64,000 bases of DNA from Candidatus Amunia macphersoniae (lineage in GTDB: Bacteria; Chloroflexota; Dormibacteria; Aeolococcales; Aeolococcaceae). This document shows, one piece after another, positions 1 to 64,000 of the stretch. The translations under genes and the position numbers were made by a program. The notes under the pieces were generated by a model, which ran no database searches, was not told the origin of the DNA, and saw only the letters and a list, made by a program, of their open reading frames with translations. Within the stretch, counting starts at the first letter, position 1. Each line of letters opens with the position of its first letter. The stretch spans positions 1-64,000 of the forward strand of contig JAEKNN010000053.1 of assembly GCA_016464795.1 (NCBI GenBank). Reading direction: 5' to 3'.

Positions 1-18
1 GGCACGAGGGTGGTCCAC

Positions 19-309
19 CTACCAAAGTTTACTCCGGTTACATGGATACCCCCAAAGCCCGGTAACCAAGCCAAGGAACAGAAGGAGCCAGCCGGTGGGG
101 TTGCGCGGCTGGCGCGCGGCCACGAGAACACCGAGGACCGCCATGCCCACGGGAATCACAATGGACGCAGGGTCGGCGGAATGAAGGTCGGTGAGCGATC
201 CGCGGTTGAGGATCGCGAGCGCCAATGTTGCCGCCGATGCTGCCACCGCTGCCGCGGCCAAGCTGATGGCCAGCGCGGTCGTTCTGGCTCGGGGCAACTG
301 ATCACTCAT
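19..309 (-). CDS. Truncated sensor-like membrane protein (N-terminal part)
   Basis: 96 residues with two hydrophobic segments (about 10-33 and 48-66) joined by a short loop, then a conserved-looking run ARQPRNPTGWLLL. This resembles the first membrane helices of the multi-helix sensor found at the N terminus of NarL-type histidine kinases, including the neighbour at 1973-4147 (there RRPGHPIGRLF). The reading frame then ends in a short unrelated tail and stops close to the window edge. It is therefore probably a broken or frameshifted kinase gene rather than a complete small protein. A box upstream (391-444) resembles one upstream of the intact kinase. Function cannot be assigned. Confidence 0.4.
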   Translation of the reverse strand: MSDQLPRARTTALAISLAAAAVAASAATLALAILNRGSLTDLHSADPASIVIPVGMAVLGVLVAARQPRNPTGWLLLFLGLVTGLWGYPCNRSKLW

Positions 310-390
310 GTCGTCAGGCCAGCGACAGGGATGCCCGTGTCAGCGAGCAACGGCGCGTGCATGCCACGAGCGAGGCCACTCCGCGCCACT

Positions 391-444
391 CCATGGCCGC
401 ATTCTCCAGGATGGCGGCTCGACCGAGAAGCGTGTGGGCACCAC
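391..444 (-). repeat. Upstream box, copy 1 (shared with 4174-4227)
   Basis: About 42 of 54 aligned positions match 4174-4227, beginning with CCATGGCCGCATT and ending with GCACCAC on the plus strand. Both copies lie just 5' of sensor-like minus-strand genes, which points to a duplicated 5' region. The rest of 310-573 shows no gene I can support. Confidence 0.5.
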
Positions 445-573
445 CGTCAATGAGAGGCCAACACCACAAGTTGGCGCAGCAGAGACCGTGGCCGGTGCGC
501 GCGAGGCATCATTGGCGCCGCGCACCACCCTGCGCCAGCCGCCAGCCGCGAGGCCACGAAGGAGAGAGGGCCC

Positions 574-1986
574 TTGAGGGGTAGTGTCGTCGACACGCTG
601 GACGGTGGTGTCGGGACAGTCATCGAAGCTCTCACTCGACGACACCATCAACGTCGTCTGGCGCGTGCCGGCTGGACCCGTGCTCTCAGCGGCGCGAGCA
701 CCGGCTGGGCGAGCGGCAGCTTCTCCGTGCGCGACGGTAACCGCGTCGAGGTGTTCATCGACGGCGCCGCCGCACTTCCCGCGATCGCCGCCGCCATTCG
801 GTCAGCGGGCTCGTTCATCCACGTCGCGGGCTGGAGCATCAGCGCCGACTTTGCGATGGAACGGATGCCCGAGATCGCCACCCTTCGCGACCTGCTGGCT
901 GAGGCTGCGGAGCGTGTCGAGGTCCGCGTGCTCACCTGGGCCGGGGCGCCGTTTGGACTCTTCCACCCCTCGCGCGCCGATAGCCGCAACGCGCTCCGCG
1001 CCCTGACCGCAGGTACCAAGATCCGGGGAAGCCTGGACGCTCACAACCGGCCGATGCACTGCCATCACGAGAAGCTCGTTGTCGTCGATGGGAAGCTCGC
1101 ATTCGTCGGCGGCATCGACCTCACCAATCTCGGGGGCAACAGGTTCGACAGCGCCCCCCACGACAGCGCAGTCAAGCTGGGTTGGCACGACGTTGCCGCC
1201 TCGCTCGCCGGTCCGTCCGTGGCTGACGTGGCCTCACACTTCGCGATGCGATGGGAGGCGGCGGCAGGCGAACGGCTGCCGCCTGCTGAGGTGTCGGCGC
1301 CGGCGGGCCCGAGCCGGGTCCAGCTGGTGCGGACGGTGCCGGAGCACACCTACTCCCCTCTGCGGCTCGGGGACTTCAGCATTCTCGAGGCGTACGCCGG
1401 CGCGCTGCGTCACGCTGAGCGCCTCATCTACCTGGAGAACCAATTTCTGTGGAGCGCCGAGCTCGTCGCCATTCTCCGTGACAAGCTGCTCCGTCCGCCG
1501 AGTGCGGACTTCCGCATCGCCATCGTGCTCCCCAACCGCCCCAACAACGGCAGGGACGACACTCGTGGGCAGCTCGCAGTCCTCCTCGAGGCCGATCGAC
1601 ATGATCGCCTCCTCGTCGGCACCATCGGCCCTCCAGGCCGGCACCACCCGCCCGTCTACGTGCACGCCAAGGTCGGCGTCGTCGATGACGCGTGGCTGAC
1701 CGTCGGCTCGGCAAACCTCAACGAGCACTCACTCTTCAATGACACCGAGGTCAACCTCGTCACCGACGACGCTGCGCTGGCCCGCAGCGTCCGCGAGCAT
1801 CTGTGGAGCGAGCACCTCGGTCAGGACTGCGTCGGCCTGGACTCGCTCACCGTGCTCGAGGAGAAGTGGCGGCCGCTGCTCGCCAGCACTGCCACACCAT
1901 CGGTTCCGCTGCGCGCGCTTCCGGGCACGTCGCGGCGTTCGGGCCGCCTGCTCGGGCCGCTCAAGGGCCTGTTCATCGACGGCTGA
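574..1986 (+). CDS. Phospholipase D-like / cardiolipin synthase-like protein
   Basis: 470 residues with two HKD motifs of the phospholipase D superfamily. The first is HHEKLVVVDGKLAFVGG near residue 164 and the second is VHAKVGVVDDAWLTVGSAN near residue 363, each followed by the usual Gly/Ser and Asn. Two motifs in one chain form one active site with a phospho-histidine intermediate. Family members transfer or hydrolyse phosphatidyl groups, as in cardiolipin synthesis. No N-terminal membrane helices are visible, unlike classical ClsA, so a soluble or peripheral enzyme is likely. The start is TTG, chosen for the AGGAGAG just upstream at about 560-566. The 3' end overlaps the convergent kinase gene by 14 nt. 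The exact substrate is unknown. Confidence 0.85.
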   Translation: MRGSVVDTLDGGVGTVIEALTRRHHQRRLARAGWTRALSGASTGWASGSFSVRDGNRVEVFIDGAAALPAIAAAIRSAGSFIHVAGWSISADFAMERMPEIATLRDLLAEAAERVEVRVLTWAGAPFGLFHPSRADSRNALRALTAGTKIRGSLDAHNRPMHCHHEKLVVVDGKLAFVGGIDLTNLGGNRFDSAPHDSAVKLGWHDVAASLAGPSVADVASHFAMRWEAAAGERLPPAEVSAPAGPSRVQLVRTVPEHTYSPLRLGDFSILEAYAGALRHAERLIYLENQFLWSAELVAILRDKLLRPPSADFRIAIVLPNRPNNGRDDTRGQLAVLLEADRHDRLLVGTIGPPGRHHPPVYVHAKVGVVDDAWLTVGSANLNEHSLFNDTEVNLVTDDAALARSVREHLWSEHLGQDCVGLDSLTVLEEKWRPLLASTATPSVPLRALPGTSRRSGRLLGPLKGLFIDG

Positions 1987-4147
1987 CGGCCTGGTCCACC
2001 GCCACACCCGCACCAACCGGGAGCAGACCGTGGATTCGGGTACCCTTGCCGACGGTCGAGGCCACGTGAAGCTCGCCACCGAGGGCGTCGAAGCGGTCCA
2101 CCATGTTGTTGAGACCGGCGCCCCTGCTGGTGGTCGCCACGTCGAAACCGTCACCGTCGTCCTCGATCTCGAAGTGCAGCTGCGCATCCACTTCGCGCAG
2201 GCGAATCACCGCCTTCGAAGCGTGCGCGTACTTCTGCATGTTCTGCATCGCCTCCAGGCAGCAGAAGTACACCGCCGCTTCAACCTCCTGGGAGTAACGG
2301 CTGAGCGAGATGACGTCAAGGATCACCGGCACAGTGGCCTTGCGCGCCTGTGACTCCAGCGCCACCGCCAGGCCCTTGTCAGCGAGCAAGGGCGGGTAGA
2401 TGCCGCGGGCGAGATCGCGCAGCGTCTGCAGGGCTTCGTCGGCGTCTGACTTGAGCTGGTCGAGGGTCACCTCTGCCTTGGCGGGATCGCGCTTCATGAG
2501 CATCTCGGCGAGCCCGAGCTTCACCTTGATGGCCACCAGGTGCTGCTGAGCGCCGTCGTGGAGGTTGCGCTCGAGGCGGCGGCGCTCCTCGTCCTGCGCG
2601 GTGACCAGTCGCTGTCGTGAGGCGCGAAGGTCGTCGAGGCGAGCCTGCAGGTCATCGGACAGACCGACGTTCTTGAGCACCAGCCCAGCCTGACCGGCCA
2701 GGTGGGTGAGCAGGTTCGCCTCGACCGGCGTCAACGTCTCGCCGCCGCGCTTGGTGACGCTCAGGGCGCCGAGAAGATCTCCCTGGTGACGGACTGGCAC
2801 CATCACCTGGTCACCGGTGCTCGATGGCAACGTGCCATTCTCAGCCGGAACCGGTGCGCGCGGCGGTGCGTCGGCGGGCCAGACGGCGGCCTCACGCCAG
2901 GCGCCACCGCTGCGCAGCCAGATGTCGGCGCGCTGTGCACCGGTTCCCTCGGCGAGCACTCGCGCCATCCTCGGCATCACCTCGTCGGTGGCGTAGCTCT
3001 CCGCAACCCGCTCGGAGAACTGCGACAACACCTCGTACGGCGTCGCTCGTTCGCCGTAGACGAGCCGGTTGGCAACGCGCTGAAGCCGTTCGCGCACCGG
3101 CTGGAATCCCACCGCAACGATGGCGGTGGCGAGGATTGACAGACCCAGGTTGGGCTTGCCGCCGCTCCCGACCAGCGAGCCGACGCCGACGGCGATGCCG
3201 ACGTAGACGGCCGTGATCAGTGCTGCCAGTGACCCGAAGACCAGGGCGCGGCTGATCACCACGTCGATGTCGTAGAGCTTGTACCTGAGGATGGCGATGC
3301 CGGTGGCAACGGGCACGCCGAAGAGGTAGATGACCTGATAGATCGGCTGGGTCAGGTCCGCGACGGGCAATGAAGCGGCGCGAATGATGAAATGGATCGC
3401 GAACGCGGGTGCCACCGGGGCGGCGAAGTACGCAAACCACTTCAGCTGTTGGCGACGCTCACCGGTGGCGCGGCGCAGACGCGCTAGAGGAGAGATGACC
3501 GAGAGGATCACGGCAAGCGCGGAGACGGGCCACCCGAAGAGCTGGAGGATGCCGATCGGTCCGTCGCTGTTGAATGCGGCGATGCCCGTGGGGTTGCTGA
3601 CCGGAAGGGAAACGTGGTCGACGCGTACCGCGGGATTGAGGTGCCCCGGCGTGGTCATGAAGAGCAGCGTCAACCCGATCCCACCCACGATCGCGAGGAT
3701 CGCCAGTGCACGCCAGCGGCGGCGGGAGCTGAGCCCGTCCGGGAAGAGCAGGAAGAGCATGGTCAGACCGAACGGAAAGGCAAGAAAGAAGGCCCAATTG
3801 CTGATCCACGCGGCGAATTCGCGCAGCGGGAGCCCGGACGGCGCAGTGACGTACGCGTAGATTGCGTACTCGCCGGTGAGCTGAGCCGCCACCATCACCG
3901 CGGTGACATAGAAGAAGAGCCGGCCAATTGGATGCCCGGGCCTGCGCGAGAGGATCAGGGCAGCGGCAAGCCCGTATGTGACGGCGAAGCTGGCGCCGAT
4001 CCCGATCGCATCGCTGGGGTCATGCCAGCTCGACCGGTTGGCGACGAGCAGCGCCTGCGCCGCGGCGGCCAGGAGAAGCAGGACGGCCCAGAGAATGAAG
4101 GGCGAACGGCGAGCCTTGGCCAAATTCTGTTCCGTCGGTGTGTTCAT
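1973..4147 (-). CDS. NarL-type membrane sensor histidine kinase
   Basis: About 724 residues from ATG 4147. An upstream in-frame ATG at 4177 is also possible. The N-terminal half holds roughly nine or ten hydrophobic helices. Next comes a GAF-like domain (about 395-510), then a HisKA_3 dimerisation domain with the phospho-acceptor in RRLERNLHDGAQQ (His about 529). The C-terminal ATPase domain has the N-box EAMQNMQKYAHA, the G1 box DDGDGFD and the G2 region GAGLNNM. It should autophosphorylate and pass phosphate to a response regulator. The nearby regulators at 5428, 6764 and 7255 are the obvious candidates. The signal sensed is unknown. Confidence 0.9.
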   Translation of the reverse strand: MNTPTEQNLAKARRSPFILWAVLLLLAAAAQALLVANRSSWHDPSDAIGIGASFAVTYGLAAALILSRRPGHPIGRLFFYVTAVMVAAQLTGEYAIYAYVTAPSGLPLREFAAWISNWAFFLAFPFGLTMLFLLFPDGLSSRRRWRALAILAIVGGIGLTLLFMTTPGHLNPAVRVDHVSLPVSNPTGIAAFNSDGPIGILQLFGWPVSALAVILSVISPLARLRRATGERRQQLKWFAYFAAPVAPAFAIHFIIRAASLPVADLTQPIYQVIYLFGVPVATGIAILRYKLYDIDVVISRALVFGSLAALITAVYVGIAVGVGSLVGSGGKPNLGLSILATAIVAVGFQPVRERLQRVANRLVYGERATPYEVLSQFSERVAESYATDEVMPRMARVLAEGTGAQRADIWLRSGGAWREAAVWPADAPPRAPVPAENGTLPSSTGDQVMVPVRHQGDLLGALSVTKRGGETLTPVEANLLTHLAGQAGLVLKNVGLSDDLQARLDDLRASRQRLVTAQDEERRRLERNLHDGAQQHLVAIKVKLGLAEMLMKRDPAKAEVTLDQLKSDADEALQTLRDLARGIYPPLLADKGLAVALESQARKATVPVILDVISLSRYSQEVEAAVYFCCLEAMQNMQKYAHASKAVIRLREVDAQLHFEIEDDGDGFDVATTSRGAGLNNMVDRFDALGGELHVASTVGKGTRIHGLLPVGAGVAVDQAVSRR

Positions 4148-4173
4148 CCCGCGCAGGTCAGGCGCGCGCTCGT

Positions 4174-4227
4174 CCATGGCCGCATTGTCGTTGCTTGCGG
4201 CGCGACCGAAAAGGGTGGTCGCACCAC
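4174..4227 (-). repeat. Upstream box, copy 2 (shared with 391-444)
   Basis: Second copy of the box described at 391-444. It sits 27 nt before ATG 4147 and covers the alternative start at 4177. It may be a shared promoter/leader or a relic of gene duplication. Confidence 0.5.
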
Positions 4228-4301
4228 GACGGTCGGGGAGCCACCACACCCCGTTGCTGATGCCAGCAGGCGGGCTACTCGCCGGAGCGGCGTCGCATCG
4301 A

Positions 4302-5309
4302 TCAGGGCGCGGAGCCCTCACGGCGATGACCCGTTGCCAGCTCGGCCAGCACCCGGGGATCAAGGTCCTTGCCACTGATTGTCGCCACTCGGCACGGTGT
4401 CAGCGCGCGCACAGTGGCGGTTCGGTTGCCGCCCTCGATCAACGCCCGTTCGCCGAGCACGGCGCCGGGTCCCAGCTGCCCAAGAACCGCGCCCTTCACC
4501 TCCACGGTCAGAACGCCATCGAGCAGAAGGAACGCGTCGGTGCCCGAATCCCCCTCAGAGACAAGTGTCTGGTCCTTGCGCAAGGTGCCGATGCTGGGCT
4601 TGCTGCCGCCGCGCATGATGCGAGCCGAGAGCTCACGTTCCAGAGCGCTCTCAACCTCAGTGACCATTGCCGGGGAGTCCTCGTCTCCCCACGGCGTGTG
4701 CCTCCCGAAGGCCCGCTGCGACCAGCTCTTGGAGTCGACCAAACCTGACTTGAGAACCAGCCGGCCCTCCTCGTCGTAGATCCAGTGGCGGGGAAACGAG
4801 CTGGCGCCGACGACGTCGTGGGACGAGCTGCCGTCGGTATGCACTGTCAAACCGAGCGTCGTCCAGGCCAGGGGCGCCGAGATCTGAACGAAGGGCGGGT
4901 ACTTGACGCGGCGCGGCGCTGGGACGCCCGTGCGCCCGCCGGCGGTCTGGACGAATCGCACGCAGCCATCCGAGACGACCGGCGGCTGCTGCCGATCCGG
5001 CAGGGCGACGGCGGCGAACGTCGCCGTCTTGCCAGCCAACCGCAGCGTGGTCGAGCCGATGCGGCCGCCACCGCTGTAGCCGTGGGCGACGATACGCCCC
5101 TGGTCCACCTCGATCCAGGCACGAAGCTGATTGGCGAAGCGAAATCGATCCGCCGCACCGAGCGCGTCGAGGTCATCGATGCGATCGGGCAGCGGCTGGT
5201 CGTAGTGAGCCACCATCTCGAAGGGAAGCTTGGTCATCCCCTGGACGGCCTCCGAGGGGATCCACGAGATGGACGTGACCGACGATTCGATGCGCATGCT
5301 CAGAACCAT
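4302..5309 (-). CDS. Cyclic-nucleotide-binding protein with an uncharacterised N-terminal domain
   Basis: 335 residues; an alternative start at 5297 gives a protein beginning MRIESSVTSISW. The last 100 residues form a cNMP-binding beta-roll of the CAP family: GTLRKDQTLVSEGD, then LLLDGVLTVEV, GPGAVLGERALIEGGNRTAT, and ALTPCRVATI. The GERAL...RTAT phosphate-binding cassette is intact, so it probably binds cAMP or cGMP. There is no DNA-binding HTH. The 230-residue N-terminal part matches no domain I recognise. It has several Trp and conserved-looking runs such as FVQTAGGRTGVPAPRRV. It is divergent from the cyclase fusion at 5428, which makes it a likely receptor for that enzyme's product (inference). 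Confidence 0.8.
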   Translation of the reverse strand: MVLSMRIESSVTSISWIPSEAVQGMTKLPFEMVAHYDQPLPDRIDDLDALGAADRFRFANQLRAWIEVDQGRIVAHGYSGGGRIGSTTLRLAGKTATFAAVALPDRQQPPVVSDGCVRFVQTAGGRTGVPAPRRVKYPPFVQISAPLAWTTLGLTVHTDGSSSHDVVGASSFPRHWIYDEEGRLVLKSGLVDSKSWSQRAFGRHTPWGDEDSPAMVTEVESALERELSARIMRGGSKPSIGTLRKDQTLVSEGDSGTDAFLLLDGVLTVEVKGAVLGQLGPGAVLGERALIEGGNRTATVRALTPCRVATISGKDLDPRVLAELATGHRREGSAP

Positions 5310-5415
5310 GCGCGCGGCCGCTCGGGCTGTCGATGGTGCTCACGCGACGGCTGGAGGGGAGGCTCACCACCGCGCTTGGTGGTGCCCGCCTCCTTGCCGA
5401 CTCCGCCGCGGCGCC

Positions 5416-5421
5416 TACAGT
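5416..5421 (+). promoter_or_regulatory. TACAGT -10 box, leaderless-type
   Basis: TACAGT ends 6 nt before ATG 5428, so transcription would start at or next to the start codon. No Shine-Dalgarno sequence precedes this ATG, and this supports choosing 5428 as the start. Confidence 0.5.
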
Positions 5422-5427
5422 CGGCTC

Positions 5428-6756
5428 ATGACCGCAGAGACCTCGATCCGGGTCGTCCTCGCCGACGACAACCTCATCGTTCGCGAGGGGGTGCGGGCGC
5501 TGCTGCTCAGCGCCGGCGACATCGACGTGGTCGGCGTCGCGGGCGACTACGACGAGCTGGTGGCGGGGGCCGACTTGCTGACCCCTCAGGTGGTCGTCAC
5601 CGACATCCGGATGCCGCCCAACTTCACCGACGAGGGCATCCGAGCGGCTCGGCTGATTCGTAAGCAGTATCCGGGCACGGGCGTGGTGATCCTGTCGCAG
5701 TACGACGAGCCCGAGTACGCCATCTCATTGCTGAGCGAGGGCGCCGCAGGCTACGCGTACCTCCTCAAGGACCGCGTCGCCGAGGGCGACCAGCTCGCCC
5801 GGGCGGTGCGCGAGGTCAGCGCCGGCGGTTCGATGCTCGACCCCCGCATCGTCAATGCGCTGACCAAGCCGGTGACCGACAGCGGCAGCCTCAGCGACGG
5901 CGACGAGAAGCTCCTGCAGATGGTGGCGGAGGGGCGTCCGATGAAGGCCATCGCGGTGGCCACCAACTCCACACCTGAAGCAGTCTCGGACGCAGTTGAA
6001 CAGCTCTTTCTGACGCTCGCCCAGCAGGCGAGCACGGGCACGCAGAGCGCGCTGCAGCGACTCCGCCTCCTGCACAGGGCGATCGTCGATCGCGAGGAGC
6101 AGGGCGAGAGCCTCAGCCGGCTCCTGCCCGGGGGAATTGCGCAGAAGCTACGCGAACAGGGCGTCAAGCCAGGTGAGACCGAACGCCTCACAGTCACGGT
6201 GCTGATGTCGGACATTCGCGCGTATTCGACGATCGCCGAGATGGCTGATCCGAGCGTGTTGGCCGGGCAGCTCCACGAGCACCGCGCCCAGATGAACCAC
6301 GCGCTGCTCGGCGAGTACGGCACGGTGATGCAGTTCGTCGGGGACGCGGTGATGGCGGTGTTCGGCGCACCGTTCCCTCAGCACGATCAATGCGAGCGCG
6401 CGGTCGCGGCGGCCGCGGCGATGCACGTGCGCCAGGCGGAGCTCAACGGGCGCTGGGAAACGCTCGGCTTGCCTCCATTCCATCTCGGCATCGGCATCTC
6501 CACTGGCGACGTCGCGGCGGCGCTGCTTGGCTCGGACGAGCGTCTCGAGTATTCAGTGGTCGGTGACGCCGTCAACCTGGCTCAGCGTCTCCAGCAATGG
6601 GCCGAGGGCGGTCAGACCGTCCTGAGCGAGCCGACGCATGCAGCCCTGGCGCCCCCTCCGGACTGCGAGCACCTTGAACCCGCGCTGGTCAAGGGACGGC
6701 AGGCACCAGTCGGCGCGTTCCGCTTGGGGGTATCCGTCGCGGAAGCGCGCGCGTGA
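5428..6756 (+). CDS. Response regulator fused to a class III nucleotide cyclase
   Basis: 442 residues in three parts. Residues 1-125 are a receiver domain (acidic DD 13-14, phospho-acceptor D59 in VVTDIRMPP, K114 in YLLKD). Residues about 152-198 align with the LuxR-type HTH of the neighbouring regulator at 7255 (shared VAEGR and spacing), but the recognition-helix residues are not conserved. Residues about 255-430 are a class III adenylate/guanylate cyclase domain with metal aspartates D262 (LMSDIRAYS) and D306 (FVGDAVMAVFG). The lysine that usually precedes F-V-G-D and helps select adenine is Gln here, so the product (cAMP or cGMP) is uncertain. Phosphorylation of the receiver probably controls cyclase activity. 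The gene is divergent from the cNMP receptor. Confidence 0.85.
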   Translation: MTAETSIRVVLADDNLIVREGVRALLLSAGDIDVVGVAGDYDELVAGADLLTPQVVVTDIRMPPNFTDEGIRAARLIRKQYPGTGVVILSQYDEPEYAISLLSEGAAGYAYLLKDRVAEGDQLARAVREVSAGGSMLDPRIVNALTKPVTDSGSLSDGDEKLLQMVAEGRPMKAIAVATNSTPEAVSDAVEQLFLTLAQQASTGTQSALQRLRLLHRAIVDREEQGESLSRLLPGGIAQKLREQGVKPGETERLTVTVLMSDIRAYSTIAEMADPSVLAGQLHEHRAQMNHALLGEYGTVMQFVGDAVMAVFGAPFPQHDQCERAVAAAAAMHVRQAELNGRWETLGLPPFHLGIGISTGDVAAALLGSDERLEYSVVGDAVNLAQRLQQWAEGGQTVLSEPTHAALAPPPDCEHLEPALVKGRQAPVGAFRLGVSVAEARA

Positions 6757-6763
6757 CCAGCGC

Positions 6764-7147
6764 CTACTGGCCCACCGTCGCCGCCGACCAAGCGTCGACG
6801 AGCCGTTCGGGGCTGAACTCCGATTTGGGGATGAAACCGGCAGCCCCGGCTTCTTCGGCTTGAGGCCCGTACTCGGCGGCCTCGTACGTCGACAGCACCA
6901 GCACCACCACCGGCTTGCCATTGATGCGGCCGGCGAGAATCTGCCGGGTCGCCTCCAGCCCGTTGATGCCGGGGAGGTTGACGTCCATCAGCACCAGGTC
7001 GGGACGGAGATCCTCTGCGCTGCTCACCGAATCCTCGCCAGTCTCCGACTCGCCGATGACCTCGAAACCGTCGGTCAGCTCGACCACGGTGCGCGCCACC
7101 GCACGGAAGGGCTCCTGGTCGTCGACGATGAGGACGCGGACAGGCAT
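6764..7147 (-). CDS. Stand-alone receiver-domain response regulator
   Basis: 127 residues, essentially one receiver domain: VLIVDDQ at the N terminus, phospho-acceptor Asp in LVLMDVNLPG, switch Ser/Thr in VLSTYEAAEYG and Lys in GFIPKSEFS. No output domain follows, so it acts through protein contacts, as a phosphate sink or as an anti-regulator. It converges with the cyclase fusion, with 7 nt between their stops. ATG 7147 was chosen because the receiver fold begins there and a TATCCT box lies 9 nt upstream. Confidence 0.85.
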   Translation of the reverse strand: MPVRVLIVDDQEPFRAVARTVVELTDGFEVIGESETGEDSVSSAEDLRPDLVLMDVNLPGINGLEATRQILAGRINGKPVVVLVLSTYEAAEYGPQAEEAGAAGFIPKSEFSPERLVDAWSAATVGQ

Positions 7148-7156
7148 GTCCACACG

Positions 7157-7162
7157 AGGATA
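7157..7162 (-). promoter_or_regulatory. TATCCT -10 box for the receiver gene
   Basis: On the minus strand TATCCT lies 9 nt before ATG 7147. The surrounding CGCCTATCCTCG is nearly the same as the box in front of the divergent regulator at 7255, so the two genes may be co-regulated. Confidence 0.45.
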
Positions 7163-7242
7163 GGCGCTCAGGGGCCGCCTCACCAATGGTGCCTGCCTCC
7201 CCACGTCGAGGGGGCAAGCCCCTGATGCCGGCTGCTCTCGCC

Positions 7243-7248
7243 TATCCT
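7243..7248 (+). promoter_or_regulatory. TATCCT -10 box, leaderless-type
   Basis: TATCCT ends 6 nt before GTG 7255, the same spacing as the cyclase fusion. It shares CGCCTATCCTCG with the opposite-strand promoter at 7157-7162. Confidence 0.45.
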
Positions 7249-7254
7249 CGCGGC

Positions 7255-7923
7255 GTGCGCCTGCGCGTCGTGCTTGCCGAAGACAACTACCTGCTGCGCG
7301 AGGGGTTGGCGCAGCTTCTGTCGATGGCCGAAGAGGTCGACCTGGTCGCGATCTGCAGCGACCTTCCCGAGCTTGACCGTGCCATCGAGGGTCACGACCC
7401 GGACGTCGTCATCACCGACATCCGCATGCCTCCGACCGGGACCGACGAAGGAATCCGGCTCGCCAACCGGATGCGCAGCGCGCGTCCTCAGCTCGGGGTG
7501 GTGGTGCTCAGCCAGTACGCCGAACCCGAGTATGTGCTGGCCTTGCTGGAGAACGGCGCCGCCGGCCGGGCGTACCTGCTCAAGGAGAGGGTGTCGGAGA
7601 TCGAGCAGCTGCTGAGCGCTGTTCGGGAGGTGGCCCGCGGGGGTTCGGTGATCGACCCTGCGGTGGTCGAGGCTCTGGTCACGTCGCGAGCCGCTGCCAA
7701 GGGTTCGGCGCTGGCAGAGCTGACCCCTCGAGAGACCGAGGTGCTGTCGAAGGTTGCTGAGGGCCGCAACAATGCGGGAATCGCCGCCACCCTCTCGCTC
7801 ACCGACCGGGCGGTCGAGAAGCACATCAACGCGATCTTCTCCAAGCTCGGGCTCTCGGAGGAGCCGGACACTCACCACCGCGTCAAGGCCGCCCTGCTGT
7901 ACCTGGCCGAGCAGCGACATTGA
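7255..7923 (+). CDS. NarL/FixJ-type response regulator
   Basis: 222 residues from GTG 7255. The receiver domain (EDN acidic pocket, phospho-acceptor in VVITDIRMPP, Lys in YLLKERV) is followed by a linker and a LuxR-type HTH beginning LTPRETEVLSKVAEGRNN and continuing AVEKHINAIFSKLGL. It should bind DNA as a phosphorylated dimer. The receiver resembles that of the cyclase fusion at 5428 (shared DIRMPP and SQYxEPEY), so the two are likely paralogues. An upstream ATG at 7225 is possible, but the TATCCT box six bases before the GTG favours 7255. Confidence 0.85.
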   Translation: MRLRVVLAEDNYLLREGLAQLLSMAEEVDLVAICSDLPELDRAIEGHDPDVVITDIRMPPTGTDEGIRLANRMRSARPQLGVVVLSQYAEPEYVLALLENGAAGRAYLLKERVSEIEQLLSAVREVARGGSVIDPAVVEALVTSRAAAKGSALAELTPRETEVLSKVAEGRNNAGIAATLSLTDRAVEKHINAIFSKLGLSEEPDTHHRVKAALLYLAEQRH

Positions 7924-8013
7924 GCCGCCGGGTCGCCAGCCCGGCGCGAGCGCCCACACCGTGGCGGCCAGCGTCAGCTAACCGACAGCCTGGATCGTGC
8001 AGGATGGTCACCC

Positions 8014-8964
8014 ATGAGCTATCAACCCCCCGGTGACTCTGAGTCCCGCGCGGCCTGGCCAGACCCTCCACCGCCACCCAGCGCGGTGCCGCGGAGGCGG
8101 AGGAATCCTGCGCTGGTGGTCGCGGCTGCTGTCGCCGGGGTGCTGTTCGCCGGGGCCGCGGTCGGTGTCCCCCTGGGGCTGCTGACCCGGGGAAGCCACG
8201 CCGGCCCGGCGGCGAGTGCGACGTCGCCGATCCCGAGGCCGAGCCCGACGAGCGCCACCCTGGCCCAGGCCAGGGCTCTGTACCAACAGGCCCTTGCGGC
8301 CACACGCGGCTCCGCCGGCTTCCACTACGTGGCCCTCTCCACTGGCGGCACCGACAACCAGAAGATCGTGGGAGACGCCGGTCAGAGTGGTGGCAGCCAG
8401 GTCATCACCCTCAACTCGACGTATGTCAGCGAGCAGTTCACGCTGCTTCTGGTGGGAGGCACTGTCTTTTTCCAGGGCAACGCTGCCGCTGTCGAGGACC
8501 AGCTGGGTGTGCCGGCAGCCCGCGCCCCCGCTGTGCAGGGCACGTGGGTCTCGATCTCGAGCGGCAACGGGCCATACAGCGTTGTCGCGCCGGGGATCAC
8601 CGTCGCCGATCAGGCCACCCAGCTCCCGCTCGCCCCCACCTCCACAAACCCGCTCCCCACCGCAACGGGCGCCAGCGCGAGCCGGATCCTCGGCACGGTG
8701 CCACGTCAGCAGGGCGCTCCGGGCGGGACCGCTCACCTGGACATCGACACCGGCTCACACCTGCCGATCTCGTATGTCTCGACGATGACCCTCGGCGGGG
8801 TGACCAGGACCAGCACCATCACCTTCAGCGCGTGGGGGACGGCCGCGGCACCGCCAGCTCCTCCGGGAGCCGTCGCCTGGTCGACCCTCGGAGCGTCGCG
8901 ACCACCCGGCGGCTACGGCGGCGGCGGGGGCGGCCAGAGCCCCTCAGCGACCCCACAGGTGTGA
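8014..8964 (+). CDS. Membrane-anchored extracytoplasmic protein, unknown function
   Basis: 316 residues. A Pro-rich cytoplasmic N terminus and an RRRR stretch precede one hydrophobic helix (about 31-53). A Ser/Pro/Thr linker follows, then an exported domain of about 200 residues with alternating beta-strand-like segments and no Cys. The tail is Gly-rich (GGYGGGGGG). This topology (short inner tail, one helix, exported domain) recurs in the protein at 11368. I recognise no enzymatic motif. A lipid-carrier or surface role is possible but unproven. Confidence 0.65.
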   Translation: MSYQPPGDSESRAAWPDPPPPPSAVPRRRRNPALVVAAAVAGVLFAGAAVGVPLGLLTRGSHAGPAASATSPIPRPSPTSATLAQARALYQQALAATRGSAGFHYVALSTGGTDNQKIVGDAGQSGGSQVITLNSTYVSEQFTLLLVGGTVFFQGNAAAVEDQLGVPAARAPAVQGTWVSISSGNGPYSVVAPGITVADQATQLPLAPTSTNPLPTATGASASRILGTVPRQQGAPGGTAHLDIDTGSHLPISYVSTMTLGGVTRTSTITFSAWGTAAAPPAPPGAVAWSTLGASRPPGGYGGGGGGQSPSATPQV

Positions 8965-8978
8965 GGCCGAGCTGGCCC

Positions 8979-10307
8979 TTACGCGTACCAGTCGCGTCGT
9001 GTCAGCGGGAGGTTCGACAAGCCCTGTGGGTCGGGGCGAACGGCCAGGGTCTGGTGGATGGCCAGCGTCCCCAGCCGGAAGGACACCGCGGCCCCGATGA
9101 GGTACAGACGCCACACCAGAGCACGCGCCTCTCCGGCGATCCGCACCGCCTCCTCCCAGTTGGCGTCGAGGCGGCGCGCCCACAGCCGCAACGTCATCTC
9201 GTAGTGCTCGCGCAGTGACTCCACGTCGCGCACCTCGAGGCCGGCACGCTCGTAGGCGCGAATCATCAGGCCGACATCCTCGATCTCGCCGTCGGGAAAG
9301 ACGAAAGCGTCGTTGAACGACGCGCGATTCCACATCCTGCTCGGCTGTTGGGTGATGCCGTGGATGAGGGCACGGCCGCCGGGCCGCAGCGAGCGGTGCA
9401 CCGCCTGCGAGTACACACCCAAGTTCTTGCGGCCGACGTGCTCGACCATGCCGATGGAGGCGACGGCGTCGTAGGTGCCGTTGTCGTCACGATAGTCTGC
9501 CAGGCGCACCTCGACGCGGTCCTCGAGGCCACGCTCGCGGATCAGGCTGTGCGCGCAGTCCACCTGCGCACGGCTGAGGGTGATGCCGACTGCACGCACG
9601 CCATGGTGCTGGGCGGCATGGATCACCAGGCTTCCGTAGCCACAGCCGACGTCCAGCAGGGTCTCGCCGGGCTGCAGTCGAAGCTTTCGACAGACGAGCT
9701 CCAGCTTGCTCTCCTGCGCGGCATCCAGCCCGGCTTCAGCCGACTCGAAGTACCCGCATGAATATGTGAGGGAGCGATCGAGGAACAGGGCGTAGAACTC
9801 CGGCGGCAGATCGTAGTGATGGCTGATCGCCTCGGCGTCACGCTGGCGGCTGTGGCGAATGCCACGCAGGCGAGCCTCCGCCTCGAGGATGGGCGCCCCG
9901 TGTGGGCGACCACCGAGCCCGAGCAGGGCGGTCGCGATCGCCGGCCAGGCGCGAAAGAGGTGCGCGATGGGAGCTGCGGCCAGCGGCTCCAGGAACGGCT
10001 CGAGTGGTGCAACGTCGATCAGCCCCTCGACGTAGGCCCGTCCGAATGCCTTTTCCGGGACTCCGCTGAGAAGCCGGTCGACAGCGGCGTGGGAGCGCAG
10101 AGCGATGGTGAACGTCGGACGGTCCGATCCGGCGGTGCGCCCGTCCCAGAGCACCAGCCTCCAGTCCACCCGGTTCAGCGCCCGTGACATGGCGCGGTGC
10201 AGGCTGACTGCGGAGGACGACGACAGGTGTGGCCGCCGTGGCACGAGTCGCAGCCGTCGACGGCGCTTCCGCTCCGCCGCCGCGACATTTGTGTGGGTCA
10301 GATCCAT
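8979..10307 (-). CDS. cfa: Cyclopropane-fatty-acyl-phospholipid synthase
   Basis: 442 residues. The N-terminal lipid-binding region (about 40-150) is followed by HHYDLPPEFYALFLD and SLTYSCGYF, typical of the Cfa/CMAS family. The SAM-binding motif is LLDVGCGYGSL (about 219-229). Further family signatures are GITLSRAQ, SIGMVEHVG and a C-terminal FRLGTLAIHQ. The enzyme adds a methylene bridge from S-adenosylmethionine across unsaturated acyl chains of membrane phospholipids. Length is normal apart from a basic N-terminal extension (RKRRRRLRLVPRR). A TAGGAT box lies 6 nt upstream of ATG 10307. Confidence 0.9.
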   Translation of the reverse strand: MDLTHTNVAAAERKRRRRLRLVPRRPHLSSSSAVSLHRAMSRALNRVDWRLVLWDGRTAGSDRPTFTIALRSHAAVDRLLSGVPEKAFGRAYVEGLIDVAPLEPFLEPLAAAPIAHLFRAWPAIATALLGLGGRPHGAPILEAEARLRGIRHSRQRDAEAISHHYDLPPEFYALFLDRSLTYSCGYFESAEAGLDAAQESKLELVCRKLRLQPGETLLDVGCGYGSLVIHAAQHHGVRAVGITLSRAQVDCAHSLIRERGLEDRVEVRLADYRDDNGTYDAVASIGMVEHVGRKNLGVYSQAVHRSLRPGGRALIHGITQQPSRMWNRASFNDAFVFPDGEIEDVGLMIRAYERAGLEVRDVESLREHYEMTLRLWARRLDANWEEAVRIAGEARALVWRLYLIGAAVSFRLGTLAIHQTLAVRPDPQGLSNLPLTRRDWYA

Positions 10308-10313
10308 CCTCCA

Positions 10314-10319
10314 ATCCTA
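10314..10319 (-). promoter_or_regulatory. TAGGAT -10 box upstream of cfa
   Basis: TAGGAT on the minus strand ends 6 nt before the cfa ATG. A GGAGG lies between it and the start, but the distance is so short that the transcript would be nearly leaderless. Confidence 0.4.
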
Positions 10320-10492
10320 TCGAGTGCATCAGATTGAGCGGATCAGGGCTGCCTCCGCCTGCGTGCCCGCGGCAGCGCCTGCCGCGAACGGCGCGGCGAC
10401 CGCGTCGAGCAGTTGCACGGCATGATCGAGGTCGACGCTTCCTTATGCCGTGCGTTCAGGTGGGGTTCAGGTCGAGTGGGAATCCTGCTGCG

Positions 10493-11293
10493 ATGCACGC
10501 TCTCCTGAAGATCCCCATGGCGGGAGTGGCCGTGGCGCTTTTGACGACCATGACGCCCGCAGGTGATGGAGCAGCCGCGGTGGGGTCGTCCGGTGTCCCG
10601 CCGGCCCATGTGGTGAGCCCGGCCTCCCAGCCACAGAACCTGGCGTCTGCCGGGGGCCCAGCACGCAGTCCGGCGCCCCCGCCGGCCACGCTGGACGTCC
10701 CCACCACCGGGAACGACATTGGTCAGGTGACCCGAACCTGTGCCATGGCGATCGGTCGCCGCACCGCCACCAGCTCGTCTCAGTGCAAGGCGTGGAGGCT
10801 GACCGGCCCCGTCAACGTGGTGATCGTTCTCCAGGGTCGCACGGGAACGCAGCCGCCGCCCGTGCTCGGCATGGTGCCCCGCTGGCAAGCCGCTCGTGGC
10901 AACTGGCTGGTGGCATCCGGGTACGTTGAGAGTGACGACGGCAGATGCGCTGCTGGATGGCACGACAGCGGAGCACAGATCGAGCTCCGGCTGACGCACA
11001 CCAATCGACATCACATCAAGCTGATCACCTATCCATGTGCGTCCTCAAGGGGAGAGCGAGTCCTGTTCGGTGACGCGCACACCGACTCCTTCGATCTGCG
11101 TCATTGCGGGGGCGACCACATGATTGATCTCGATGGCGCACGTGACGCCATGGTGAGCAGCCTGAGAGGCGTCTCAGGGTTCGTGAGCGTCGAGTACCGA
11201 CCGGACCAGCCGGCCGGGAGTCGATATGCCGGCGGCTGCGGCGGGCAGGTGGTGACGGATGGCCGGGTGGCGTACGTGACGATTCGCCGGTAG
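10493..11293 (+). CDS. Secreted protein of unknown function
   Basis: 266 residues from ATG 10493, chosen because it opens a clear signal peptide (Lys at 6, hydrophobic MAGVAVALLTTM, then small residues). A Pro/Ala-rich linker follows, then a domain of about 180 residues with at least six Cys, which suggests disulfides outside the cytoplasm. Sequence such as GQVTRTCAMAIGRRT and RYAGGCGGQVV does not match a family I know. It stands alone, facing away from cfa. No function is proposed. Confidence 0.6.
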   Translation: MHALLKIPMAGVAVALLTTMTPAGDGAAAVGSSGVPPAHVVSPASQPQNLASAGGPARSPAPPPATLDVPTTGNDIGQVTRTCAMAIGRRTATSSSQCKAWRLTGPVNVVIVLQGRTGTQPPPVLGMVPRWQAARGNWLVASGYVESDDGRCAAGWHDSGAQIELRLTHTNRHHIKLITYPCASSRGERVLFGDAHTDSFDLRHCGGDHMIDLDGARDAMVSSLRGVSGFVSVEYRPDQPAGSRYAGGCGGQVVTDGRVAYVTIRR

Positions 11294-11367
11294 CCCCGGG
11301 CACCGGACACCTGACGCCCACCGGGCCCCGCGTCAGCCGCGCACCCTGAGGTAGACGACGGGCGTCC

Positions 11368-12159
11368 TCACGGAGAGTGCTTGAGGATGGTGAGGGAGGC
11401 GGCGAGGGCGGCGAACAGTGTCGGCGGGTTCTCGAGCCCGGTGACGGCCAGCTCGAACAGGGTGTGGCCGGCCAGGATCACCCTCGCCTCGAGGAAGCCG
11501 GGCGACGTGGAACCCGCAGGCGGGGGGACGGAGATGATGGCGTCGGCCGAGGTGAAGCCCTGGAAGGTACCGAACGACTTCGTCAGGATGGTTCCCTTGA
11601 TGGCCGTGGCGATGCCCTGGATGGAGCCCTGCAGGACCGCGTTCGGTGTGTCGGTGGCAACCTCGGGCGGGTAGTTGGCATAGGCCACGATCTCGGCGAC
11701 GGTCAGGTCGACCTGGTCGCCCCACTGCACGTAGGGGATGTCTCGTCCTTGGACAGTGATGCTTCGCGCGTCCTTTGTCGGGGTTGTTGTGTAGGACGCC
11801 GTGAAGTACCCGTCAGGGTCGGAGAAGGGTGTCGTGCCCAACCCGCTGCCGGGCGTGTCCGACGGCAGCGGGCTCTGGGACGGTGACGACGTCGGTGCCG
11901 AGCTGGGCGTGTGCACGGCGGCCGGCGACGGACGCGGAGCGGGGTTATGGCGCCCGGCGAGCAGCACACCGGTCGTCCCCGCGACCAGAAGCACGACCAC
12001 CACCGCGGCGATCACGAAGAGTCGCGGGCCCGGCCCTCCCCGCGGTGGGGGCGAGACGCCACCAGGCGGCTGGTCCCACGTCGGTGGAGGCGGCAGCCCG
12101 GTCGTCGGAGGGCCCGGCGGCGGGAGGGGGGGCGGCGGAAGAGCTGGACTGCCGGACAT
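11368..12159 (-). CDS. Membrane-anchored exported protein, unknown function
   Basis: 263 residues. A Pro-rich N terminus (repeats of PPPLPPPGPP type) is followed by one helix (about 48-70) and a Ser/Pro linker. The exported domain of about 150 residues begins near FSDPDGYFTASY and contains the run SITVQGRDIPYVQWGDQVD. The topology matches the protein at 8014, but the exported domains look unrelated. A TACCAT box six bases upstream supports ATG 12159. No catalytic motif is recognised. Confidence 0.65.
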   Translation of the reverse strand: MSGSPALPPPPLPPPGPPTTGLPPPPTWDQPPGGVSPPPRGGPGPRLFVIAAVVVVLLVAGTTGVLLAGRHNPAPRPSPAAVHTPSSAPTSSPSQSPLPSDTPGSGLGTTPFSDPDGYFTASYTTTPTKDARSITVQGRDIPYVQWGDQVDLTVAEIVAYANYPPEVATDTPNAVLQGSIQGIATAIKGTILTKSFGTFQGFTSADAIISVPPPAGSTSPGFLEARVILAGHTLFELAVTGLENPPTLFAALAASLTILKHSP

Positions 12160-12165
12160 GCCCGG

Positions 12166-12171
12166 ATGGTA
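12166..12171 (-). promoter_or_regulatory. TACCAT -10 box
   Basis: TACCAT on the minus strand ends 6 nt before ATG 12159. This is the same geometry as the boxes at 5416 and 7243. Confidence 0.4.
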
Positions 12172-12206
12172 CGCCTCGGGTTCTCACCTCCCATGGCGCT
12201 CGCCGA

Positions 12207-12668
12207 TCAGCTGTCGCCCGGAGTGCGCCAGTCCCAGGTGAGCATCAGGGGCTCGCCGTCGTCGTGTGCCCCGCTCGACCTGTAGGCGCTGACCGCCGCC
12301 ACGTTGTCCTCGTCGGTGAGCACCCACATCCCGTAGCAGCGCCGCTGCCTGGCGACACTGGTCAGCTCGTTGAGCAGAGCCTTGGCCACCCCCCGCTGCC
12401 GTTGGTCGGGAGCCACACCCAGCTCGTACACGAACATCTCCGTCCCCTTGTCGGGATGGATCATCTCCACGCCGGTGACGAAGCCGACCGCTCGCCCGCC
12501 CCGATACGCGATCAGCAGGTGATGGGTGGGCTGGATCAGGAACGACGCCACCCACGACGGCTGGGGCGGGTGGTCGAACAGCGGTGCAGCCTCCATGGCG
12601 AGACTGTCATCGCCACGACCGATGCGGCGGACTGTGAGGTCGTCGGGCACATCTTCATTTTCCTTCAC
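12207..12668 (-). CDS. GNAT-family N-acetyltransferase (AAC(3)-I-like)
   Basis: 153 residues from GTG 12668, which overlaps the stop of the upstream gene as GTGA and is preceded by GGAGGGG. The acetyl-CoA-binding motif is LGVAPDQRQRGVAKALL, followed by the beta-5/alpha-4 region MWVLTDEDNVAAVSAYRSSGA. The spacing and the C-terminal LMLTWDW resemble aminoglycoside 3-N-acetyltransferase type I proteins, but substrate specificity cannot be read from sequence. It is translationally coupled to the PEP-mutase-like gene. Confidence 0.75.
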   Translation of the reverse strand: MKENEDVPDDLTVRRIGRGDDSLAMEAAPLFDHPPQPSWVASFLIQPTHHLLIAYRGGRAVGFVTGVEMIHPDKGTEMFVYELGVAPDQRQRGVAKALLNELTSVARQRRCYGMWVLTDEDNVAAVSAYRSSGAHDDGEPLMLTWDWRTPGDS

Positions 12669-13456
12669 AGCCCCTCCCGTGCAACTGCCGAACTCCACCA
12701 CTCCACGTCACCGGCGGCGATGTGTTCAGCGACCCGGCGGACAGCGGCCAGGGTGGCCCGGAACAACCCTGAGCCCACCGAGATCCGGGCAACTCCCAGC
12801 CGGCGCAGCACAGCGATCGGCGGAGCCTGGGACCGAGCCCAGACGTTGACGACGCCAAGCTCGTCGACCAGGACGCGGATGTGCTCCTCATCCACGGCGC
12901 CGATCGGGTAGACGCAGTCGGCACCGGCCCAGCGGTAGATGCGTCCCCGGCGGACGGCCTCGGCAAGCTGCTCAGCCGGGGCCACGGCCGGCCGCACATA
13001 GACGTCGACCCGGGCGTTGACCACCAGGTCGACACCGTGCCGGCGGCCCGCCTCCTTCACCGCTGCGATCCGATCGGCGTGCGCCTCGGCCGGCACCAGC
13101 ACGGCGTCGCCGTGATGGTCGGTGTCCTCGAGGTTGCACCCGACGGCGCCCGCCTCGATCAGCCACGCCGCCAGGTCGTCAGCCGGTAGTCCGTATCCGG
13201 CCTCGAGGTCGGCGGTGACGGGCACGCTGACAGCCCGCGCAATCGTGGCCACGGCCGCGAACGCCGTCTCGGTAGGCATCGCGTCAGCGTCCGGGAAGCC
13301 ATGGGCAGCCGCCACCGCCGCACTCGAAGTTGCCAGCGCAGGGAAGCCGGCATCGACCACCGCCCGCGCGGTGGCTGCGTCCCACACGTTGGCCAGGATC
13401 AGCGGCGCACCATGCAGGCGGCGCAGGGTGTCGGCGGCCAAGGCGAGGTCAGGCAT
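12665..13456 (-). CDS. Isocitrate lyase / PEP mutase superfamily protein
   Basis: 263 residues from ATG 13456. The family's PEP-mutase-like barrel is visible: ILANVWDAATARAVVDAGFPALATSS, then VPVTADLEAGYG carrying the metal-binding Asp/Glu pair, GCNLEDTDH, and VNARVDVY. The classical isocitrate lyase KKCGH cysteine loop is absent. This points to the 2-methylisocitrate-lyase/PEP-mutase-like branch, whose reactions make or break C-C or P-C bonds next to a carboxylate. The real substrate is unknown. A TACGAT box lies 7 nt upstream. Confidence 0.8.
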   Translation of the reverse strand: MPDLALAADTLRRLHGAPLILANVWDAATARAVVDAGFPALATSSAAVAAAHGFPDADAMPTETAFAAVATIARAVSVPVTADLEAGYGLPADDLAAWLIEAGAVGCNLEDTDHHGDAVLVPAEAHADRIAAVKEAGRRHGVDLVVNARVDVYVRPAVAPAEQLAEAVRRGRIYRWAGADCVYPIGAVDEEHIRVLVDELGVVNVWARSQAPPIAVLRRLGVARISVGSGLFRATLAAVRRVAEHIAAGDVEWWSSAVAREGL

Positions 13457-13463
13457 GGGGCAG

Positions 13464-13469
13464 ATCGTA
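13464..13469 (-). promoter_or_regulatory. TACGAT -10 box
   Basis: TACGAT on the minus strand lies 7 nt before ATG 13456. It fits the leaderless pattern and supports this start over the one eight codons upstream. Confidence 0.4.
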
Positions 13470-13563
13470 CGTCGCTCCAAAGGACGATCAAACGAGCGCG
13501 GCGAGCGTTGCGCGACGCGGCGTTCGGTATCGTGGTCTGAACGGACAAGAATGGGAGGCGGGC

Positions 13564-14025
13564 ATGGCAGTCGAGGTTGGTGATGAGGCGCCGGACTTCA
13601 CCCTGGTGGATGAGGAGAACGTGCAGGTGCGCCTGTCCGACCTGCGTGGCCGCAACGTAGTGCTGCTGTTCTACCCCTTCGACTTCAGTCCAGTGTGCAC
13701 CACCGAGCTCAAGGAGATCACGCGCACCCGCGGCCGCTACGACGCCGCCGGCGCGGAGGTGTTCGGCGTCAGCGTGGACTCGTGGTTCACTCACCGGGCG
13801 TTCAAGCGCGATGAGCAGCTCAGCGCGCGCCTGCTCGCCGACTTCCATCCCAAGGGCGCGGTGGCGTCGCGGTACGGCGCGTACGTTGACGAGGCCGGTT
13901 TCGCGACCAGGCTCACCTTCGTCATCGACAGCAAGGGCATCGTGAGGCGCAAGGTGGTCAGCTCTGTCCCCGAGGCGCGCAACGCCGAGGAATACCTGGA
14001 GGCGCTGGCCGACTGTCCGCTCTGA
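13564..14025 (+). CDS. Peroxiredoxin (AhpE/BCP type)
   Basis: 153 residues. The thioredoxin-fold peroxidase motif PFDFSPVC has Pro38, Ser42 and the peroxidatic Cys45. Most peroxiredoxins have Thr at the Ser42 position; Ser is an accepted variant. A second Cys lies only at the extreme C terminus (ADCPL), so it is probably a 1-Cys enzyme or an atypical 2-Cys enzyme. It reduces hydroperoxides in the cytoplasm using thiols. The start at 13564 is preceded by GGGAGGC, with a TATCGT box about 30 nt upstream. It is divergent from the PEP-mutase-like gene. Confidence 0.9.
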   Translation: MAVEVGDEAPDFTLVDEENVQVRLSDLRGRNVVLLFYPFDFSPVCTTELKEITRTRGRYDAAGAEVFGVSVDSWFTHRAFKRDEQLSARLLADFHPKGAVASRYGAYVDEAGFATRLTFVIDSKGIVRRKVVSSVPEARNAEEYLEALADCPL

Positions 14026-14051
14026 CGAACCAGGAATCACGAGGGTAGCCG

Positions 14052-14068
14052 AGGCCGCCGAGCGGCCT
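14052..14068 (+). terminator. Hairpin after the peroxiredoxin gene
   Basis: Perfect 7-bp stem AGGCCGC / GCGGCCT with a 3-nt loop, 27 nt past the stop. No T-run follows, so it is only a possible terminator or an mRNA-stabilising stem. Confidence 0.4.
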
Positions 14069-14105
14069 TATGGGAGAGCAATCAGGGCCTGCCGTACCGC
14101 CCTCC

Positions 14106-14111
14106 TATAGT
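14106..14111 (+). promoter_or_regulatory. TATAGT -10 box of the sigma-factor operon
   Basis: TATAGT about 80 nt before GTG 14191 is the best -10 element in this gap. The transcript would have a normal leader, unlike many neighbours. Confidence 0.35.
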
Positions 14112-14190
14112 CGCGAGGCCCGATGTCACCTCCCGTAACCGCCCAAGCCGAGCGAGCGTTGCCCAGTCACATGCGTCCGGAGTATGTCCG

Positions 14191-14754
14191 GTGACTCTGC
14201 CTCGGGCGTATGAGGATCAACTGATCGAGCGGGCCAAACGGGACGCCGACGCATTTGGGGAGCTCTACGACCACTACTTCGGGCAGATCTACCGGTTCGT
14301 GTACAGCCGGATGCGCGAGCAGGAAGCCGCTGAGGACGTCACCTCGGAGGTGTTCCTCAAGGCTCTCCGCGCCATCGGCAGGTACAAACCCAGTGGACAC
14401 CCCTTCAGTTCGTGGCTGTACCAGATAAGCGTGAACGCCATTGCCGACCACTACCGTGCTCGCCGGCCGACGTCGAACATCGACGACGCTGTCGCCGTGG
14501 CCGACCCGCAGCAGCCACTCGACGAGCGCGTCGAGCAGAAGGTTGAGGCGGCGCGGGTGTGGGCGGCCATCGACAGCCTTCCGGATCAGCAGCGCACAGC
14601 GATCACCCTCAAGCTCGGTGAGGACCTGAAGCTCGCCGACATCGGCGTCGTCATGGGCAAGAGCGAGGGGGCGATCAAGCTGCTCGTCCATCGCGGCATG
14701 ATCGGGCTCCGAACCAAGCTCGAGATCACCGCCGCCGGCCGGGAGGGTCGGTGA
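14191..14754 (+). CDS. ECF RNA polymerase sigma factor
   Basis: 187 residues, GTG start. Region 2 carries DAFGELYDHYFGQIYRFVYSRM and AEDVTSEVFLKALRAI. Region 4 carries LPDQQRTAITLKLGEDLKLADIG followed by GKSEGAIKLLVHRGM, a standard HTH. It directs RNA polymerase to a stress or envelope regulon. The stop overlaps the next gene's start (TGATG), so the two are translationally coupled and the downstream protein probably acts as its regulator (inference). Confidence 0.9.
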   Translation: MTLPRAYEDQLIERAKRDADAFGELYDHYFGQIYRFVYSRMREQEAAEDVTSEVFLKALRAIGRYKPSGHPFSSWLYQISVNAIADHYRARRPTSNIDDAVAVADPQQPLDERVEQKVEAARVWAAIDSLPDQQRTAITLKLGEDLKLADIGVVMGKSEGAIKLLVHRGMIGLRTKLEITAAGREGR

Positions 14755-17090
14755 TGGACACCCGCTGGATCGATCCCGAGGTCGACGGCATCTTCGAGGG
14801 TGATCCCGAGCTCACCGAGCTCGCCCACCGGGTCCGCGCGGCCCGCCCCGAGCCGGTGCTCGATCCTCGCTTCCAAGCGGTGCTGCGCGCCCAGCTGATG
14901 CGTGAGGCCCCCGCGGCCCTCGGCTCGCCGGCCGCACCGGCGCGCGTGCCCCGACCGGTCCATGTGCGTGCCGAGCGCATGCGCAGCGATCGCTGGTGGC
15001 GGCGACCCGGCCGGTTCGCCTGGGCGGGCGCCGGGCTCGGGGTGGCGCTGGCCGCAGCGGCAACGGTGGTCACAGTGAGCCGGCCGCCGCTGCAGGATCA
15101 CCAGGTCACGGCGATGTCGCCGGTCGCCCAGCTGCACGCGGTGAGCCCTGACAACGTCATCACCGTCGCCTTCAGCCAGCCGATGAACCAGAGCGCGGTG
15201 GTCGGCGGCCTGCACATCCGTCCGGCCACCGCGGTGACCACGGCCTGGCGGGGCAACGACCTGCTGATCACGCCCACCCATCACCTCGCCGGCAACACGC
15301 CGTACACAGTGACCATCGACAGGAACGCCGCCCAGCCCGTCCGCGGTCAGCCGCCGACGTCCGACATCCACATCAGCTTCGGAACCGCCCCGGTTCCGCC
15401 GTCGGTGCCATCGGTTGCACAGCTCTCCACGCAGACCCTCGGTCCGGTGTCCAACAACTCCCAGGTGCTCGCCGGCGGGGACGGCACGGTGATCGCCACC
15501 TCGTCGACCGCCCCGGTCTCGGGGCCCTCACCAGCGCCCGCGGGCACTCCCTCGCCCTCAGTCTCGCCATCTCCCTCGTCGCGGCCGTCTGGCTCGCCGT
15601 CCGCCTCACCGAGCCCGACCCCCTCCCCTTCACCAAGCGCCAGTTCCAGTCCCAGCGCCAGTGACAGCCCGCAGCCGTCCGCCGGCGGCAAGACACTGGC
15701 CTTCTCGGCCAACGGCAACGTCATCGATCTCGGCCCCTCCGCCTCGTGGGCTGCCCTGTCTCCAAACGGCCTTCAGCTGATCGCCGCCGTGCCGTCGGGT
15801 TCCAGCACCCAGATCGTGCTCGTGCCCCAGCATGGCTCCAACCGCACCATGCTCACCTCGCTGGCCTCGAGCGTCGTCGCCACCGGCTGGCTGGCCAACG
15901 ACACCGCCGTGGTCGCCGAGACCGACCGCATCATCAGTGTCGACCTGCTCGGCCACGTGCGCACCCTGACCACTCTGCCCAGCGGAACCAGGAGCGTGGT
16001 GTTCGCGCCCAGCGGAGGCTATGCATTCGCGGGGTCCACCACCCAGGACGGCCAGCTCATCAACCTGGCCGGCAACGACACCCGACCGCTTCCCGGCAGC
16101 CGCGACAGCGCCGCCTTCAGCGGGGATGGCGCCATGGTTGCCTGGATCGATGGAACCGGGAGCAGCGCACGGTTGGTGACCACCCCGGTGTCACGACAGG
16201 CGGCCGACAGCGTGCCCCTCAATCACCCCGGGGACTCGATCACCGACCTCGCCCTCGACCAGAACGGAACCCACGTCGCGCTCGTCGACCATCCCCAGAG
16301 CGGTACCCCCGAGCTGCAGGTGGTGGCGCTTCCGTCAGGCACCGTCATCGCCAAAGGTCCGCCGGCCCGCGAGCTGGTCTTCAGCCCGCGCGGCAACCGC
16401 CTCCTGTTCGTGTCCGGCGGCCAACTGCAGACGGCGGCTCTCCCAGGGACCACATGGGCACCCGTCAACTCGCTTCCCGACGGAGCCGCCGGCGCGCTGC
16501 AGGCCTTCGTCGACGCACAGGTATCGGGCGATGCCAAGGTTCTGGGCGCACTCGCCGACCCCAGCGTCAACGCGGCGTCCGCCACCCCCCACGGCCTGAC
16601 TCGGGGGTACGTGGTCAGCAACGTCGCCAACCCCGACGGCACAGTTGGGGCCACCGCCCGGCTGATCATCGATCCCAGCGCCGCCCAGCCGGTGGCGTCC
16701 TTCGTGGACGAGACGCTGACGCTGTCGGCCGGCCAGGGTCATGGCGGCGGTTACCTGATCAGTGCGCTCAATGTGAACCCGCCGCACGAGGAGCCGGTGG
16801 GGCCGCACGTGGTCTCGGTCAGCCCGTCGGCGTCCGCCAAGAAGCTGGTGTTGCGGGTGGTCTTCGACAGTGACCTGCGCGAGGCCAGCGTCGGCGGTGC
16901 GATCAGCGTGACCACGGCGGCTGGACGGACGCTGCCGGCCACCACTGCGTACGACGCCAACTCGCGAACCGCCACGGTCACCGTCGACGTGAATGCGAGC
17001 ACACCAGTGAAGGTCAGCGTGGCCACGTCGCTTGTCGATGTCGACGGACAGGCGATGGCCAGCGGGTTCACCGTCAACGCAGGCGGCTGA
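14754..17090 (+). CDS. Large membrane-anchored Ig/propeller-like protein, likely sigma-factor partner
   Basis: 778 residues from ATG 14754. A cytoplasmic tail of about 80 residues (DPELTELAHRVRAARPEPVLDP, and QAVLRAQLM) resembles anti-sigma-type N termini and is followed by one helix (about 86-108). Outside come an SbsA-like Ig domain (PDNVITVAFSQPMN), a Ser/Pro spacer of about 60 residues with SPSPSP-type repeats, then about 300 residues of repeated beta-sheet blades resembling a propeller. A second Ig-like domain closes the protein (LRVVFDSDLREASVGGAI). The inner tail and the coupling to the ECF gene suggest a transmembrane anti-sigma or sensor role. No zinc-binding HxxxCxxC motif is present. 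Confidence 0.7.
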   Translation: MDTRWIDPEVDGIFEGDPELTELAHRVRAARPEPVLDPRFQAVLRAQLMREAPAALGSPAAPARVPRPVHVRAERMRSDRWWRRPGRFAWAGAGLGVALAAAATVVTVSRPPLQDHQVTAMSPVAQLHAVSPDNVITVAFSQPMNQSAVVGGLHIRPATAVTTAWRGNDLLITPTHHLAGNTPYTVTIDRNAAQPVRGQPPTSDIHISFGTAPVPPSVPSVAQLSTQTLGPVSNNSQVLAGGDGTVIATSSTAPVSGPSPAPAGTPSPSVSPSPSSRPSGSPSASPSPTPSPSPSASSSPSASDSPQPSAGGKTLAFSANGNVIDLGPSASWAALSPNGLQLIAAVPSGSSTQIVLVPQHGSNRTMLTSLASSVVATGWLANDTAVVAETDRIISVDLLGHVRTLTTLPSGTRSVVFAPSGGYAFAGSTTQDGQLINLAGNDTRPLPGSRDSAAFSGDGAMVAWIDGTGSSARLVTTPVSRQAADSVPLNHPGDSITDLALDQNGTHVALVDHPQSGTPELQVVALPSGTVIAKGPPARELVFSPRGNRLLFVSGGQLQTAALPGTTWAPVNSLPDGAAGALQAFVDAQVSGDAKVLGALADPSVNAASATPHGLTRGYVVSNVANPDGTVGATARLIIDPSAAQPVASFVDETLTLSAGQGHGGGYLISALNVNPPHEEPVGPHVVSVSPSASAKKLVLRVVFDSDLREASVGGAISVTTAAGRTLPATTAYDANSRTATVTVDVNASTPVKVSVATSLVDVDGQAMASGFTVNAGG

Positions 17091-17120
17091 GCTTCGCCGC
17101 GAGGACGTAGCATGATCGCC

Positions 17121-18149
17121 GTGGCGAAGGAGACCGGCGGGAAGTACGTCGAACCGGGCGGCGAGTTCAACAGGGACGAGCAGTACATCTCCACCCGGAT
17201 CACCGCCGACGGCCGCGACAGCTACCCCGTCGAGCCGGGGCGTTATCGCCTGATCGTCAGCCGTGCCTGTCCGTGGGCCAACAGGTCGATCATCGTGCGC
17301 CGGCTGCTGGGGCTCGAGAAGGTGCTGTCGATGGGTGTTGCGGGCCCCACTCACGACAAGCGCAGCTGGACATTCGACCTCGATCCCGGCGGTCGCGACC
17401 CGGTCCTGGGGATCGAGCGGCTGCAAGAGGCGTTCTTGGCGCGGACTCCCGGCTACGACCGCGGCATCACGGTCCCCGCAATCGTCGACATCCCCACCGG
17501 CGCGGTGGTGACCAACGACTTCCACCAGATCACCCTCGATCTGATCACCGAATGGCGCGCCCACCATCGAGCCGGGGCGCCTGACCTCTATCCGCCGCCG
17601 CTGCGCGACGAGATGGACAAGGTCATGCGCTTGGTGCTCGGCGACGTCAACAACGGGGTGTACAGGTGCGGGTTCGCCGGCAGCCAGGACGCGTACGAGA
17701 GGGCCTACCAACGGCTGTTCCACCGACTCGACTGGCTGTCGGAGCGGCTCGAGGGCAGGCGGTACCTGATGGGTGACATCATCACCGAGGCCGATGTGCG
17801 CCTGTTCACCACGCTGGTGCGTTTCGACGCCGTGTACCACGGGCACTTCAAGTGCAACCGGCAGAAGTTGAGCGAGATGCGGGTGCTGTGGGCGTATGCG
17901 CGCGACCTGTATCAGACACCAGGATTTGGCGATACCATCGACTTCGACCACATCAAGCGCCACTACTACCAGGTACAGCGCGACATCAACCCGGCCGGTA
18001 TCGTTCCGGTCGGGCCCGACCTGCACGGATGGCTGACCGAGCACGGTCGGGAGTCGCTCGGTGGCATGCCATTTGGCGATGGCACTCCTCCACCACCGCC
18101 ACCCCCGGGGGAGGCTGTCCCTGCGGAGCACAGTCCACTGGCGGCTTGA
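17121..18149 (+). CDS. Glutathionyl-hydroquinone reductase-like (ECM4/YqjG family) protein
   Basis: 342 residues from GTG 17121. ATG 17112 is possible, but a TAGCAT box at 17108-17113 overlaps it and lies 7 nt before the GTG. The thioredoxin-like half has the catalytic Cys in SRACPWANR. The helical half holds LYPPPLRDEMDKV, NNGVYRCGFA and YLMGDIITEADVRLF, all typical of xenobiotic-class GSTs that reduce S-conjugated hydroquinones. The last 30 residues are a Pro-rich tail (GTPPPPPPPGE). If this organism uses a thiol other than glutathione, the co-substrate would differ. Confidence 0.85.
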   Translation: MAKETGGKYVEPGGEFNRDEQYISTRITADGRDSYPVEPGRYRLIVSRACPWANRSIIVRRLLGLEKVLSMGVAGPTHDKRSWTFDLDPGGRDPVLGIERLQEAFLARTPGYDRGITVPAIVDIPTGAVVTNDFHQITLDLITEWRAHHRAGAPDLYPPPLRDEMDKVMRLVLGDVNNGVYRCGFAGSQDAYERAYQRLFHRLDWLSERLEGRRYLMGDIITEADVRLFTTLVRFDAVYHGHFKCNRQKLSEMRVLWAYARDLYQTPGFGDTIDFDHIKRHYYQVQRDINPAGIVPVGPDLHGWLTEHGRESLGGMPFGDGTPPPPPPPGEAVPAEHSPLAA

Positions 18150-18690
18150 GAGCTGTCGCCCAAGAACCGGTCGCGACCGAACGGTTGGAGCTGGTGCTGC
18201 TCGGCGCCGACACACTGCGCGCGTTGCTGCGGGCTGATCGCGGGGGAGCGTCGCTGATTCAGAGACTTCGCCTGCCCGGGGAGTTTCCCGCGTCGCCAGA
18301 CGTGAGGTTCCTGACGATTCAGCTTGGACACGTCGAGAACCACCCGGAGAGCCGCGGCTGGTGTGCTCGCGCAATCGTCCGCGTGATGACGGCGAGGTGG
18401 TCGGCCATTGCGGGTTCCATGGTCCGCCGGCGGCCGTCGGCAGGGCCGAGGTTGGCTACACGGTGTTCGCTGCACATCGTCGACGGGGATACGCGAGCGA
18501 AGCGGTGGGTGCGCTTGTGGAGTGGGCACAGCGACAGGCTGAGCGCACCGTGTTTGCCAGCGTCGCACCGGACAACACGGCATCGCTGGCTGTGGTTCGC
18601 AAGCTCGGCTTTGTTCAGACTGGCACGCAGATCGACGCGGAGGATGGCGAGGAGCTGGTGTTCGAGCTGGCATTGACGGGCGGGGCATGA
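18146..18690 (+). pseudogene. GNAT acetyltransferase interrupted by a frameshift
   Basis: The N-terminal half (VATERLELVLL through HPESRGWCARAIVR) and the C-terminal half (DDGEVVGHCGFHG through LVVR-type LAVVRKLGFVQTG) of one RimJ/RimL-like GNAT lie in different frames. They join at about 18380-18386, where one base appears missing: CGCGTGATGACGG would need an extra base to read R-R-D-D-G. The acetyl-CoA loop AAHRRRGYASEAV is intact in the second part. The TTG at 18146 overlaps the previous stop. It is either a recent pseudogene or a sequencing/assembly error, and codon use on both sides remains gene-like. Confidence 0.7.
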
Positions 18691-18710
18691 CGTCAGGGAC
18701 GTCCCCACCC

Positions 18711-19061
18711 TCAATGGCGCAGCCGGGTCTCACCGATGTCGTTGTGGTCCATGCCGAAGTAGTGAGCGACCTCGTGGAGCACGGTGTCGGTCACCTGGTC
18801 CACAAGCTCAGCGTGGGTGGAGCACCAACGCTCGATGTGCCTCTGCAGCAGCACGATTCGCTTCGGGAAGTCGTCGCCACCTTCATAGAACCCGAGCACA
18901 TGCTCATCGATGTCCTCCTCGCGGTCGCTCTCGGTGGCTGCAGACTGGATGGTGATGAGCAGGTTGTCGTCATCCAGGCGTGCGCGCAGGGACTCTGGGA
19001 TGGTGTCGAGCGCAGCCGCGGCGATGCGCTCGAACTCGTCGACGGAGACGTGAAACGGCAT
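18711..19061 (-). CDS. Small zincin-type metallopeptidase-family protein
   Basis: 116 residues with HExxH in VLHEVAHYFGMDH, where the third ligand is likely the His/Asp just after. Upstream comes VLGFYEGGDDFPKRIVLLQRHI, characteristic of the short 'possibl zinc metallo-peptidase' (DUF1025) family. Length is normal for that family. The physiological substrate is unknown. It is convergent with the frameshifted GNAT. Confidence 0.8.
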   Translation of the reverse strand: MPFHVSVDEFERIAAAALDTIPESLRARLDDDNLLITIQSAATESDREEDIDEHVLGFYEGGDDFPKRIVLLQRHIERWCSTHAELVDQVTDTVLHEVAHYFGMDHNDIGETRLRH

Positions 19062-19151
19062 CTGCGCAAGTATCCTGCGGCGCGCAGAAAGTGACGACGG
19101 CTCCGGTGGAGATGGGGCGGAGGAAGCGGCAAGCCGCTGGCCGGCGCTGCA

Positions 19152-19682
19152 CTACGCCGGGCTCGTTCCGCGGAAGGCTGCGTTATCCGGGTGAGCGAGC
19201 TCCAGCGCGTTGCCGAGGGCCGGCCAGAACCCGGGTGAGGTCGCCGCCCAGGAGGCCGTGGCACGCACGCCGCGCACTGTTTGGCAACCCGTCGCGTCCA
19301 CGGTGATCAGTGCGAACTGCTCGCCGCCCGCCGACAACTCCACGCTGTAGCTGATTCCGAAGTCTGCCGGGCAGTTGATCACTCCCGTGGGCATCGCCGG
19401 AAGCCCACACAACGCCCGGGCTGCACCCTGCACCCGCGCCGGTGCCGTCACCGTCACCAGCGCCGGGAAGTCGAAACGGAAGTGATTCTGCGGAAAAGAG
19501 TCGGTCCGCTGCACCACCATCTTGTCGAGTTGTGGCACGCTCCCGCACGGCGAGGGGGCGCCGCTGTCCGGAGCCACGGTGTCCCCGCATCCGGCCAGTG
19601 CCACTCCCATGGCGATGATCGACAGCGCGACGCGCCAGCCTCGCAGGGGAGAGCACGTGGACCGGCGTCGCCTCGGCATCAT
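19152..19682 (-). CDS. Putative lipoprotein
   Basis: 176 residues. A basic N terminus (MMPRRRRS), a hydrophobic segment and the lipobox LAGC with Cys near residue 32 indicate lipidation and export. The mature part has four further Cys (SPCGSV, ALCGLP, INCPADF, TGCQTV), probably in two disulfides. An AGGTGAGG ribosome-binding site lies directly upstream. No family is recognised. Confidence 0.65.
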   Translation of the reverse strand: MMPRRRRSTCSPLRGWRVALSIIAMGVALAGCGDTVAPDSGAPSPCGSVPQLDKMVVQRTDSFPQNHFRFDFPALVTVTAPARVQGAARALCGLPAMPTGVINCPADFGISYSVELSAGGEQFALITVDATGCQTVRGVRATASWAATSPGFWPALGNALELAHPDNAAFRGTSPA

Positions 19683-19819
19683 CGCCTCACCTCACTGACA
19701 CGCATAGGAGACACAACTCGACAGGGACGCGCAGAGTTCGCGCCGGGAAACCCACAGCTGCCTGGGCATTGGACGCCATTCTGGTCAGAGTTCGCGTGCG
19801 GAGTACAGTGGTTGCCGCG

Positions 19820-20206
19820 ATGAACGCGAGCAGCCGGTCGAGCAGGGCGCTGGCGCTGCTCGGGTGTGTGGCTGTGCTGGCGACGTTCGTCGCCTACTCG
19901 CTCCTGCTGCAGCAGCAGGCAACCGATCTCGGCGAGTCGCCGGGCGGACCGTTCGGGGCGCTGCGCGGAGCGCCGACCTGGGTTCTCGCCGCGCTGGCGG
20001 CGTCCGCCGCGGCGGACGGGGCGGCGATCTGGCTTCCCCCGGGTCGCGGCCGCCGGATGCTCCTCTTGGGGACCGCCGTGGTGCTCGCCGCAGTCGGGGT
20101 GGTGGCGACCTTCTCGATTGGCCTTCCGCTTCTGCTGGCGGCAGGGCTGACCGCGGGAGCGGGTGCCCAGGATCCGGGCCGCGACCGCCTGAGGCGAAGC
20201 GCGTGA
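19820..20206 (+). CDS. Small integral membrane protein
   Basis: 128 residues from ATG 19820, with a TACAGT box 10 nt upstream. There are about four hydrophobic segments: ALALLGCVAVLATFVAYSLL, WVLAALAASAAADGAAIWL, MLLLGTAVVLAAVGVVATF and LPLLLAAGLTAGAG. No motif or family is recognised. It is divergent from the putative lipoprotein. Confidence 0.55.
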   Translation: MNASSRSSRALALLGCVAVLATFVAYSLLLQQQATDLGESPGGPFGALRGAPTWVLAALAASAAADGAAIWLPPGRGRRMLLLGTAVVLAAVGVVATFSIGLPLLLAAGLTAGAGAQDPGRDRLRRSA

Positions 20207-20222
20207 GCTGCGCTGGATTGCG

Positions 20223-21029
20223 TTGGGTGATGAGGTCGGTGGTTCGAGCTTGGCGGCGGGGCTCGAGTCAGTACCACGCGCTCTCGGTGCCGCGCTGGTG
20301 ATTCCGTTTCTCAACAGTGTCGAGCACGTCGCCACGCTGCGCGAGCGCTTTCCGGCGGATGCGGTGGCACCGGCGACGATTCGGGTGGAGGCGACGCGGG
20401 TCGCGGCCGGGGAGATCGAGCATGCCAGTCCGTTCGCGTTGGTGGAGTTGGCCGCGAGCGGGGCCAACGCCGAACGCGTGGAGCGGGTTGCCGCCGCGCT
20501 GCGGGGCGCCGGTGTCGACGTGAATGTCCGCACCGACGAGACGGCGATGTTGTGGGAGAAGCTGGCACTCCTGGCCCCTCTGGCCCTACTGACCACATGG
20601 GCAGCGGCGCCGGTGGGGACGGTGAGGGTTGAGCACCGCGGCGACATGGTTGCCTGCGTTGCTGAGGTGGCAGAGGTCGCCCGCTCGGAGGGAGCGCACG
20701 TTCACAGCGACCACCTGCTCGCCATCATCGACGGGGTACCGGAGAGCATGCAGTCGTCGATGCAACGCGATGCGGCGGCGGGGCGTCCGACGGAGTTGGA
20801 GGCGATCGGCGGGGCGGTGTTGCGAGCAGCCGGTCGAGTCGGGATCGCGGTGCCGGTGACCCAGCGCCTGGTGGACTCTCTGCGCGAGCGGGAGCGCATG
20901 GTCGGCGCACCCGGGGGCCTGATCACCTTCCGGGCGAACCGCCCACCGACCGAGCGCGCGGGCGGGCCGGCGTTCGCATCGTTCAGGGTTCCCCCCGCAC
21001 CTGACTCCTTCGCAGACCGTCAGTGGTGA
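20223..21029 (+). pseudogene. panE: 5'-truncated ketopantoate reductase-like gene
   Basis: The region encodes the second half of a ketopantoate reductase-family protein: ALVIPFLNSVEHV, then the C-terminal helical domain with MLWEKLALLAPLALLTTW (the family's catalytic/substrate Lys) and ELEAIGGAVLRAAGRVGIAVPVT. The N-terminal NADP-binding Rossmann half, with its GxGxxG loop and about 90 residues, is absent, and no start codon with a ribosome site fits. A direct-repeat copy (20229-20258) sits exactly at the truncation, which suggests a rearrangement. Probably non-functional as a reductase. Confidence 0.65.
20229..20258. repeat. Imperfect direct repeat, copy A
   Basis: Contains the 18-mer GGTTCGAGCTTGGCGGCG, shared exactly with 21252-21269. 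The match extends upstream through GATGA..GGTC with a 2-nt gap and two mismatches. Copy A lies at the broken 5' edge of the panE fragment. Confidence 0.7.
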
Positions 21030-21214
21030 TGGCTGTGCCGGCCGAGGGTCTCCACGGGGGTCGCGCCGGGGCGGGTCCACTGTGGTACAGGGCGGCTGGC
21101 CGGGCCCCAGGTGGCGTTGCCGTCCGCGTCCGAGCGCCAGTACCAGCAGATCGGCGAGCCATGCCCACCGACCGGCGAATCGGCCGCAGCGGCCTCGGGC
21201 CAGCCCTCGGGCAA
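21020..21214 (-). CDS. Possible small Trp/His-containing ORF
   Basis: 64 codons from TTG with a plausible protein-like composition (PEGWPEAAAADS, ICWYWRSDADGNATWGPA, and a GRHSHHH tail). It fills most of the gap between the panE fragment and the methyltransferase gene. The frame stays open upstream into the methyltransferase gene, so it could also be a C-terminal gene fragment. No family is recognised and no ribosome site is evident. Confidence 0.25.
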   Translation of the reverse strand: MPEGWPEAAAADSPVGGHGSPICWYWRSDADGNATWGPASRPVPQWTRPGATPVETLGRHSHHH

Positions 21215-21238
21215 CAGGGTTTGATCTCGAGCGCGGCG

Positions 21239-21269
21239 ATGACAGGTCAGCGGTTCGAGCTTGGCGGCG
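21239..21269. repeat. Imperfect direct repeat, copy B
   Basis: Second copy of the repeat at 20229-20258. It overlaps the last codons of the methyltransferase gene, which may be where the repeat sequence came from. Confidence 0.7.
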
Positions 21270-21990
21270 TGCGCAGCAGGCGCATCTCCACCGGAATGCG
21301 CAGAGTTCCGTCGGCGCCTTCGAACGGCGCGAGCAGTGTGGAGAAGCGTCGGCGCACTGTGGCTGATGCACCGTCAGGGGTGGTGAGGGGGAACTGCTCC
21401 AGAGCGGTCCACAGCTGTTCGGCGCTGTCGAAGCGCGCGACGTCCGCGAGGGGCGTCGCTGTCCACCGGGGGGGCAGTTCCACGGGATCGGTCATCCGCA
21501 GATGTGCTGGCGCGTCCCCGGTGACGTCGGTCCACGCGCGTGCAAGCAGGTCTTCGGGTGCGGGGCATCGTTCGCCGGCCACGATCGCAGCCGCCTGGTG
21601 GGCGACACGCTGCATCTCGGCCAGCGCGGGTGTTCCTCCAACCACTGCGGTGACGCGCAAGAGCGAGACCGCGACGTCGAATTCGCCATCGCCAAACGGC
21701 AGTTGGTGGGATGGCGCAGAGGTGACCTGGGCGCGGACCCGCGCACTGCGCAGTTCGTCCTCGAGCATCCGCGCGGCGTCGCCACCGCCGTTAAGTGGCT
21801 CAGCCGATCCCTCTTCCAGAGCCACGAGTGAACCGTTCGGGCCCAGCACGGTCGCCAGCCGTCGGCTGAGCACGCCAGCGCCGCCGAACACGTCGAGGAC
21901 GCGCATACCCGGCAGGATTCCGGCTGCGTCGACGAGCTGTTCCGCCAGCGGGCCCAGGAGCGCAGCTGCGTAGATCCGGCTCCATGTCAT
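21247..21990 (-). CDS. SAM-dependent methyltransferase
   Basis: 247 residues of a class I Rossmann methyltransferase. Motif I is MRVLDVFGGAGVLSRRLA. An acidic residue in LVALEEGS ends beta-2. FGDGEFDVAVSLLRV corresponds to motif II/post-II. The C-terminal part (ELPPRWTATPLADVARF) is typical of UbiE/menaquinone-type arrangements, but the substrate is unknown. It is the last gene on the minus strand before the truncated panE. Confidence 0.75.
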   Translation of the reverse strand: MTWSRIYAAALLGPLAEQLVDAAGILPGMRVLDVFGGAGVLSRRLATVLGPNGSLVALEEGSAEPLNGGGDAARMLEDELRSARVRAQVTSAPSHQLPFGDGEFDVAVSLLRVTAVVGGTPALAEMQRVAHQAAAIVAGERCPAPEDLLARAWTDVTGDAPAHLRMTDPVELPPRWTATPLADVARFDSAEQLWTALEQFPLTTPDGASATVRRRFSTLLAPFEGADGTLRIPVEMRLLRTPPSSNR

Positions 21991-22058
21991 CGGGTCACAC
22001 CGTCCGCGTCCGCGTCATCGCGTCCTGCACGTCACCAGCACGTGACATGTCGCGGACG

Positions 22059-23501
22059 TCAGCCGACGGATACCGCCGCCGCCGCGATCGCGGCAGCGCG
22101 CGCCGGATCGCGGAGCACACGCATGAAGGGCTGGCGACGCTCCTCCCACACCTCGGCGGCAGCCACCAGCTGCGGATGACCGTCGATGAAGTGGGTGGTG
22201 TAGGTTCCGGCGGCAAAGTCTGGGTCATCGAGGATGGCGAGGTGGTACGCGATGTTGGTGCTGATGCCGGTGATCGCGTACTCGAGCAGGGCGCGGCGCA
22301 TCCGGGCGATGGCCAGCTCTCGCGTCGGGCCCCAGACGATCAGCTTGGCGATCATCGGGTCGTAGTTCGGCGACACCATCCCGGGGGCGGCGAGCGCTGA
22401 GTCGACGCGCACGCCCGGGCCGCTCGGCTCCCGATAGCCCGTCACCTGTCCGGGTGCCGGCATGAAGTTCTTGGCGTACTTCTCGGCGTTGACACGGCAC
22501 TCGATGGCGTGTCCGCGCGGCACCAACTCCTCTTGGCGCAGCTCCAGTCGCTCACCGGCGGCGATGCGCAGTTGCTCGACCACCAGGTCGACCCCGTACA
22601 CCAGCTCGGTCACCGGATGCTCGACCTGCAGGCGGGTGTTCATCTCCAGGAAGAAGAACTCGCCGTTGCTGTAGATGAACTCCACTGTGCCGGCATTGAC
22701 GTAACCCACCGCGCGCGCCGCGGTGACCGCCGCCTCACCCATGCGCGCGCGCGTGGCTGCGTCGATGATCGGCGACGGCGCCTCCTCGAGGATCTTCTGG
22801 TGGCGGCGCTGAATCGAGCACTCGCGTTCGCCGAGATGGACGACGTTGCCGTGGGTGTCGGCGAGCACCTGGATCTCGATGTGTCGTGGCGATTCGACGT
22901 ATCGCTCCAGGAACACTGTGGCATTGCCGAAGGCGCGCTGAGCTGTGCTCTGGGCGATCTCCAGGCCCTCACGCAGCTCGACCTCGTCGCGCGCCACCCG
23001 CATGCCAATGCCCCCCCCACCGGCGGATGCCTTGATCAGCACCGGATAGCCGACCTCGCCGGCTGCAGCCACGGCTGCGTCGACGTCCTCGAGCGCGTCA
23101 CTGCCGGGCACGATCGGCACCCCGCTGTCGGACATGCGCTGCCGCGCCGGCACCTTCTCACCCATCGCGGCCATCGCTTCCGGCGTGGGTCCGATGAAGG
23201 TGATGCCGTGGTCGGCGCACGCCCGCGCGAACGCCTGGTTCTCACTGAGGAAGCCGTAACCAGGATGAACGGCCTGGGCGCCGGTGGCGAGAGCTGCCTC
23301 GATGATCCTGTCGATCACCAGGTACGACTGCGCCGAAGGTGCCGGCCCGATCTCCACAGCCTCGTCGGCGAGCAGCGCGAACGCGGCGGTGCGATCCGCC
23401 TCGCTGTGCACAGCGACGGTGGCGATGCCGAGGTCGCGGCAGCCGCGGATCACGCGCAGGGCGATCTCGCCCCGGTTGGCGACCAGCACCTTGGTGAACA
23501 T
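22059..23501 (-). CDS. accC: Biotin carboxylase subunit
   Basis: 480 residues, normal for AccC/PycA. The N-terminal domain begins VLVANRGEIALRVIR. HPGYGFLSEN, GEKVPARQ (nucleotide Lys), the glycine-rich KASAGGGGIGMR, HLGERECSIQRRHQK and the catalytic FLEMNTRLQVEHPVTE are all present, so the ATP-dependent carboxylation of biotin should work. Its start overlaps the stop of the carrier/carboxyltransferase gene (TGATG). The two therefore probably form one two-subunit biotin enzyme, even though the partner's carboxyltransferase site is abnormal. Confidence 0.95.
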   Translation of the reverse strand: MFTKVLVANRGEIALRVIRGCRDLGIATVAVHSEADRTAAFALLADEAVEIGPAPSAQSYLVIDRIIEAALATGAQAVHPGYGFLSENQAFARACADHGITFIGPTPEAMAAMGEKVPARQRMSDSGVPIVPGSDALEDVDAAVAAAGEVGYPVLIKASAGGGGIGMRVARDEVELREGLEIAQSTAQRAFGNATVFLERYVESPRHIEIQVLADTHGNVVHLGERECSIQRRHQKILEEAPSPIIDAATRARMGEAAVTAARAVGYVNAGTVEFIYSNGEFFFLEMNTRLQVEHPVTELVYGVDLVVEQLRIAAGERLELRQEELVPRGHAIECRVNAEKYAKNFMPAPGQVTGYREPSGPGVRVDSALAAPGMVSPNYDPMIAKLIVWGPTRELAIARMRRALLEYAITGISTNIAYHLAILDDPDFAAGTYTTHFIDGHPQLVAAAEVWEERRQPFMRVLRDPARAAAIAAAAVSVG

Positions 23502-25297
23502 CAGTCGACCTGGACCACCGGAGCGCGAGGTCCGACGACGTCGCCCTCCCTGACGTGGACGGCGCTGATCGTGCCCGCCCGGGTCGCGGTGACGTCGTTC
23601 TGCATCTTCATCGCCTCGAGGACGGCGACCACGTCACCGAGCCCCACCTTGTCGCCAACCTTGACCGCAACTTTGAGGATCAGGCCCTGCATCGGGGAGA
23701 GAACGGTTCCCTCGCGCACCGCCGCCGCGCCTGGAGATGCGGGGCTGGTGGTGGGCGCCGGACCGCTGTCGCGGAGGCCGGCGCCCGTCACCCGCACGCT
23801 GTAGCTCTGGCCGTCGACCTCCACTGTGAGCTCGCGCACCTCGGCGGGCACAGCCTCGACAGGGAGATCATCGCTGAGCGCCTCGGCTGCCGTGGCCTCG
23901 GAGACATCGAGCGGCGACTCAGGTGGGGGCTCGCCCTCGTCACCGAGCCGCTCCGGCACCACCTCGCCGCGGTGCAGGGCCAGGGTCTCACCGGGGAACA
24001 GCGCGTAGCTGACCAGCAGGACGTCATCGGGGTTGGCGACCTCCTCGCGCCGCAGCTCACGACGAAGGGACGCCAGGGAGGGCTCGAGCAGGTCGGCCGG
24101 ACGGCAGGTGATCGGTTCCTCGCGCCCGTTGACTAACCGACGCACCTCGGGATCGATCTGGTACGGCGGTGAACCGTAGAGACCGAGGCAGTAGTCCTTC
24201 ACCTCCTGGCTGACCGTTGCGTACCTGTCACCGTCGCACACGTTGTAGACGGCCTGGGTGGCGACGATCTCGATGAGCGGCGTCACCAGCGGCGGGTGGC
24301 CCAGCTCGGCGCGCACCCGTGAGGCCTCGGTCTCGACGTCGTCGAGGCGGTCGAGCTGGTCGCGGTCGCGGAGCTCGCCGAGCGCGTGGCCCATCGCAGC
24401 CGGGGGCAGCAGTCCGCGCAGGGCGGCGCTGTCGAGACGCAGCGAGGGAACGTCGACGATGCCGGAGTACGCGGTCAGCTGGTGCTCGAGAACTGACGAC
24501 GCCTCGGTGACGCGGTCGAGGTTCATCCCGGTGTCGAGCTCGGTGCCGCGGAGCGCGGCGATGACCCCTTCCGCAGACGGGACCGAGGCGCCGCCGGCCA
24601 GCGGGGCCAGGGCGACGTCGAGGCGGGACGCGCCCGCGACCGCGGCAGCGTAGGCGGCGAAATCGGCCTGGCCGGTCTGGGTGGACAGCGAGAGCGCCAG
24701 GGGGAGGCCGGAGGCCTCGGCGACGCGCTGCACCAGGTCACTGACGCGGGCCACTCCGAGCAGGCCGAGCGGGTCATGGATGCAGATGGAATCGGCCCCG
24801 ATGTCGACAAGCTCCTCGACCAGGGCGACGATGCGATCGGGGTCGTGTCGCGGCGAGTCGGCGTAGACGATGGCGGCCTCCACCTGGCGGTTCGCTTGGC
24901 GGGCTGCGACCATCGCCCGGCGCAGGTTGCGCACGTCGTTGAGCGGGTCGTGGATGCGGAACCTGTCGATGCCGGCGTCGGCCGCGACTCTGATGAAGGC
25001 GTCGACCACGTCGTCGCTGACCTGGCGGTGACCGGCGAGCGCCTGGCCACCGAGAGAGGCGAGCAGCGTGCTCGACGGGGCAGCCTCGCGGATGGCGCGG
25101 AGCGTCGCGAACGGGTCCTCGCCGAGGAATCGCAGCGACGCCTCGAAGGTGGAGCCGCCGAAGACATCCAGCGCTGCGAAGCCGCAGCCGTCGAGCGCGC
25201 CGGCCACAGGGACGGCGTGGCGGCTGCGCAGGCGGCTCAGCAGCAGCGCCTGCTGTCCCGCCCGCAGGGAACACTCGACGAGCTCGAGACGGGGCAT
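23501..25297 (-). CDS. PycB/OadA-like carboxyltransferase + biotin carrier, catalytic residues lost
   Basis: 598 residues. The HMGL-like barrel (1-280), the PYC/OADA conserved domain (about 290-460) and the C-terminal biotinyl domain with EAMKMQND (biotin Lys) are in the usual PycB order. The active site is erased. The metal Asp of the LRDxxQS loop is Ala (CSLRAGQQA), and the carboxylated Lys of ICIKDMAG is His (ICIHDPLG). The HxH metal pair is SxS (LALSLSTQTG), and the Arg of the LLRGQN motif is Gly. The overall fold signatures (LDVFGGSTFE, FRIHDPLNDVRN, GTELDTGMNL) persist and there are no frameshifts. It either uses different chemistry or acts only as a biotin carrier and scaffold. A TACAAT box lies 8 nt upstream. 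Confidence 0.85.
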   Translation of the reverse strand: MPRLELVECSLRAGQQALLLSRLRSRHAVPVAGALDGCGFAALDVFGGSTFEASLRFLGEDPFATLRAIREAAPSSTLLASLGGQALAGHRQVSDDVVDAFIRVAADAGIDRFRIHDPLNDVRNLRRAMVAARQANRQVEAAIVYADSPRHDPDRIVALVEELVDIGADSICIHDPLGLLGVARVSDLVQRVAEASGLPLALSLSTQTGQADFAAYAAAVAGASRLDVALAPLAGGASVPSAEGVIAALRGTELDTGMNLDRVTEASSVLEHQLTAYSGIVDVPSLRLDSAALRGLLPPAAMGHALGELRDRDQLDRLDDVETEASRVRAELGHPPLVTPLIEIVATQAVYNVCDGDRYATVSQEVKDYCLGLYGSPPYQIDPEVRRLVNGREEPITCRPADLLEPSLASLRRELRREEVANPDDVLLVSYALFPGETLALHRGEVVPERLGDEGEPPPESPLDVSEATAAEALSDDLPVEAVPAEVRELTVEVDGQSYSVRVTGAGLRDSGPAPTTSPASPGAAAVREGTVLSPMQGLILKVAVKVGDKVGLGDVVAVLEAMKMQNDVTATRAGTISAVHVREGDVVGPRAPVVQVD

Positions 25298-25305
25298 GGC
25301 GACCG

Positions 25306-25311
25306 ATTGTA
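25306..25311 (-). promoter_or_regulatory. TACAAT -10 box of the biotin-enzyme operon
   Basis: TACAAT on the minus strand lies 8 nt before ATG 25297, giving a nearly leaderless mRNA. Confidence 0.45.
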
Positions 25312-25378
25312 GGGACGACCAGGGCGCGCCCCGATCGCGATCGGCCGGTGACGTCGCCGTCGGATGACGTGTGCGAGA

Positions 25379-25475
25379 TCAGTGGGTGACGAGGGCGGCC
25401 AGGTACGCCTCGAGGCGATCGGTCAGCTCCCGTGGGCGGCTGAGCGCCGCCAGATGGCCGCCGGGCATCCCGGGG
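25379..25475 (-). pseudogene. Detached C-terminal fragment of an alpha/beta-hydrolase
   Basis: The minus strand reads GMPGGHLAALSRPRELTDRL and ends in a stop after LAALVTH. This is the usual C terminus of alpha/beta hydrolases, where the GGH carries the catalytic His. No hydrolase body precedes it directly. The decayed body of such a gene lies about 680 bp upstream on the same strand (26150-26750). The fragment looks like the severed 3' end of that gene. Confidence 0.5.
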
Positions 25476-25533
25476 CCTCCAGGGCGTTCCTGTGGGCACG
25501 CGATCGCGCGACGTGGCGGGCTTGACGCATACG

Positions 25534-25592
25534 GGTCGAACCGGGGACGTTTAGGGACGTTTTCCGGACGCTTACGGACGTCTCTTGGATGT
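25534..25592. repeat. Helically phased GGACG array
   Basis: GGACG occurs at 25545, 25555, 25566 and 25576. A variant GGATG follows at 25587 and a variant GGTCG precedes at 25534. Spacings are 11, 10, 11, 10 and 11 bp, averaging one DNA turn. The units are followed by T-rich bases (GTTTA, GTTTT, CTTA), less GC-rich than the surroundings. It looks like a set of protein-binding sites on one face of the helix. The rest of 25312-25800 holds only the hydrolase fragment. Confidence 0.55.
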
Positions 25593-25826
25593 CTGCGAGG
25601 CCGGGGCGTCCACAGCCATTCTCCACGTCGACGGGACGAGCCGAAGACTGTGTCCTCGGAGGTAAATCGGCCTACCACGCGCTCATACGCGCGTCCTATG
25701 GCGCACCGGCGTGCCTCTCGTACTCAACACGTCGCTCAACACGTTCGCCGAGCTAATCGTCTGCTCGCAGGGTGACGGCTAGGCTCCCCGGGGCGGAGCG
25801 CAACACTTGGTAAGGGACGGCTGCAG

Positions 25827-25832
25827 TACGCT
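25827..25832 (+). promoter_or_regulatory. TACGCT -10 box of the small Cys-rich gene
   Basis: TACGCT follows a CTTGGT-like -35 about 15 bp upstream. The transcript would have a leader of about 37 nt with an AGGAGG ribosome site. Confidence 0.4.
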
Positions 25833-25875
25833 GAACCCGCCGCTCCACGCGGTTGAAGTGCAAGGAGGAACCCCG

Positions 25876-26049
25876 ATGTGCATGAACTGCGGTTGCGGAG
25901 AGCCCGACGAACGGCACAAGGATGGCGATATCACGTACGCCGACCTGCAACGCGCCGCGAGCAACTCGGACATCGATCCTGAGAAGGCCGCTGACAACAT
26001 CCATGCGGCGGCCCGAAAGATCCGCGACGAGGGCGGCAGCCAGAGATAG
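25876..26049 (+). CDS. Small Cys-rich protein (MCMNCGCG type)
   Basis: 57 residues with an N-terminal metal-type cluster MCMNCGCGEPDERH (CxxCxC). A helical remainder follows, DITYADLQRAASNSDIDPEKAADNIHAA, ending in charged residues. Small proteins opening in this way occur widely in Actinobacteria and Chloroflexota but are uncharacterised as far as I know. A zinc or iron site is likely. A strong AGGAGG lies 8 nt before the ATG. The gene lies between the two pieces of the broken hydrolase. Confidence 0.75.
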   Translation: MCMNCGCGEPDERHKDGDITYADLQRAASNSDIDPEKAADNIHAAARKIRDEGGSQR

Positions 26050-26149
26050 AGCTGACCCTGGCCCGGTTCCCGCGCTGTTCGAAGGAACCTGTCCAAGTCC
26101 ACTTCCTTTGTTCATCCTACGAACAGAAGCGCGCGGCCCCATGGTGCTG

Positions 26150-26750
26150 CTACGGCACCAGCGTCCAGGTGCGCCACCCCGCGTTGGAAGCCGGCGGGGA
26201 AGAGACGATCGTCGCTGCCAAATCAGGATGCGTGTGGGCACGTCGGGCCAGGCGGTGATCGTGCACCGCCTAGGCGAACGGGGTGTTGCACTGGCGACGA
26301 TCGTGCTCCCCGGCATCATCGGTGACGTGCTGGGGAGCGTCGTGGAGGAAGGTGGTGAGGGGGTCGAAGGGTGCGTCGGGATCGCGACCCTCGCGCACGT
26401 CCAGCTCGCGCTGGGCCTCGGGCTGGCCTGTGCTGTCCCACCAGTCGCCGGGGGTCTCGCCTGGGACGGGATCATGGCGTTGAGCAGGATCAGCAGGGAT
26501 GTGAGGACACGCGCGCAGACCAGCGGGGCGGTGAGCCCGGCCATCGACCGGGCGACGATGATGATGTTGCCGCGGTCGCCGATGGCATCGACGACGGCAT
26601 CGGCGTACTCGGGAGGCCGGCTGTGTCGTTATCGCTGGGGAGATCGACCGCGATGACGTCGTGGCCGCGGTGTCGCAGCTCGGGCACGATGCGGTGCCAG
26701 TACCACGCGGCACCCCCGGCTCCAGGGATCAGGACGTAGGCAGCATGCAT
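26150..26750 (-). pseudogene. Alpha/beta-hydrolase pseudogene with several frameshifts
   Basis: Read on the minus strand, the hydrolase is spread over different frames. MHAAYVLIPGAGGAAWYWHR...VIAVDLPSDND runs to about 26613. PEYADAVVDAIGDRGNIIIV followed by ARSMAGLTAPLV and LLNAMIP continues in a second frame to about 26475. GETPGDWWDSTGQPEAQREL...FLHDAP continues in a third frame up to an in-frame TAG near 26270. After that, AWPDVPTRIL and DDRLFPAGFQRGVA appear in further frames. Each switch is explained by a one-base loss. The nucleophile Ser (ARSMAG) is still visible, but no intact product can be made. Confidence 0.7.
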
Positions 26751-26779
26751 GGCGGCGTACTTGTGCGGGTGGCTCTGCC

Positions 26780-27196
26780 TCAAGCCTGCGCTTCGGCCTC
26801 GATCTCCACCTTCCAGCGCTCGTCGAGCAGCGCCTTGACGACCACCATCGTGGCAGCCGGCCGGGTGTCGCCGAAGACGGCGCCATGAGCGCGGCCGACG
26901 GCGTCGGCGTCAGCGCGATCGACGAGGAACATGCGGGTGCGCACCACCTGGCCCAATGACGAGCCCGCTTGGGTGAGCGCGTCCTCGATGATCTGCAGGC
27001 AGCGTCTGGCCTGTGTCTCGGGGTCGGGGTCGCAGCCACCGTCCGGCCACACCGGCGCGGTGCCGGAGACCAACACTCGGTCGCCGATTGCGATGGCGCG
27101 GCTGAAGCCGATGCGCGGCTCGAAAGGTGAGCCCGACGAGATTCTGGTACGCGTGTGGGTGCTGGATGCGGCCAGCTCGGCGTCTCCGGAGCTCAC
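26780..27196 (-). CDS. ridA: RidA/YjgF-family protein
   Basis: 138 residues from GTG 27196, overlapping the purE stop as GTGA. Family signatures are [40 protein letters not shown] and [25 protein letters not shown]. The invariant Arg that binds the imine substrate (VVRTRMFL) is present. RidA proteins hydrolyse reactive 2-aminoacrylate/imine intermediates. Placement as the last gene of the purine operon suggests damage control for amino-acid- or purine-linked intermediates (inference). Confidence 0.85.
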
Positions 27197-27687
27197 GGGG
27201 TGAAACCCTCGGGCGGACGCGCGGTGTCACGCATGCGGGCGCGGTGTCCATCCAGTGCGGCGGCAACATCGGGGTCAGACAGGGCGATGATCTCGGCCGC
27301 GAGATGGCCGGCGTTGCGTGCTCCCATGTCACCGACCGCGACTGTGGCCACGGGGATTCCCGGGGGCATCTGCACGATGCTGAGCAGCGCGTCGAAACCG
27401 CTCAGCGGGGTCGCGGCGAGGGGGACGCCGATGACGGGCAGGGCGGTCAACGACGCGAGCACTCCGGGGAGATGCGCGGCGGCACCGGCTCCGGCGACCA
27501 GCACCCGCAGACCGCGGTCCCTGGCCTGCTGAGCGTAGCTGCGCACGATGTCGCCGGCTCGGTGCGCTGACATCACGCCGATCTCCCAGCCGACGCCGTA
27601 GGTGTCGAGGACCTCCCCGCACTTGTTCATCACCGCGAGGTCGGACTCGCTGCCGACCACGATGCCGACCATCAGCTTGCCGCTCAT
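27193..27687 (-). CDS. purE: N5-carboxyaminoimidazole ribonucleotide mutase
   Basis: 164 residues from ATG 27687. Class I PurE signatures are [11 protein letters not shown] at the N terminus, VMSAHRAGD with the catalytic His, and [25 protein letters not shown]. The usual SAHRTP reads SAHRAG here, a change next to the active site. The enzyme interconverts N5-CAIR and CAIR in de novo purine synthesis. The purD stop lies 8 nt upstream and its GGGGTGA serves as ribosome site, so translation is coupled. No purK is seen in this window. Confidence 0.9.
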
Positions 27688-27694
27688 CCGTTTG

Positions 27695-29062
27695 TCACCC
27701 CGTCGTGTTCGATGCTGTCGCTGTCGAGTCGTTGCCCGCGATGTTGCTGCCCGCATCCTGGCCACGTCCAATGTCGGTGCGATGCTGCATGCCTGCGAAG
27801 CTGATCCTGCCAACCGCGCCGTACACGTGTTCTCTCGCCTCCTCCGTTCTCTCGCCGCGGGCGACCAGTGTGACGACGCGGCCGCCCTCGGTGCGCAGAG
27901 TGCCATCGGGATGGCGGCGGGTGCCGGCGTGAAAGGCGAGCACGTCGCCATCGGCTGCGCTGCTGGGGCCGAGCCCCTCGAGACCCTCGATGAGGTCGCC
28001 GCGCCGCGGGGATGCCGGGTAACCTGCGGCAGCCAGCACCACACCGACAGCGGAGGACTGCGCGCGGCGTGCCACCCGTCCAGCCGCGAGATCGCCGTGC
28101 GCGCAGTCGAGCAGCAGCGCAAGCACGTCCTCGCCGAGCACGGGCAGCAGCACCTGGGTCTCAGGGTCACCGAAGCGCGCGTTGAACTCGAGCACCCGCG
28201 GACCGTCGGCGGTGAGCATCAGCCCCGCGTACAGGCAGCCCGAGAACGGTGTGCCGGCGGCGGCCAGTGTGTCGATGCAGGGACGCAGGACGTCGCCCTC
28301 GACGCGGGCGAGCAGCGCGTCGTCGACACCGGCGGGCGGGGTGACAGCGCCCATGCCGCCGGTGTTGGGCCCGGTGTCACCGTCGCCGATGCGCTTGTAG
28401 TCGCGCGCAGCCGGAAAGAGGCGCAGCCTGCGTGAGTCGGTGAGCGCCAGCACGCTCACCTCGGGCCCCTCGAGCCGCTCCTCGACAAGGACTGTGTCGC
28501 CGGCGCTGCCGAATCGCTGCTCGTCGATGCAGGCGCCGATGGCCGCACGGGCGGCGGAAACGTCATCACACACCAGCACGCCCTTGCCCAGCGCCAGCCC
28601 GTCGGCCTTCACCACACAGCGGCCCTCGAGCTCCTCGACAAAGCCGAGCAGGGCGTGGCGTTGGGCGACGGTGCCGGCTCGCCACCGTGCGGTGGGGATG
28701 CCGGCGCGGTCCATCACCAGCTTGGCGAATGTCTTGGAGCTCTCGATGCGAGCCGCGGCAGCGGTCGGCCCGAAGACGGCGATGCCGGCGGCCATGCATG
28801 CGTCGGCGACCCCGGCGGCGAGAGCTGCGTCGGGACCGACGATGACCAGCGCGACATCGTGCTCACGCGCTGCCCTGACCATGCCGGCGGGGTCGTCGGC
28901 AGCGACGGGCACGTTGGTGGCGAATCCCGCTGTCCCGCCATTGCCTGGTGCGCAGATGATCTCCACCTGGTCGCCGCCGCGCCTGCAGGCCCACGCCAGC
29001 GCGTGCTCGCGGGCCCCCGAACCGGCGACCAGCACGCGCAACGGCGGGCGGCTTACTCCCAC
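27695..29062 (-). CDS. purD: Phosphoribosylamine-glycine ligase
   Basis: 455 residues with the GARS ATP-grasp layout. The N domain has [15 protein letters not shown] and [26 protein letters not shown] binds nucleotide. The ATP-grasp core has [19 protein letters not shown] and [15 protein letters not shown]-terminal GARS domain follows. It converts phosphoribosylamine and glycine to GAR. It carries about 20 extra residues at the C terminus, rich in Asn/Ser/Thr/Gly. The start overlaps the end of guaA by 10 nt. Confidence 0.95.
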
Positions 29063-30639
29063 TCGATGGTGGAGGGCGGCTTGCTCGAGATGTCGTACAC
29101 CACGCGGTTGACGCGAGCCACCTCGTTGACGATGCGCCGGCTCATCACAGCGAGCACGTCGTACGGGATCTTGGCCCAGTCGGCGGTCATGCCATCATCG
29201 GACTCGACGATGCGGATGGCGACGACGTTGGCGTAGGTGCGGTTGTCGCCCATCACCCCCACCGACGAGATCGGGGTGAGGATGGCGAAGCTCTGCCACA
29301 CCTTGCGATACAGGCCGCTGCGCTTGATCTCGTCGATCACCACCCAGTCGGCGGCGCGCAGAGTGTCGAGCCGTTCCTGGGTGACCTCGCCGATGATGCG
29401 GATGGCCAGGCCGGGGCCCGGGAACGGCTGGCGCCACACCATGTCGTCGGGCAGGCCGAGCGCAAGCCCCACCTGGCGGACCTCGTCCTTGAACAGGTAA
29501 CGGAGCGGCTCGACGAGCTGGAAGCGCAGGTCCTCGGGCAGGCCGCCAACGTTGTGGTGGGTCTTGATCTTCTGCGCGTTGTGGGTGTCATGCGACGTGG
29601 ACTCGATGACGTCGGGATAGAGCGTGCCCTGGGCGAGGAAGTCGATGTTGCCGAGCCGGCGCGCCTCCACCTCGAAGACCTCGATGAAGGTGCGGCCGAT
29701 GCGGCGGCGCTTCTCCTCGGGATCGGCAACTCCGGCAAGCGCGGTGAGGAACCTGTCGGTGGCGTCGACGTGCACCAGATCGATGTGGCGCTGGTGGCTC
29801 ATCACCTCGACGACGCGCTCCCCCTCGGCGCGCCGCAGCAACCCGTTGTCGACGAACACGCAGGTGAGCTGGTCGCCGATCGCCTGGTGCACCAGCGTGG
29901 CCGCCACCGCGGAGTCGACGCCGCCGCTGAGCGCGCAGAGCACGCGACCGTCACCGACGCGGGTGCGGATGTCGTTGACAGCCATCTCGATGAACGACGA
30001 CGGCGCCCATGTGCCGGCGCAGCCGCAGACGTCGATGAGGAAGTTGCGCAGGATGTCTCGCCCCAGCGGGGTGTGCACCACCTCGGGGTGGAACTGGATG
30101 CCGTAGCGGCCCTTGGGGCCGCTGATGGCCGCATGTGGGGAGTTGAGCGAGTGCGCCACCGACCTGAAGCCCGCGGGCAGCTCGGCGATCACATCCCCGT
30201 GGGACATCCAGACGTCGATCTCCGACGGCAGCCGGTCGAAGATACCGCTGCGGTCGTCGACGCTGATCGAGGCATGGCCGTACTCGCGGCGCTCGGCGGG
30301 TCGGACTGCCCCACCGAGCTGCTGGGCCAGCAGCTGCATGCCGTAGCAGACACCGAGGATGGGCAGATCGAGCTCGTAGAGCGCAGGGTCGGGGTGGGGC
30401 GCGCCGGGGTCGTACACCGATGCCGGGCCGCCGCTGAAGATCAGGCCTTTCGGCGCACGAGCGCGCACCTCCTCGGCCCTCACGGTGCCCGGAACCAGCT
30501 CGCAGTAGACCCTGGCCTCACGGACGCGACGGGCGATCAGCTGCGAGTACTGGGAACCGAAGTCGAGCACCAGCACGGTGTCCTGGGCGACCGCAGGGTC
30601 CGCGGGCGCGACCACCTCCTGCTCGGGTGCAACGGCCAT
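29053..30639 (-). CDS. guaA: GMP synthase (glutamine-hydrolysing)
   Basis: 528 residues from ATG 30639. The class I glutamine amidotransferase domain begins [20 protein letters not shown], has the nucleophile Cys in [13 protein letters not shown], and ends with the His-x-Glu in [11 protein letters not shown]. The ATP-pyrophosphatase domain has the P-loop [12 protein letters not shown], and the C-terminal dimerisation domain ends [10 protein letters not shown]. It aminates XMP to GMP. The ATG lies 9 nt after the guaB3 stop. Confidence 0.97.
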
Positions 30640-30647
30640 GCCGCCGC

Positions 30648-31808
30648 TCACACCCCCATCCCGACCCGCTGGTCTCTCTGCTGCATCTTGCCTTCGGTCT
30701 TGATCGACGGTGCGATCACCATCTCGGTGCGCTGGAATTCCTGGATGGTGCGCGCCCCACACATCCCCATCGATGTCTTCAGGGCGCCGACCAGGTTCAT
30801 GCTGCCGTCATCGACGTGGGCGGGGCCGAACAGGATCTCGGCAAGGCGGCCCTTGATGCCTGTGCGAATGCGTGTCCCGCGGGGAAGGTTGGGGTCCGGT
30901 GTGGCCATGCCCCAGTGGTTGCCACCACCGGCTGCCTCTGTGGCTGACGCGAACACCGAGCCGATCATGACCGCGTCAGCTCCGCTGGCGAACGCCTTGG
31001 CGACGTCACCGCCGAGGCGCATGCCGCCATCGGTGATGATGGCGACCCGCTCACCGCTGCGGCGGAGGTGGTCGTCGCGAGCAGCTGCGCAATCAGCCGT
31101 GGCGGTGACCTGAGGCACGCCGACACCCAGGACGGCCCGGCTGGTGCAGGCGGCGCCCGGACCGACCCCCACCAACAGGCCCTTCACACCCGTGTCCATG
31201 AGCTCCAGCGCCGTGGCGTAGTCCACACAGTTGCCGACGATCACCGGCATGTCGATGGAGGCGGTGAGGTCCTTGAAGGAGAGGTGCTTGTAGATCTTGC
31301 TGACGTGGCGCGCGGTGAGGACCGTCCCCTGAACCACCAGCACGTCGGCACCGGCCTCCGCAACGATCGGTGCACGCCGTTCGGCGCCGGCCGGAGTGGT
31401 GGAGACTGCGCACGGCACCCCGGCGGCGACCACCTCTTCGATGCGCTGGCCGATCAGGCCGTCCTGCACCGGCTGGGTGTAGATCTTCTGCAGGAGCACG
31501 TTGATGTCCTGCGGGCTGGACTCGGCGATGTCGTTGAGGACCTCGGAGGGATCCTCGTAGCGGGTCTGCACGCCGTCGAGGTTGAGTACCGCCAGGCCGC
31601 CGAGCCGGCCCATCTCCTGGGCGAAGGGGACGTCGACCACCCCGTCCATGGCGGCGGCGAGAAAGGGGATGCCGAATGTCGAGCCGTCGAGTGGGAAGCT
31701 CACGTCGATCTCAGCCGGGTTGATGGTCACCCGTCCGGGGACCAGCGCGACCTCGTCGAAGCCGTAAGCGCGCCGCGCCATCTTCCCCCTACCGAGCTCG
31801 ATCTCCAT
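30648..31808 (-). CDS. guaB3: GuaB3-type IMP dehydrogenase-family protein
   Basis: 386 residues, shorter than true IMPDH because there is no CBS (Bateman) pair. Barrel signatures are [43 protein letters not shown] with the catalytic-type Cys, [27 protein letters not shown] and [18 protein letters not shown]. This is the actinobacterial-type GuaB3 branch. Whether it makes XMP from IMP or acts otherwise is not certain. It is first in the guaB3-guaA-purD-purE-ridA block. GGGAGGTCG precedes the ATG, and the leader upstream is unusual. Confidence 0.9.
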
Positions 31809-31820
31809 TCGACCTCCCGA

Positions 31821-31931
31821 TCAACGATGCGACTGACGTGCAGATGCGCGGCTACAGAAGACAGAAAAACCCAGCGCGGCGCAGTGCAGGCTGGGCGATG
31901 TCGACAAAGCGGGCGGCGCGAACCCCACCAT
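31821..31931 (-). CDS. Upstream leader ORF of the guaB3 operon
   Basis: 36 codons, beginning MVGFAPPALSTSPSLHC and ending RASARQSHR. The ATG is 6 nt past a TACAAT box, so it would be translated as a leaderless ORF from the first base of the mRNA. The stop lies 12 nt before the guaB3 ATG. A terminator hairpin is embedded in the ORF, so ribosome position could decide termination. It may be a regulatory leader peptide rather than a functional protein. Confidence 0.4.
   Translation of the reverse strand: MVGFAPPALSTSPSLHCAALGFSVFCSRASARQSHR
31865..31895 (-). terminator. Intrinsic terminator/attenuator in the guaB3 leader
   Basis: On the minus strand CCCAGC (31895-31890) pairs with GCTGGG (31875-31870) across a 14-nt loop, and five T follow at once. 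It lies between the TACAAT box (31938-31943) and guaB3. It could alternatively end the acyltransferase transcript from upstream. Confidence 0.55.
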
Positions 31932-31937
31932 CTCGGG

Positions 31938-31943
31938 ATTGTA
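31938..31943 (-). promoter_or_regulatory. TACAAT -10 box of the guaB3 operon
   Basis: TACAAT on the minus strand is the best -10 element between the acyltransferase stop and guaB3. It lies 6 nt before the leader ORF and about 130 nt before guaB3. Confidence 0.5.
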
Positions 31944-32038
31944 GCAGAGCCGAGGCGGCAACCGGCCTCGTCCAGCCCAGCATCTTGTGGGTATCGCCGG
32001 CACCCAGCCCCACATGTGGTGGAAGCCTGCGACCCAGC

Positions 32039-33262
32039 CTAGCCTCGGAACACCCGGGCGCGACGCATCAGGTCCTCGACGATGCCGGCTTGGATGGTGG
32101 TTCGGATGGTGTCGGCGAGCTCCATGACCCTGCCGGGCTCGATGAGCTGGTCAGCGCCGTCGCCGTCGTGGGCAGGGTGTCGCTGGCCGCCGACCTGTGT
32201 GGTCAGTTCGACGGGCTCGGTCACGTTCACCGGCGCATGGAAGGTGATCAGCCATTTGCTGGGCAGCGGCAGCAGTCCCAGCGGGCCGAGCAGCGGCCAT
32301 GTCGGGGTGATCGGAAAGTAGGGCATGCCCAGCAGCTGGGCCAGACCGCGGATGTCGGCGAGCATCGGGTAGGTCTCCTCCGAGCCGACCACCGACACCG
32401 GGATGATCGGCACGCCCGCGCGCATCGCCACCTCGACGAACCCGCCGCGGCCGAAGCGGCGCAGCCGGTAGCGCTCGCTCCACGGCTTGCCGGTGCCGCG
32501 GATGCCCTCGGGGAAGACGAGCACAAGCTCACCGGCGCGGAGCAGACGCAGGGTGTCGTCCTGGTGGCCCAGCGTCTGACCGGTGCGGCGCAGGAACCAC
32601 GAGGTCACCGGCAGGTCGCCAAACCAGTTGGCGATCAGAGCACGCGCGTGCCGCTCCACCGCGTCGAAGACTGCAACCTTGATCATGGCGCCGTCCCAGG
32701 GCAGCACTCCGGCGTGGTTGGAGACCAGCAGCCCGCCACCGCTGCGTGGCAGGTGCTCGACGCCACTGAGCTCGACGCGCCAGTAGCGGCGGGCCACCAC
32801 CCGGAAGATCGGCAGCAGCGCCTCGGTGAACGCGGCGTCGAAGCCGAAGTCGTCGATGTCGAACTCACCGGTGCGATGCTGCTCACGCAATGCGGCGAGG
32901 CGGTAGTAGACGCTCATCACCTCCTGCAGAGATTCCAGGTCGATGAGGTCGCGGCCGGTCAGCGCACGCAGCTTGAGGGCCAGCATGCCCGTGGCTTCCA
33001 TGGCGGTGGCCGGCAGGTCACGGCGCAGCGCGGCGAGGGTGGAGAGCGACGGCCGCGATGGGCGCGACGGCAGTGAGGGGCGTGGCACCGATGGGCGCGG
33101 TACTGATGGGCGCGGCAGTGACGGGCGCGGCAGTGACGGTGGGGTGACGCGCCGGCGCCGTGTCGTCGCCTGTGCAACCAGCACATCGTCGGGGCTCAGC
33201 GAGCGGTGTCCGCTCGGCGAGGAGTTGTGGCGGCGTTTGGTGACGCGCGGCCTGCGGCTCAC
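32039..33262 (-). CDS. Lysophospholipid acyltransferase (PlsC-like)
   Basis: 407 residues from GTG 33262 (GTGA overlap with the epimerase). After a basic, Pro/Arg/Ser-repeat N terminus (units of PSLPR/PSVPR, residues about 40-70) comes the acyltransferase domain. It has an atypical NHAGVLPWDG box (usual HxxxxD replaced by H-AGVLPW-D spacing), the FPEGIRGTGKPW motif III and VPIIPVSVVGSEETYP. It probably acylates lysophosphatidate or a related lipid at the membrane. A similar epimerase-acyltransferase gene pair is common in Actinobacteria. Confidence 0.8.
   Translation of the reverse strand: MSRRPRVTKRRHNSSPSGHRSLSPDDVLVAQATTRRRRVTPPSLPRPSLPRPSVPRPSVPRPSLPSRPSRPSLSTLAALRRDLPATAMEATGMLALKLRALTGRDLIDLESLQEVMSVYYRLAALREQHRTGEFDIDDFGFDAAFTEALLPIFRVVARRYWRVELSGVEHLPRSGGGLLVSNHAGVLPWDGAMIKVAVFDAVERHARALIANWFGDLPVTSWFLRRTGQTLGHQDDTLRLLRAGELVLVFPEGIRGTGKPWSERYRLRRFGRGGFVEVAMRAGVPIIPVSVVGSEETYPMLADIRGLAQLLGMPYFPITPTWPLLGPLGLLPLPSKWLITFHAPVNVTEPVELTTQVGGQRHPAHDGDGADQLIEPGRVMELADTIRTTIQAGIVEDLMRRARVFRG
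33078..33137. repeat. 15-bp tandem repeat inside the acyltransferase gene
   Basis: Four units of GGGCGCGGCAGTGAC type at 33078, 33093, 33108 and 33123; the last two are identical. They encode the PS(L/V)PR pentapeptide repeats of the N-terminal tail. Unit number may vary between strains. Confidence 0.75.
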
Positions 33263-34461
33263 GGATGTGGACCCCTGTCACGCTCCGGTCCTCGGGCGGC
33301 GCCGCGTCGCCGCACCCCGCTCGCGGGTGCGGCTGGCACGGTGACACGGGGGGTGGCGCGTCGTCGTCTGCGCGGAGCTGAGCGGGCGGCCGACGGATCC
33401 GCTGCGGCGCGGTCATGGTCGGGCTGGCGACGACCGCGGCTGCGCAGGAAGTCCTCGAGCTCGTGCTCATAGCGATACGGAGTGGCGTCATCCACGAGAC
33501 CGCGGACACGGCGGCGGCGTCCGTACTCCAGGACTGTCTCGATGGTGCTGCGGGTGGGGACGAAGCCCAGTTCCTTGTGCAAACGCGACGTGTCCACGAC
33601 GCGTCCGTACTGCAGCAGCCGTACGAACTCCGCAGGAAAGTCGACAAGGCCAAGACGATCGAGCATGCGCATCGCCACGGCGCCACCGACGAACGGAATC
33701 ACCGGAGCGTTGATCTTGCCGAGCAGCGCGATCGCCTGGCTGAGGACCACCACCCCTGGACCGGCAACGTTGTAGGTGCCCTGGTACTGCCCGCGAGCCG
33801 CATGGTGCAGCGCGGCGACGGCATCGACCTCGTCGAGGAACTGGACACGCGGGTCGAAGCCGAAAACCGTCGGGATCGCGGGGAGGTCGAACAATCGCGC
33901 GAAGGGCGAGTCGTGCACCTCCCCCAGGACATTGCCAAAGCGCAGGGTGGTGACCGCGATCCCGGGATGACGGTCGTCGAACTCGCGCACGTACGACTCC
34001 ACCTCGTCGAGGTCGCGGGTGAAGCCGTTGCGAGCCGGCGATCGGCGGCTCATCTCCTCAGTCCAGAACGAGGGGTCATCGGGCTCGCTGCCGTAGACGG
34101 CGGTGCTTGATTTCACCACCACCCGTCGCACCGGGCTGTCGGGCCCGCTGCAGGCCGCCAGCAGGTTCATGGTGCCGATGACGTTGGTCTCGTGCACGGT
34201 GCGTGCGCCGGCCTGCTGCGGGTCGACGATCAGCCCGGCGTGCACCACCGTGTCGATGCCCAGCCCGCGTACCAGCTTGCCGACCAGGGAGTGGCGGATG
34301 TCGGCGCGGACGTAGTCGGTGCGGGCCAGCGGCCGGCCCGGTCCCTCGCTGTCGATGGCGACGATCTGCTCGACGTCTGGGTCGGCCTCCAGGCGACGGG
34401 CCAGCTCGGCGCCCCAGAACCTGGAGACACCGGTGACGAGGATGCGCCTTCCCTGGGACAC
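33259..34461 (-). CDS. NAD-dependent epimerase/dehydratase family protein
   Basis: 400 residues, GTG start with GGAGGT upstream. This is an extended short-chain dehydrogenase: ILVTGVSRFWGAELARRL (a variant of GxxGxxG with Phe-Trp), D at the end of beta-2 (VAIDSEG), and VVVKSSTAVYGSE at the catalytic Ser. The expected YxxxK Tyr is replaced or shifted in RNGFTRDLDEVE. The last 60 residues are a very basic tail (RRRRRATPR). The modified active site suggests it may bind rather than convert nucleotide sugars. It is coupled to the acyltransferase. Confidence 0.75.
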   Translation of the reverse strand: MSQGRRILVTGVSRFWGAELARRLEADPDVEQIVAIDSEGPGRPLARTDYVRADIRHSLVGKLVRGLGIDTVVHAGLIVDPQQAGARTVHETNVIGTMNLLAACSGPDSPVRRVVVKSSTAVYGSEPDDPSFWTEEMSRRSPARNGFTRDLDEVESYVREFDDRHPGIAVTTLRFGNVLGEVHDSPFARLFDLPAIPTVFGFDPRVQFLDEVDAVAALHHAARGQYQGTYNVAGPGVVVLSQAIALLGKINAPVIPFVGGAVAMRMLDRLGLVDFPAEFVRLLQYGRVVDTSRLHKELGFVPTRSTIETVLEYGRRRRVRGLVDDATPYRYEHELEDFLRSRGRRQPDHDRAAADPSAARSAPRRRRRATPRVTVPAAPASGVRRRGAARGPERDRGPHP

Positions 34462-34539
34462 CAGCAGTACCTCCGACCTCAGCTCAGCGATGGTAGCGAA
34501 GGGCCGCTCGAGGCCATCACCTCAGACACCAGGCCAGGG

Positions 34540-35799
34540 TCAGGGATAGATGCCGCGAACTTCGCTGGCGGCGGCCACCTTGGCGACGGCGATCTGGTGC
34601 GCCGCCTCGCGCAGCGTGGTGTGCTCAGAGTGAGCCCGGCTGCGCACCGTGTCGTAGCTGCGCACCATCACCTCGCGCAGCCTGCCGTTGACGTCACCGG
34701 CGCCCCAGAAGAGCTGCTGGAGGTCCTGCACCCACTCGAAGTACGAGACGACCACGCCACCGGTGTTGGCGAGGATGTCGGGGACGATCAGCACGTCGCG
34801 ATCCTGGAGCACGGCATCACCGTCGGGGTCGATGGCCGCGTTGGCACCCTCGGCGATGACGCGGGCGCGCACATCAGAGGCGTTGGCTGCAGTGATCTGC
34901 GCCTCGAGCGCCGCCGGCACCAGCAGGTCCACGTCCAGAGCGAGCAGCTCCTGATTGCTGAGCGATTCGGCACCGACATGATCGCGGAATGAGCCCCCCT
35001 CTTGCTTGAGCGCCATCAGCGCATCGACGTCCAGCCCAGACCCGTTGTACAGGCCACCGCGGCTGTCGGAGACCGCGACGATGCGCAGCCCGGCGGCCGC
35101 GAGCAGGTTGGCGGTGCTCGAGCCTACCTGTCCGAATCCCTGCACTGCCACGGTGGCGCCGGCGGGATCGATCCCCGAGTCGCGCAAAGCCTGCACCGCA
35201 ACTGTGGTGAGGCCGCGTCCGACCGCGGCATGGCGGCCTTCAGAGCCGCCGATGGCCTGGGGCTTGCCGGTCACGGATGCCGGCACCGAGTAACCGGCGT
35301 GCATCGAGAGCGTGTCCATGATCCAGGCCATCTCCTGCGGCCCGGTGCCGATGTCGGGAGCAGGAATGTCGCGCTCCGGACCGATCAGCAGCGAGATCTC
35401 GGTGGTGAACCGTCTCGTCAGTCGCTCCCGCTCGGCGACGGAGAGCGACTTGGGATCGACAATCACACCACCCTTGGCGCCGCCGAATGGCAGATCGACA
35501 ACCGCCGACTTCCAGGTCATGTACATGGCCAGCGCGCGTGCGTCCGCGAGGGTGATCGCGGGGTGGTAGCGCAACCCTCCCTTGGCGGGACCGCGAGCGA
35601 TGTTGTGCTGGACGCGAAAGCCGGTGAAGACCCGGAAGCCACCGTCGTCCATCTCCACCGGAAAGTGCACCACAAGCTCGCGTTTGATCTGGCGGAGCAT
35701 CGGACGCGCCGCCGGTGCGATGTCGAGCTGTTCGGCGGCGCGGTCGAAATGGTGCTGAGCAATGGCCAGCGTGGCGCTGCCCTGGACGGTCGCGGTCAT
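34540..35799 (-). CDS. gdhA: Glutamate (Glu/Leu/Phe/Val) dehydrogenase
   Basis: 419 residues from ATG 35799. Substrate-binding residues are in GPAKGGLRYHP and the catalytic Lys in VVDLPFGGAKGGVIVDP. APDIGTGPQEMAWIMD and the NAD(P) motif VAVQGFGQVGSSTA are intact, followed by AANASDVRARVIAEGANAAIDPD and DILANTGGVVVSYFEW. It reversibly deaminates glutamate to 2-oxoglutarate, linking nitrogen and carbon metabolism. A TATGGT box seven bases upstream marks a nearly leaderless start. Cofactor preference is not assigned. Confidence 0.93.
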   Translation of the reverse strand: MTATVQGSATLAIAQHHFDRAAEQLDIAPAARPMLRQIKRELVVHFPVEMDDGGFRVFTGFRVQHNIARGPAKGGLRYHPAITLADARALAMYMTWKSAVVDLPFGGAKGGVIVDPKSLSVAERERLTRRFTTEISLLIGPERDIPAPDIGTGPQEMAWIMDTLSMHAGYSVPASVTGKPQAIGGSEGRHAAVGRGLTTVAVQALRDSGIDPAGATVAVQGFGQVGSSTANLLAAAGLRIVAVSDSRGGLYNGSGLDVDALMALKQEGGSFRDHVGAESLSNQELLALDVDLLVPAALEAQITAANASDVRARVIAEGANAAIDPDGDAVLQDRDVLIVPDILANTGGVVVSYFEWVQDLQQLFWGAGDVNGRLREVMVRSYDTVRSRAHSEHTTLREAAHQIAVAKVAAASEVRGIYP

Positions 35800-35806
35800 G
35801 AACAAC

Positions 35807-35812
35807 ACCATA
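35807..35812 (-). promoter_or_regulatory. TATGGT -10 box of gdhA
   Basis: TATGGT on the minus strand lies 7 nt before ATG 35799. It overlaps an alternative ATG at 35811, which argues against that start. Confidence 0.4.
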
Positions 35813-35984
35813 TCTCGCGCGGCCGCTTGCCGGGGGCTTGCAGCGTTCGGAGCAGCGCAGCAGATGCGTCGCGCGGGCTGACCACGCTCGTCGCGCACGG
35901 GCACGATTGGTGCATGCACTGGACCGGAGCGCGCGCCACGAGTCCGTTCGATGCCGACACACATGTCACAAAGACGCCGGTGCG

Positions 35985-36018
35985 TTGACAATAGTGTGTA
36001 TAGCCACCATGCTATGCA
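35985..36018 (+). promoter_or_regulatory. Promoter and inverted repeat upstream of the histone-like gene
   Basis: A TTGACA -35 element (35985-35990) is followed by an 8-bp inverted repeat, TGTATAGC (35997-36004) and GCTATGCA (36011-36018), with a 6-nt spacer and one mismatch. The repeat covers the expected -10 region, as an operator would. This TTGACA-type promoter differs from the leaderless boxes elsewhere in the window. Confidence 0.5.
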
Positions 36019-36110
36019 CGACCCGACGGGAGGTTTCATCACCACCTGTCACTAACAGCCGTTGTGGTGATCCGGACTGAAGGGATCATCATCAAGGAGG
36101 CCCGGACAAT

Positions 36111-36872
36111 ATGGCCAGGACAAGACGCAGCAGAGGCGGTATCGACAAAGCCGTCAGCCGCACTGTGAAACGGGTGGGCACCACCGCCCGTCGCCGCGCC
36201 AACACCGGCGGGGATCTGATGAAGGCGGTGCAGGGACTCGTCAAGGCACTGCCGTTGGGCGAGCTGGAGAAGAGACTCTCGGGGCTCGAGAAGACCGTGT
36301 CGAACCTCGAGGGCGAGATCCGCAAGGCCGCGCGCCGTGTCACCGGTGGAACCACCAGGCGTGCCTCCGGCGCCAAGCGCACAACCACGCGCAAGGCTAC
36401 CTCGGCAAAGCGGTCAACCACCCGCCGTGCCGGTGCCGCCAAGCGCACCGCCACCCGCAAGGCAACGTCCGCGAAGCGGACCACCACGCGCCGCGCCACC
36501 ACCGCGCGCAAGTCGACAGCCAAGCGCGCCACCGGCGCGAAGCGCACGGCCACTCGCAAGGCAACCTCCGCGAAGCGGACTACCACGCGCCGCGCAACCA
36601 CGGGTCGCAAGACCGCGGCCAAGCGCGCCACCACCGCCCGCAAGTCGACCGCAAAGCGTGCCACCACGGCGCGCAAGAGCACGGGCAAGCGGGCCAGCAC
36701 AGCGAGCAAGTCGACGGCCAAGCGCACCGCCACGCCGCGCAAGAGCGCGGCCAGGAGCACCAGCACCGCGAAGAGCACCAACGGTCGCGTGGGCGCACGC
36801 CGTGGCGCACGCAAGGCCGCGTCGGCTCCAGCCGCACCGGCCACCATGTCGACGCCACCCACGACCATCTGA
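36111..36872 (+). CDS. Histone H1-like Lys/Arg-repeat DNA-binding protein
   Basis: 253 residues. The first 75 contain a basic start (MARTRRSRGG) and an amphipathic/coiled segment (ELEKRLSGLEKTVSNLEGEI). The remainder is a repeat array of AKRTTTRKATSAKR-type units, about 12 copies with heavy Lys, Arg, Thr, Ala and Ser. It ends with a Pro/Thr tail. This resembles the C-terminal tail of eukaryotic H1 and of the mycobacterial and chlamydial histone-like proteins. It probably compacts DNA or binds RNA. AGGAGG lies 11 nt before the ATG. A strong hairpin follows the stop. Confidence 0.85.
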   Translation: MARTRRSRGGIDKAVSRTVKRVGTTARRRANTGGDLMKAVQGLVKALPLGELEKRLSGLEKTVSNLEGEIRKAARRVTGGTTRRASGAKRTTTRKATSAKRSTTRRAGAAKRTATRKATSAKRTTTRRATTARKSTAKRATGAKRTATRKATSAKRTTTRRATTGRKTAAKRATTARKSTAKRATTARKSTGKRASTASKSTAKRTATPRKSAARSTSTAKSTNGRVGARRGARKAASAPAAPATMSTPPTTI

Positions 36873-36885
36873 TCACGCTGTAGCA

Positions 36886-36914
36886 GAGGGCCCCGCCACC
36901 GCGGCGGGGCTCTC
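36886..36914 (+). terminator. Strong hairpin after the histone-like gene
   Basis: Stem GAGGGCCCCGCC / GGCGGGGCTCTC pairs 11 of 12 bases with a 5-nt loop, followed by GGTTTG. It starts 14 nt after the stop and is the likely terminator. Confidence 0.7.
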
Positions 36915-36950
36915 GGTTTGTCTGCTCAGTCATGCACTGCGCGGCGCGCA

Positions 36951-37231
36951 GAGAGGACCTGCCCCTCCCCAGTCAAGAATGGCCAGCGCGGAGTCGCGCC
37001 GAGGGGTGGGGCGAGAGCGGACGATGTCGCCAGACAGCGGCCGGTCTCAGGGGGAGGGGATCTGCCCCTCCCCGGTTAGAAAGGCCGGCGCGGAGTCGCG
37101 CCGAGGGGTGGGGCGAGAGCGGACGATGTCGCCAGACAGCGGCCGGTCTCAGGGGGAGGGGCGGGGGAGGGGATCTGCCCCTCCCCGGTTAGAAAGCCCG
37201 GCGCGGAGTCGCGCCGAGAGGACCTGCCCCC
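36951..37231. repeat. 102-bp tandem repeat with hairpins and a G-run
   Basis: Two full units and a partial third. The marker CGCGGAGTCGCGCC occurs at 36987, 37089 and 37202 (periods 102 and 113). The second unit contains an extra 11 bp of GGGGGAGGGGC. Units are bounded by perfect 9-bp hairpins GGGGAGGGG / CCCCTCCCC (37051-37073 and 37164-37186). At 37152-37172 the run is G5-A-G4-C-G5-A-G4, an ideal G-quadruplex motif. Both ends share AGAGGACCTGCCCC. It is non-coding and fills the gap before the threonine aldolase stop. Confidence 0.85.
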
Positions 37232-37246
37232 CCCAACGAGAACCGC

Positions 37247-38305
37247 TCAGCGGGCGGCTGCCACCATGCCCCCGAACAGGGCGCTGAGCGCGCCTGCGGC
37301 GCGACGCACGGCCGCTGTGTCGACGTCCTTGTGGGTGACGCAGCGCAGCCGGAACTGGCCCACGGGTGAGAGCAGCACGCCATGCATGGCCGCGGCGCGG
37401 GTCGCCTCGACGCCGGGCATCGGCGTGTCGAACATCACCATGTTGGTGGGCACGGGCACTGCCACCACGGTGACCCCGGGTGTGGCGCGCAGCTCGGCCG
37501 CGAGCATGGCCGCGTTGGCGTGATCGTCGGCAAGCCTCTGCACGTTGTGCTGCAGCGCGTACGAGCCCGCGGCGGCCAGGATGCCCGCTTGGCGCATGCC
37601 GCCGCCAAGCCGCTTGCGCCACAGCCGCACCCCGTCGATGCAGCCGGCGTCGCCGCTCACCACCGAGCCGACGGGCGCGCCGAGGCCCTTGCTGAGGCAC
37701 ACCGAGACGGTGTCGCAGCCCTGGACCAGACTGGCCGCGTCGACCTCGAGGGCGATCGCCGCATTGAACAGGCGTGCGCCGTCGCAGTGCACACGAATGC
37801 CGCCCGCGTGCGCCGCGGATGCGGCCGCGCCCATGGCCTCCACCGATGCAGCGGTGGCCGCGCGATTTCCGTGCGTGTTCTCCAGCCACAGCAGCCGCGA
37901 CACGGGGTGATGGATGTTGGCCTCGCGCAGGGCGGCGGTCACCTGTTGCGGACTGGGAACGCCACCCGGTGCCTCGATGGTGTGCAGCATCACGCCCGCC
38001 ACCGCCCCGGCGCCGCCGGCCTCGTTGAGCACCATGTGCGACTGGGAGTCGACGATCACCTCATCGCCGGGCACCGTCTGGGCGGCCAGGGCCGACAGGT
38101 TGCCCATGGTGCCGCTGGGCACGAAGACCGCAGACTCCTTGCCCAACCGCCGCGCCATCTCCTCCTCGAGACGATGGACTGAGGGATCCTCGCCCCAGAC
38201 GTCGTCACCCACCTCCGCCTCGGCCATGACGCGGCGCATCGCCGCGTCCGGGGTTGTGAAGGTGTCACTGCGCAGATCGACGGGCGCGGACGACGCTTGT
38301 GACAT
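37247..38305 (-). CDS. ltaE: Low-specificity L-threonine aldolase
   Basis: 352 residues from ATG 38305. Fold-type I PLP enzyme: DLRSDTFTTPDAAMRRVM, GDDVWGEDPSVHRLEEE, VFVPSGTMGNLSAL, GIRVHCDGARLFNAA with the PLP Asp, and the Schiff-base Lys in SVCLSKGLGAPVGS. It cleaves threonine or allo-threonine to glycine and acetaldehyde. Glycine links it to one-carbon and purine metabolism. The start lies 41 nt inside the end of the diguanylate cyclase gene and has AGGAGAGGG upstream. Confidence 0.92.
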   Translation of the reverse strand: MSQASSAPVDLRSDTFTTPDAAMRRVMAEAEVGDDVWGEDPSVHRLEEEMARRLGKESAVFVPSGTMGNLSALAAQTVPGDEVIVDSQSHMVLNEAGGAGAVAGVMLHTIEAPGGVPSPQQVTAALREANIHHPVSRLLWLENTHGNRAATAASVEAMGAAASAAHAGGIRVHCDGARLFNAAIALEVDAASLVQGCDTVSVCLSKGLGAPVGSVVSGDAGCIDGVRLWRKRLGGGMRQAGILAAAGSYALQHNVQRLADDHANAAMLAAELRATPGVTVVAVPVPTNMVMFDTPMPGVEATRAAAMHGVLLSPVGQFRLRCVTHKDVDTAAVRRAAGALSALFGGMVAAAR

Positions 38306-40340
38306 TGTTTGGTCCCTCTCCTGCGGCGTCGCCATCCCTTGCCATGCAGACGCGGTTGCGGCCACCGTGCTTGGCATCGTAGAGGGCGGCGTCGGCCGTC
38401 GCCAGCAACTCCTGCGCGGTTGTGGTGTCCTCAGGGTATGCGGCGCCGCCGATGCTGACCGTCACGGTCACCGCCTGGCCGGCGCTGCCCAGGGGCACGA
38501 CCAGGGCCTCGACCGCGGCGCGAATCTTCTCCGCCACCCGACGCGCGTCCGGGGCAGCGGTGTTCGACATCACCACGATGAACTCCTCACCACCGTAGCG
38601 GGCGGCCAGGTCGGCGCGACGGATGCTGCCGGTCAGGGTCTGCGCGAACGAGGTGAGCACCATGTCACCGACGGGGTGGCCGTGGGTGTCGTTGACACGC
38701 TTGAAATGGTCGAGGTCGAGCACCAGCACCGCCAGCGGCGTGTTGAGCCGCTCGGCGAGGGCCACCTGCTGGCCGAGGTAGTCGACCAGGAAGCGATGGT
38801 TGTAGAGGCCGGTGAGGTCGTCGATGCTGGCCTGGCGCTGAACCATGGCGATGAAGCGGTATCGCTCCAGGGCCAGCGCAACCTGCTCGGCCGAGCTGGA
38901 GACCAACGATGCATCACCGCGGCCGAAGTCACCGCTGCCGCGGGCGATGCCGAGCACGCCGAGCACTGCGCGTCCCATCCGCAGCGGCGCAGCGCAGAAC
39001 TCTTGCAACCCGGTGGCGAACTCCGCGCTCCCTGCCGAGGCACCGATCATCACGGCGTCACCCCCGGTGTACCGGTAGGCAGCGCCGATCGGGCCCTCCT
39101 GGCCCAGCACCTGGGTCACGTCGAGGTCGAGCGGCTTGCCATCACAGACGGCGAAGCTGTCAGTCATCTCCGAGCCATTCACAAGGATGAACGCGGTATC
39201 CGCGTTGGCCGAGCGGCGCAGGTGACTGCACACCTGACCGAGCGCCCGCTCGAGTGGCTGCGGGGAGTTGAGCTCGCTGGCGATTGCCGCGCGTGCCTGA
39301 GTCTCCGCAATGGTGGTGCGCAACTGGCGACGCATCTCCTCGAAGCTCGAGGCCAGCCTGCCGATCTCGTCATTGGCCATGCGCGGCACGGGAATGTCGT
39401 AGTTCTGGTCGGCCATCGCCGCGACGGCCCGATCGAGGCGTCTCAACGGACGCTGGAGGTCCGTCTGCACCACCACCACGATGAAGAACATCGAGACCGC
39501 GATCAGGGCCAGGAGGATGGCCACCGGCTCCCACAGGGTGATCACTGGTGAGACCGGCGAGCTCACCACCAGCGCAAAACCAGAGGCGAGAGACTGGGCG
39601 TCGACGCCCGCCTGGCGCCCGTTGACGTTGGCCACCTTGGGAGACGGTGCCTGGTTGAGCGCGGACGTGATGTCACCGCCGACCGGGGTGCCTGACGCCA
39701 CCGGCTGGTCGAGGAGGGAACTGCCCTCGGTGACCACGCGGTTGTCACGCACGATGGCGATGCCCGCGGTGTCCGCGGAGGTGGTGATGGTGCCGGCGAG
39801 GGCCTGGATGAAGGCGGCGTTCACGGGGCGGCCGATGAACGCTGTCTCGTCAGTGGTCGGCAGCGTGCTTGCCCCGATCAGCCAGGGGGACCCGTCCGGG
39901 CCGGGGGCGACGTTGTACGAGGCGGTGAGTGTCTGTGAGAGCGTGGTGTAGAGCCGATCATTGCCCGCCAGAGGCGTGCCACCGACCACCGCCGCGTTGG
40001 CGAGAGAGCCGTGCACAGCCACGATGTCGGACGTGGTGTTGACCTGCGAGTAGCGCAGCAGGGTGCTTGTGAGCGCGGCCTGGTCGTGCGCTGTGAGCGC
40101 TGGGGTCAGCTCCTGGGCCATTCCCGCAGCAAACGAGGCCAGCGACTTCTCCTGGCTCGCGATCAGGTTGACGACGACCCCGGCCTTGTCGGCGGCCCGC
40201 TGGGTGGCCTGGCTGCCGTTCTGCTGGCTGGCCAGTGACAACGGGATGATCGCGATCAGGACGCCAGCGACGGCGATGATGATCGCGAATTTCAGTGAGA
40301 AGTTGAGGCGATTCCAGATGTGCGGCGCATGGATGCGCAT
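38265..40340 (-). CDS. Membrane diguanylate cyclase with sensor, HAMP and GAF domains
   Basis: 691 residues. The first helix is at about 17-37, followed by an extracytoplasmic sensor of about 235 residues. A second helix lies near 272-293, followed by HAMP (LQRPLRRLDRAVAAMADQ) and a GAF-like domain (about 350-500). The GGDEF domain has DDLTGLYNHRFL, LDLDHFKRVNDTHGHPVGD and the active ARYGGEEFIVV (about residue 583). The inhibitory I-site RRAD precedes it by five residues, so product inhibition should work. It makes c-di-GMP in response to an external signal. Its ATG overlaps the stop of the Pro-rich surface protein gene. Confidence 0.92.
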   Translation of the reverse strand: MRIHAPHIWNRLNFSLKFAIIIAVAGVLIAIIPLSLASQQNGSQATQRAADKAGVVVNLIASQEKSLASFAAGMAQELTPALTAHDQAALTSTLLRYSQVNTTSDIVAVHGSLANAAVVGGTPLAGNDRLYTTLSQTLTASYNVAPGPDGSPWLIGASTLPTTDETAFIGRPVNAAFIQALAGTITTSADTAGIAIVRDNRVVTEGSSLLDQPVASGTPVGGDITSALNQAPSPKVANVNGRQAGVDAQSLASGFALVVSSPVSPVITLWEPVAILLALIAVSMFFIVVVVQTDLQRPLRRLDRAVAAMADQNYDIPVPRMANDEIGRLASSFEEMRRQLRTTIAETQARAAIASELNSPQPLERALGQVCSHLRRSANADTAFILVNGSEMTDSFAVCDGKPLDLDVTQVLGQEGPIGAAYRYTGGDAVMIGASAGSAEFATGLQEFCAAPLRMGRAVLGVLGIARGSGDFGRGDASLVSSSAEQVALALERYRFIAMVQRQASIDDLTGLYNHRFLVDYLGQQVALAERLNTPLAVLVLDLDHFKRVNDTHGHPVGDMVLTSFAQTLTGSIRRADLAARYGGEEFIVVMSNTAAPDARRVAEKIRAAVEALVVPLGSAGQAVTVTVSIGGAAYPEDTTTAQELLATADAALYDAKHGGRNRVCMARDGDAAGEGPNNVTSVVRARRSAQ

Positions 40341-40849
40341 CAGAGCTCGCGCCGGGAGATCATGGCCACCGAGCCGAGCAGGATCCCGACGAAGATGGCC
40401 AGAGCCGCGACCGCCAGGAACGACGGGCCGCCCGGCTGACCCGTCGGCGCCGAGGGCAGTTGCGCCACCGGTGCCAGCAGGGGCGGTGCCGGGGTGGGCG
40501 GCGGAGTAGCGCTGACGCCCGCCACCCCGCTGGGTCCCGGGATCGGTGGCGATGGCGGCGGAGAGGCGGGAGTGACCGGGGCAGGCGTGGCGGCAACGCT
40601 CGGCGGCGCAGGACGCGGGGTCGGGGGCTGGGTGGCGACGGGAGGAGTCGGCTGCACCACGATCGGCAGTGGCTGCAACGTGGGCTGCGGGGTGCTGTCG
40701 GCGGCCACGTGGGCGGTGCTGGCGAACATCACCGCGCCGGCGGCGAAGGCGAGCACCACGGCGGCCGCCGGAATTGCGCGCAGGCGGAAGTGGCGGCGTG
40801 ACGGCGGGTGTCCGCCGGCACAGTCAGGGGTCGTTGGAGTGATGCGCAT
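40340..40849 (-). CDS. Pro-rich exported protein with C-terminal anchor
   Basis: 169 residues. Signal-type segment at about 24-45 (AIPAAAVVLAFAAGAVMFAS), then about 90 residues of Pro/Thr/Ala/Val spacer (QPTPPVATQPPTPRPAPPS), and a C-terminal hydrophobic helix (FLAVAALAIFVGILLGSV) ending in SRREL. This is a wall-spanning stalk or surface anchor layout without LPxTG. It overlaps the diguanylate cyclase start as TGATG, so both are made together. It could present or shield the sensor. No catalytic domain is present. Confidence 0.6.
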   Translation of the reverse strand: MRITPTTPDCAGGHPPSRRHFRLRAIPAAAVVLAFAAGAVMFASTAHVAADSTPQPTLQPLPIVVQPTPPVATQPPTPRPAPPSVAATPAPVTPASPPPSPPIPGPSGVAGVSATPPPTPAPPLLAPVAQLPSAPTGQPGGPSFLAVAALAIFVGILLGSVAMISRREL

Positions 40850-40942
40850 GGCCAGGAGTACCCGATCATCGTACTTCTGGACCCAAACGGCCCTCCATGA
40901 CCGTCTGGTGACGATAGGAAAGCGGGACCGCTCCAGGGAGGG

Positions 40943-40948
40943 TACGCT
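40943..40948 (+). promoter_or_regulatory. TACGCT -10 box, leaderless-type
   Basis: TACGCT ends 6 nt before ATG 40955. This is the same spacing as at 5416, 7243, 10314 and 12166. Confidence 0.45.
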
Positions 40949-40954
40949 GAGGCC

Positions 40955-41497
40955 ATGCCTGCTGTGGTGATCAGCTTCCTCGATGGCGAGGTCCTCCATG
41001 CGGAGATTCCTGAGCTCAGCTTCGACATGCCGGTGATCGAGGCCGAGGTTCGCGGCGTCGAGCCCAACAACCAGCGGGCCATCCTGCCTTTGACGGCCAT
41101 CACTCAAATCCTGGTCGGCTCACCGGAGCCCGCCCCGGCAACGGACGTGACAGCTGCCTGGGACCGAGCGGCCTTCCACTTCATCGACGGCCAGGTGATC
41201 CGTGCGTCGATCGAGCCTGGCGCGCTGCTCGGCCGCCACGGCGGGATCTGGCGGGTTGTGCCGCCGGGTGACGCCGAGCTGATCACTCTGGCGATCCCCT
41301 ACTGCGCGCTCAAGGCTGTGTTCCAGATCCGCCAATGGGACAGCCGTCCGTTCTCCGAGCGCGGTGAGGGCAACGGCACCAGGATCGACACGGTGACCCG
41401 GGTTCTTGCCGAGCGGGAGCGCCATCTCGAGGACCTGGCAACGCCCGAGCAGCGACGGCCGCTGATGAGCCGGGTGGGACGGCGACGCGCGCCCTGA
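40955..41497 (+). CDS. Uncharacterised protein with an internal duplication
   Basis: 180 residues, no signal or helix. Two related halves each open with a strand-turn-strand: VVISFLDGEVLHAEIPEL and AAFHFIDGQVIRASIEPG. Each continues to a conserved hydrophobic end (AILPLTAITQILVG and LAIPYCALKAVFQIRQW). The pattern suggests two small beta-barrel domains, like those of ligand or c-di-GMP-binding folds, but no RxxxR or DxSxxG PilZ motif is visible. It is divergent from the diguanylate cyclase operon. Function unknown. Confidence 0.6.
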   Translation: MPAVVISFLDGEVLHAEIPELSFDMPVIEAEVRGVEPNNQRAILPLTAITQILVGSPEPAPATDVTAAWDRAAFHFIDGQVIRASIEPGALLGRHGGIWRVVPPGDAELITLAIPYCALKAVFQIRQWDSRPFSERGEGNGTRIDTVTRVLAERERHLEDLATPEQRRPLMSRVGRRRAP

Positions 41498-41549
41498 CAC
41501 AGCGTCCGGGGAATGCCCGCGGAGCGGTGCGCTGTTACCGTTGCATGCT

Positions 41550-42593
41550 GTGTCACTCAGCCCCCCGGTGACGACGCCGGCGCTGGACGGTGCTCTGGCG
41601 CCGCCCGGCCGGCTGCTCAATCGCCGCACGGTGCTGTCGCTGCTCGCTGCCGCAGTCATCGTCGGAGTTGCCATCTGGCGGGCGCCAATCAACTGGGGGG
41701 ACGCGTTGACACGCATCCGCCATGCCAATCTCGCCCTCTATCTGGCCGCGCTGGTGGTGTTCCAGGCATCCTTCCTGGTGCGCAGCTGGCGCTGGAAGCT
41801 GCTGCTGCGCAATGCCGGCGAGGACCGGCCCACCGCGCCACTCATCCCCATCCTGGTGGTCTCGTTCTTCGTCAATTGCGTGGTTCCGGCGAAGATGGGC
41901 GACGTGTATCGCGCCTACCTGGCGCGGGTCCGCCAGCAGGTGGCGGTGGGGCGCGCGCTGGGCACCATCATCGCTGAGCGCCTGCTCGATCTGGTGGTTC
42001 TCATGGCCCTGCTCATGGGCGCCGGGGCGGTGGTGTTCCACGACCGTGCTCCGGGAGTGCTGATCCCCTACCTGATCGTGGGGGTGAGCGTCTGCGCCGC
42101 CGGTGTCGGCGCCATCGCTGTGATGCGAGCCGGCCGCGGGCAGCGGCTGCTACGCCTGCTCCCCGAAGCCGTGTTCCACCGCTACGAGAGCTTCCGCGTG
42201 GGCACTGTCGAGTCGTTCCGGAACATGCCGCTGCTGCTGTCCCTGACGGCGTCGGTGTGGGCGATGGAGAGCGCGCGGCTGGCCCTTGTGGTGTTTGCGC
42301 TCGGCGACGGCGGCTCGCTCGGGCCCGCGCAGCTGCTGCTGATCGCGCTCGTGGCGGCGCTGCTGACCACTGTGCCGTTCCTCCCCGGCGGCCTCGGGCT
42401 GGTCGAGGCTGGGATGGTGGGCGTGCTGGTGAGCATCGGTGGCGTCGGCCGCGATGCAGCACTGTCGATCGCGCTGCTCGACCGCAGCATCAGCTACGGG
42501 AGCGTGGTCGCCATCGGATTCGTGGTGTTCGCTGTCACCCATGTGCGTCTGCCCCGTGTCGCCGACGGTGCGCTTCACGAGGTCTCGCCGTGA
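41550..42593 (+). CDS. Flippase-like integral membrane protein (LPG synthase TM/AglD family)
   Basis: 347 residues from GTG 41550 (TACCGT box 8 nt before; TTG 41541 is an alternative). About eight transmembrane helices. Family signatures are FLVRSWRWKLLLRNAG, FFVNCVVPAKMGDVYRAYL, GTIIAERLLDLVVL and FLPGGLGLVEAGMVG. The family (UPF0104) moves or modifies lipid-linked molecules. No synthetase domain is attached. It overlaps the downstream sugar epimerase as GTGA, so a role in glycolipid or polysaccharide export is likely (inference). Confidence 0.85.
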   Translation: MSLSPPVTTPALDGALAPPGRLLNRRTVLSLLAAAVIVGVAIWRAPINWGDALTRIRHANLALYLAALVVFQASFLVRSWRWKLLLRNAGEDRPTAPLIPILVVSFFVNCVVPAKMGDVYRAYLARVRQQVAVGRALGTIIAERLLDLVVLMALLMGAGAVVFHDRAPGVLIPYLIVGVSVCAAGVGAIAVMRAGRGQRLLRLLPEAVFHRYESFRVGTVESFRNMPLLLSLTASVWAMESARLALVVFALGDGGSLGPAQLLLIALVAALLTTVPFLPGGLGLVEAGMVGVLVSIGGVGRDAALSIALLDRSISYGSVVAIGFVVFAVTHVRLPRVADGALHEVSP

Positions 42594-43522
42594 GGGCGCT
42601 GGTGACCGGGGGGGCGGGATTCATCGGGTCCACGCTGGTCTCGGCGCTGCTGGAGGCTGGGGCTGAGGTGAGCGTGGTGGATGACCTGTCGCGCGGGCGT
42701 CGCGAGCAGGTGCCGCCGGCGGCTCAGTTCCACCAGGTCGACATCGTCGGGGAGGGCCTGGGCCAGGCGGTGTCAACCGCCCGCCCGGACGTGGTGTTCC
42801 ACCTGGCAGCCCAGATCGATGTGCGGCGCTCGGTGACCGATCCGGTGCTGGACACTCGCATCAATGTCCTGGGGACCGTCAACCTCCTGGCCACATGCGT
42901 GCGCATGGGGGTTCGTCGGATGGTGTTCGCCTCCAGTGGTGGCGCCCTGTACGGCGACACTGACGAGCTGCCCACGCCCGAGGGTCATCCCTGCGTGCCG
43001 GCATCAGCATATGGAGCCGCCAAGCTCGCGGGTGAGAGCTATGGCAACGTCTTTGCGCAGGTGCACGGGCTGGAGTTCGTGGCCCTGCGCTTCGCCAATG
43101 TGTACGGCCCGCGCCAGGATCCGCACGGGGAGGCAGGCGTGGTGGCGATCTTCGCCGAGCGTCTTCTCGACCGGCGCGACGCGGTGATCAACGGTGACGG
43201 CGGCCAGACCCGCGACTACGTGCACGTCGATGACGTCGTCGCTGCCAATCTGCGCGCCGCGGAAACCGACAACCTCGGCGCGTACAACATCGGCACCGGC
43301 CGGGAGTGCGACGTCAACGAGCTCTACTCGCACATCGCGCGTGCCGCCGGTGTCGATTCCCCGGCCGCTCACGGTGCGGCCAAGCCGGGTGAGCAACGCC
43401 GCTCGCGTCTGGACATCACACGCGCCGCCGCGCTCCTCGACTGGCATCCGCGGGTGCCTCTGGAGGAGGGAATCTCAGACACCGTCGCCTGGTTCGCCGC
43501 GCGGCGCGTCGGCGGCGAGTAG
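42590..43522 (+). CDS. NAD-dependent nucleotide-sugar epimerase
   Basis: 310 residues from GTG 42590, overlapping the flippase stop. Canonical extended SDR: ALVTGGAGFIGSTLVSALL, D-D in VSVVDDLSRG, HLAAQIDVRRSV, Ser in FASSGGALYGD, YGAAKLAGE with the catalytic Tyr/Lys, and RFANVYGPRQDPHGEAGVV. It closely follows UDP-glucose 4-epimerase/RmlB-type proteins, and the substrate is probably UDP- or dTDP-hexose. It converges with the next gene, overlapping by 48 nt. Confidence 0.88.
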   Translation: MRALVTGGAGFIGSTLVSALLEAGAEVSVVDDLSRGRREQVPPAAQFHQVDIVGEGLGQAVSTARPDVVFHLAAQIDVRRSVTDPVLDTRINVLGTVNLLATCVRMGVRRMVFASSGGALYGDTDELPTPEGHPCVPASAYGAAKLAGESYGNVFAQVHGLEFVALRFANVYGPRQDPHGEAGVVAIFAERLLDRRDAVINGDGGQTRDYVHVDDVVAANLRAAETDNLGAYNIGTGRECDVNELYSHIARAAGVDSPAAHGAAKPGEQRRSRLDITRAAALLDWHPRVPLEEGISDTVAWFAARRVGGE

Positions 43523-43948
43523 GCCGGCAGCGGCGGCACAGCAGTCGGCAGCGTGGTCCCGCAGCGCGATCACCGCGGCGGTCAGCCCGGGGCTGTCGGC
43601 ATCCGCTTGGACGAGGCGCCAGGCCCACGCAGAGTCCTCGGCCGCCGCCGCCAGCAGTGCACGTGCCGCAGCGTCCGCGTCATCGAGAGTGACGGGATTG
43701 GGGATTCCGTCCAGCGTCTGCTGCACCCCCGCCGCCCCGCGGCGGCCGGTGCGGGCGGCCTCGGCTGCCAGGGCGTCCGGTGAGTCGAGCCATGACGAGA
43801 GGTGATCGACTGACTCCTGCAGTTGCGCGTGGAGTGAGCCGAGCAGGGTTCGCGCCTCGACCGGACGGCCGGACGAGCCGCCAAGGGACCGGTAGGCGGC
43901 GATCAGCAGCAGCACCACAGCGGCGATGACGATGACGTAGACCGCCAT
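43475..43948 (-). CDS. Small membrane-anchored protein, unknown function
   Basis: 157 residues. One N-terminal helix (AVYVIVIAAVVLLLIAAY) is followed by a soluble, Ala-rich helical domain (LHAQLQESVDHLSSWLDSP, and AALLAAAAEDSAWAWRL) with a CC pair near residue 137. No family is recognised. It lies 7 nt past the IF-1 stop, so it may be co-transcribed with infA. The 3' end overlaps the convergent epimerase gene. Confidence 0.55.
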   Translation of the reverse strand: MAVYVIVIAAVVLLLIAAYRSLGGSSGRPVEARTLLGSLHAQLQESVDHLSSWLDSPDALAAEAARTGRRGAAGVQQTLDGIPNPVTLDDADAAARALLAAAAEDSAWAWRLVQADADSPGLTAAVIALRDHAADCCAAAAGLLAADAPRGEPGDGV

Positions 43949-43955
43949 CTGAGAC

Positions 43956-44261
43956 TTACTTGTAGCGGAAGGTGATCCGCCCGCGCGTGAGGTCGTACGG
44001 GCTCAGCTCGACCCGCACCTTGTCGCCGATGAGGATGCGAATGTAAAACTTGCGCATCTTGCCGGCGGTGTAGGCGAGAACCTCCTGGCCGGTGAGCAAC
44101 TTCACCTTGAACATGGCGTTGGGCAGCGGCTCGACGACCGTGGCGTCCATCTCGATCGTCTCCTCCTTGACCTCGGCAGCCTCTGCTGCGGCCGCCGGGT
44201 CCCGGCGGCGTGCGGGGCCGCGGCGGCGCGCGCCGCCGGGACGAGGTGGACGTCGGGCCAA
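43956..44261 (-). CDS. infA: Translation initiation factor IF-1 with a basic N-terminal extension
   Basis: 101 residues from TTG 44261. The last 70 are a standard S1-fold IF-1 ([48 protein letters not shown]). Normal IF-1 is about 72 residues beginning just before that point, but here there is no start codon at the usual place. The frame runs upstream through [19 protein letters not shown] and an Ala-rich hinge to a TTG with AGGAG six bases before it. The extension of about 30 residues is likely real and could contact rRNA. A further upstream start cannot be excluded. Confidence 0.85.
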
Positions 44262-44392
44262 GAGGATCTCCTCGGAAAGACTGTGCGGCGCAATCCGCGA
44301 TTGCCGGTCGAGGGTAGCACGGCCACCGTCGCGGTTGCGGCCGCGAGAACTCAATTCGCCAGTAGAATCAAGCGAAGTTCACAGGAGAGGGA

Positions 44393-47300
44393 ATGTCCCA
44401 ATCGATGGCAATGCCACGCCAGTCTTTTCTCGATGCGCTCAGCAAGCGTGTTCTCGTCTACGACGGGGCGATGGGCACCGGCCTGCAGGCACTGGAGCCG
44501 ACCGCCGCCGATTTCGGTGGCCCTGCGCTCGAGGGGTGGATGGACGGTCTGGTGCTGCACGCACCGCACCTCGTCGAGCGCGTGCACCGTTCCTTCCTCG
44601 AGGTGGGCTGCGACGTCCTCGAGACGGCCACGTTCCAGGCCACCCGGGTTCGACTGGTGGAGTGGGGCCAGGCGGAGGTCACCCTCGAGCTCAACCGGTC
44701 GGCAGCCGCATTGGCGCGCCGCTTGGCTGATGAGTACTCGACACCGCAGCAGCCGCGGTTTGTCGCTGGCAGCATCGGTCCGAGCGGTTTTCTGCCGTCG
44801 TCGAGCGACCCGTCGTTGTCGCGAATCACCTTCGGCGAGCTCGTCGAGACCTTCACCGAACAGGCGCAAGGTCTCGTCGAGGGCGGTAGCGACCTGCTGA
44901 TCATCGAGACCGCACAGGACATCCTGGAGGTGCGCGCTGCCATCTTCGGGTGCCGCCAGGCGTTCAGCAGGACCGGTGTGGTGCTTCCGCTGCATGCCTC
45001 GGTCAGCCTGCTCGACACCAGTGGAACCATGCTTCTCGGCACCGACCCCGGTGCGGTCGTGGCAATCCTCGACTCACTCGGGGTCGACGTGATCGGCCTC
45101 AACTGCTCGACCGGCCCCGAGCTGATGCGTGACGGCATCCGGCTGATCGTCGAACGCAGCTCGGTGCCCGTCGCATGCATCCCCAACGCCGGCATTCCCA
45201 GCAATGTCGGTGGCAGAGCTCACTTTCCGCTCGGCGCCGTGGAGATGGCCGCGCAGCTCGAGGACTTCGTGCGCCGCCTCGGGGTGGCCGCGGTCGGCGG
45301 CTGCTGCGGCAGCACCGCCGAGCACATCGCCGAGCTGGTGGCACGCGTCCGGTCACTGCCTGCGCCTCAGCGGGCTGGTGACGGTGTGCCCCGCCTGGCC
45401 AGCGCCATGAGCGCGGTCGACCTCCATCAACAACCCGCACCTCTGCTCATCGGCGAGCGCGTCAACGCCCAGGGTTCGCGTGCCGTCAAGCGCCTCCTCC
45501 TCGAGGAGGACTACGAGGGGATGGTGGCCATCGGGCGAGGACAGGCAGAAGGAGGCGCGCATGCGCTCGACGTGTGCGTCGCCGTCACCGAGCGCAGCGA
45601 TGAGGCCGAGCAGATGCGCGCGGTCGTTCGCGGGCTGGAGATGTCAGTGGATGCCCCGCTGATCTTCGACAGCACCGACGCCGCCGTGATTCGCACGGCC
45701 CTGGAGTCCTATCCCGGGCGCGCGGTGGTCAACAGCGTCAACCTGGAGAACGGTCGGACCCGCTGTGAGACTGTGCTGCCGCTGGTGCGGGATCACGGCG
45801 CGGCGGTGGTGGCCCTGACCATCGACGAGCAAGGGATGGCCAACACCGCCGATCGGAAGCTGGCGGTGGCCACGCGCATCCGCGACATCGCCTGCGATGA
45901 GTTTCGCCTCCAGCCACATCAGATCCTCTTCGACGCGTTGACGTTCACCCTGGCCACCGGTGAGGCCGAGTACATCGACTCGGCGCATCAGACGATCGAG
46001 GGGATCCGGCGGATCAAGCAGACGCTCGGTGGCGTTCTCACCGTGCTCGGTGTCTCCAACGTGTCGTTCGGCCTGTCGGCGGTCAGCCGGCCGGTGCTCA
46101 ACAGCGTGTTCCTCTACCACTGTGTCCAGGCAGGACTGGATGCGGCGATCGTCAATCCGGCTCACATCACCCCGTACGCTGAGATCGGCGCCGCCGAGCG
46201 TGAGCTCGCTGAGGACCTGATCTTCAATCGGCGCGGTGATGCGCTGGCTCGGTACATCGGTCACTTCGACGGCGCCGAGACGGTGGCCACCGATTCCACA
46301 GTCGATCCGTTCGCGGGGATGCCCCCTGCGGAGCGCATCCATGCGCAGATCCTGCAGCGGCGCCGCGACGGCATCGAGGAGCAGATCGACCTCGCCGTCG
46401 GCGAACGTGCCCCGGTCGCGGTGCTCAACGAGGTGCTGCTGCCGGCGATGAAGGAGGTTGGTGATCGCTTCGGCGCGGGCGAGTTGATCCTGCCCTTCGT
46501 CCTGCAGAGCGCGGAGGTGATGAAGCGAGCCGTCAGCCAGCTGGAGAAGTACCTCGATCGTGTCGAAGGCACCTCAAAGGGCACCATCGTGCTCGCCACC
46601 GTGTACGGAGACGTCCACGACATCGGCAAGAATCTGGTCAACACCATCCTCAGCAACAACGGCTACACAGTTCACGACCTCGGCAAGCAGGTGCCGCTGA
46701 CCACAATCATCGACCGTGCGGTCGAGGTCGGGGCCGACATCATCGGGTTGAGCGCGCTTCTGGTCAGCACCAGCAAGCAGATGCCGCTGTGCCTGCACGA
46801 GCTGTCGGCACGCGGGCTCGCCTTTCCGGTGATCATCGGTGGTGCCGCCATCAATCGCGGCTTCGGCCGGCGCATCCTCACCCTCGATGACGGCAACACG
46901 TACGACGCCGGCGTGTTCTATTGCAAGGACGCCTTCGAAGGGCTGGATACTGTCGAACAGTTGCGCGACGAGCCACGACGCGTCGCCTTGCTCGGGCGCA
47001 TGCACGACGAGGCAGTGCATCAAGCCGAACGTGACAGCGAGCGCGAGGCCCGCCGGCATGCCGCTGCGACCGCCAACGCCATCGGGGTACCGCTGAATGC
47101 GCGCAGCGACACCGCCACCGACATCGCCATACCCGCCCCACCGTTCTGGGGTGCGCACCTTCTCGATGACATCTCCATCGATGAGGTGACGCCGTGCATC
47201 GATCGCAACTCGCTGTTCAAGATGAGCTGGCAGTTCAAGGGTGTTCACGACCCGCAGCGCTGGGCGGAGCTGCTCGAGCAGGAGCTGGAGCCGCGGCTCG

Positions 47301-47965
47301 CCCGCTCCATCGATGAGGCTCGGCACGGCGGCTGGTTGCGACTTCAGGCTGTCTACGGCTACTGGCCGGCTCTGGCCGACGGCGATTCGGTGGTCATCTA
47401 CGATCCCAAGCGACACGATGTGGAGCTCGCGCGCTTCACCTTTCCGCGCCAGCGCGCTCAGAATCGTCTCTGCCTGGCCGATTACGTGCGTCCGCTGTCG
47501 GAAGCGCGCGACGGCGAGCGTGATGTGGTGGCACTGCAGCTGGTGACCACCGGTCCTGGAGCATCAGAGTTGAGCGCGCAGCTCCAGCGCGACGGCGAGT
47601 ACGACGACATGCTGCGTGTGCACGGCTTTGCCACCCAGATGGCGGAGGCCACCGCGGAATGGCTGCACTTGCGCATCCGCGGTGAGCTGGGGCTCGACCA
47701 CGATCGAGGGCGGCGCTACTCGTGGGGTTACCCGTCGTGCCCAGACCTCGCCGACCACCAGACCTTCTTCTCCCTGGTCCCTGCCGATCTCATTGGGGTC
47801 GAGCTGACCGAGGGATTTCAGCTGGTCCCGGAGCAATCGACAGCGGCAATCGTGCTGCACCATCCGCAGGCGCGGTATTTCGCCGTCTACGGTGGTGGCG
47901 AGGTCGATGGCCCTGGGGCACCGGAGGCGGAGCCGCGCATCGCAGTCGGCGCACACTCCCGGTAG
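44393..47965 (+). CDS. metH: Cobalamin-dependent methionine synthase
   Basis: 1190 residues with all modules. The homocysteine domain has VLVYDGAMGTGLQ; its zinc ligands are Cys in GLNCSTGPE and the GGCCGS pair. The methyltetrahydrofolate domain (about 345-600) has IGERVNAQGSR. A cap helix domain follows, then the B12 domain with VYGDVHDIGKNLVN (His ligand near residue 742). The C-terminal reactivation domain has RRYSWGYPSCPDLADH. It transfers a methyl group from CH3-THF to homocysteine. A TAGAAT box and AGGAGAGG lie just upstream; I see no B12 or SAM riboswitch. The stop lies inside a tandem repeat. Confidence 0.97.
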   Translation: MSQSMAMPRQSFLDALSKRVLVYDGAMGTGLQALEPTAADFGGPALEGWMDGLVLHAPHLVERVHRSFLEVGCDVLETATFQATRVRLVEWGQAEVTLELNRSAAALARRLADEYSTPQQPRFVAGSIGPSGFLPSSSDPSLSRITFGELVETFTEQAQGLVEGGSDLLIIETAQDILEVRAAIFGCRQAFSRTGVVLPLHASVSLLDTSGTMLLGTDPGAVVAILDSLGVDVIGLNCSTGPELMRDGIRLIVERSSVPVACIPNAGIPSNVGGRAHFPLGAVEMAAQLEDFVRRLGVAAVGGCCGSTAEHIAELVARVRSLPAPQRAGDGVPRLASAMSAVDLHQQPAPLLIGERVNAQGSRAVKRLLLEEDYEGMVAIGRGQAEGGAHALDVCVAVTERSDEAEQMRAVVRGLEMSVDAPLIFDSTDAAVIRTALESYPGRAVVNSVNLENGRTRCETVLPLVRDHGAAVVALTIDEQGMANTADRKLAVATRIRDIACDEFRLQPHQILFDALTFTLATGEAEYIDSAHQTIEGIRRIKQTLGGVLTVLGVSNVSFGLSAVSRPVLNSVFLYHCVQAGLDAAIVNPAHITPYAEIGAAERELAEDLIFNRRGDALARYIGHFDGAETVATDSTVDPFAGMPPAERIHAQILQRRRDGIEEQIDLAVGERAPVAVLNEVLLPAMKEVGDRFGAGELILPFVLQSAEVMKRAVSQLEKYLDRVEGTSKGTIVLATVYGDVHDIGKNLVNTILSNNGYTVHDLGKQVPLTTIIDRAVEVGADIIGLSALLVSTSKQMPLCLHELSARGLAFPVIIGGAAINRGFGRRILTLDDGNTYDAGVFYCKDAFEGLDTVEQLRDEPRRVALLGRMHDEAVHQAERDSEREARRHAAATANAIGVPLNARSDTATDIAIPAPPFWGAHLLDDISIDEVTPCIDRNSLFKMSWQFKGVHDPQRWAELLEQELEPRLARSIDEARHGGWLRLQAVYGYWPALADGDSVVIYDPKRHDVELARFTFPRQRAQNRLCLADYVRPLSEARDGERDVVALQLVTTGPGASELSAQLQRDGEYDDMLRVHGFATQMAEATAEWLHLRIRGELGLDHDRGRRYSWGYPSCPDLADHQTFFSLVPADLIGVELTEGFQLVPEQSTAAIVLHHPQARYFAVYGGGEVDGPGAPEAEPRIAVGAHSR

Positions 47966-48027
47966 CGCACAGTCCCGGCAGCGCACAGTCCGGGTGGCGC
48001 ACAGTCCCGGTGCGCTCAGTCCCGGTA
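47949..48027. repeat. 16-bp tandem repeat across two convergent gene ends
   Basis: Five units of GCGCACAGTCCCGGTA type at 47949, 47965, 47981, 47997 and 48012. The fourth unit is 15 bp and the others differ by one or two bases. The first unit supplies the last codons and most of the stop of metH. The last supplies the stop of the minus-strand gene. Units two to four fill the short gap. Confidence 0.85.
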
Positions 48028-48303
48028 GCGGTCGATCAGGTGGCCCTCTTCAACCCACTTGTCCCGGTAGAAGTGGCAGGTCGAGGGTTCACTGATGCAC
48101 GGTGGCACCGGATGCCTGCCGGTGAAGTTGTGGGTGCGATGATCAACGTGGCAGTCAGCCTTGAATCGGGTCAGCAGCCCGAAGACCGCGGGTTCGCGGA
48201 GGATCTGTTCGAGGTACGGGCACCGCTGCGTGGGGATGGTGCGATGCGAGGTTCGCGCAGCAGGCTCATCGTCACGCCACCACGAGGGCGGGTCGGCGCG
48301 CAT
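48016..48303 (-). CDS. Small Cys/His-containing protein, unknown function
   Basis: 95 residues. Possible metal-binding residues are spaced C-x(20)-C-H-x(3)-H-x(2)-H (CPYLEQIL... and DCHVDHRTHNF), then PPCISEPSTCHFYRDKW. Trp/Asp-rich ends are present. The arrangement suggests a small zinc or iron-sulfur protein, but no family is recognised. It ends within the 16-bp repeat at 47949-48027. The gene lies just downstream of a receiver-domain gene on the same strand. Confidence 0.5.
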   Translation of the reverse strand: MRADPPSWWRDDEPAARTSHRTIPTQRCPYLEQILREPAVFGLLTRFKADCHVDHRTHNFTGRHPVPPCISEPSTCHFYRDKWVEEGHLIDRYRD

Positions 48304-48314
48304 GGCGTGGGAGC

Positions 48315-48680
48315 TCAGGCCGCGAGCATCGATTGGATGCGCGAGGCGAGCTCCTTGATCTTGAATGGCTTGGCGAGCGTCTGAACGTTGCCATACGCCT
48401 CGAGCTTGGGCGTTGTGGTTGCGTTGACGAGCGCACTGACCACCAGCACCTTGGACCCGTCGCCATGGTCAGAGCGGATGCGCTCCAGCACCTGAGTCCC
48501 GCTCAACTCACCCGGAAGCATCAGGTCGAGCAGGACGAGATCGGGCTTGAAGTCGGTGAAGGCTGTGAGCCCTTCGTCCCCGCTCTTGGCGACGCGGACC
48601 TCGTAGCCCTCCATGGTGCAGAGCAACGACTCGATGTCCGCCAACGCGTAGTAGTCTTCGATGATCAGGACTCTCTTCAT
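48315..48680 (-). CDS. Stand-alone receiver-domain response regulator
   Basis: 121 residues from ATG 48680. Receiver only: VLIIEDYYALADIE acidic pair, phospho-acceptor in LVLLDLMLPGELSG, switch Ser in VLVVSALVNA, and Lys in TLAKPFKIKEL. No output domain follows. Such CheY-like proteins signal by binding partners. The kinase partner is not adjacent. It ends 12 nt before the small Cys/His gene, so the two may be co-transcribed. Confidence 0.88.
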   Translation of the reverse strand: MKRVLIIEDYYALADIESLLCTMEGYEVRVAKSGDEGLTAFTDFKPDLVLLDLMLPGELSGTQVLERIRSDHGDGSKVLVVSALVNATTTPKLEAYGNVQTLAKPFKIKELASRIQSMLAA

Positions 48681-48794
48681 CGGCTTCGCATATTGGTGGT
48701 CATGGTGGTGAGACGCAAGTCCCGCTGAGCATACCAAGCGCTTCCGACGATGCGAGGATTCCGCGACAGAAGCGTGACCCGGGCGGCAGGCCCG

Positions 48795-49961
48795 TCAGGC
48801 CCTGCGGTCAAGGATCGTGGCCGTGCCCAAACCGCCCCCGCAGCACATGGTCTGGAGGCCCAGGCGGGCGTCGCGGCGTTCCAGCTCGTGCAGCAGGGTG
48901 GTCATGAGACGGGCGCCGCTGGCCCCAAGGGGATGGCCCAGCGCGATCGCTCCGCCGTTGACGTTGACCCGCGCCATGTCGGGGTGGTGCTCCTGCTCCC
49001 ACGCGAGCACCACCGGAGCGAAGGCTTCGTTGACCTCAAAGAGGTCGATGTCATCAAGATCGAGGCCGGCGCGATCGAGCACCCGGCTGGTGGCCGGGAT
49101 CGGGCCGGTGAGCATGGTCACCGGGTCGACGCCCACCACCGCCTGTGACCGGATGCTGGCACGAGACGTGAGCCCGAGCTCCTTAGCCCGGTCTCGCGAC
49201 ATCAGCAGGATCGCCGCGGCCCCGTCGGTGATCTGTGAGGAGTTGCCAGCGTGCAGGATACCGTCGGCGCGGAAGGACGGTTGCAACTGCGCCAGCGACT
49301 CGACGCTGGTCGCGGGACGGATCCCCTGATCCTGGGACACCACCACACTCTCGCCGTTCTCCCCGACCACGATCGGCGCGATCTCGCGGTCGAAGTGTCC
49401 AGCAGCCTGGGCTCTGGCGGCGCGACGGTGCGACTCGGCGGCGAAGGCGTCGGCCTGATCGCGAGTTATCCCCCAGCGCTGGGCGATCATCTCCGCGGCC
49501 AATCCCTGGTTGACCAGGTCGTACTGCTCGAGCAGCTCGGGTGGGAAGGGGGAACCCGGGCCCTGGAGCACCGTGCTGCCCATCGGCACCCGGCTCATGC
49601 TCTCGACGCCGGCGGCGATGGTGATGTCGCACACGCCGGCTTGGATGAGGTTGGCTGCGAAGTGCACAGCCTGCTGGGACGAGCCGCACTGGCGGTCGAT
49701 GGTGGTGGCCGGCACCTCGACTGGAAAGCCGGCCAGCAGCACCGCCTGGCGCGCGACGTTGATCGATTGCTCCCCCGTCTGGCTGACGCAGCCCATCACC
49801 ACGTCGTCGACGAGCGCGGGGTCGACGCCGGCGCGACCGACGACCTCGCCGAGCACGTGAGCGGCGAGCTTCAGCGGATGCACATCGCGCAGGTCGCCGT
49901 TCTTCTGGTTGCCCCGCCCCAGAGGGGTGCGGACCGCCTCGATGATGACCACGTCGCTCAT
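48795..49961 (-). CDS. Thiolase / acetyl-CoA acyltransferase
   Basis: 388 residues from ATG 49961 with an AGGGAGTG site and a TATGGT box about 35 nt upstream. The active-site Cys is in TIDRQCGSSQQAV. The HGGG-type NEAFAPV and GGAIALGHPLGASGAR are present, and the second Cys is in TMCCGGGLGTA. It condenses or cleaves acyl-CoA (beta-oxidation or acetoacetyl-CoA formation). The direction in vivo and chain length are not predictable. No other beta-oxidation gene is adjacent. Confidence 0.93.
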   Translation of the reverse strand: MSDVVIIEAVRTPLGRGNQKNGDLRDVHPLKLAAHVLGEVVGRAGVDPALVDDVVMGCVSQTGEQSINVARQAVLLAGFPVEVPATTIDRQCGSSQQAVHFAANLIQAGVCDITIAAGVESMSRVPMGSTVLQGPGSPFPPELLEQYDLVNQGLAAEMIAQRWGITRDQADAFAAESHRRAARAQAAGHFDREIAPIVVGENGESVVVSQDQGIRPATSVESLAQLQPSFRADGILHAGNSSQITDGAAAILLMSRDRAKELGLTSRASIRSQAVVGVDPVTMLTGPIPATSRVLDRAGLDLDDIDLFEVNEAFAPVVLAWEQEHHPDMARVNVNGGAIALGHPLGASGARLMTTLLHELERRDARLGLQTMCCGGGLGTATILDRRA

Positions 49962-50022
49962 GAACTTCACTCCCTGAACTGAGGTGGCGTGAACCATACA
50001 CGCCCTGGTCGCCCGGGGGCGG

Positions 50023-51600
50023 TCAGGGCAGCCTGTACACAACGACGGTCACGGCTGGGTGGGGCGGTGCGCCGCTCCCCTGCGACGGCGCAGGGACGGC
50101 CTCATCGAACAGTCGGTGGCCACCAGCCGGAGGTGGATCCGAGGCGGCCAGCACGGCGATCGCCCCCGACCGGGTGGGCAGGCTCGACGCGTCGATGAGC
50201 TTGATGTTCATCTCAGCGAGGAGAGGGCTTGCCGAGTCAGAGACAAAGGACCGCGGCGGCGCGGGACGAAGGGCGAACGCGGCCTGAACATACGGCTCAT
50301 CGAGGGTCTGCGAGACCAGCAGCTGTGACCCGCCGGCCAATGCTGATGCGCGTGTCATGGCATCGATCTCACCGACGTCGAATGCCAGCGCCGATCGGGT
50401 CGGCCACGCGCCAAGCATGTCGACAGTGAAGGTCGAACCCTGCACGGCGACAGCGAGCACCGCGCCGAGATACGCGAAGCGCCGCCATGCCACGGCGGCC
50501 AGCAGGATCGCGCCCTCTGCGCACAGCAGCAGGAGGAAGGGGAGCATCACCGCCGCGCGCAATGAATGAGGGACCCCTTCCTCTGTGAGTGCGGCGCTCA
50601 CCGGCGCCAGCAGCGCACCCAGGCACAGCAAGCGCACGAACGGTTCGTCGCGGCGCCGCCAAGCGCTGACGATGCCGGCCGCGAGCAGCGGCAACATCAC
50701 CCACAGCAACATCCCCCCGAGCTGAGTGTTGTGCCGGGGATTGTGGTCACCGGCGATGAACAGGAAGTCGGGGCCGAGGTAGGTGAGGTAATTGCCGGCA
50801 AACCTCCCCGCCACGGTGAGCGCCGGAGCCCCGTCCGCAGCAATGCTGATGGCGCTGAACCGCGCCGTCAGAGCACCGGGATGCTGAATGCTCCACGCCG
50901 CCAGGAGCGCATAGGCAGCGGCGATGGGTGCCAGCGTCAGCACCCAATCTCGCGAGCAGTGGGGGCGCCAGCCCTCAGCGACCGCAAGCGCGATGGCGAA
51001 AAGGGCCACCTCGACGCGGCCGGTGCTGTAGGCGAAAACGGCAGCAGCCATGAGGATTCCGGCAGCGACGTACCAGCGAGCCCGTCCACCGTCCTGGGCG
51101 ATCGATAAGCAGAGCAACGCGCCCGACACGGCCGCGACCATCGAGACCACCTCGAAACCCACCCGGCTCTCCACGGTGAGCCACGGCACCAACCCGGCGA
51201 TCACGAGCACCAGCACCGTGACCGGCATCGATCGGCTGCGACGCCATGCGATCAGTGCCGTGCACGCACAGGTGATCAGTCCGAACAGCGCCGCCGGCAG
51301 CCGTTCGGTGGTGATGGTGAGGGGCAGCACCCGCAGCAAGGCGCTGAGCGTGTAGATGTAGATCGGGTTCTTGTACTCGCCGAAAGCGGTGAAGTACAAA
51401 GGAAGATGGGCACCGTGCTCGTCGACGGCGTGGCTGCTGATGGCCCACGCGTTGTAGCCGATGGATGTCTCATCCGTATAGGCGCCCAGTGGCGCGCTGT
51501 CCAGCCCGGTGAGATTGCGAACCACTATCAGGATGGCGACGGCGGCCAGCGCGCCACCCCACAGGCCACGCACACGGCCGCCGTGGACGGCGTCGCTCAC
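50023..51600 (-). CDS. GT39-like multi-pass membrane glycosyltransferase
   Basis: 525 residues from GTG 51600 (overlaps the tldE stop). About eleven helices form a GT-C-type fold. The first periplasmic loop holds an acidic cluster (LGAYTDETSIGYNAW), the typical catalytic/metal site of the PMT/ArnT-type family, then YFTAFGEYKNPIYIY. A soluble C-terminal part of about 120 residues lies outside. It probably transfers a sugar from a polyprenyl-phosphate donor to a surface acceptor. Its position behind tldD/tldE is unusual. Confidence 0.75.
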   Translation of the reverse strand: MSDAVHGGRVRGLWGGALAAVAILIVVRNLTGLDSAPLGAYTDETSIGYNAWAISSHAVDEHGAHLPLYFTAFGEYKNPIYIYTLSALLRVLPLTITTERLPAALFGLITCACTALIAWRRSRSMPVTVLVLVIAGLVPWLTVESRVGFEVVSMVAAVSGALLCLSIAQDGGRARWYVAAGILMAAAVFAYSTGRVEVALFAIALAVAEGWRPHCSRDWVLTLAPIAAAYALLAAWSIQHPGALTARFSAISIAADGAPALTVAGRFAGNYLTYLGPDFLFIAGDHNPRHNTQLGGMLLWVMLPLLAAGIVSAWRRRDEPFVRLLCLGALLAPVSAALTEEGVPHSLRAAVMLPFLLLLCAEGAILLAAVAWRRFAYLGAVLAVAVQGSTFTVDMLGAWPTRSALAFDVGEIDAMTRASALAGGSQLLVSQTLDEPYVQAAFALRPAPPRSFVSDSASPLLAEMNIKLIDASSLPTRSGAIAVLAASDPPPAGGHRLFDEAVPAPSQGSGAPPHPAVTVVVYRLP

Positions 51601-52931
51601 GAGCTGAAGGTGAAGCCGCCGAGGTGCATCCAGGGGGCGAGCGTGGCGCCGTGGTAGCCGCGGCTCGCCAGCCTGTTGGCGCCGATGGCACGCACGTCGG
51701 CAAGGGCACCGACGATGCTCTGGGTGAAGCGGAGATCACGCACCGGTCGCAGCACGCGACCGTTGGCGATGAGGAAGGTGCCGTCTCGAGTCATGCCGGT
51801 GATGATGGTGGCCAGTGGATGCACCGGTCTCACGTACCAGAAGCGTGTCACGAGCAGGCCACGCTCGCATCCAGCGATCATCGACTCCTCGCTGCCCTCG
51901 CCGGGGGTGAGGCAGAGATAGCGCGGCAGCGGCCCGTCGCTGTTGGGTTGGGGGAAGGAATGGCCGGTGGTCGCCACCCCTGCACGCGTCGCGGTCACTG
52001 AATCGTGCACCACCGCCCTGCCCACCCCATTGTCGATGAGCGTCACCGGGCGGGTTGTGGCGCCCTCCCCATCGAAGGCGAGCGGGGCGAGCTCGCGGCG
52101 TGTGACGTCGTCGCTGATGCTCACCGACGCGCTCATGATCGGATCGCCGAAACGCATGAAGCTGCGCTGCTCCGACAGCGCGAGACCGCCCAGCCCCATG
52201 AGCCCGAGGTACTCGAGCATCTCGGCCACGGCGTAGGGCGAGAGCACCACCTGATAGGTGCCCGGCTCCAGCGGTTGGGCCCGTTGATTGCGCGCACATC
52301 GTTCCACGACCTCCGCGGCGAGATCCTCGACACCGAGGTCTGAGACGCCGGCTGCGAACCGCGCGCCGTACGCCGAGCCGTCCTCACCGCGGCAGACGGC
52401 GATCAGCTCGGCAACGCTGTGGCGTGCGCTCCGTCGCAGGCCGGTGGTGCTCGCCATCGCCACCATGGTCACCCCGGTCTCGCACGCACCGAAAGCTGTC
52501 TGACCGCGATCTCGAGCTGCCCCACAGACCACGGCCACGTGGTCGGCCCGCTGCTCGGGCGTGACCGCCTCTGTGTCAGCGCCGTAGCCGGTCTCCGCGT
52601 CGGGCCCGCCGTCGGGCGCGTACAGCGGAACGGGCTCTCCTGGCGGTGCCTGGCTGCGGACGGTCTCGGCCGTCTGCACCAGCGCCGCCGCCGCGTCATC
52701 GCTCTCCGCCTGCATCTCCGCGACACCGGCGCGTCCGTCACCGATCAGCCGCAAGCGCAGTCGCGTGGTGCAATCCGCGACGTTCTGATGAATGGCACCG
52801 TTGGCGAACCTGGTCAGCGCCGACGCTGTCCGGGTGGCTGTCACCTCTGCCTCACGGCCGGCGGGTATGCGACGCAGGATCCGGTCGGCCATGTCCAGAA
52901 GGTCACCGCCGTGCAGCGCGGCCTGGCTCAC
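51597..52931 (-). CDS. tldE: TldE/PmbA-family protease subunit
   Basis: 444 residues from GTG 52931, overlapping the tldD stop as GTGA. Domain pattern of PmbA/TldE: an N-terminal region (EAEVTATRTASALTRFANGAIHQN), a central MVAMASTTGLRRS, and a C-terminal barrel with LMGLGGLALSEQRSFM, TLIDNGVGRAVVHDS and VTRFWYVRPVHPL. It lacks the zinc HExxxH, as expected for TldE, whose partner TldD carries it. The TldD/E heterodimer cleaves unfolded peptides and matures some RiPPs. Confidence 0.9.
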   Translation of the reverse strand: MSQAALHGGDLLDMADRILRRIPAGREAEVTATRTASALTRFANGAIHQNVADCTTRLRLRLIGDGRAGVAEMQAESDDAAAALVQTAETVRSQAPPGEPVPLYAPDGGPDAETGYGADTEAVTPEQRADHVAVVCGAARDRGQTAFGACETGVTMVAMASTTGLRRSARHSVAELIAVCRGEDGSAYGARFAAGVSDLGVEDLAAEVVERCARNQRAQPLEPGTYQVVLSPYAVAEMLEYLGLMGLGGLALSEQRSFMRFGDPIMSASVSISDDVTRRELAPLAFDGEGATTRPVTLIDNGVGRAVVHDSVTATRAGVATTGHSFPQPNSDGPLPRYLCLTPGEGSEESMIAGCERGLLVTRFWYVRPVHPLATIITGMTRDGTFLIANGRVLRPVRDLRFTQSIVGALADVRAIGANRLASRGYHGATLAPWMHLGGFTFSS

Positions 52932-54388
52932 GCCGGCCGGACCGCCACATTGCGGAAACGGCACGGAGCGGCGCCGTGGCCCACGTGCATCACCTGTCCG
53001 GGCTGTCCCTTGCCGCAGTTGATGACTCCATACATCCGCCACTCCGCGCGGCCCGCCACCGCGTCGCAGGAGTTCCAGAACTCTGGAGTGTTGCCGCTGT
53101 ACAGGGGATTGCGCACCAGGCGCACCCGCCTGCCATCGCGGATCTCCCAGCCGGCCTGAGTACCGAACTGGAAGTTGAGACGGCGATCGTCGATGCTCCA
53201 TGACCGGTTGGTCTCGAGGTACACGCCATGCTCGGTGGTGGCGATCATCTCCTCGAGGCTCGAGGTGCCGGGTTCGAGGTTGATGTTGGTCATGCGGATC
53301 AGCGGGAGCCGGTTCCAGCTCTCCGCACGAACGGTTCCGCCGCTCGGTGCGTCGACCTGCGATGCGGTCTCACGCGAGCTCAGATAGCCGGTGAAGATGC
53401 CCCTGTCGATGAGCAGCGTGCGCTGAGCTGCAACGCCCTCGTCGTCATAGCCGAAGGTGCCGAGACCACCTGGGCTGGTGGCGTCGGCGGTGATGGTCAC
53501 CTGCTCGCTGCCGTAACGGAAGCGTCCCAGCATGTCCGGCATCAGGAATGATGTTCCGGCGTACGCCGCCTCGAATCCGAGCACGCGGTCCAGCTCGGTG
53601 GGATGCCCACACGACTCGTGCACCTGGAGTGCCGCCTGGGTCGCGTCGAGGATGAGCGTCATCCGCCCCGAGGGGCACGGATCTGCGCTCAGCAGGGCCA
53701 CCGCCTCCTCGGCGATCCGGGTGCCGTTGCCGGGCAGGTCCATCTCCTCGACGATCTCCCAGCCGGCGGCCAGCTGCTGACGTCCAAAGCTGTTGGGGAA
53801 GCTGCGGGTCTGCACCTCACCGTCGCCGGTGGCCGTGGCGTCGAGGCCGCCGCCGGTCTCGATGATCGTCTGCTCGATGCAGGAGCCCTCGGTGCTCGCG
53901 AAGATCTGGTGATGACGCACTGCTCCGAGCGAGCCCACCCGCGTGGTGATGCCCGCCACATCCATGGCCGCATCGGCGGCCAGGAGCAGGTCGATCTTCC
54001 TGTCGAGGGTGACCGAGAAGGGGTCGATCGAGACCGGGGTGACATACGTCGCGGTGACCGCCGGAGCCTGAGCCAATCGGACCCTAGCCACCGGTGTGCG
54101 AGCGGATGCCCGCGCAATGCGCACGGCGAGCCGGGCCGCCTCCTCGAGGCCTGCCGGGTCGTCGCGCTGGGTGCCGCAGAAGCCCCAGGCGCCGTCCACC
54201 AGAACCCGGATCCCCGTCCCGGCGTCCTCTAGCTCGCTGACATTGTTGACCCGCCCGTTCCGTATAGTCACCGACTGGACGGTCCGCTCCACCACCCGAC
54301 AGTCTGCGTACGCCGCGCCCGCCGCAACGGCGGCGTCCAGCGCGGTGGCGGCGCGGTCACGCATCAGGTCGGGCCGGACCAGTGCCAA
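52928..54388 (-). CDS. tldD: TldD metalloprotease subunit
   Basis: 486 residues. The zinc site HESCGH is in ALQVHESCGHPTELDR (about residue 258), with the downstream Cys ligand in VINCGKGQPGQ near the C terminus. The substrate groove regions GTFGYDDEGV and GYLSSRETASQ are intact. Together with TldE it forms a peptide-threading protease. It starts 44 nt after oppF on the same strand, so peptide import and peptide cleavage are likely co-expressed. Confidence 0.92.
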   Translation of the reverse strand: MALVRPDLMRDRAATALDAAVAAGAAYADCRVVERTVQSVTIRNGRVNNVSELEDAGTGIRVLVDGAWGFCGTQRDDPAGLEEAARLAVRIARASARTPVARVRLAQAPAVTATYVTPVSIDPFSVTLDRKIDLLLAADAAMDVAGITTRVGSLGAVRHHQIFASTEGSCIEQTIIETGGGLDATATGDGEVQTRSFPNSFGRQQLAAGWEIVEEMDLPGNGTRIAEEAVALLSADPCPSGRMTLILDATQAALQVHESCGHPTELDRVLGFEAAYAGTSFLMPDMLGRFRYGSEQVTITADATSPGGLGTFGYDDEGVAAQRTLLIDRGIFTGYLSSRETASQVDAPSGGTVRAESWNRLPLIRMTNINLEPGTSSLEEMIATTEHGVYLETNRSWSIDDRRLNFQFGTQAGWEIRDGRRVRLVRNPLYSGNTPEFWNSCDAVAGRAEWRMYGVINCGKGQPGQVMHVGHGAAPCRFRNVAVRPA

Positions 54389-54432
54389 CGTGCGGCGGCC
54401 ACGTGGGTGCCGGTGTCTCTGCGAGCGGCACC

Positions 54433-55554
54433 CTAGGCGGTGACAGGGGTCGCGCCGTCGACGCCGCCTGGCTCGTCGGCGACGATCGCGGCGCGAATCT
54501 CGGCCACCGACTCCTCGGCCACCTTCTCGGCCAGCGAGCCCTGGAGCTTGCCGGCGAAGTGGCAGGCGGCGAGGTGCCCGTTGCCGTAGTCGAGAAGCTC
54601 AGGCCGCACCTCCGAGCAGATCGGCTGCGCGATCGGGCAGCGGGTGTGAAACCGGCAGGCGCTGGGCGGGTTGATCGGCGAGGGGATCTCGCCGCTGAGG
54701 ATGATCGGCGTGCGGTCCTTCTCGATCACAGGGTCCGGGACGGGGATCGACTGAAGCAGCGCGGTTGTGTAGGGGTGGAGGGGGTTGTCGTAGAGCTCGA
54801 GACTGTTGGCCACCTCGACGATCACACCCAGGTACATCACCGCCACGCGATCGCTGAGGTGGCGAACCACCGACAGGTCGTGGGCGATGAAGAGATAGGT
54901 GAGGTTGAAGTCGTCCTGGAGCTGCTCGAGCAGGTTGATGATCTGCGCCTGGATGGAGACGTCCAGGGCGGAGATGGGCTCGTCCGCGACGATGAAGTTG
55001 GGCCGCAGGATCAGCGACCGGGCGATGCCGATGCGCTGGCGCTGACCGCCGCTGAACTCGTGAGGGTAGCGGTTGTTGAAGTTGGGGTTGAGCCCGCAGA
55101 CGCGCATGATCTCCTGGACCTGCCGGTCGCGCTCCTTGCCATGGGCCAGGCCGAAGTTGCGCAGTGGCTCGCCGATGATGTTGCCGACTGTCATGCGCGG
55201 GTTCAATGAGCCGTACGGGTCCTGAAAGATCATCTGGACGCGGCGACGCATCTGTCGAAGATCCTCACCGTGCAGCGCGGCCAGGTCCTTGCCCTCGAAG
55301 AAGATGCTCCCCGCGGTGGCCGGCTGGAGTTGGGTGACGACCCGGCCGAGCGTGGACTTGCCACACCCCGACTCGCCGACCAGGCCGAGGGTCTCTCCCT
55401 GCAGGACGTCGAGGCTGACCCCGTCGACTGCGCGGACCGTCTGGCGGCCGCTGGGAAACTGCTTGTACACGTCGCGCAACGACATCAGGGCGCTGCCCTT
55501 GCCTGCCGCCCATGCCGAGGAGGGCGCTGCCGCCGCCTCAGACTGCTGCTGCAC
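54433..55554 (-). CDS. oppF: Oligopeptide ABC transporter ATPase (OppF/DppF)
   Basis: 373 residues. Walker [14 protein letters not shown], signature [13 protein letters not shown], Walker [13 protein letters not shown], then the Opp C-terminal extension with Cys cluster [17 protein letters not shown], often an iron-sulfur site. It energises uptake of peptides. It starts 17 nt inside the end of oppD. Confidence 0.93.
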
Positions 55555-56611
55555 TCTCTTCCCCAGCGATCACCAGTGCGCCAGCGTCCTCTTCCAGTGG
55601 CACCACCGGCGCCTCACGCAGGTCGGAGTCCGGGTCGGGCACGTTGTCCATCTGCACCCAGCAGCGCGATTCGTGCTGCGGACCGACGTTGAACAGGTCG
55701 GGCTCCTCGGTGAAGCAGCGATCGACTGTGAACCGGCAGCGTGGATGGAACTTGCAGCCAGGCGGCAGGTTGGTCAGGTCGGGAGGAAGGCCGCTGATGG
55801 TCAGGAGCTTGCCGCCGAGCTTCTCGTCGATGCGCGGGATGGAGCGCAGCAGCGACCAGGTGTAGGGGTGCTGAGGGCTCCGGAAGATCTCCGCGGTGGG
55901 CCCCTGCTCGACCACTCGACCCGCATACATCACCACCACCCAGGTGCAGATGTTGGCGACCACCGCCATGTTGTGGGTGATCAGAACGATCGCGGTGCCG
56001 AGCTCACGGTTGAGGTCGCGGAGCTGCTGGAGGATCTGCGCCTGCACCGTGACGTCGAGCGCGGTGGTGGGCTCGTCGGCGATGAGCACGTCCGGCTCGT
56101 TGGACAGCCCCATGGCGATCATGGCCCGCTGGCGCATGCCTCCGGAGAACTGGTGAGGGAACTCCTTGGCGCGGCGGTCGGCATCTGGGATGCGCACGCG
56201 CCGAAGCAGCATCGGCACGCGGGACTTCGACTCCTCAGCGCTGAACCGATCATGGGACTTCATCGCCTCCTCGATCTGGTACCCCACCTTGAGCACCGGG
56301 TTCAGCGAGGACATGGGATCCTGGAAGATCATCGAGACGTCGTTGCCGCGGAACTTGCGCAGCTCGTCCCTGTTCATGGCCAGCACGTCGCGGCCATCGA
56401 AGGTGATGCTGCCCTCGACGATCTTCCCCGGCTCCGGCACCAGCCTGAGGATCGACAGCGCGGTCATCGACTTGCCCGAGCCGGACTCGCCGACGATGCC
56501 GACGGTCTCGCCACGGTTGACGCGGAGGTCGATGCCGTCGACGGCACGCACCACGCCACCACGCACCAGGAACTGAGTCTTGAGGCCCTTGACCTCCAGG
56601 ATCGCCGGCAT
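55538..56611 (-). CDS. oppD: Oligopeptide ABC transporter ATPase (OppD/DppD)
   Basis: 357 residues. Walker [15 protein letters not shown], signature [13 protein letters not shown], Walker [14 protein letters not shown], and a C-terminal Opp extension with Cys ([15 protein letters not shown]). It is the partner of OppF in one heterodimeric ATPase. Its ATG follows the oppC stop directly. Confidence 0.93.
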
Positions 56612-57547
56612 CTACCGCTTCAACCGCGGATCGAGCGCATCACGCAGCCCGTCGCCGATGAAGTTGACAGCCATCAGGGTGACCAGCAGCGCGATCGAGG
56701 GCACGATCATGGTGTGGTAGGCAAGGAACCTGTCGGCCAGACCGGTGGACACCATCGCCCCCCACGACGGGTCGGGCGACGGCAGGCCGAATCCCAGGAA
56801 GCTGAGGAAGGCCTCGAAGAGGATCGCCTGCGGGATCAGGAAGGTGGCCTGCACGATGATCGGCCCCAGCGCATTGGGCAACACGTGCCGCACCATGATC
56901 GCGAAGTCCTTGGTGCCGGTGGCGCGGGCGGCCTCGACGTATTCGCGCTCGCGCAGGGCCAGCGTCTGGCCACGGACCAGCCGGGCCATGTCCATCCAGC
57001 TGGTCACGCTCAACGCGATGATGACGTTGAGCAGGCTCTGCCGCTGAAAGATGAAGAGGATCAGGAACGCGATCAGCAGGTTGGGGATGCCGTAGCCGAT
57101 GTAGGTGATGCCGCTGACCAGCGAGTCCACCCAGCCCCGGAAGTAGCCGGCGAGCAGGCCCGCGCTGATCCCCACCAGTGAGGTGATGACAGCTGACAGC
57201 ACGCCCACCTCGATGGCCACCAAGGCGCCCTTCATGATGTAGCTGAGCACGTCGCGACCAGAGGAGTCGACACCGAAAGGGTGGGAACGGCTGAGCGGGT
57301 CGGTGATGTCGGCAAGCCCCTGCTGGTAGAGGCTGTAGGGGGTCCAGAAGATGCTGACGAGCGCCGTGATCAGCACCACAGCGAACACGAAGATCCCCAA
57401 CATCGACAGCTTGTTGCGACGGAAGCGCCGCCATGCGTCCTGCCACAGGCTCACCTGTTCGGGGGCAATCGAATAGTCGGTGGCCTCGGGCGACCCCGGC
57501 GGGGCGATCGGCGGTCCCATGTTCAGGCCGGTGGTGATGGTGGTCAT
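56612..57547 (-). CDS. oppC: Oligopeptide ABC transporter permease (OppC)
   Basis: 311 residues. An N-terminal OppC_N region with one helix ([20 protein letters not shown]) is followed by about five helices and the EAA loop [21 protein letters not shown], which contacts the ATPases. It overlaps oppB as ATGA. It forms the pore together with OppB. Confidence 0.93.
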
Positions 57548-58470
57548 GCGTATCTGATCCTCGGATCGAGCACTGGATACAGCAGGTCGACGCCGAGGTT
57601 GGCCAGACCGACGAGCACCGCGTAGAACGTGTACAGGCCAACGACGATGCCGTAGTCACGGGTGGTGATGGACACGACGAACTCCTTGCCCAGGCCGGGG
57701 ATGCCGAAGATGGTCTCGATGACCACGGAGCCGGTGATGATCGCGGTGACCAGCGGGCCTCCGATGGTGATCACCGGGATGAGCGCGTTGCGCAGGGCAT
57801 GGCGGACGATGATCACCCGCGACGACAGTCCCTTGGCCCAGGCGGTGCGCACGTAGTCCTGGCGGATCACGTCGAGCATGCTGGCTCGCACCAGCCTGGC
57901 GACAACCGCAGCGTAGGGAAGGCCCAGAGCGATCGCCGGGATGGGGATCTGCTCCGGAGCTCCCCAGCCGATGCTGCCAGCCCAATTCGGCAGGGCGATC
58001 CCGGTCAGGATGATGATGAAAGTGGCCAGCACGAAGCTCGGGATGCTGTACCCGAAGACCACGAAGCTGGACAGCGCGTAGTCGAGCCAGGTGTTCTGCC
58101 TGACGGCGGCGGTGACGCCGATGATCAGGCCGACCACGATGGTGACGACGATCGCGAAGAGCCCGAGCAGGAGGCTGGCGCCGGCCTCCCTGAGCAGCAG
58201 CGGGACCACCTGCGTCCCCTGGTTGATGTACGAGTACCCGAGGTCACCGTGGATCAGGTTCCAGAGGAAGGTCCGGTATTGGATGAAGAGCGGGTCATTG
58301 AGCCCGTAGACCGCGTTCTGGTGGGCGCAGCCGGCGGGGTTCTTCTCGCAGGTGAACGCCGTGCCGGGCAGCGCGTGGATCGCCAGGAACGTGACCGAGG
58401 AGACGATGAATGCCGTGCCAAGCACCAGCAGGAGGCGCCTGGCTCCGTAGATGGCTGTGCCTCGAGACAT
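57544..58470 (-). CDS. oppB: Oligopeptide ABC transporter permease (OppB)
   Basis: 308 residues. An N-terminal helix (LLLVLGTAFIVSSVTFLAIH), the short outer loop with two Cys (TCEKNPAGCAH), five further helices and the EAA-like DYVRTAWAKGLSSRVIIVRHALRN. The family and order (A-B-C-D-F) are standard for Opp/Dpp. Confidence 0.93.
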   Translation of the reverse strand: MSRGTAIYGARRLLLVLGTAFIVSSVTFLAIHALPGTAFTCEKNPAGCAHQNAVYGLNDPLFIQYRTFLWNLIHGDLGYSYINQGTQVVPLLLREAGASLLLGLFAIVVTIVVGLIIGVTAAVRQNTWLDYALSSFVVFGYSIPSFVLATFIIILTGIALPNWAGSIGWGAPEQIPIPAIALGLPYAAVVARLVRASMLDVIRQDYVRTAWAKGLSSRVIIVRHALRNALIPVITIGGPLVTAIITGSVVIETIFGIPGLGKEFVVSITTRDYGIVVGLYTFYAVLVGLANLGVDLLYPVLDPRIRYA

Positions 58471-58520
58471 TGCGGATCTCCCGCCTGTGAAGAGGGACTG
58501 GTGCTGACAAAGGATGGGGA

Positions 58521-58539
58521 GCCCGCCACGGTGGCGGGC
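58521..58539 (-). terminator. Hairpin between oppA and oppB
   Basis: Perfect 8-bp GC stem GCCCGCCA / TGGCGGGC with a 3-nt loop. It lies 52 nt after the oppA stop without a T-run. It likely stabilises the abundant oppA message and partly attenuates oppB-F. Confidence 0.5.
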
Positions 58540-58591
58540 CCCCCGGATGATACGCCGCTGCTTCCCCGATGCGATTGGGGGAACTTACAGA

Positions 58592-60292
58592 CTAGTGGGC
58601 CAGGATGCTGATGCCAGTCCACGAGTTGTCGTAGAGGGCGTTGCCTCCACCACCCTGGACGTATGGCTTGATGAAGTACTGGTTGGCGCCGTAGCTGAGG
58701 TCGGCGTAGGCCACGTCGTCACGCAGCTGCTTGGCCGCGGTTGTGAAGTCCGAGATCGACTGGCTGCCGGTCTCCTTCTCAGCCTTGACCACAGCGGTGT
58801 CGATCCGCTGGTCGCAGATGCCGTCGTTGTTGCCGAGCCCGGTCGCCGCCTGCGAGCAGATGAACAGGTTGTCGAACCAGTCCTGCGGGTTGTCGTAGTC
58901 GGCACCCCAGCTGTCACGGAAGAGGATGTACTTCTTGTCCTGGCGCGCCGTCAGGAAGGTCGGGAAGTCCGTGCTCTGGGTGTCGACCTTGACACCGAGG
59001 TTGGTCTGCCACTGCGACTGCAGGTTGTCGGCGAACAGCTTGTTGCTGCTGCTGGCGTTGTACCAGTACTGGAGACCCTGGCGCTTGCTGCCGGTCGGGT
59101 CCCAGGTCTGGAGGTCGGCCTTCGCCTTGGTGGCGTCGAAGACAGTCAGCGGGTCGGTCTTGTCACCGAGGTAGCTCTGCAGGCCCTTGCTGATCACGCC
59201 GCCGGTCGCCGGCTTGCAGGTGATGCCGCCGGGACCGCAGGCAACGTTGGTCAGCTGGGTGCGATCGATCGCCTCGCTGAACGCCCGGCGTCCGGCCTTG
59301 GCGATCGGGTCGTCCACGCCCACTGCGGGGTCGGGCGCGAAGGGGCCTGTCTTGAAGTTGAAGCCGACCCAGGTGGTGCGCCCACCGGGGATGTTGACCA
59401 ACTGGTTGGAGACCGACGGGTCCTTCTGGAAGTTGCGGACAGCATCCAGCGGTGGGTACTGGTCCGCCGGCCCGACCATGTCGAAGCCGCCGTTCTTGTA
59501 CTTGGTGACCTGGCTGGACTGGTCGGCGAGCACTGACGCCTCGATGTCGGTCAGGTGGCCGGTGCTGCCGCCCCACCAGTTGGCGACGTTGGTGAAGGAG
59601 AGGTGGTCCTTGGGCACGTAGGCGGTCAGCTTGTAGGGCCCGGTGCCGACCGCGGTGGCGGGGTTGCCCCACCAGGTCTTGTCGGTGTCACTGGGGATGA
59701 CCTTCTGGTCGACGACCGAGGTGGTCCAGAGCGCCAGCTCGGTGATCCAGTAGCCGGCGGGCGCTGAGAGCTTGGCCTTGACCGTGTACTGGTCGGGCGC
59801 CGACAGGCCCGACAGGGTGGTCGCTGTCGGGGTCGCCTTGGGGTCGGAGGGCGCCACCGCCGTGTAGCCGTCGACCGGTTGCATCACGATGCCGTACGAG
59901 TCGTTGAGGCGCGCGGCACGGTTCCAGCTGTACAGGACGTCCTTGGAGGTGACCGGGTCACCGTTGGAGAACTTCACGTCCTGGCGCAGTTTGAAGGTGT
60001 AGGTGAGCCCATCCGAGGAGATGTCGGGCATGCCGGTGGCGATGTACGGCACTTCCTTGAGGCTGTCGTCGAACTTGTACAGACCGCCGAAGACGTTCTG
60101 GACGAAGGCGATGTCGACAGCAGTCGAGACGTGTCCCGGGTCCAGGGTCTTGATGTCGTCGACCAGCGGGAACCTGAGCACCTGGTTCGGCGCCAGTGCC
60201 GCGGTGCTGGAGCTGGCCCCACCACCGCCTCCGCAGGCGGTGGCGATCAGCGCTGGGACCGCCAGCGCAAGTGCTATCCGACGATGTTTCAT
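58592..60292 (-). CDS. oppA: Oligopeptide-binding lipoprotein (OppA-like, SBP family 5)
   Basis: 566 residues from ATG 60292. The signal peptide has lipobox LIATAC followed by GGGGG. Family 5 features are LDPGHVSTAVDIAFVQNVF, DGLTYTFKLRQDVKFSNGDPVT and AFSEAIDRTQL. It captures peptides outside and delivers them to OppB/C. An SD-like GGGGAGAA lies before the ATG. It is divergent from the sensor kinase at 60457, which may regulate it. Confidence 0.92.
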   Translation of the reverse strand: MKHRRIALALAVPALIATACGGGGGASSSTAALAPNQVLRFPLVDDIKTLDPGHVSTAVDIAFVQNVFGGLYKFDDSLKEVPYIATGMPDISSDGLTYTFKLRQDVKFSNGDPVTSKDVLYSWNRAARLNDSYGIVMQPVDGYTAVAPSDPKATPTATTLSGLSAPDQYTVKAKLSAPAGYWITELALWTTSVVDQKVIPSDTDKTWWGNPATAVGTGPYKLTAYVPKDHLSFTNVANWWGGSTGHLTDIEASVLADQSSQVTKYKNGGFDMVGPADQYPPLDAVRNFQKDPSVSNQLVNIPGGRTTWVGFNFKTGPFAPDPAVGVDDPIAKAGRRAFSEAIDRTQLTNVACGPGGITCKPATGGVISKGLQSYLGDKTDPLTVFDATKAKADLQTWDPTGSKRQGLQYWYNASSSNKLFADNLQSQWQTNLGVKVDTQSTDFPTFLTARQDKKYILFRDSWGADYDNPQDWFDNLFICSQAATGLGNNDGICDQRIDTAVVKAEKETGSQSISDFTTAAKQLRDDVAYADLSYGANQYFIKPYVQGGGGNALYDNSWTGISILAH

Positions 60293-60437
60293 ACGCGGTT
60301 CTCCCCGGCGGGCTTTCTTTCCCGCACCAATGTCTGAGCCGACCGAAAGCGGCTGAGGGCGGGATTGTGACACCGGGCTGCGCCGACTGCCATCACCCGT
60401 TGGGATGATCTTTGCGGGGCCGGCGTGGGGCCGACCG

Positions 60438-60443
60438 TATACT
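60438..60443 (+). promoter_or_regulatory. TATACT -10 box of the sensor-kinase operon
   Basis: TATACT lies 13 nt before ATG 60457, with GGAGG between, giving a leader only a few bases long. Confidence 0.45.
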
Positions 60444-60456
60444 GGAGGCGGCTCCA

Positions 60457-63027
60457 ATGACCCGTTTGCTCGCGCGCCGGTCGCATACCCGCCGTCTCAA
60501 CCGGCGGATCCTCATCGCCATGCTCGCGGTTGCCCTGCTGCCCGTGGGCGCGCTCACCGCCCTGGTGGGCGCCGAGCTGGCGGCGGTCAACCAGAGCACA
60601 GTCGACGAGGCCCATCGGACCATCGTCGCCGACGCCCAGCAGCGCGAGAGCGGCGCCGCGTCCGACGCCGCCACCAGCATCGCGGCGCCACTGGACAGCC
60701 TGGGCACCGACCTGGGTGAGCTCGCCGACACCCTCGACCCTCTCCTCCACACCACCAGCCCCACCGTTCAGCCCGCCCAGCGGGTCGCCGGGGGAGCCCG
60801 CCTGCTGGGAACAGGAGCCGGCCCGACCGTGACCCTGGTGGGGTCGGGCAGCCCGCTGCTCAAGCCCGACGGCACCATCTCTGATCCAATGGGCCCTGGC
60901 CGTGCGCAGATCGCCACTGCCCTGGATGGGCTGCGCAAGCGCCACCCCACCCTCACCGCTGTCTGGCTGTATGGACGGGCGAACCAGGAGCTGATCGAAT
61001 CGCCGGTGACCGACGTGGCTTCGCTGACCAACTTCATCCAGAGCGACAGGATCGATCCTGCCCACCTCGTCGACCGCCAGCTGGAGACGGCTCTGCGAAC
61101 CGTGGGGGCCGGAGCCCCGGCCAGCGCTGCCGATCCCACCCACGTCTCCAAGACTCCTCTGTACCCGGCGTGGAGTGACATCGACAGCGCGTCGTTCAGC
61201 ACCGGCTCATCGGTGACTGTCTGGAGCGGCCTCACCGCCAACCCGGACTTCTTCGTCGGCGCCGAGCTCTCCAGCGCCGCGATCGCGAGCCTGCTGCCCG
61301 GTTCGATCTCCACCCTGCCCGACGCCTACCCGCTGCTGCTGAGCCGCAGCGGACGGTGGCTGACAGCCACCGGCACCGCGCTCACTGACTTCCAGCTGAC
61401 CACCGGATTCGAGGGCAGGCCGATGGCGGTGCCGGGGCTGTCCGCCCAGCAGCTGACCGGCGCCAGCCCGAGGGTCGTCGACAGGACCATCGCCGGAGTG
61501 CCGAGGGAATTCTTCACAGCCCCCGTGAACACCGTTCACTGGACCCTGGCGACCGTGGTGCCCACACGCGAGCTGGCCCCGGCCACGGCGTCGCTCGGTG
61601 ACGGCATTCGCACAGGTGTTCGCCGCATCCTGCTCTTCCAGCTGCTGCCGCTGGCGGTTCTGATCGGGATGATCGCTGTGGCCTTCGCCGCCGTCTTCTC
61701 ACGGCGGCTGGTGGGCCCGGTGCGGGCGCTGACCACCTCCGCCGAGCACCTCGCGCAGGGCCGGATGGACGAGCCGGTGCCCCGCCAGGGAGACGATGAG
61801 GTGGGGCTCCTCAGTGACGCGCTGGAGCGAATGCGGGTGGAGATCAACACCTCGCGAGAGGCGCTGCTCTCCGCGGCGCGCGAGCTCGAGCAGCGGGTCG
61901 CCGAACGCACCGAGGAGTTGCGCGACCGCAACGAGGAGCTGGTGGCGCTCAACGCCCTGGCCGCGACCCTGACCCGGTCGCTCGATCCCGCCGAGCTGCT
62001 GAGCGGGGCGGTCGAGGCGGTCCGCGCGATCCTGCCGGTGACCGCGGCAGCCGGCTACACCATGGCCGACGACCTTCCCCACCTGGTCACCCATCACCCG
62101 GCGCGTCTCGGCGAGGCCGGCGACGACATGGCGCAGGGGGTCGCGGCGGCGCTGGCCAGCGGAGCCCTGTCAATGCGCCACTCACCGGCGGGACGAGTGG
62201 TGGCCATCCCCGTGTCTGCCGGTGGGCCAGCGCTCGGCGCCGTGGCCGCGCTGGTGCCCGCGTCAGTCCAGGTGCCCGAACGCCTGCGCATCCTGCTCGG
62301 CGCTGTCGCGGACCAGGTGGGACTGGGGCTGCGCACCGCCCAGTTCGCTGCCGAGGGACGCGAGCTGGCAGTGCTCGAGGAGCGCACCCGCCTGGCTCGG
62401 GAGATCCACGACACCCTGGCCCAGCAGCTCACCGGGATCGTGCTCCAGCTCGAGGCCGCCGAGGCCATGTCCACGCGGGACAAGCGCCAGCAGACGCGCG
62501 ACCTGCTCATCGCCGCCCGGGAGCAGGCCAGGCTGGCTCTTCAGGAGGCGCGCCGCAGCGTCTGGGACCTCCGACCCATGCCTCTGGAGGCAGCCGGCCT
62601 CACCGCCGCGGTTGCCCTGGAGGCGCAGCGCTTCGGCGAACGCACACGCATCGCTGTGACGGTCCGCAACGAGGGCGTGCCCCGTGACCTCGCGCTCGGT
62701 CCCCAGGCCGAGGTGGCCGTGTTCAGGATCATGCAGGAGGCGCTGGCCAACGCCGGCCGGCACAGTCGAGCGGGGCTGGTCGACGTTGACCTGCACGCCG
62801 ACGGCACCCGGCTGGTGCTCACCGTCCGTGACAACGGCCTCGGTTTCGACACCGAGAGCGAGGACAGCGCGGGCGCCCGCGGTGGAAGCTTCGGCCTGGT
62901 GGGGATGCGCGAGCGCGCCCGGCTGATCGGCGCCGAGCTGGAGGTTGTCAGTGATCCGGCCGGGGGCGGCACCACCGTCCTGTTGCGGGTGCCGCTCGAG
63001 CCCCAGCGGCGGGCGGTGAGCGCCTGA
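60457..63027 (+). CDS. NarL-type membrane sensor histidine kinase
   Basis: 856 residues from ATG 60457. Helix one is at about 24-48, then an extracytoplasmic sensor of about 340 residues, helix two near 393-415, HAMP (RLVGPVRALTTSAEHLAQG) and a coiled segment. A GAF-like domain (about 495-630) follows, then HisKA_3 with RLAREIHDTLAQQLTG (His about 650) and an ATPase domain (EALANAGRHSRAG, DNGLGFD). It autophosphorylates on an external signal. The neighbour regulator at 63044 is its cognate by position. Confidence 0.92.
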   Translation: MTRLLARRSHTRRLNRRILIAMLAVALLPVGALTALVGAELAAVNQSTVDEAHRTIVADAQQRESGAASDAATSIAAPLDSLGTDLGELADTLDPLLHTTSPTVQPAQRVAGGARLLGTGAGPTVTLVGSGSPLLKPDGTISDPMGPGRAQIATALDGLRKRHPTLTAVWLYGRANQELIESPVTDVASLTNFIQSDRIDPAHLVDRQLETALRTVGAGAPASAADPTHVSKTPLYPAWSDIDSASFSTGSSVTVWSGLTANPDFFVGAELSSAAIASLLPGSISTLPDAYPLLLSRSGRWLTATGTALTDFQLTTGFEGRPMAVPGLSAQQLTGASPRVVDRTIAGVPREFFTAPVNTVHWTLATVVPTRELAPATASLGDGIRTGVRRILLFQLLPLAVLIGMIAVAFAAVFSRRLVGPVRALTTSAEHLAQGRMDEPVPRQGDDEVGLLSDALERMRVEINTSREALLSAARELEQRVAERTEELRDRNEELVALNALAATLTRSLDPAELLSGAVEAVRAILPVTAAAGYTMADDLPHLVTHHPARLGEAGDDMAQGVAAALASGALSMRHSPAGRVVAIPVSAGGPALGAVAALVPASVQVPERLRILLGAVADQVGLGLRTAQFAAEGRELAVLEERTRLAREIHDTLAQQLTGIVLQLEAAEAMSTRDKRQQTRDLLIAAREQARLALQEARRSVWDLRPMPLEAAGLTAAVALEAQRFGERTRIAVTVRNEGVPRDLALGPQAEVAVFRIMQEALANAGRHSRAGLVDVDLHADGTRLVLTVRDNGLGFDTESEDSAGARGGSFGLVGMRERARLIGAELEVVSDPAGGGTTVLLRVPLEPQRRAVSA

Positions 63028-63043
63028 GTGTGGTGATCATCCA

Positions 63044-63643
63044 GTGATCCGTGTGCTCGTCGTCGACGATCATCCCGTGGTGCGTCAGGGGCTGATCACC
63101 ATGCTCGAGCTGGAGGACGACATCGAGGTCGTGGGCAGGGCGGCGGACGGCGAGGAGGCGGTGACGCTGGCCCGCCGCGAACGGCCTGACATCACCCTGA
63201 TGGATGTGCAGATGCCGGTCCTTGACGGAATCGAGGCGCTGCGGCGGATCCGCCTCGATGACCCCCAGGCGCGGGTGATCGTGCTCACCACCTACCGAAA
63301 CGAGGACTACATCTTCCCCTCGCTGCGCGCCGGGGCACGCGGCTATCTGCTCAAGGACTCCTCGCGCGAGGAGCTCGCCGGCGCCATCCGGGCGGTGGCC
63401 GCCGGTGAGTCGCTGCTCGACCCCGAGATGGTCGACGCGGCGGCTGACGACGCCGGGCTCACCGTTCGCGAGTTCGAGGTGCTGCGGCTGATGGCTGACG
63501 GACACAACAACTCCCAGATCGCCACCGCGCTCTTCGTCAGCGAGAACACAGTCAAGACCCACGTCAGCAACATCTTCGCCAAGCTCGACTGCCGCGACCG
63601 CGCGGCCGCCGTGCTGCAGGCCTGGAAGCGACACCTGATCTGA
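63044..63643 (+). CDS. NarL/FixJ-type response regulator
   Basis: 199 residues, GTG start 16 nt after the kinase stop. Receiver: VLVVDDHPVV, phospho-acceptor in ITLMDVQMPVLDG, VLTTYRNEDY and YLLKDSS. LuxR-type HTH: LTVREFEVLRLMADGHNN and NTVKTHVSNIFAKLDC. It binds DNA when phosphorylated by the adjacent kinase. Candidate targets include the divergent oppA operon (inference). Confidence 0.92.
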   Translation: MIRVLVVDDHPVVRQGLITMLELEDDIEVVGRAADGEEAVTLARRERPDITLMDVQMPVLDGIEALRRIRLDDPQARVIVLTTYRNEDYIFPSLRAGARGYLLKDSSREELAGAIRAVAAGESLLDPEMVDAAADDAGLTVREFEVLRLMADGHNNSQIATALFVSENTVKTHVSNIFAKLDCRDRAAAVLQAWKRHLI

Positions 63644-63661
63644 CGCTGCCGTCGTCGCCCC

Positions 63662-63667
63662 TAGACT
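63662..63667 (+). promoter_or_regulatory. TAGACT -10 box of hom
   Basis: TAGACT lies 9 nt before ATG 63677, following the leaderless pattern seen across the window. Confidence 0.4.
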
Positions 63668-63676
63668 TCGGCCGGG

Positions 63677-64000
63677 ATGGCGGCAGAGGTTGGCGTCGGC
63701 ATGGTGGGTCTCGGCACCGTGGGTCGAGCGGTGGCACGACGCCTGGTACAGCGCTGGGAGCTGCTCGGGGAACGCGCCGGGGCGACACCCGTGCTGCGCC
63801 GCGTCGCGGTTGGCGATCTCACTCGGCCACGCGACGTCGAGCTGCCCCAGGTCCGGCTGGACAGCAACCCAGAGGAGCTCGTCGACGACCCCAGGGTGGG
63901 CCTGGTGGTCGAGGTCATGGGCGGTGTCGACCGCGCCAGCGCTCTGATGGACCGGGCCCTGCGAGCGCGGAAGCCGGTGGTCACAGCCAACAAGGCGGCG
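63677..64000 (+). CDS. hom: Homoserine dehydrogenase, N-terminal part (cut by window edge)
   Basis: 108 codons are visible with no stop. The NAD(P)-binding loop VGVGMVGLGTVGRAVARRL opens the protein. LVVEVMGGVDRASALMDRAL and PVVTANKAA follow, the latter with the conserved Lys of the family. It reduces aspartate semialdehyde to homoserine for threonine and methionine synthesis, the product later used by MetH after conversion to homocysteine. The gene continues past 64000. Confidence 0.9.
   Translation, partial: MAAEVGVGMVGLGTVGRAVARRLVQRWELLGERAGATPVLRRVAVGDLTRPRDVELPQVRLDSNPEELVDDPRVGLVVEVMGGVDRASALMDRALRARKPVVTANKAA

Follow-up and report, generated by a model that had tools for sequence, protein, structure and literature searches.

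A PycB-type subunit with a dismantled carboxyltransferase site, probably retained as scaffold and biotin carrier for a single biotin carboxylase

Results

A PycB-like β subunit without a carboxyltransferase site

Within the window (the whole 64,000-nucleotide stretch of DNA analysed), the gene at 23501..25297 on the minus strand encodes a 598-residue β subunit of the PycB/OadA/5S type whose carboxyltransferase site appears to be dead. The protein is best described as a pseudo-carboxyltransferase, probably retained as a scaffold for biotin carboxylase (BC) and as a biotin carrier for acyl-CoA carboxyltransferases. Its retention would be explained by the presence of one BC per genome alongside acyl-CoA carboxyltransferases that lack a BC of their own.

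The open reading frame begins with ATG and contains neither frameshifts nor internal stops. Profile searches revealed the domain order HMGL-like barrel, PYC_OADA, Biotin_lipoyl, and the NCBIfam pyruvate carboxylase subunit B domain model matched the protein with an E value of 1e-142. The (β/α)8 carboxyltransferase barrel comprises residues 3-275 (24473..25291, minus strand, as are all features below; placed by profile, PDB alignment and model). It is followed by the PYC_OADA (conserved carboxylase) domain, residues 309-467 (23897..24373), and by the biotin carboxyl carrier domain, residues 530-597 (23507..23710; Biotin_lipoyl profile), in which the motif EAMKMQND contains the biotin-accepting Lys564 (codon 23606-23608). 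The adjoining gene (22059..23501) encodes a BC of the PycA/AccC type, 480 residues long, which is the only BC found in the window's genome. Its ATG overlaps the stop codon of the β-subunit gene by one base (TGATG), and it matches TIGR00514 above the cut-off with its ATP-grasp BC catalytic motifs intact. The original prediction of an intact PycB/OadA-type domain order, biotin lysine and reading frame beside a canonical, coupled BC was thus borne out.

The carboxyltransferase half of pyruvate carboxylase normally hands CO2 to pyruvate. Residues of this site were located by alignment with the structures of PycB (5ks8), OadA (2nx9) and transcarboxylase 5S (1rqb). The metal-binding Asp of LRD is replaced to give LRA (A13; codon 25259-25261), the substrate Arg of LLRGQ is lost in SLGGQ (G83; 25049-25051), the carboxylated Lys of IKD is lost in IHD (H174; 24776-24778) and both metal-binding His residues of HxH are lost in SxS (S203-L-S205), the first at codon 24689-24691 and the second at 24683-24685. 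All of these swaps had been read correctly in the original prediction, to which the alignment adds two further losses, namely the last Phe of FRxFD (H116) and the catalytic Ser/Thr of PGGM[LI][ST]N, which is now G303 (24389..24391; alignment and PMC5895798). The description of the site as completely replaced holds for the metal ligands, Lys and Arg. It is slightly overstated in that R12, Q16, G84, Q85, D117 and D175 persist and are essentially invariant among the orthologues that share these losses.

An AlphaFold2 model built from a 25-sequence alignment had a mean pLDDT of 85.7, with most of the barrel above 90, and superposed at 1.6 Å both on OadA (2nx9; 447 columns, TM 0.95) and on 5S. As the model superposes on OadA this closely, no other alignment places the ligands elsewhere in the barrel; misalignment of the catalytic residues was ruled out by the PDB alignment and the superposition together.

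Thr882 of Rhizobium etli pyruvate carboxylase is essential, the T882A variant being inactive (PMC5895798). Because loss of this one residue suffices to inactivate the R. etli enzyme, we consider the window protein almost certainly dead as a 2-oxoacid carboxyltransferase operating by the known mechanism.

The losses define a clade and may have accumulated stepwise

A PycB-like protein is present in 103 of 110 genomes of the class. Similar named records belong to Candidatus Dormibacterota/Dormibacteraeota and to soil MAGs deposited as Chloroflexi, and plasmid tblastn returned OadA/5S-type matches only. We refer to the window's family as f1, to its sister family in the same order as f2 and to two other families of the class as f3 and f4; the f1 and f2 orthologues together constitute the dead clade. 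The metal-binding Asp, the Lys and the second His are gone from every full-length f1 and f2 orthologue checked, while the first His, the Arg and the Ser/Thr are missing in many or all (Arg kept in 15/37, first His in 15/39). A search for close homologues with canonical residues found that relatives within the order, at 44-79% identity, lack the catalytic residues, and that the metal site is still present in homologues from the sister order, at 43-45% identity, so that the loss maps to the base of the order. The same losses recur in dozens of orthologues, which rules out local decay and errors of assembly.

Outside the order, the site is less severely affected. The f4 sequences keep an intact metal site, Lys and Arg, with Glu at the Ser/Thr position in 15 of 17. 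Those of f3 have Glu in place of the Lys (11/11) and Ala in place of the Ser/Thr, the remaining site residues being kept. In genus g25 the Lys is lost, together with the Arg preceding the Asp in one of two sequences. All active-site residues are kept in 22/22 outgroup sequences from other phyla. A maximum-likelihood tree, built by a quick method so that its SH-aLRT values are indicative, recovered f1 and f2 as one clade (99), f4 with g25 as another (100), f3 as a third (100) and the class as distinct from the outgroups (99). The simplest reading of these sequences would be stepwise decay within the class, with the catalytic Ser/Thr lost first. The proposal that the combination A/H/SxS marks a clade was correct in part: alignment and tree show that loss of the ligands marks the clade, but the set itself varies. 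A conserved A/H/SxS combination was accordingly rejected as a diagnostic set.

The barrel is constrained while its former catalytic positions drift

Pairwise NG86 estimates of barrel dN/dS were 0.03-0.20 in close dead-clade pairs and 0.02-0.06 in f3/f4, absolute values that are rough owing to the high GC content and the method. The dead-clade barrel is therefore constrained, and the relaxation to values near 1 expected of a decaying gene was not seen. Relative to the PYC_OADA domain, however, the barrel/PYC_OADA dN/dS ratio was 0.46-1.95 in the dead clade versus 0.14-0.77 in f3/f4, indicating relaxation of the dead barrel (Mann-Whitney p about 0.001 on this ratio, using pairs without shared rows).

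The 22 outgroup sequences show zero entropy at the six lost barrel columns, for which reason chance losses were dismissed. In the dead clade these columns average 1.86 bits and are more variable than the barrel mean of 1.27 bits (resampling p about 0.04). Here the Asp is replaced by H, Q, Y, A, W, L or S and the Lys by H, F, Y, Q, N, R or L. From a canonical set of 52 columns invariant in the outgroups and f3/f4, the dead clade has lost D13, W63, L81, R83, F116, P182, L188, H203 and H205, mainly catalytic positions; Lys174 is missing from this list because f3 had already lost it. Conversely, the only new conserved residues specific to the clade are S21, R26, F63, E140, P176, E308 and L451, and a search among these columns for a new catalytic set found none that looks catalytic. 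The PYC_OADA domain is strongly conserved, its motifs and those of the carrier being near-invariant in the dead clade. Judged from these alignments, the fold, the BC-docking elements and the biotin domain are still under purifying selection, and the pattern is that of an old site released without a visible new one.

Docking elements and the biotin arm are retained

The α and β subunits of the two-subunit Methylobacillus pyruvate carboxylase are joined through a hydrophobic, Ala-rich helix at the α C-terminus, around which β strands of the carboxyltransferase-biotin linker wrap (PMC5059739). The window pair possesses the features of such an enzyme: an adjacent BC gene, a hydrophobic Ala-rich C-terminal helix and BT-like strands in the β linker. 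The BC ends in DPARAAAIAAAAVSVG, and the Ala-rich tail is kept in its orthologues; comparison with PMC5059739 also marks a feature inside the BC reading frame at 22062..22109. The β chain keeps the BT-like strand pair RELTVEVDGQSYSVRV (residues 488-503; 23789..23836), a predicted BC-docking element on the basis of conservation, the model and PMC5059739, within which V492, E493, V494, D495, G496, V501 and R502 are invariant in the dead clade. The biotin-accepting Lys (AMKM) is invariant in all dead-clade proteins scored. Thus, the parts that hold BC and carry biotin are retained and the acceptor site alone is gone.

Median linker lengths were 60 residues in f1, 77 in f2, 56-59 in f3/f4 and 42 in a few outgroups. 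A longer carrier arm is only suggested by these figures, since the linker is of low complexity and no more than 8 outgroups were picked up by the motif search.

One BC, several carboxyltransferases

The window assembly is a draft of 72 contigs and the class genomes are drafts of 58-99% completeness, so that a single absence is weak evidence and it is the repeated pattern that counts. A profile search of the window genome's contigs found one PYC_OADA gene, one BC and five carboxyl_trans matches, none with its own BC. These include a FabH-AccD-AccA arrangement on one contig, one carboxyltransferase behind HMG-CoA lyase and two further PccB-type genes. Nearly all of the 110 class genomes contain exactly one BC, usually adjoining the PycB-like gene; the exceptions with extra BC matches include G006, G010, G013, G018, G022, G036 and G044, and G027 and G029 have neither a PycB-like protein nor a BC, yet possess carboxyltransferases. 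Carboxyl_trans genes were found in 41/41 relatives searched, most with both AccA/AccD-type and PccB-type matches.

In nine f2 genomes (G025, G026, G028, G030-G034 and G037), no other biotin carrier was found among the PF00364 matches fetched, a count that leaves out one sub-cutoff match in G037; the other matches fetched carry TDK/TEK (lipoyl) or GcvH-like ESSK motifs. The window genome and most f1 genomes encode a second carrier of about 70 residues (LESMKMEIP), often adjoining a PccB-type gene, and the dead protein is therefore not the sole carrier there. Small carrier-like matches also occur in f3 and f4 (profile match only, motif not read).

Discussion

We propose that the β subunit would no longer be able to carboxylate pyruvate or 2-oxoacids through the metal/carboxylysine mechanism and is kept as the docking partner of the cell's single BC and also as a biotin carrier. 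BC would use ATP and bicarbonate to carboxylate the Lys564-linked biotin, and the C-terminal arm would hand carboxybiotin to separately encoded AccA/AccD and PccB/MccB-type carboxyltransferases, resulting in carboxylation of acetyl-CoA and other acyl-CoA substrates. The remaining role of the barrel would be structural, in dimerisation and in holding BC. Use of the dead subunit's carboxybiotin by AccA/AccD is something we infer, most strongly in f2. The carrier or scaffold reading of the original prediction gains support from the single BC, the BC-less carboxyltransferases, the retained docking elements and the status of the protein as the sole carrier found in nine f2 genomes. We lean slightly towards a broader picture, in which the whole order would run its acyl-CoA carboxylases, including the acetyl-CoA carboxylase of fatty-acid synthesis, on one promiscuous BC with a dismantled PycB carrier that evolved stepwise, the Ser/Thr being lost first.

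The original prediction also raised the possibility that the barrel still transfers CO2, by new chemistry and to another acceptor in the old pocket. Purifying selection on the barrel, retention of the fold in the model and its superposition, and the invariance of the pocket residues R12, Q16, Q85, D117 and D175 would all fit such an activity. Those residues are, however, invariant in the canonical family too and may be structural, whereas a wide variety of residues stands in for the former ligands within this single clade, and the few clade-specific positions offer no new ligand or nucleophile set. Drift at the lost positions together with the lack of a replacement catalytic set argues against new chemistry, which we regard as unlikely. 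Slightly more doubtful still is the suggestion that the operon survives for the sake of BC while an idle barrel is being lost. The apparent order of loss in the class, from Ser/Thr through Lys to the whole site, and the relaxation of the barrel relative to PYC_OADA would be expected of such a remnant, but a full-length reading frame has been maintained across two families, dN/dS lies well below 1, and the PYC_OADA and carrier motifs hardly vary.

An artefact of sequencing, assembly or annotation might be entertained for a window taken from a draft assembly, but is scarcely credible given that dozens of independent assemblies, with identities as low as 44%, show the same losses. A narrower division of labour deserves more weight, though we hold it to be possible rather than probable: in the window's family, the dead subunit may serve only some partners (for example the HMG-CoA-lyase-linked or PccB-type carboxyltransferases), with the small carrier serving AccA/AccD. 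The separate small carrier owned by f1 genomes is consistent with this, while the nine f2 genomes in which none was found would leave AccA/AccD with the dead protein alone. Such a division is compatible with the scaffold-and-carrier role proposed above, of which it is a narrower form.

Model-based annotation labels these genes as pyruvate carboxylase or oxaloacetate decarboxylase, crediting the bacteria with an anaplerotic route that they probably lack. PEP carboxylase was sought in f2 genomes and likewise not found in several, so that carbon models built for these soil and Antarctic bacteria would be in error. Should the carrier role be true, the protein would be a rare example of an enzyme that has become the carrier for other enzymes, and the old promiscuous-BC hypothesis would become directly testable in bacteria. 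In the open literature searched, with most subscription papers lying outside the search, we found neither a dead PYC-type carboxyltransferase described, as a carrier or otherwise, nor any account of a Dormibacteraeota acetyl-CoA carboxylase. Nor did we find a solved case of a PYC-type BC/BCCP delivering to AccA/AccD.

Comparison with known systems places the window pair closest in architecture to the two-subunit pyruvate carboxylase of Methylobacillus flagellatus (MfPC; PycB, PDB 5ks8), with which it shares domain order, fold, BC partner gene, biotin domain, the Ala-rich C-terminal α helix and the β-strand docking element. Unlike MfPC, the window protein lacks every metal-binding, Lys and Ser/Thr residue tested in the carboxyltransferase site, a second BT-like hairpin is not evident in its sequence, and its genome has no other BC for the acyl-CoA carboxyltransferases. 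The barrel and PYC_OADA fold likewise match OadA and transcarboxylase 5S at 1.6 Å, but the metal/carboxylysine/Thr site of those proteins is absent and the operon includes a BC gene; among the neighbouring genes scanned, none encoding a membrane decarboxylase subunit was found. A single promiscuous BC common to pyruvate- and CoA-type carboxyltransferases was proposed for Archaea by Lombard & Moreira in 2011 (PMC3199775), and this element of our proposal is consequently not new. As in that proposal, a genome's one BC has to supply carboxyltransferases of more than one kind; the difference is that the present case concerns a bacterial class and that, in one order, the pyruvate-type carboxyltransferase appears reduced to a carrier. 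Finally, the dead subunit would resemble AccB/BCCP and the fused BC-BCCP α chains in supplying biotin to CoA carboxyltransferases, but where those carriers are free or fused to BC, the fusion partner here is a dead TIM barrel.

Altered active sites elsewhere in the class

Changes at the carboxyltransferase site of PycB-like proteins were found in other lineages of the Dormibacteria. In family f4 (L079-L095), Glu-Asp nearly always occupies the position of the catalytic Ser/Thr-Asn pair and the rest of the site is canonical; these proteins are only candidate pyruvate carboxylases. Family f3 (L099-L109) possesses an invariant Glu at the position of the carboxylated Lys, with the remaining metal ligands all retained. 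As this Glu could imitate carboxylysine, the f3 proteins may remain metal enzymes, and the reaction of these putative enzymes may be altered.

Intermediate forms were identified in genus g25 (L096 and L097), in which the metal Asp and HxH are kept and the Lys is replaced by Ala or Asn; in L097, the Arg preceding the metal Asp is additionally replaced by His. L039, L110 and L113 of genus g14, together with L098, are dead forms that have diverged much further and sit on long branches; they still retain EAMKMQND and the PYC_OADA motif.

Genomic context and anaplerosis

Within the window, purD, guaA and a GuaB3-type IMP dehydrogenase-related gene (27695-31808) lie upstream of the dead PycB gene on the same strand; no connection between these purine genes and the dead PycB finding was seen. 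Genome G010 contains a dead PycB and its biotin carboxylase besides a cluster (L143; C1:210283-213336) encoding a small carrier, a PccB-type carboxyltransferase and a second biotin carboxylase. In the assemblies of two f2 genomes, G027 and G029, carboxyl_trans genes are present and neither a PycB-like gene nor a biotin carboxylase was found, reflecting either an assembly gap or real loss.

A class-wide search located PEP carboxylase in almost every genome of f3 and f4, in the window's genome, in only some f1 genomes (the window's family) and in few f2 genomes (same order). In f1 and f2 genomes where pyruvate carboxylase is dead and PEP carboxylase was not found, neither enzyme would account for anaplerosis.

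Outside the Dormibacterota, catalytic motifs are partly or largely lost in PycB-like proteins of Desulfoluna limicola (L231), Clostridia RGIG4119 (L225) and Bacillota Ch109 (L226), of which only L226 has a biotin carboxylase gene in the fetched stretch. These are perhaps independent cases of catalytic motif loss.
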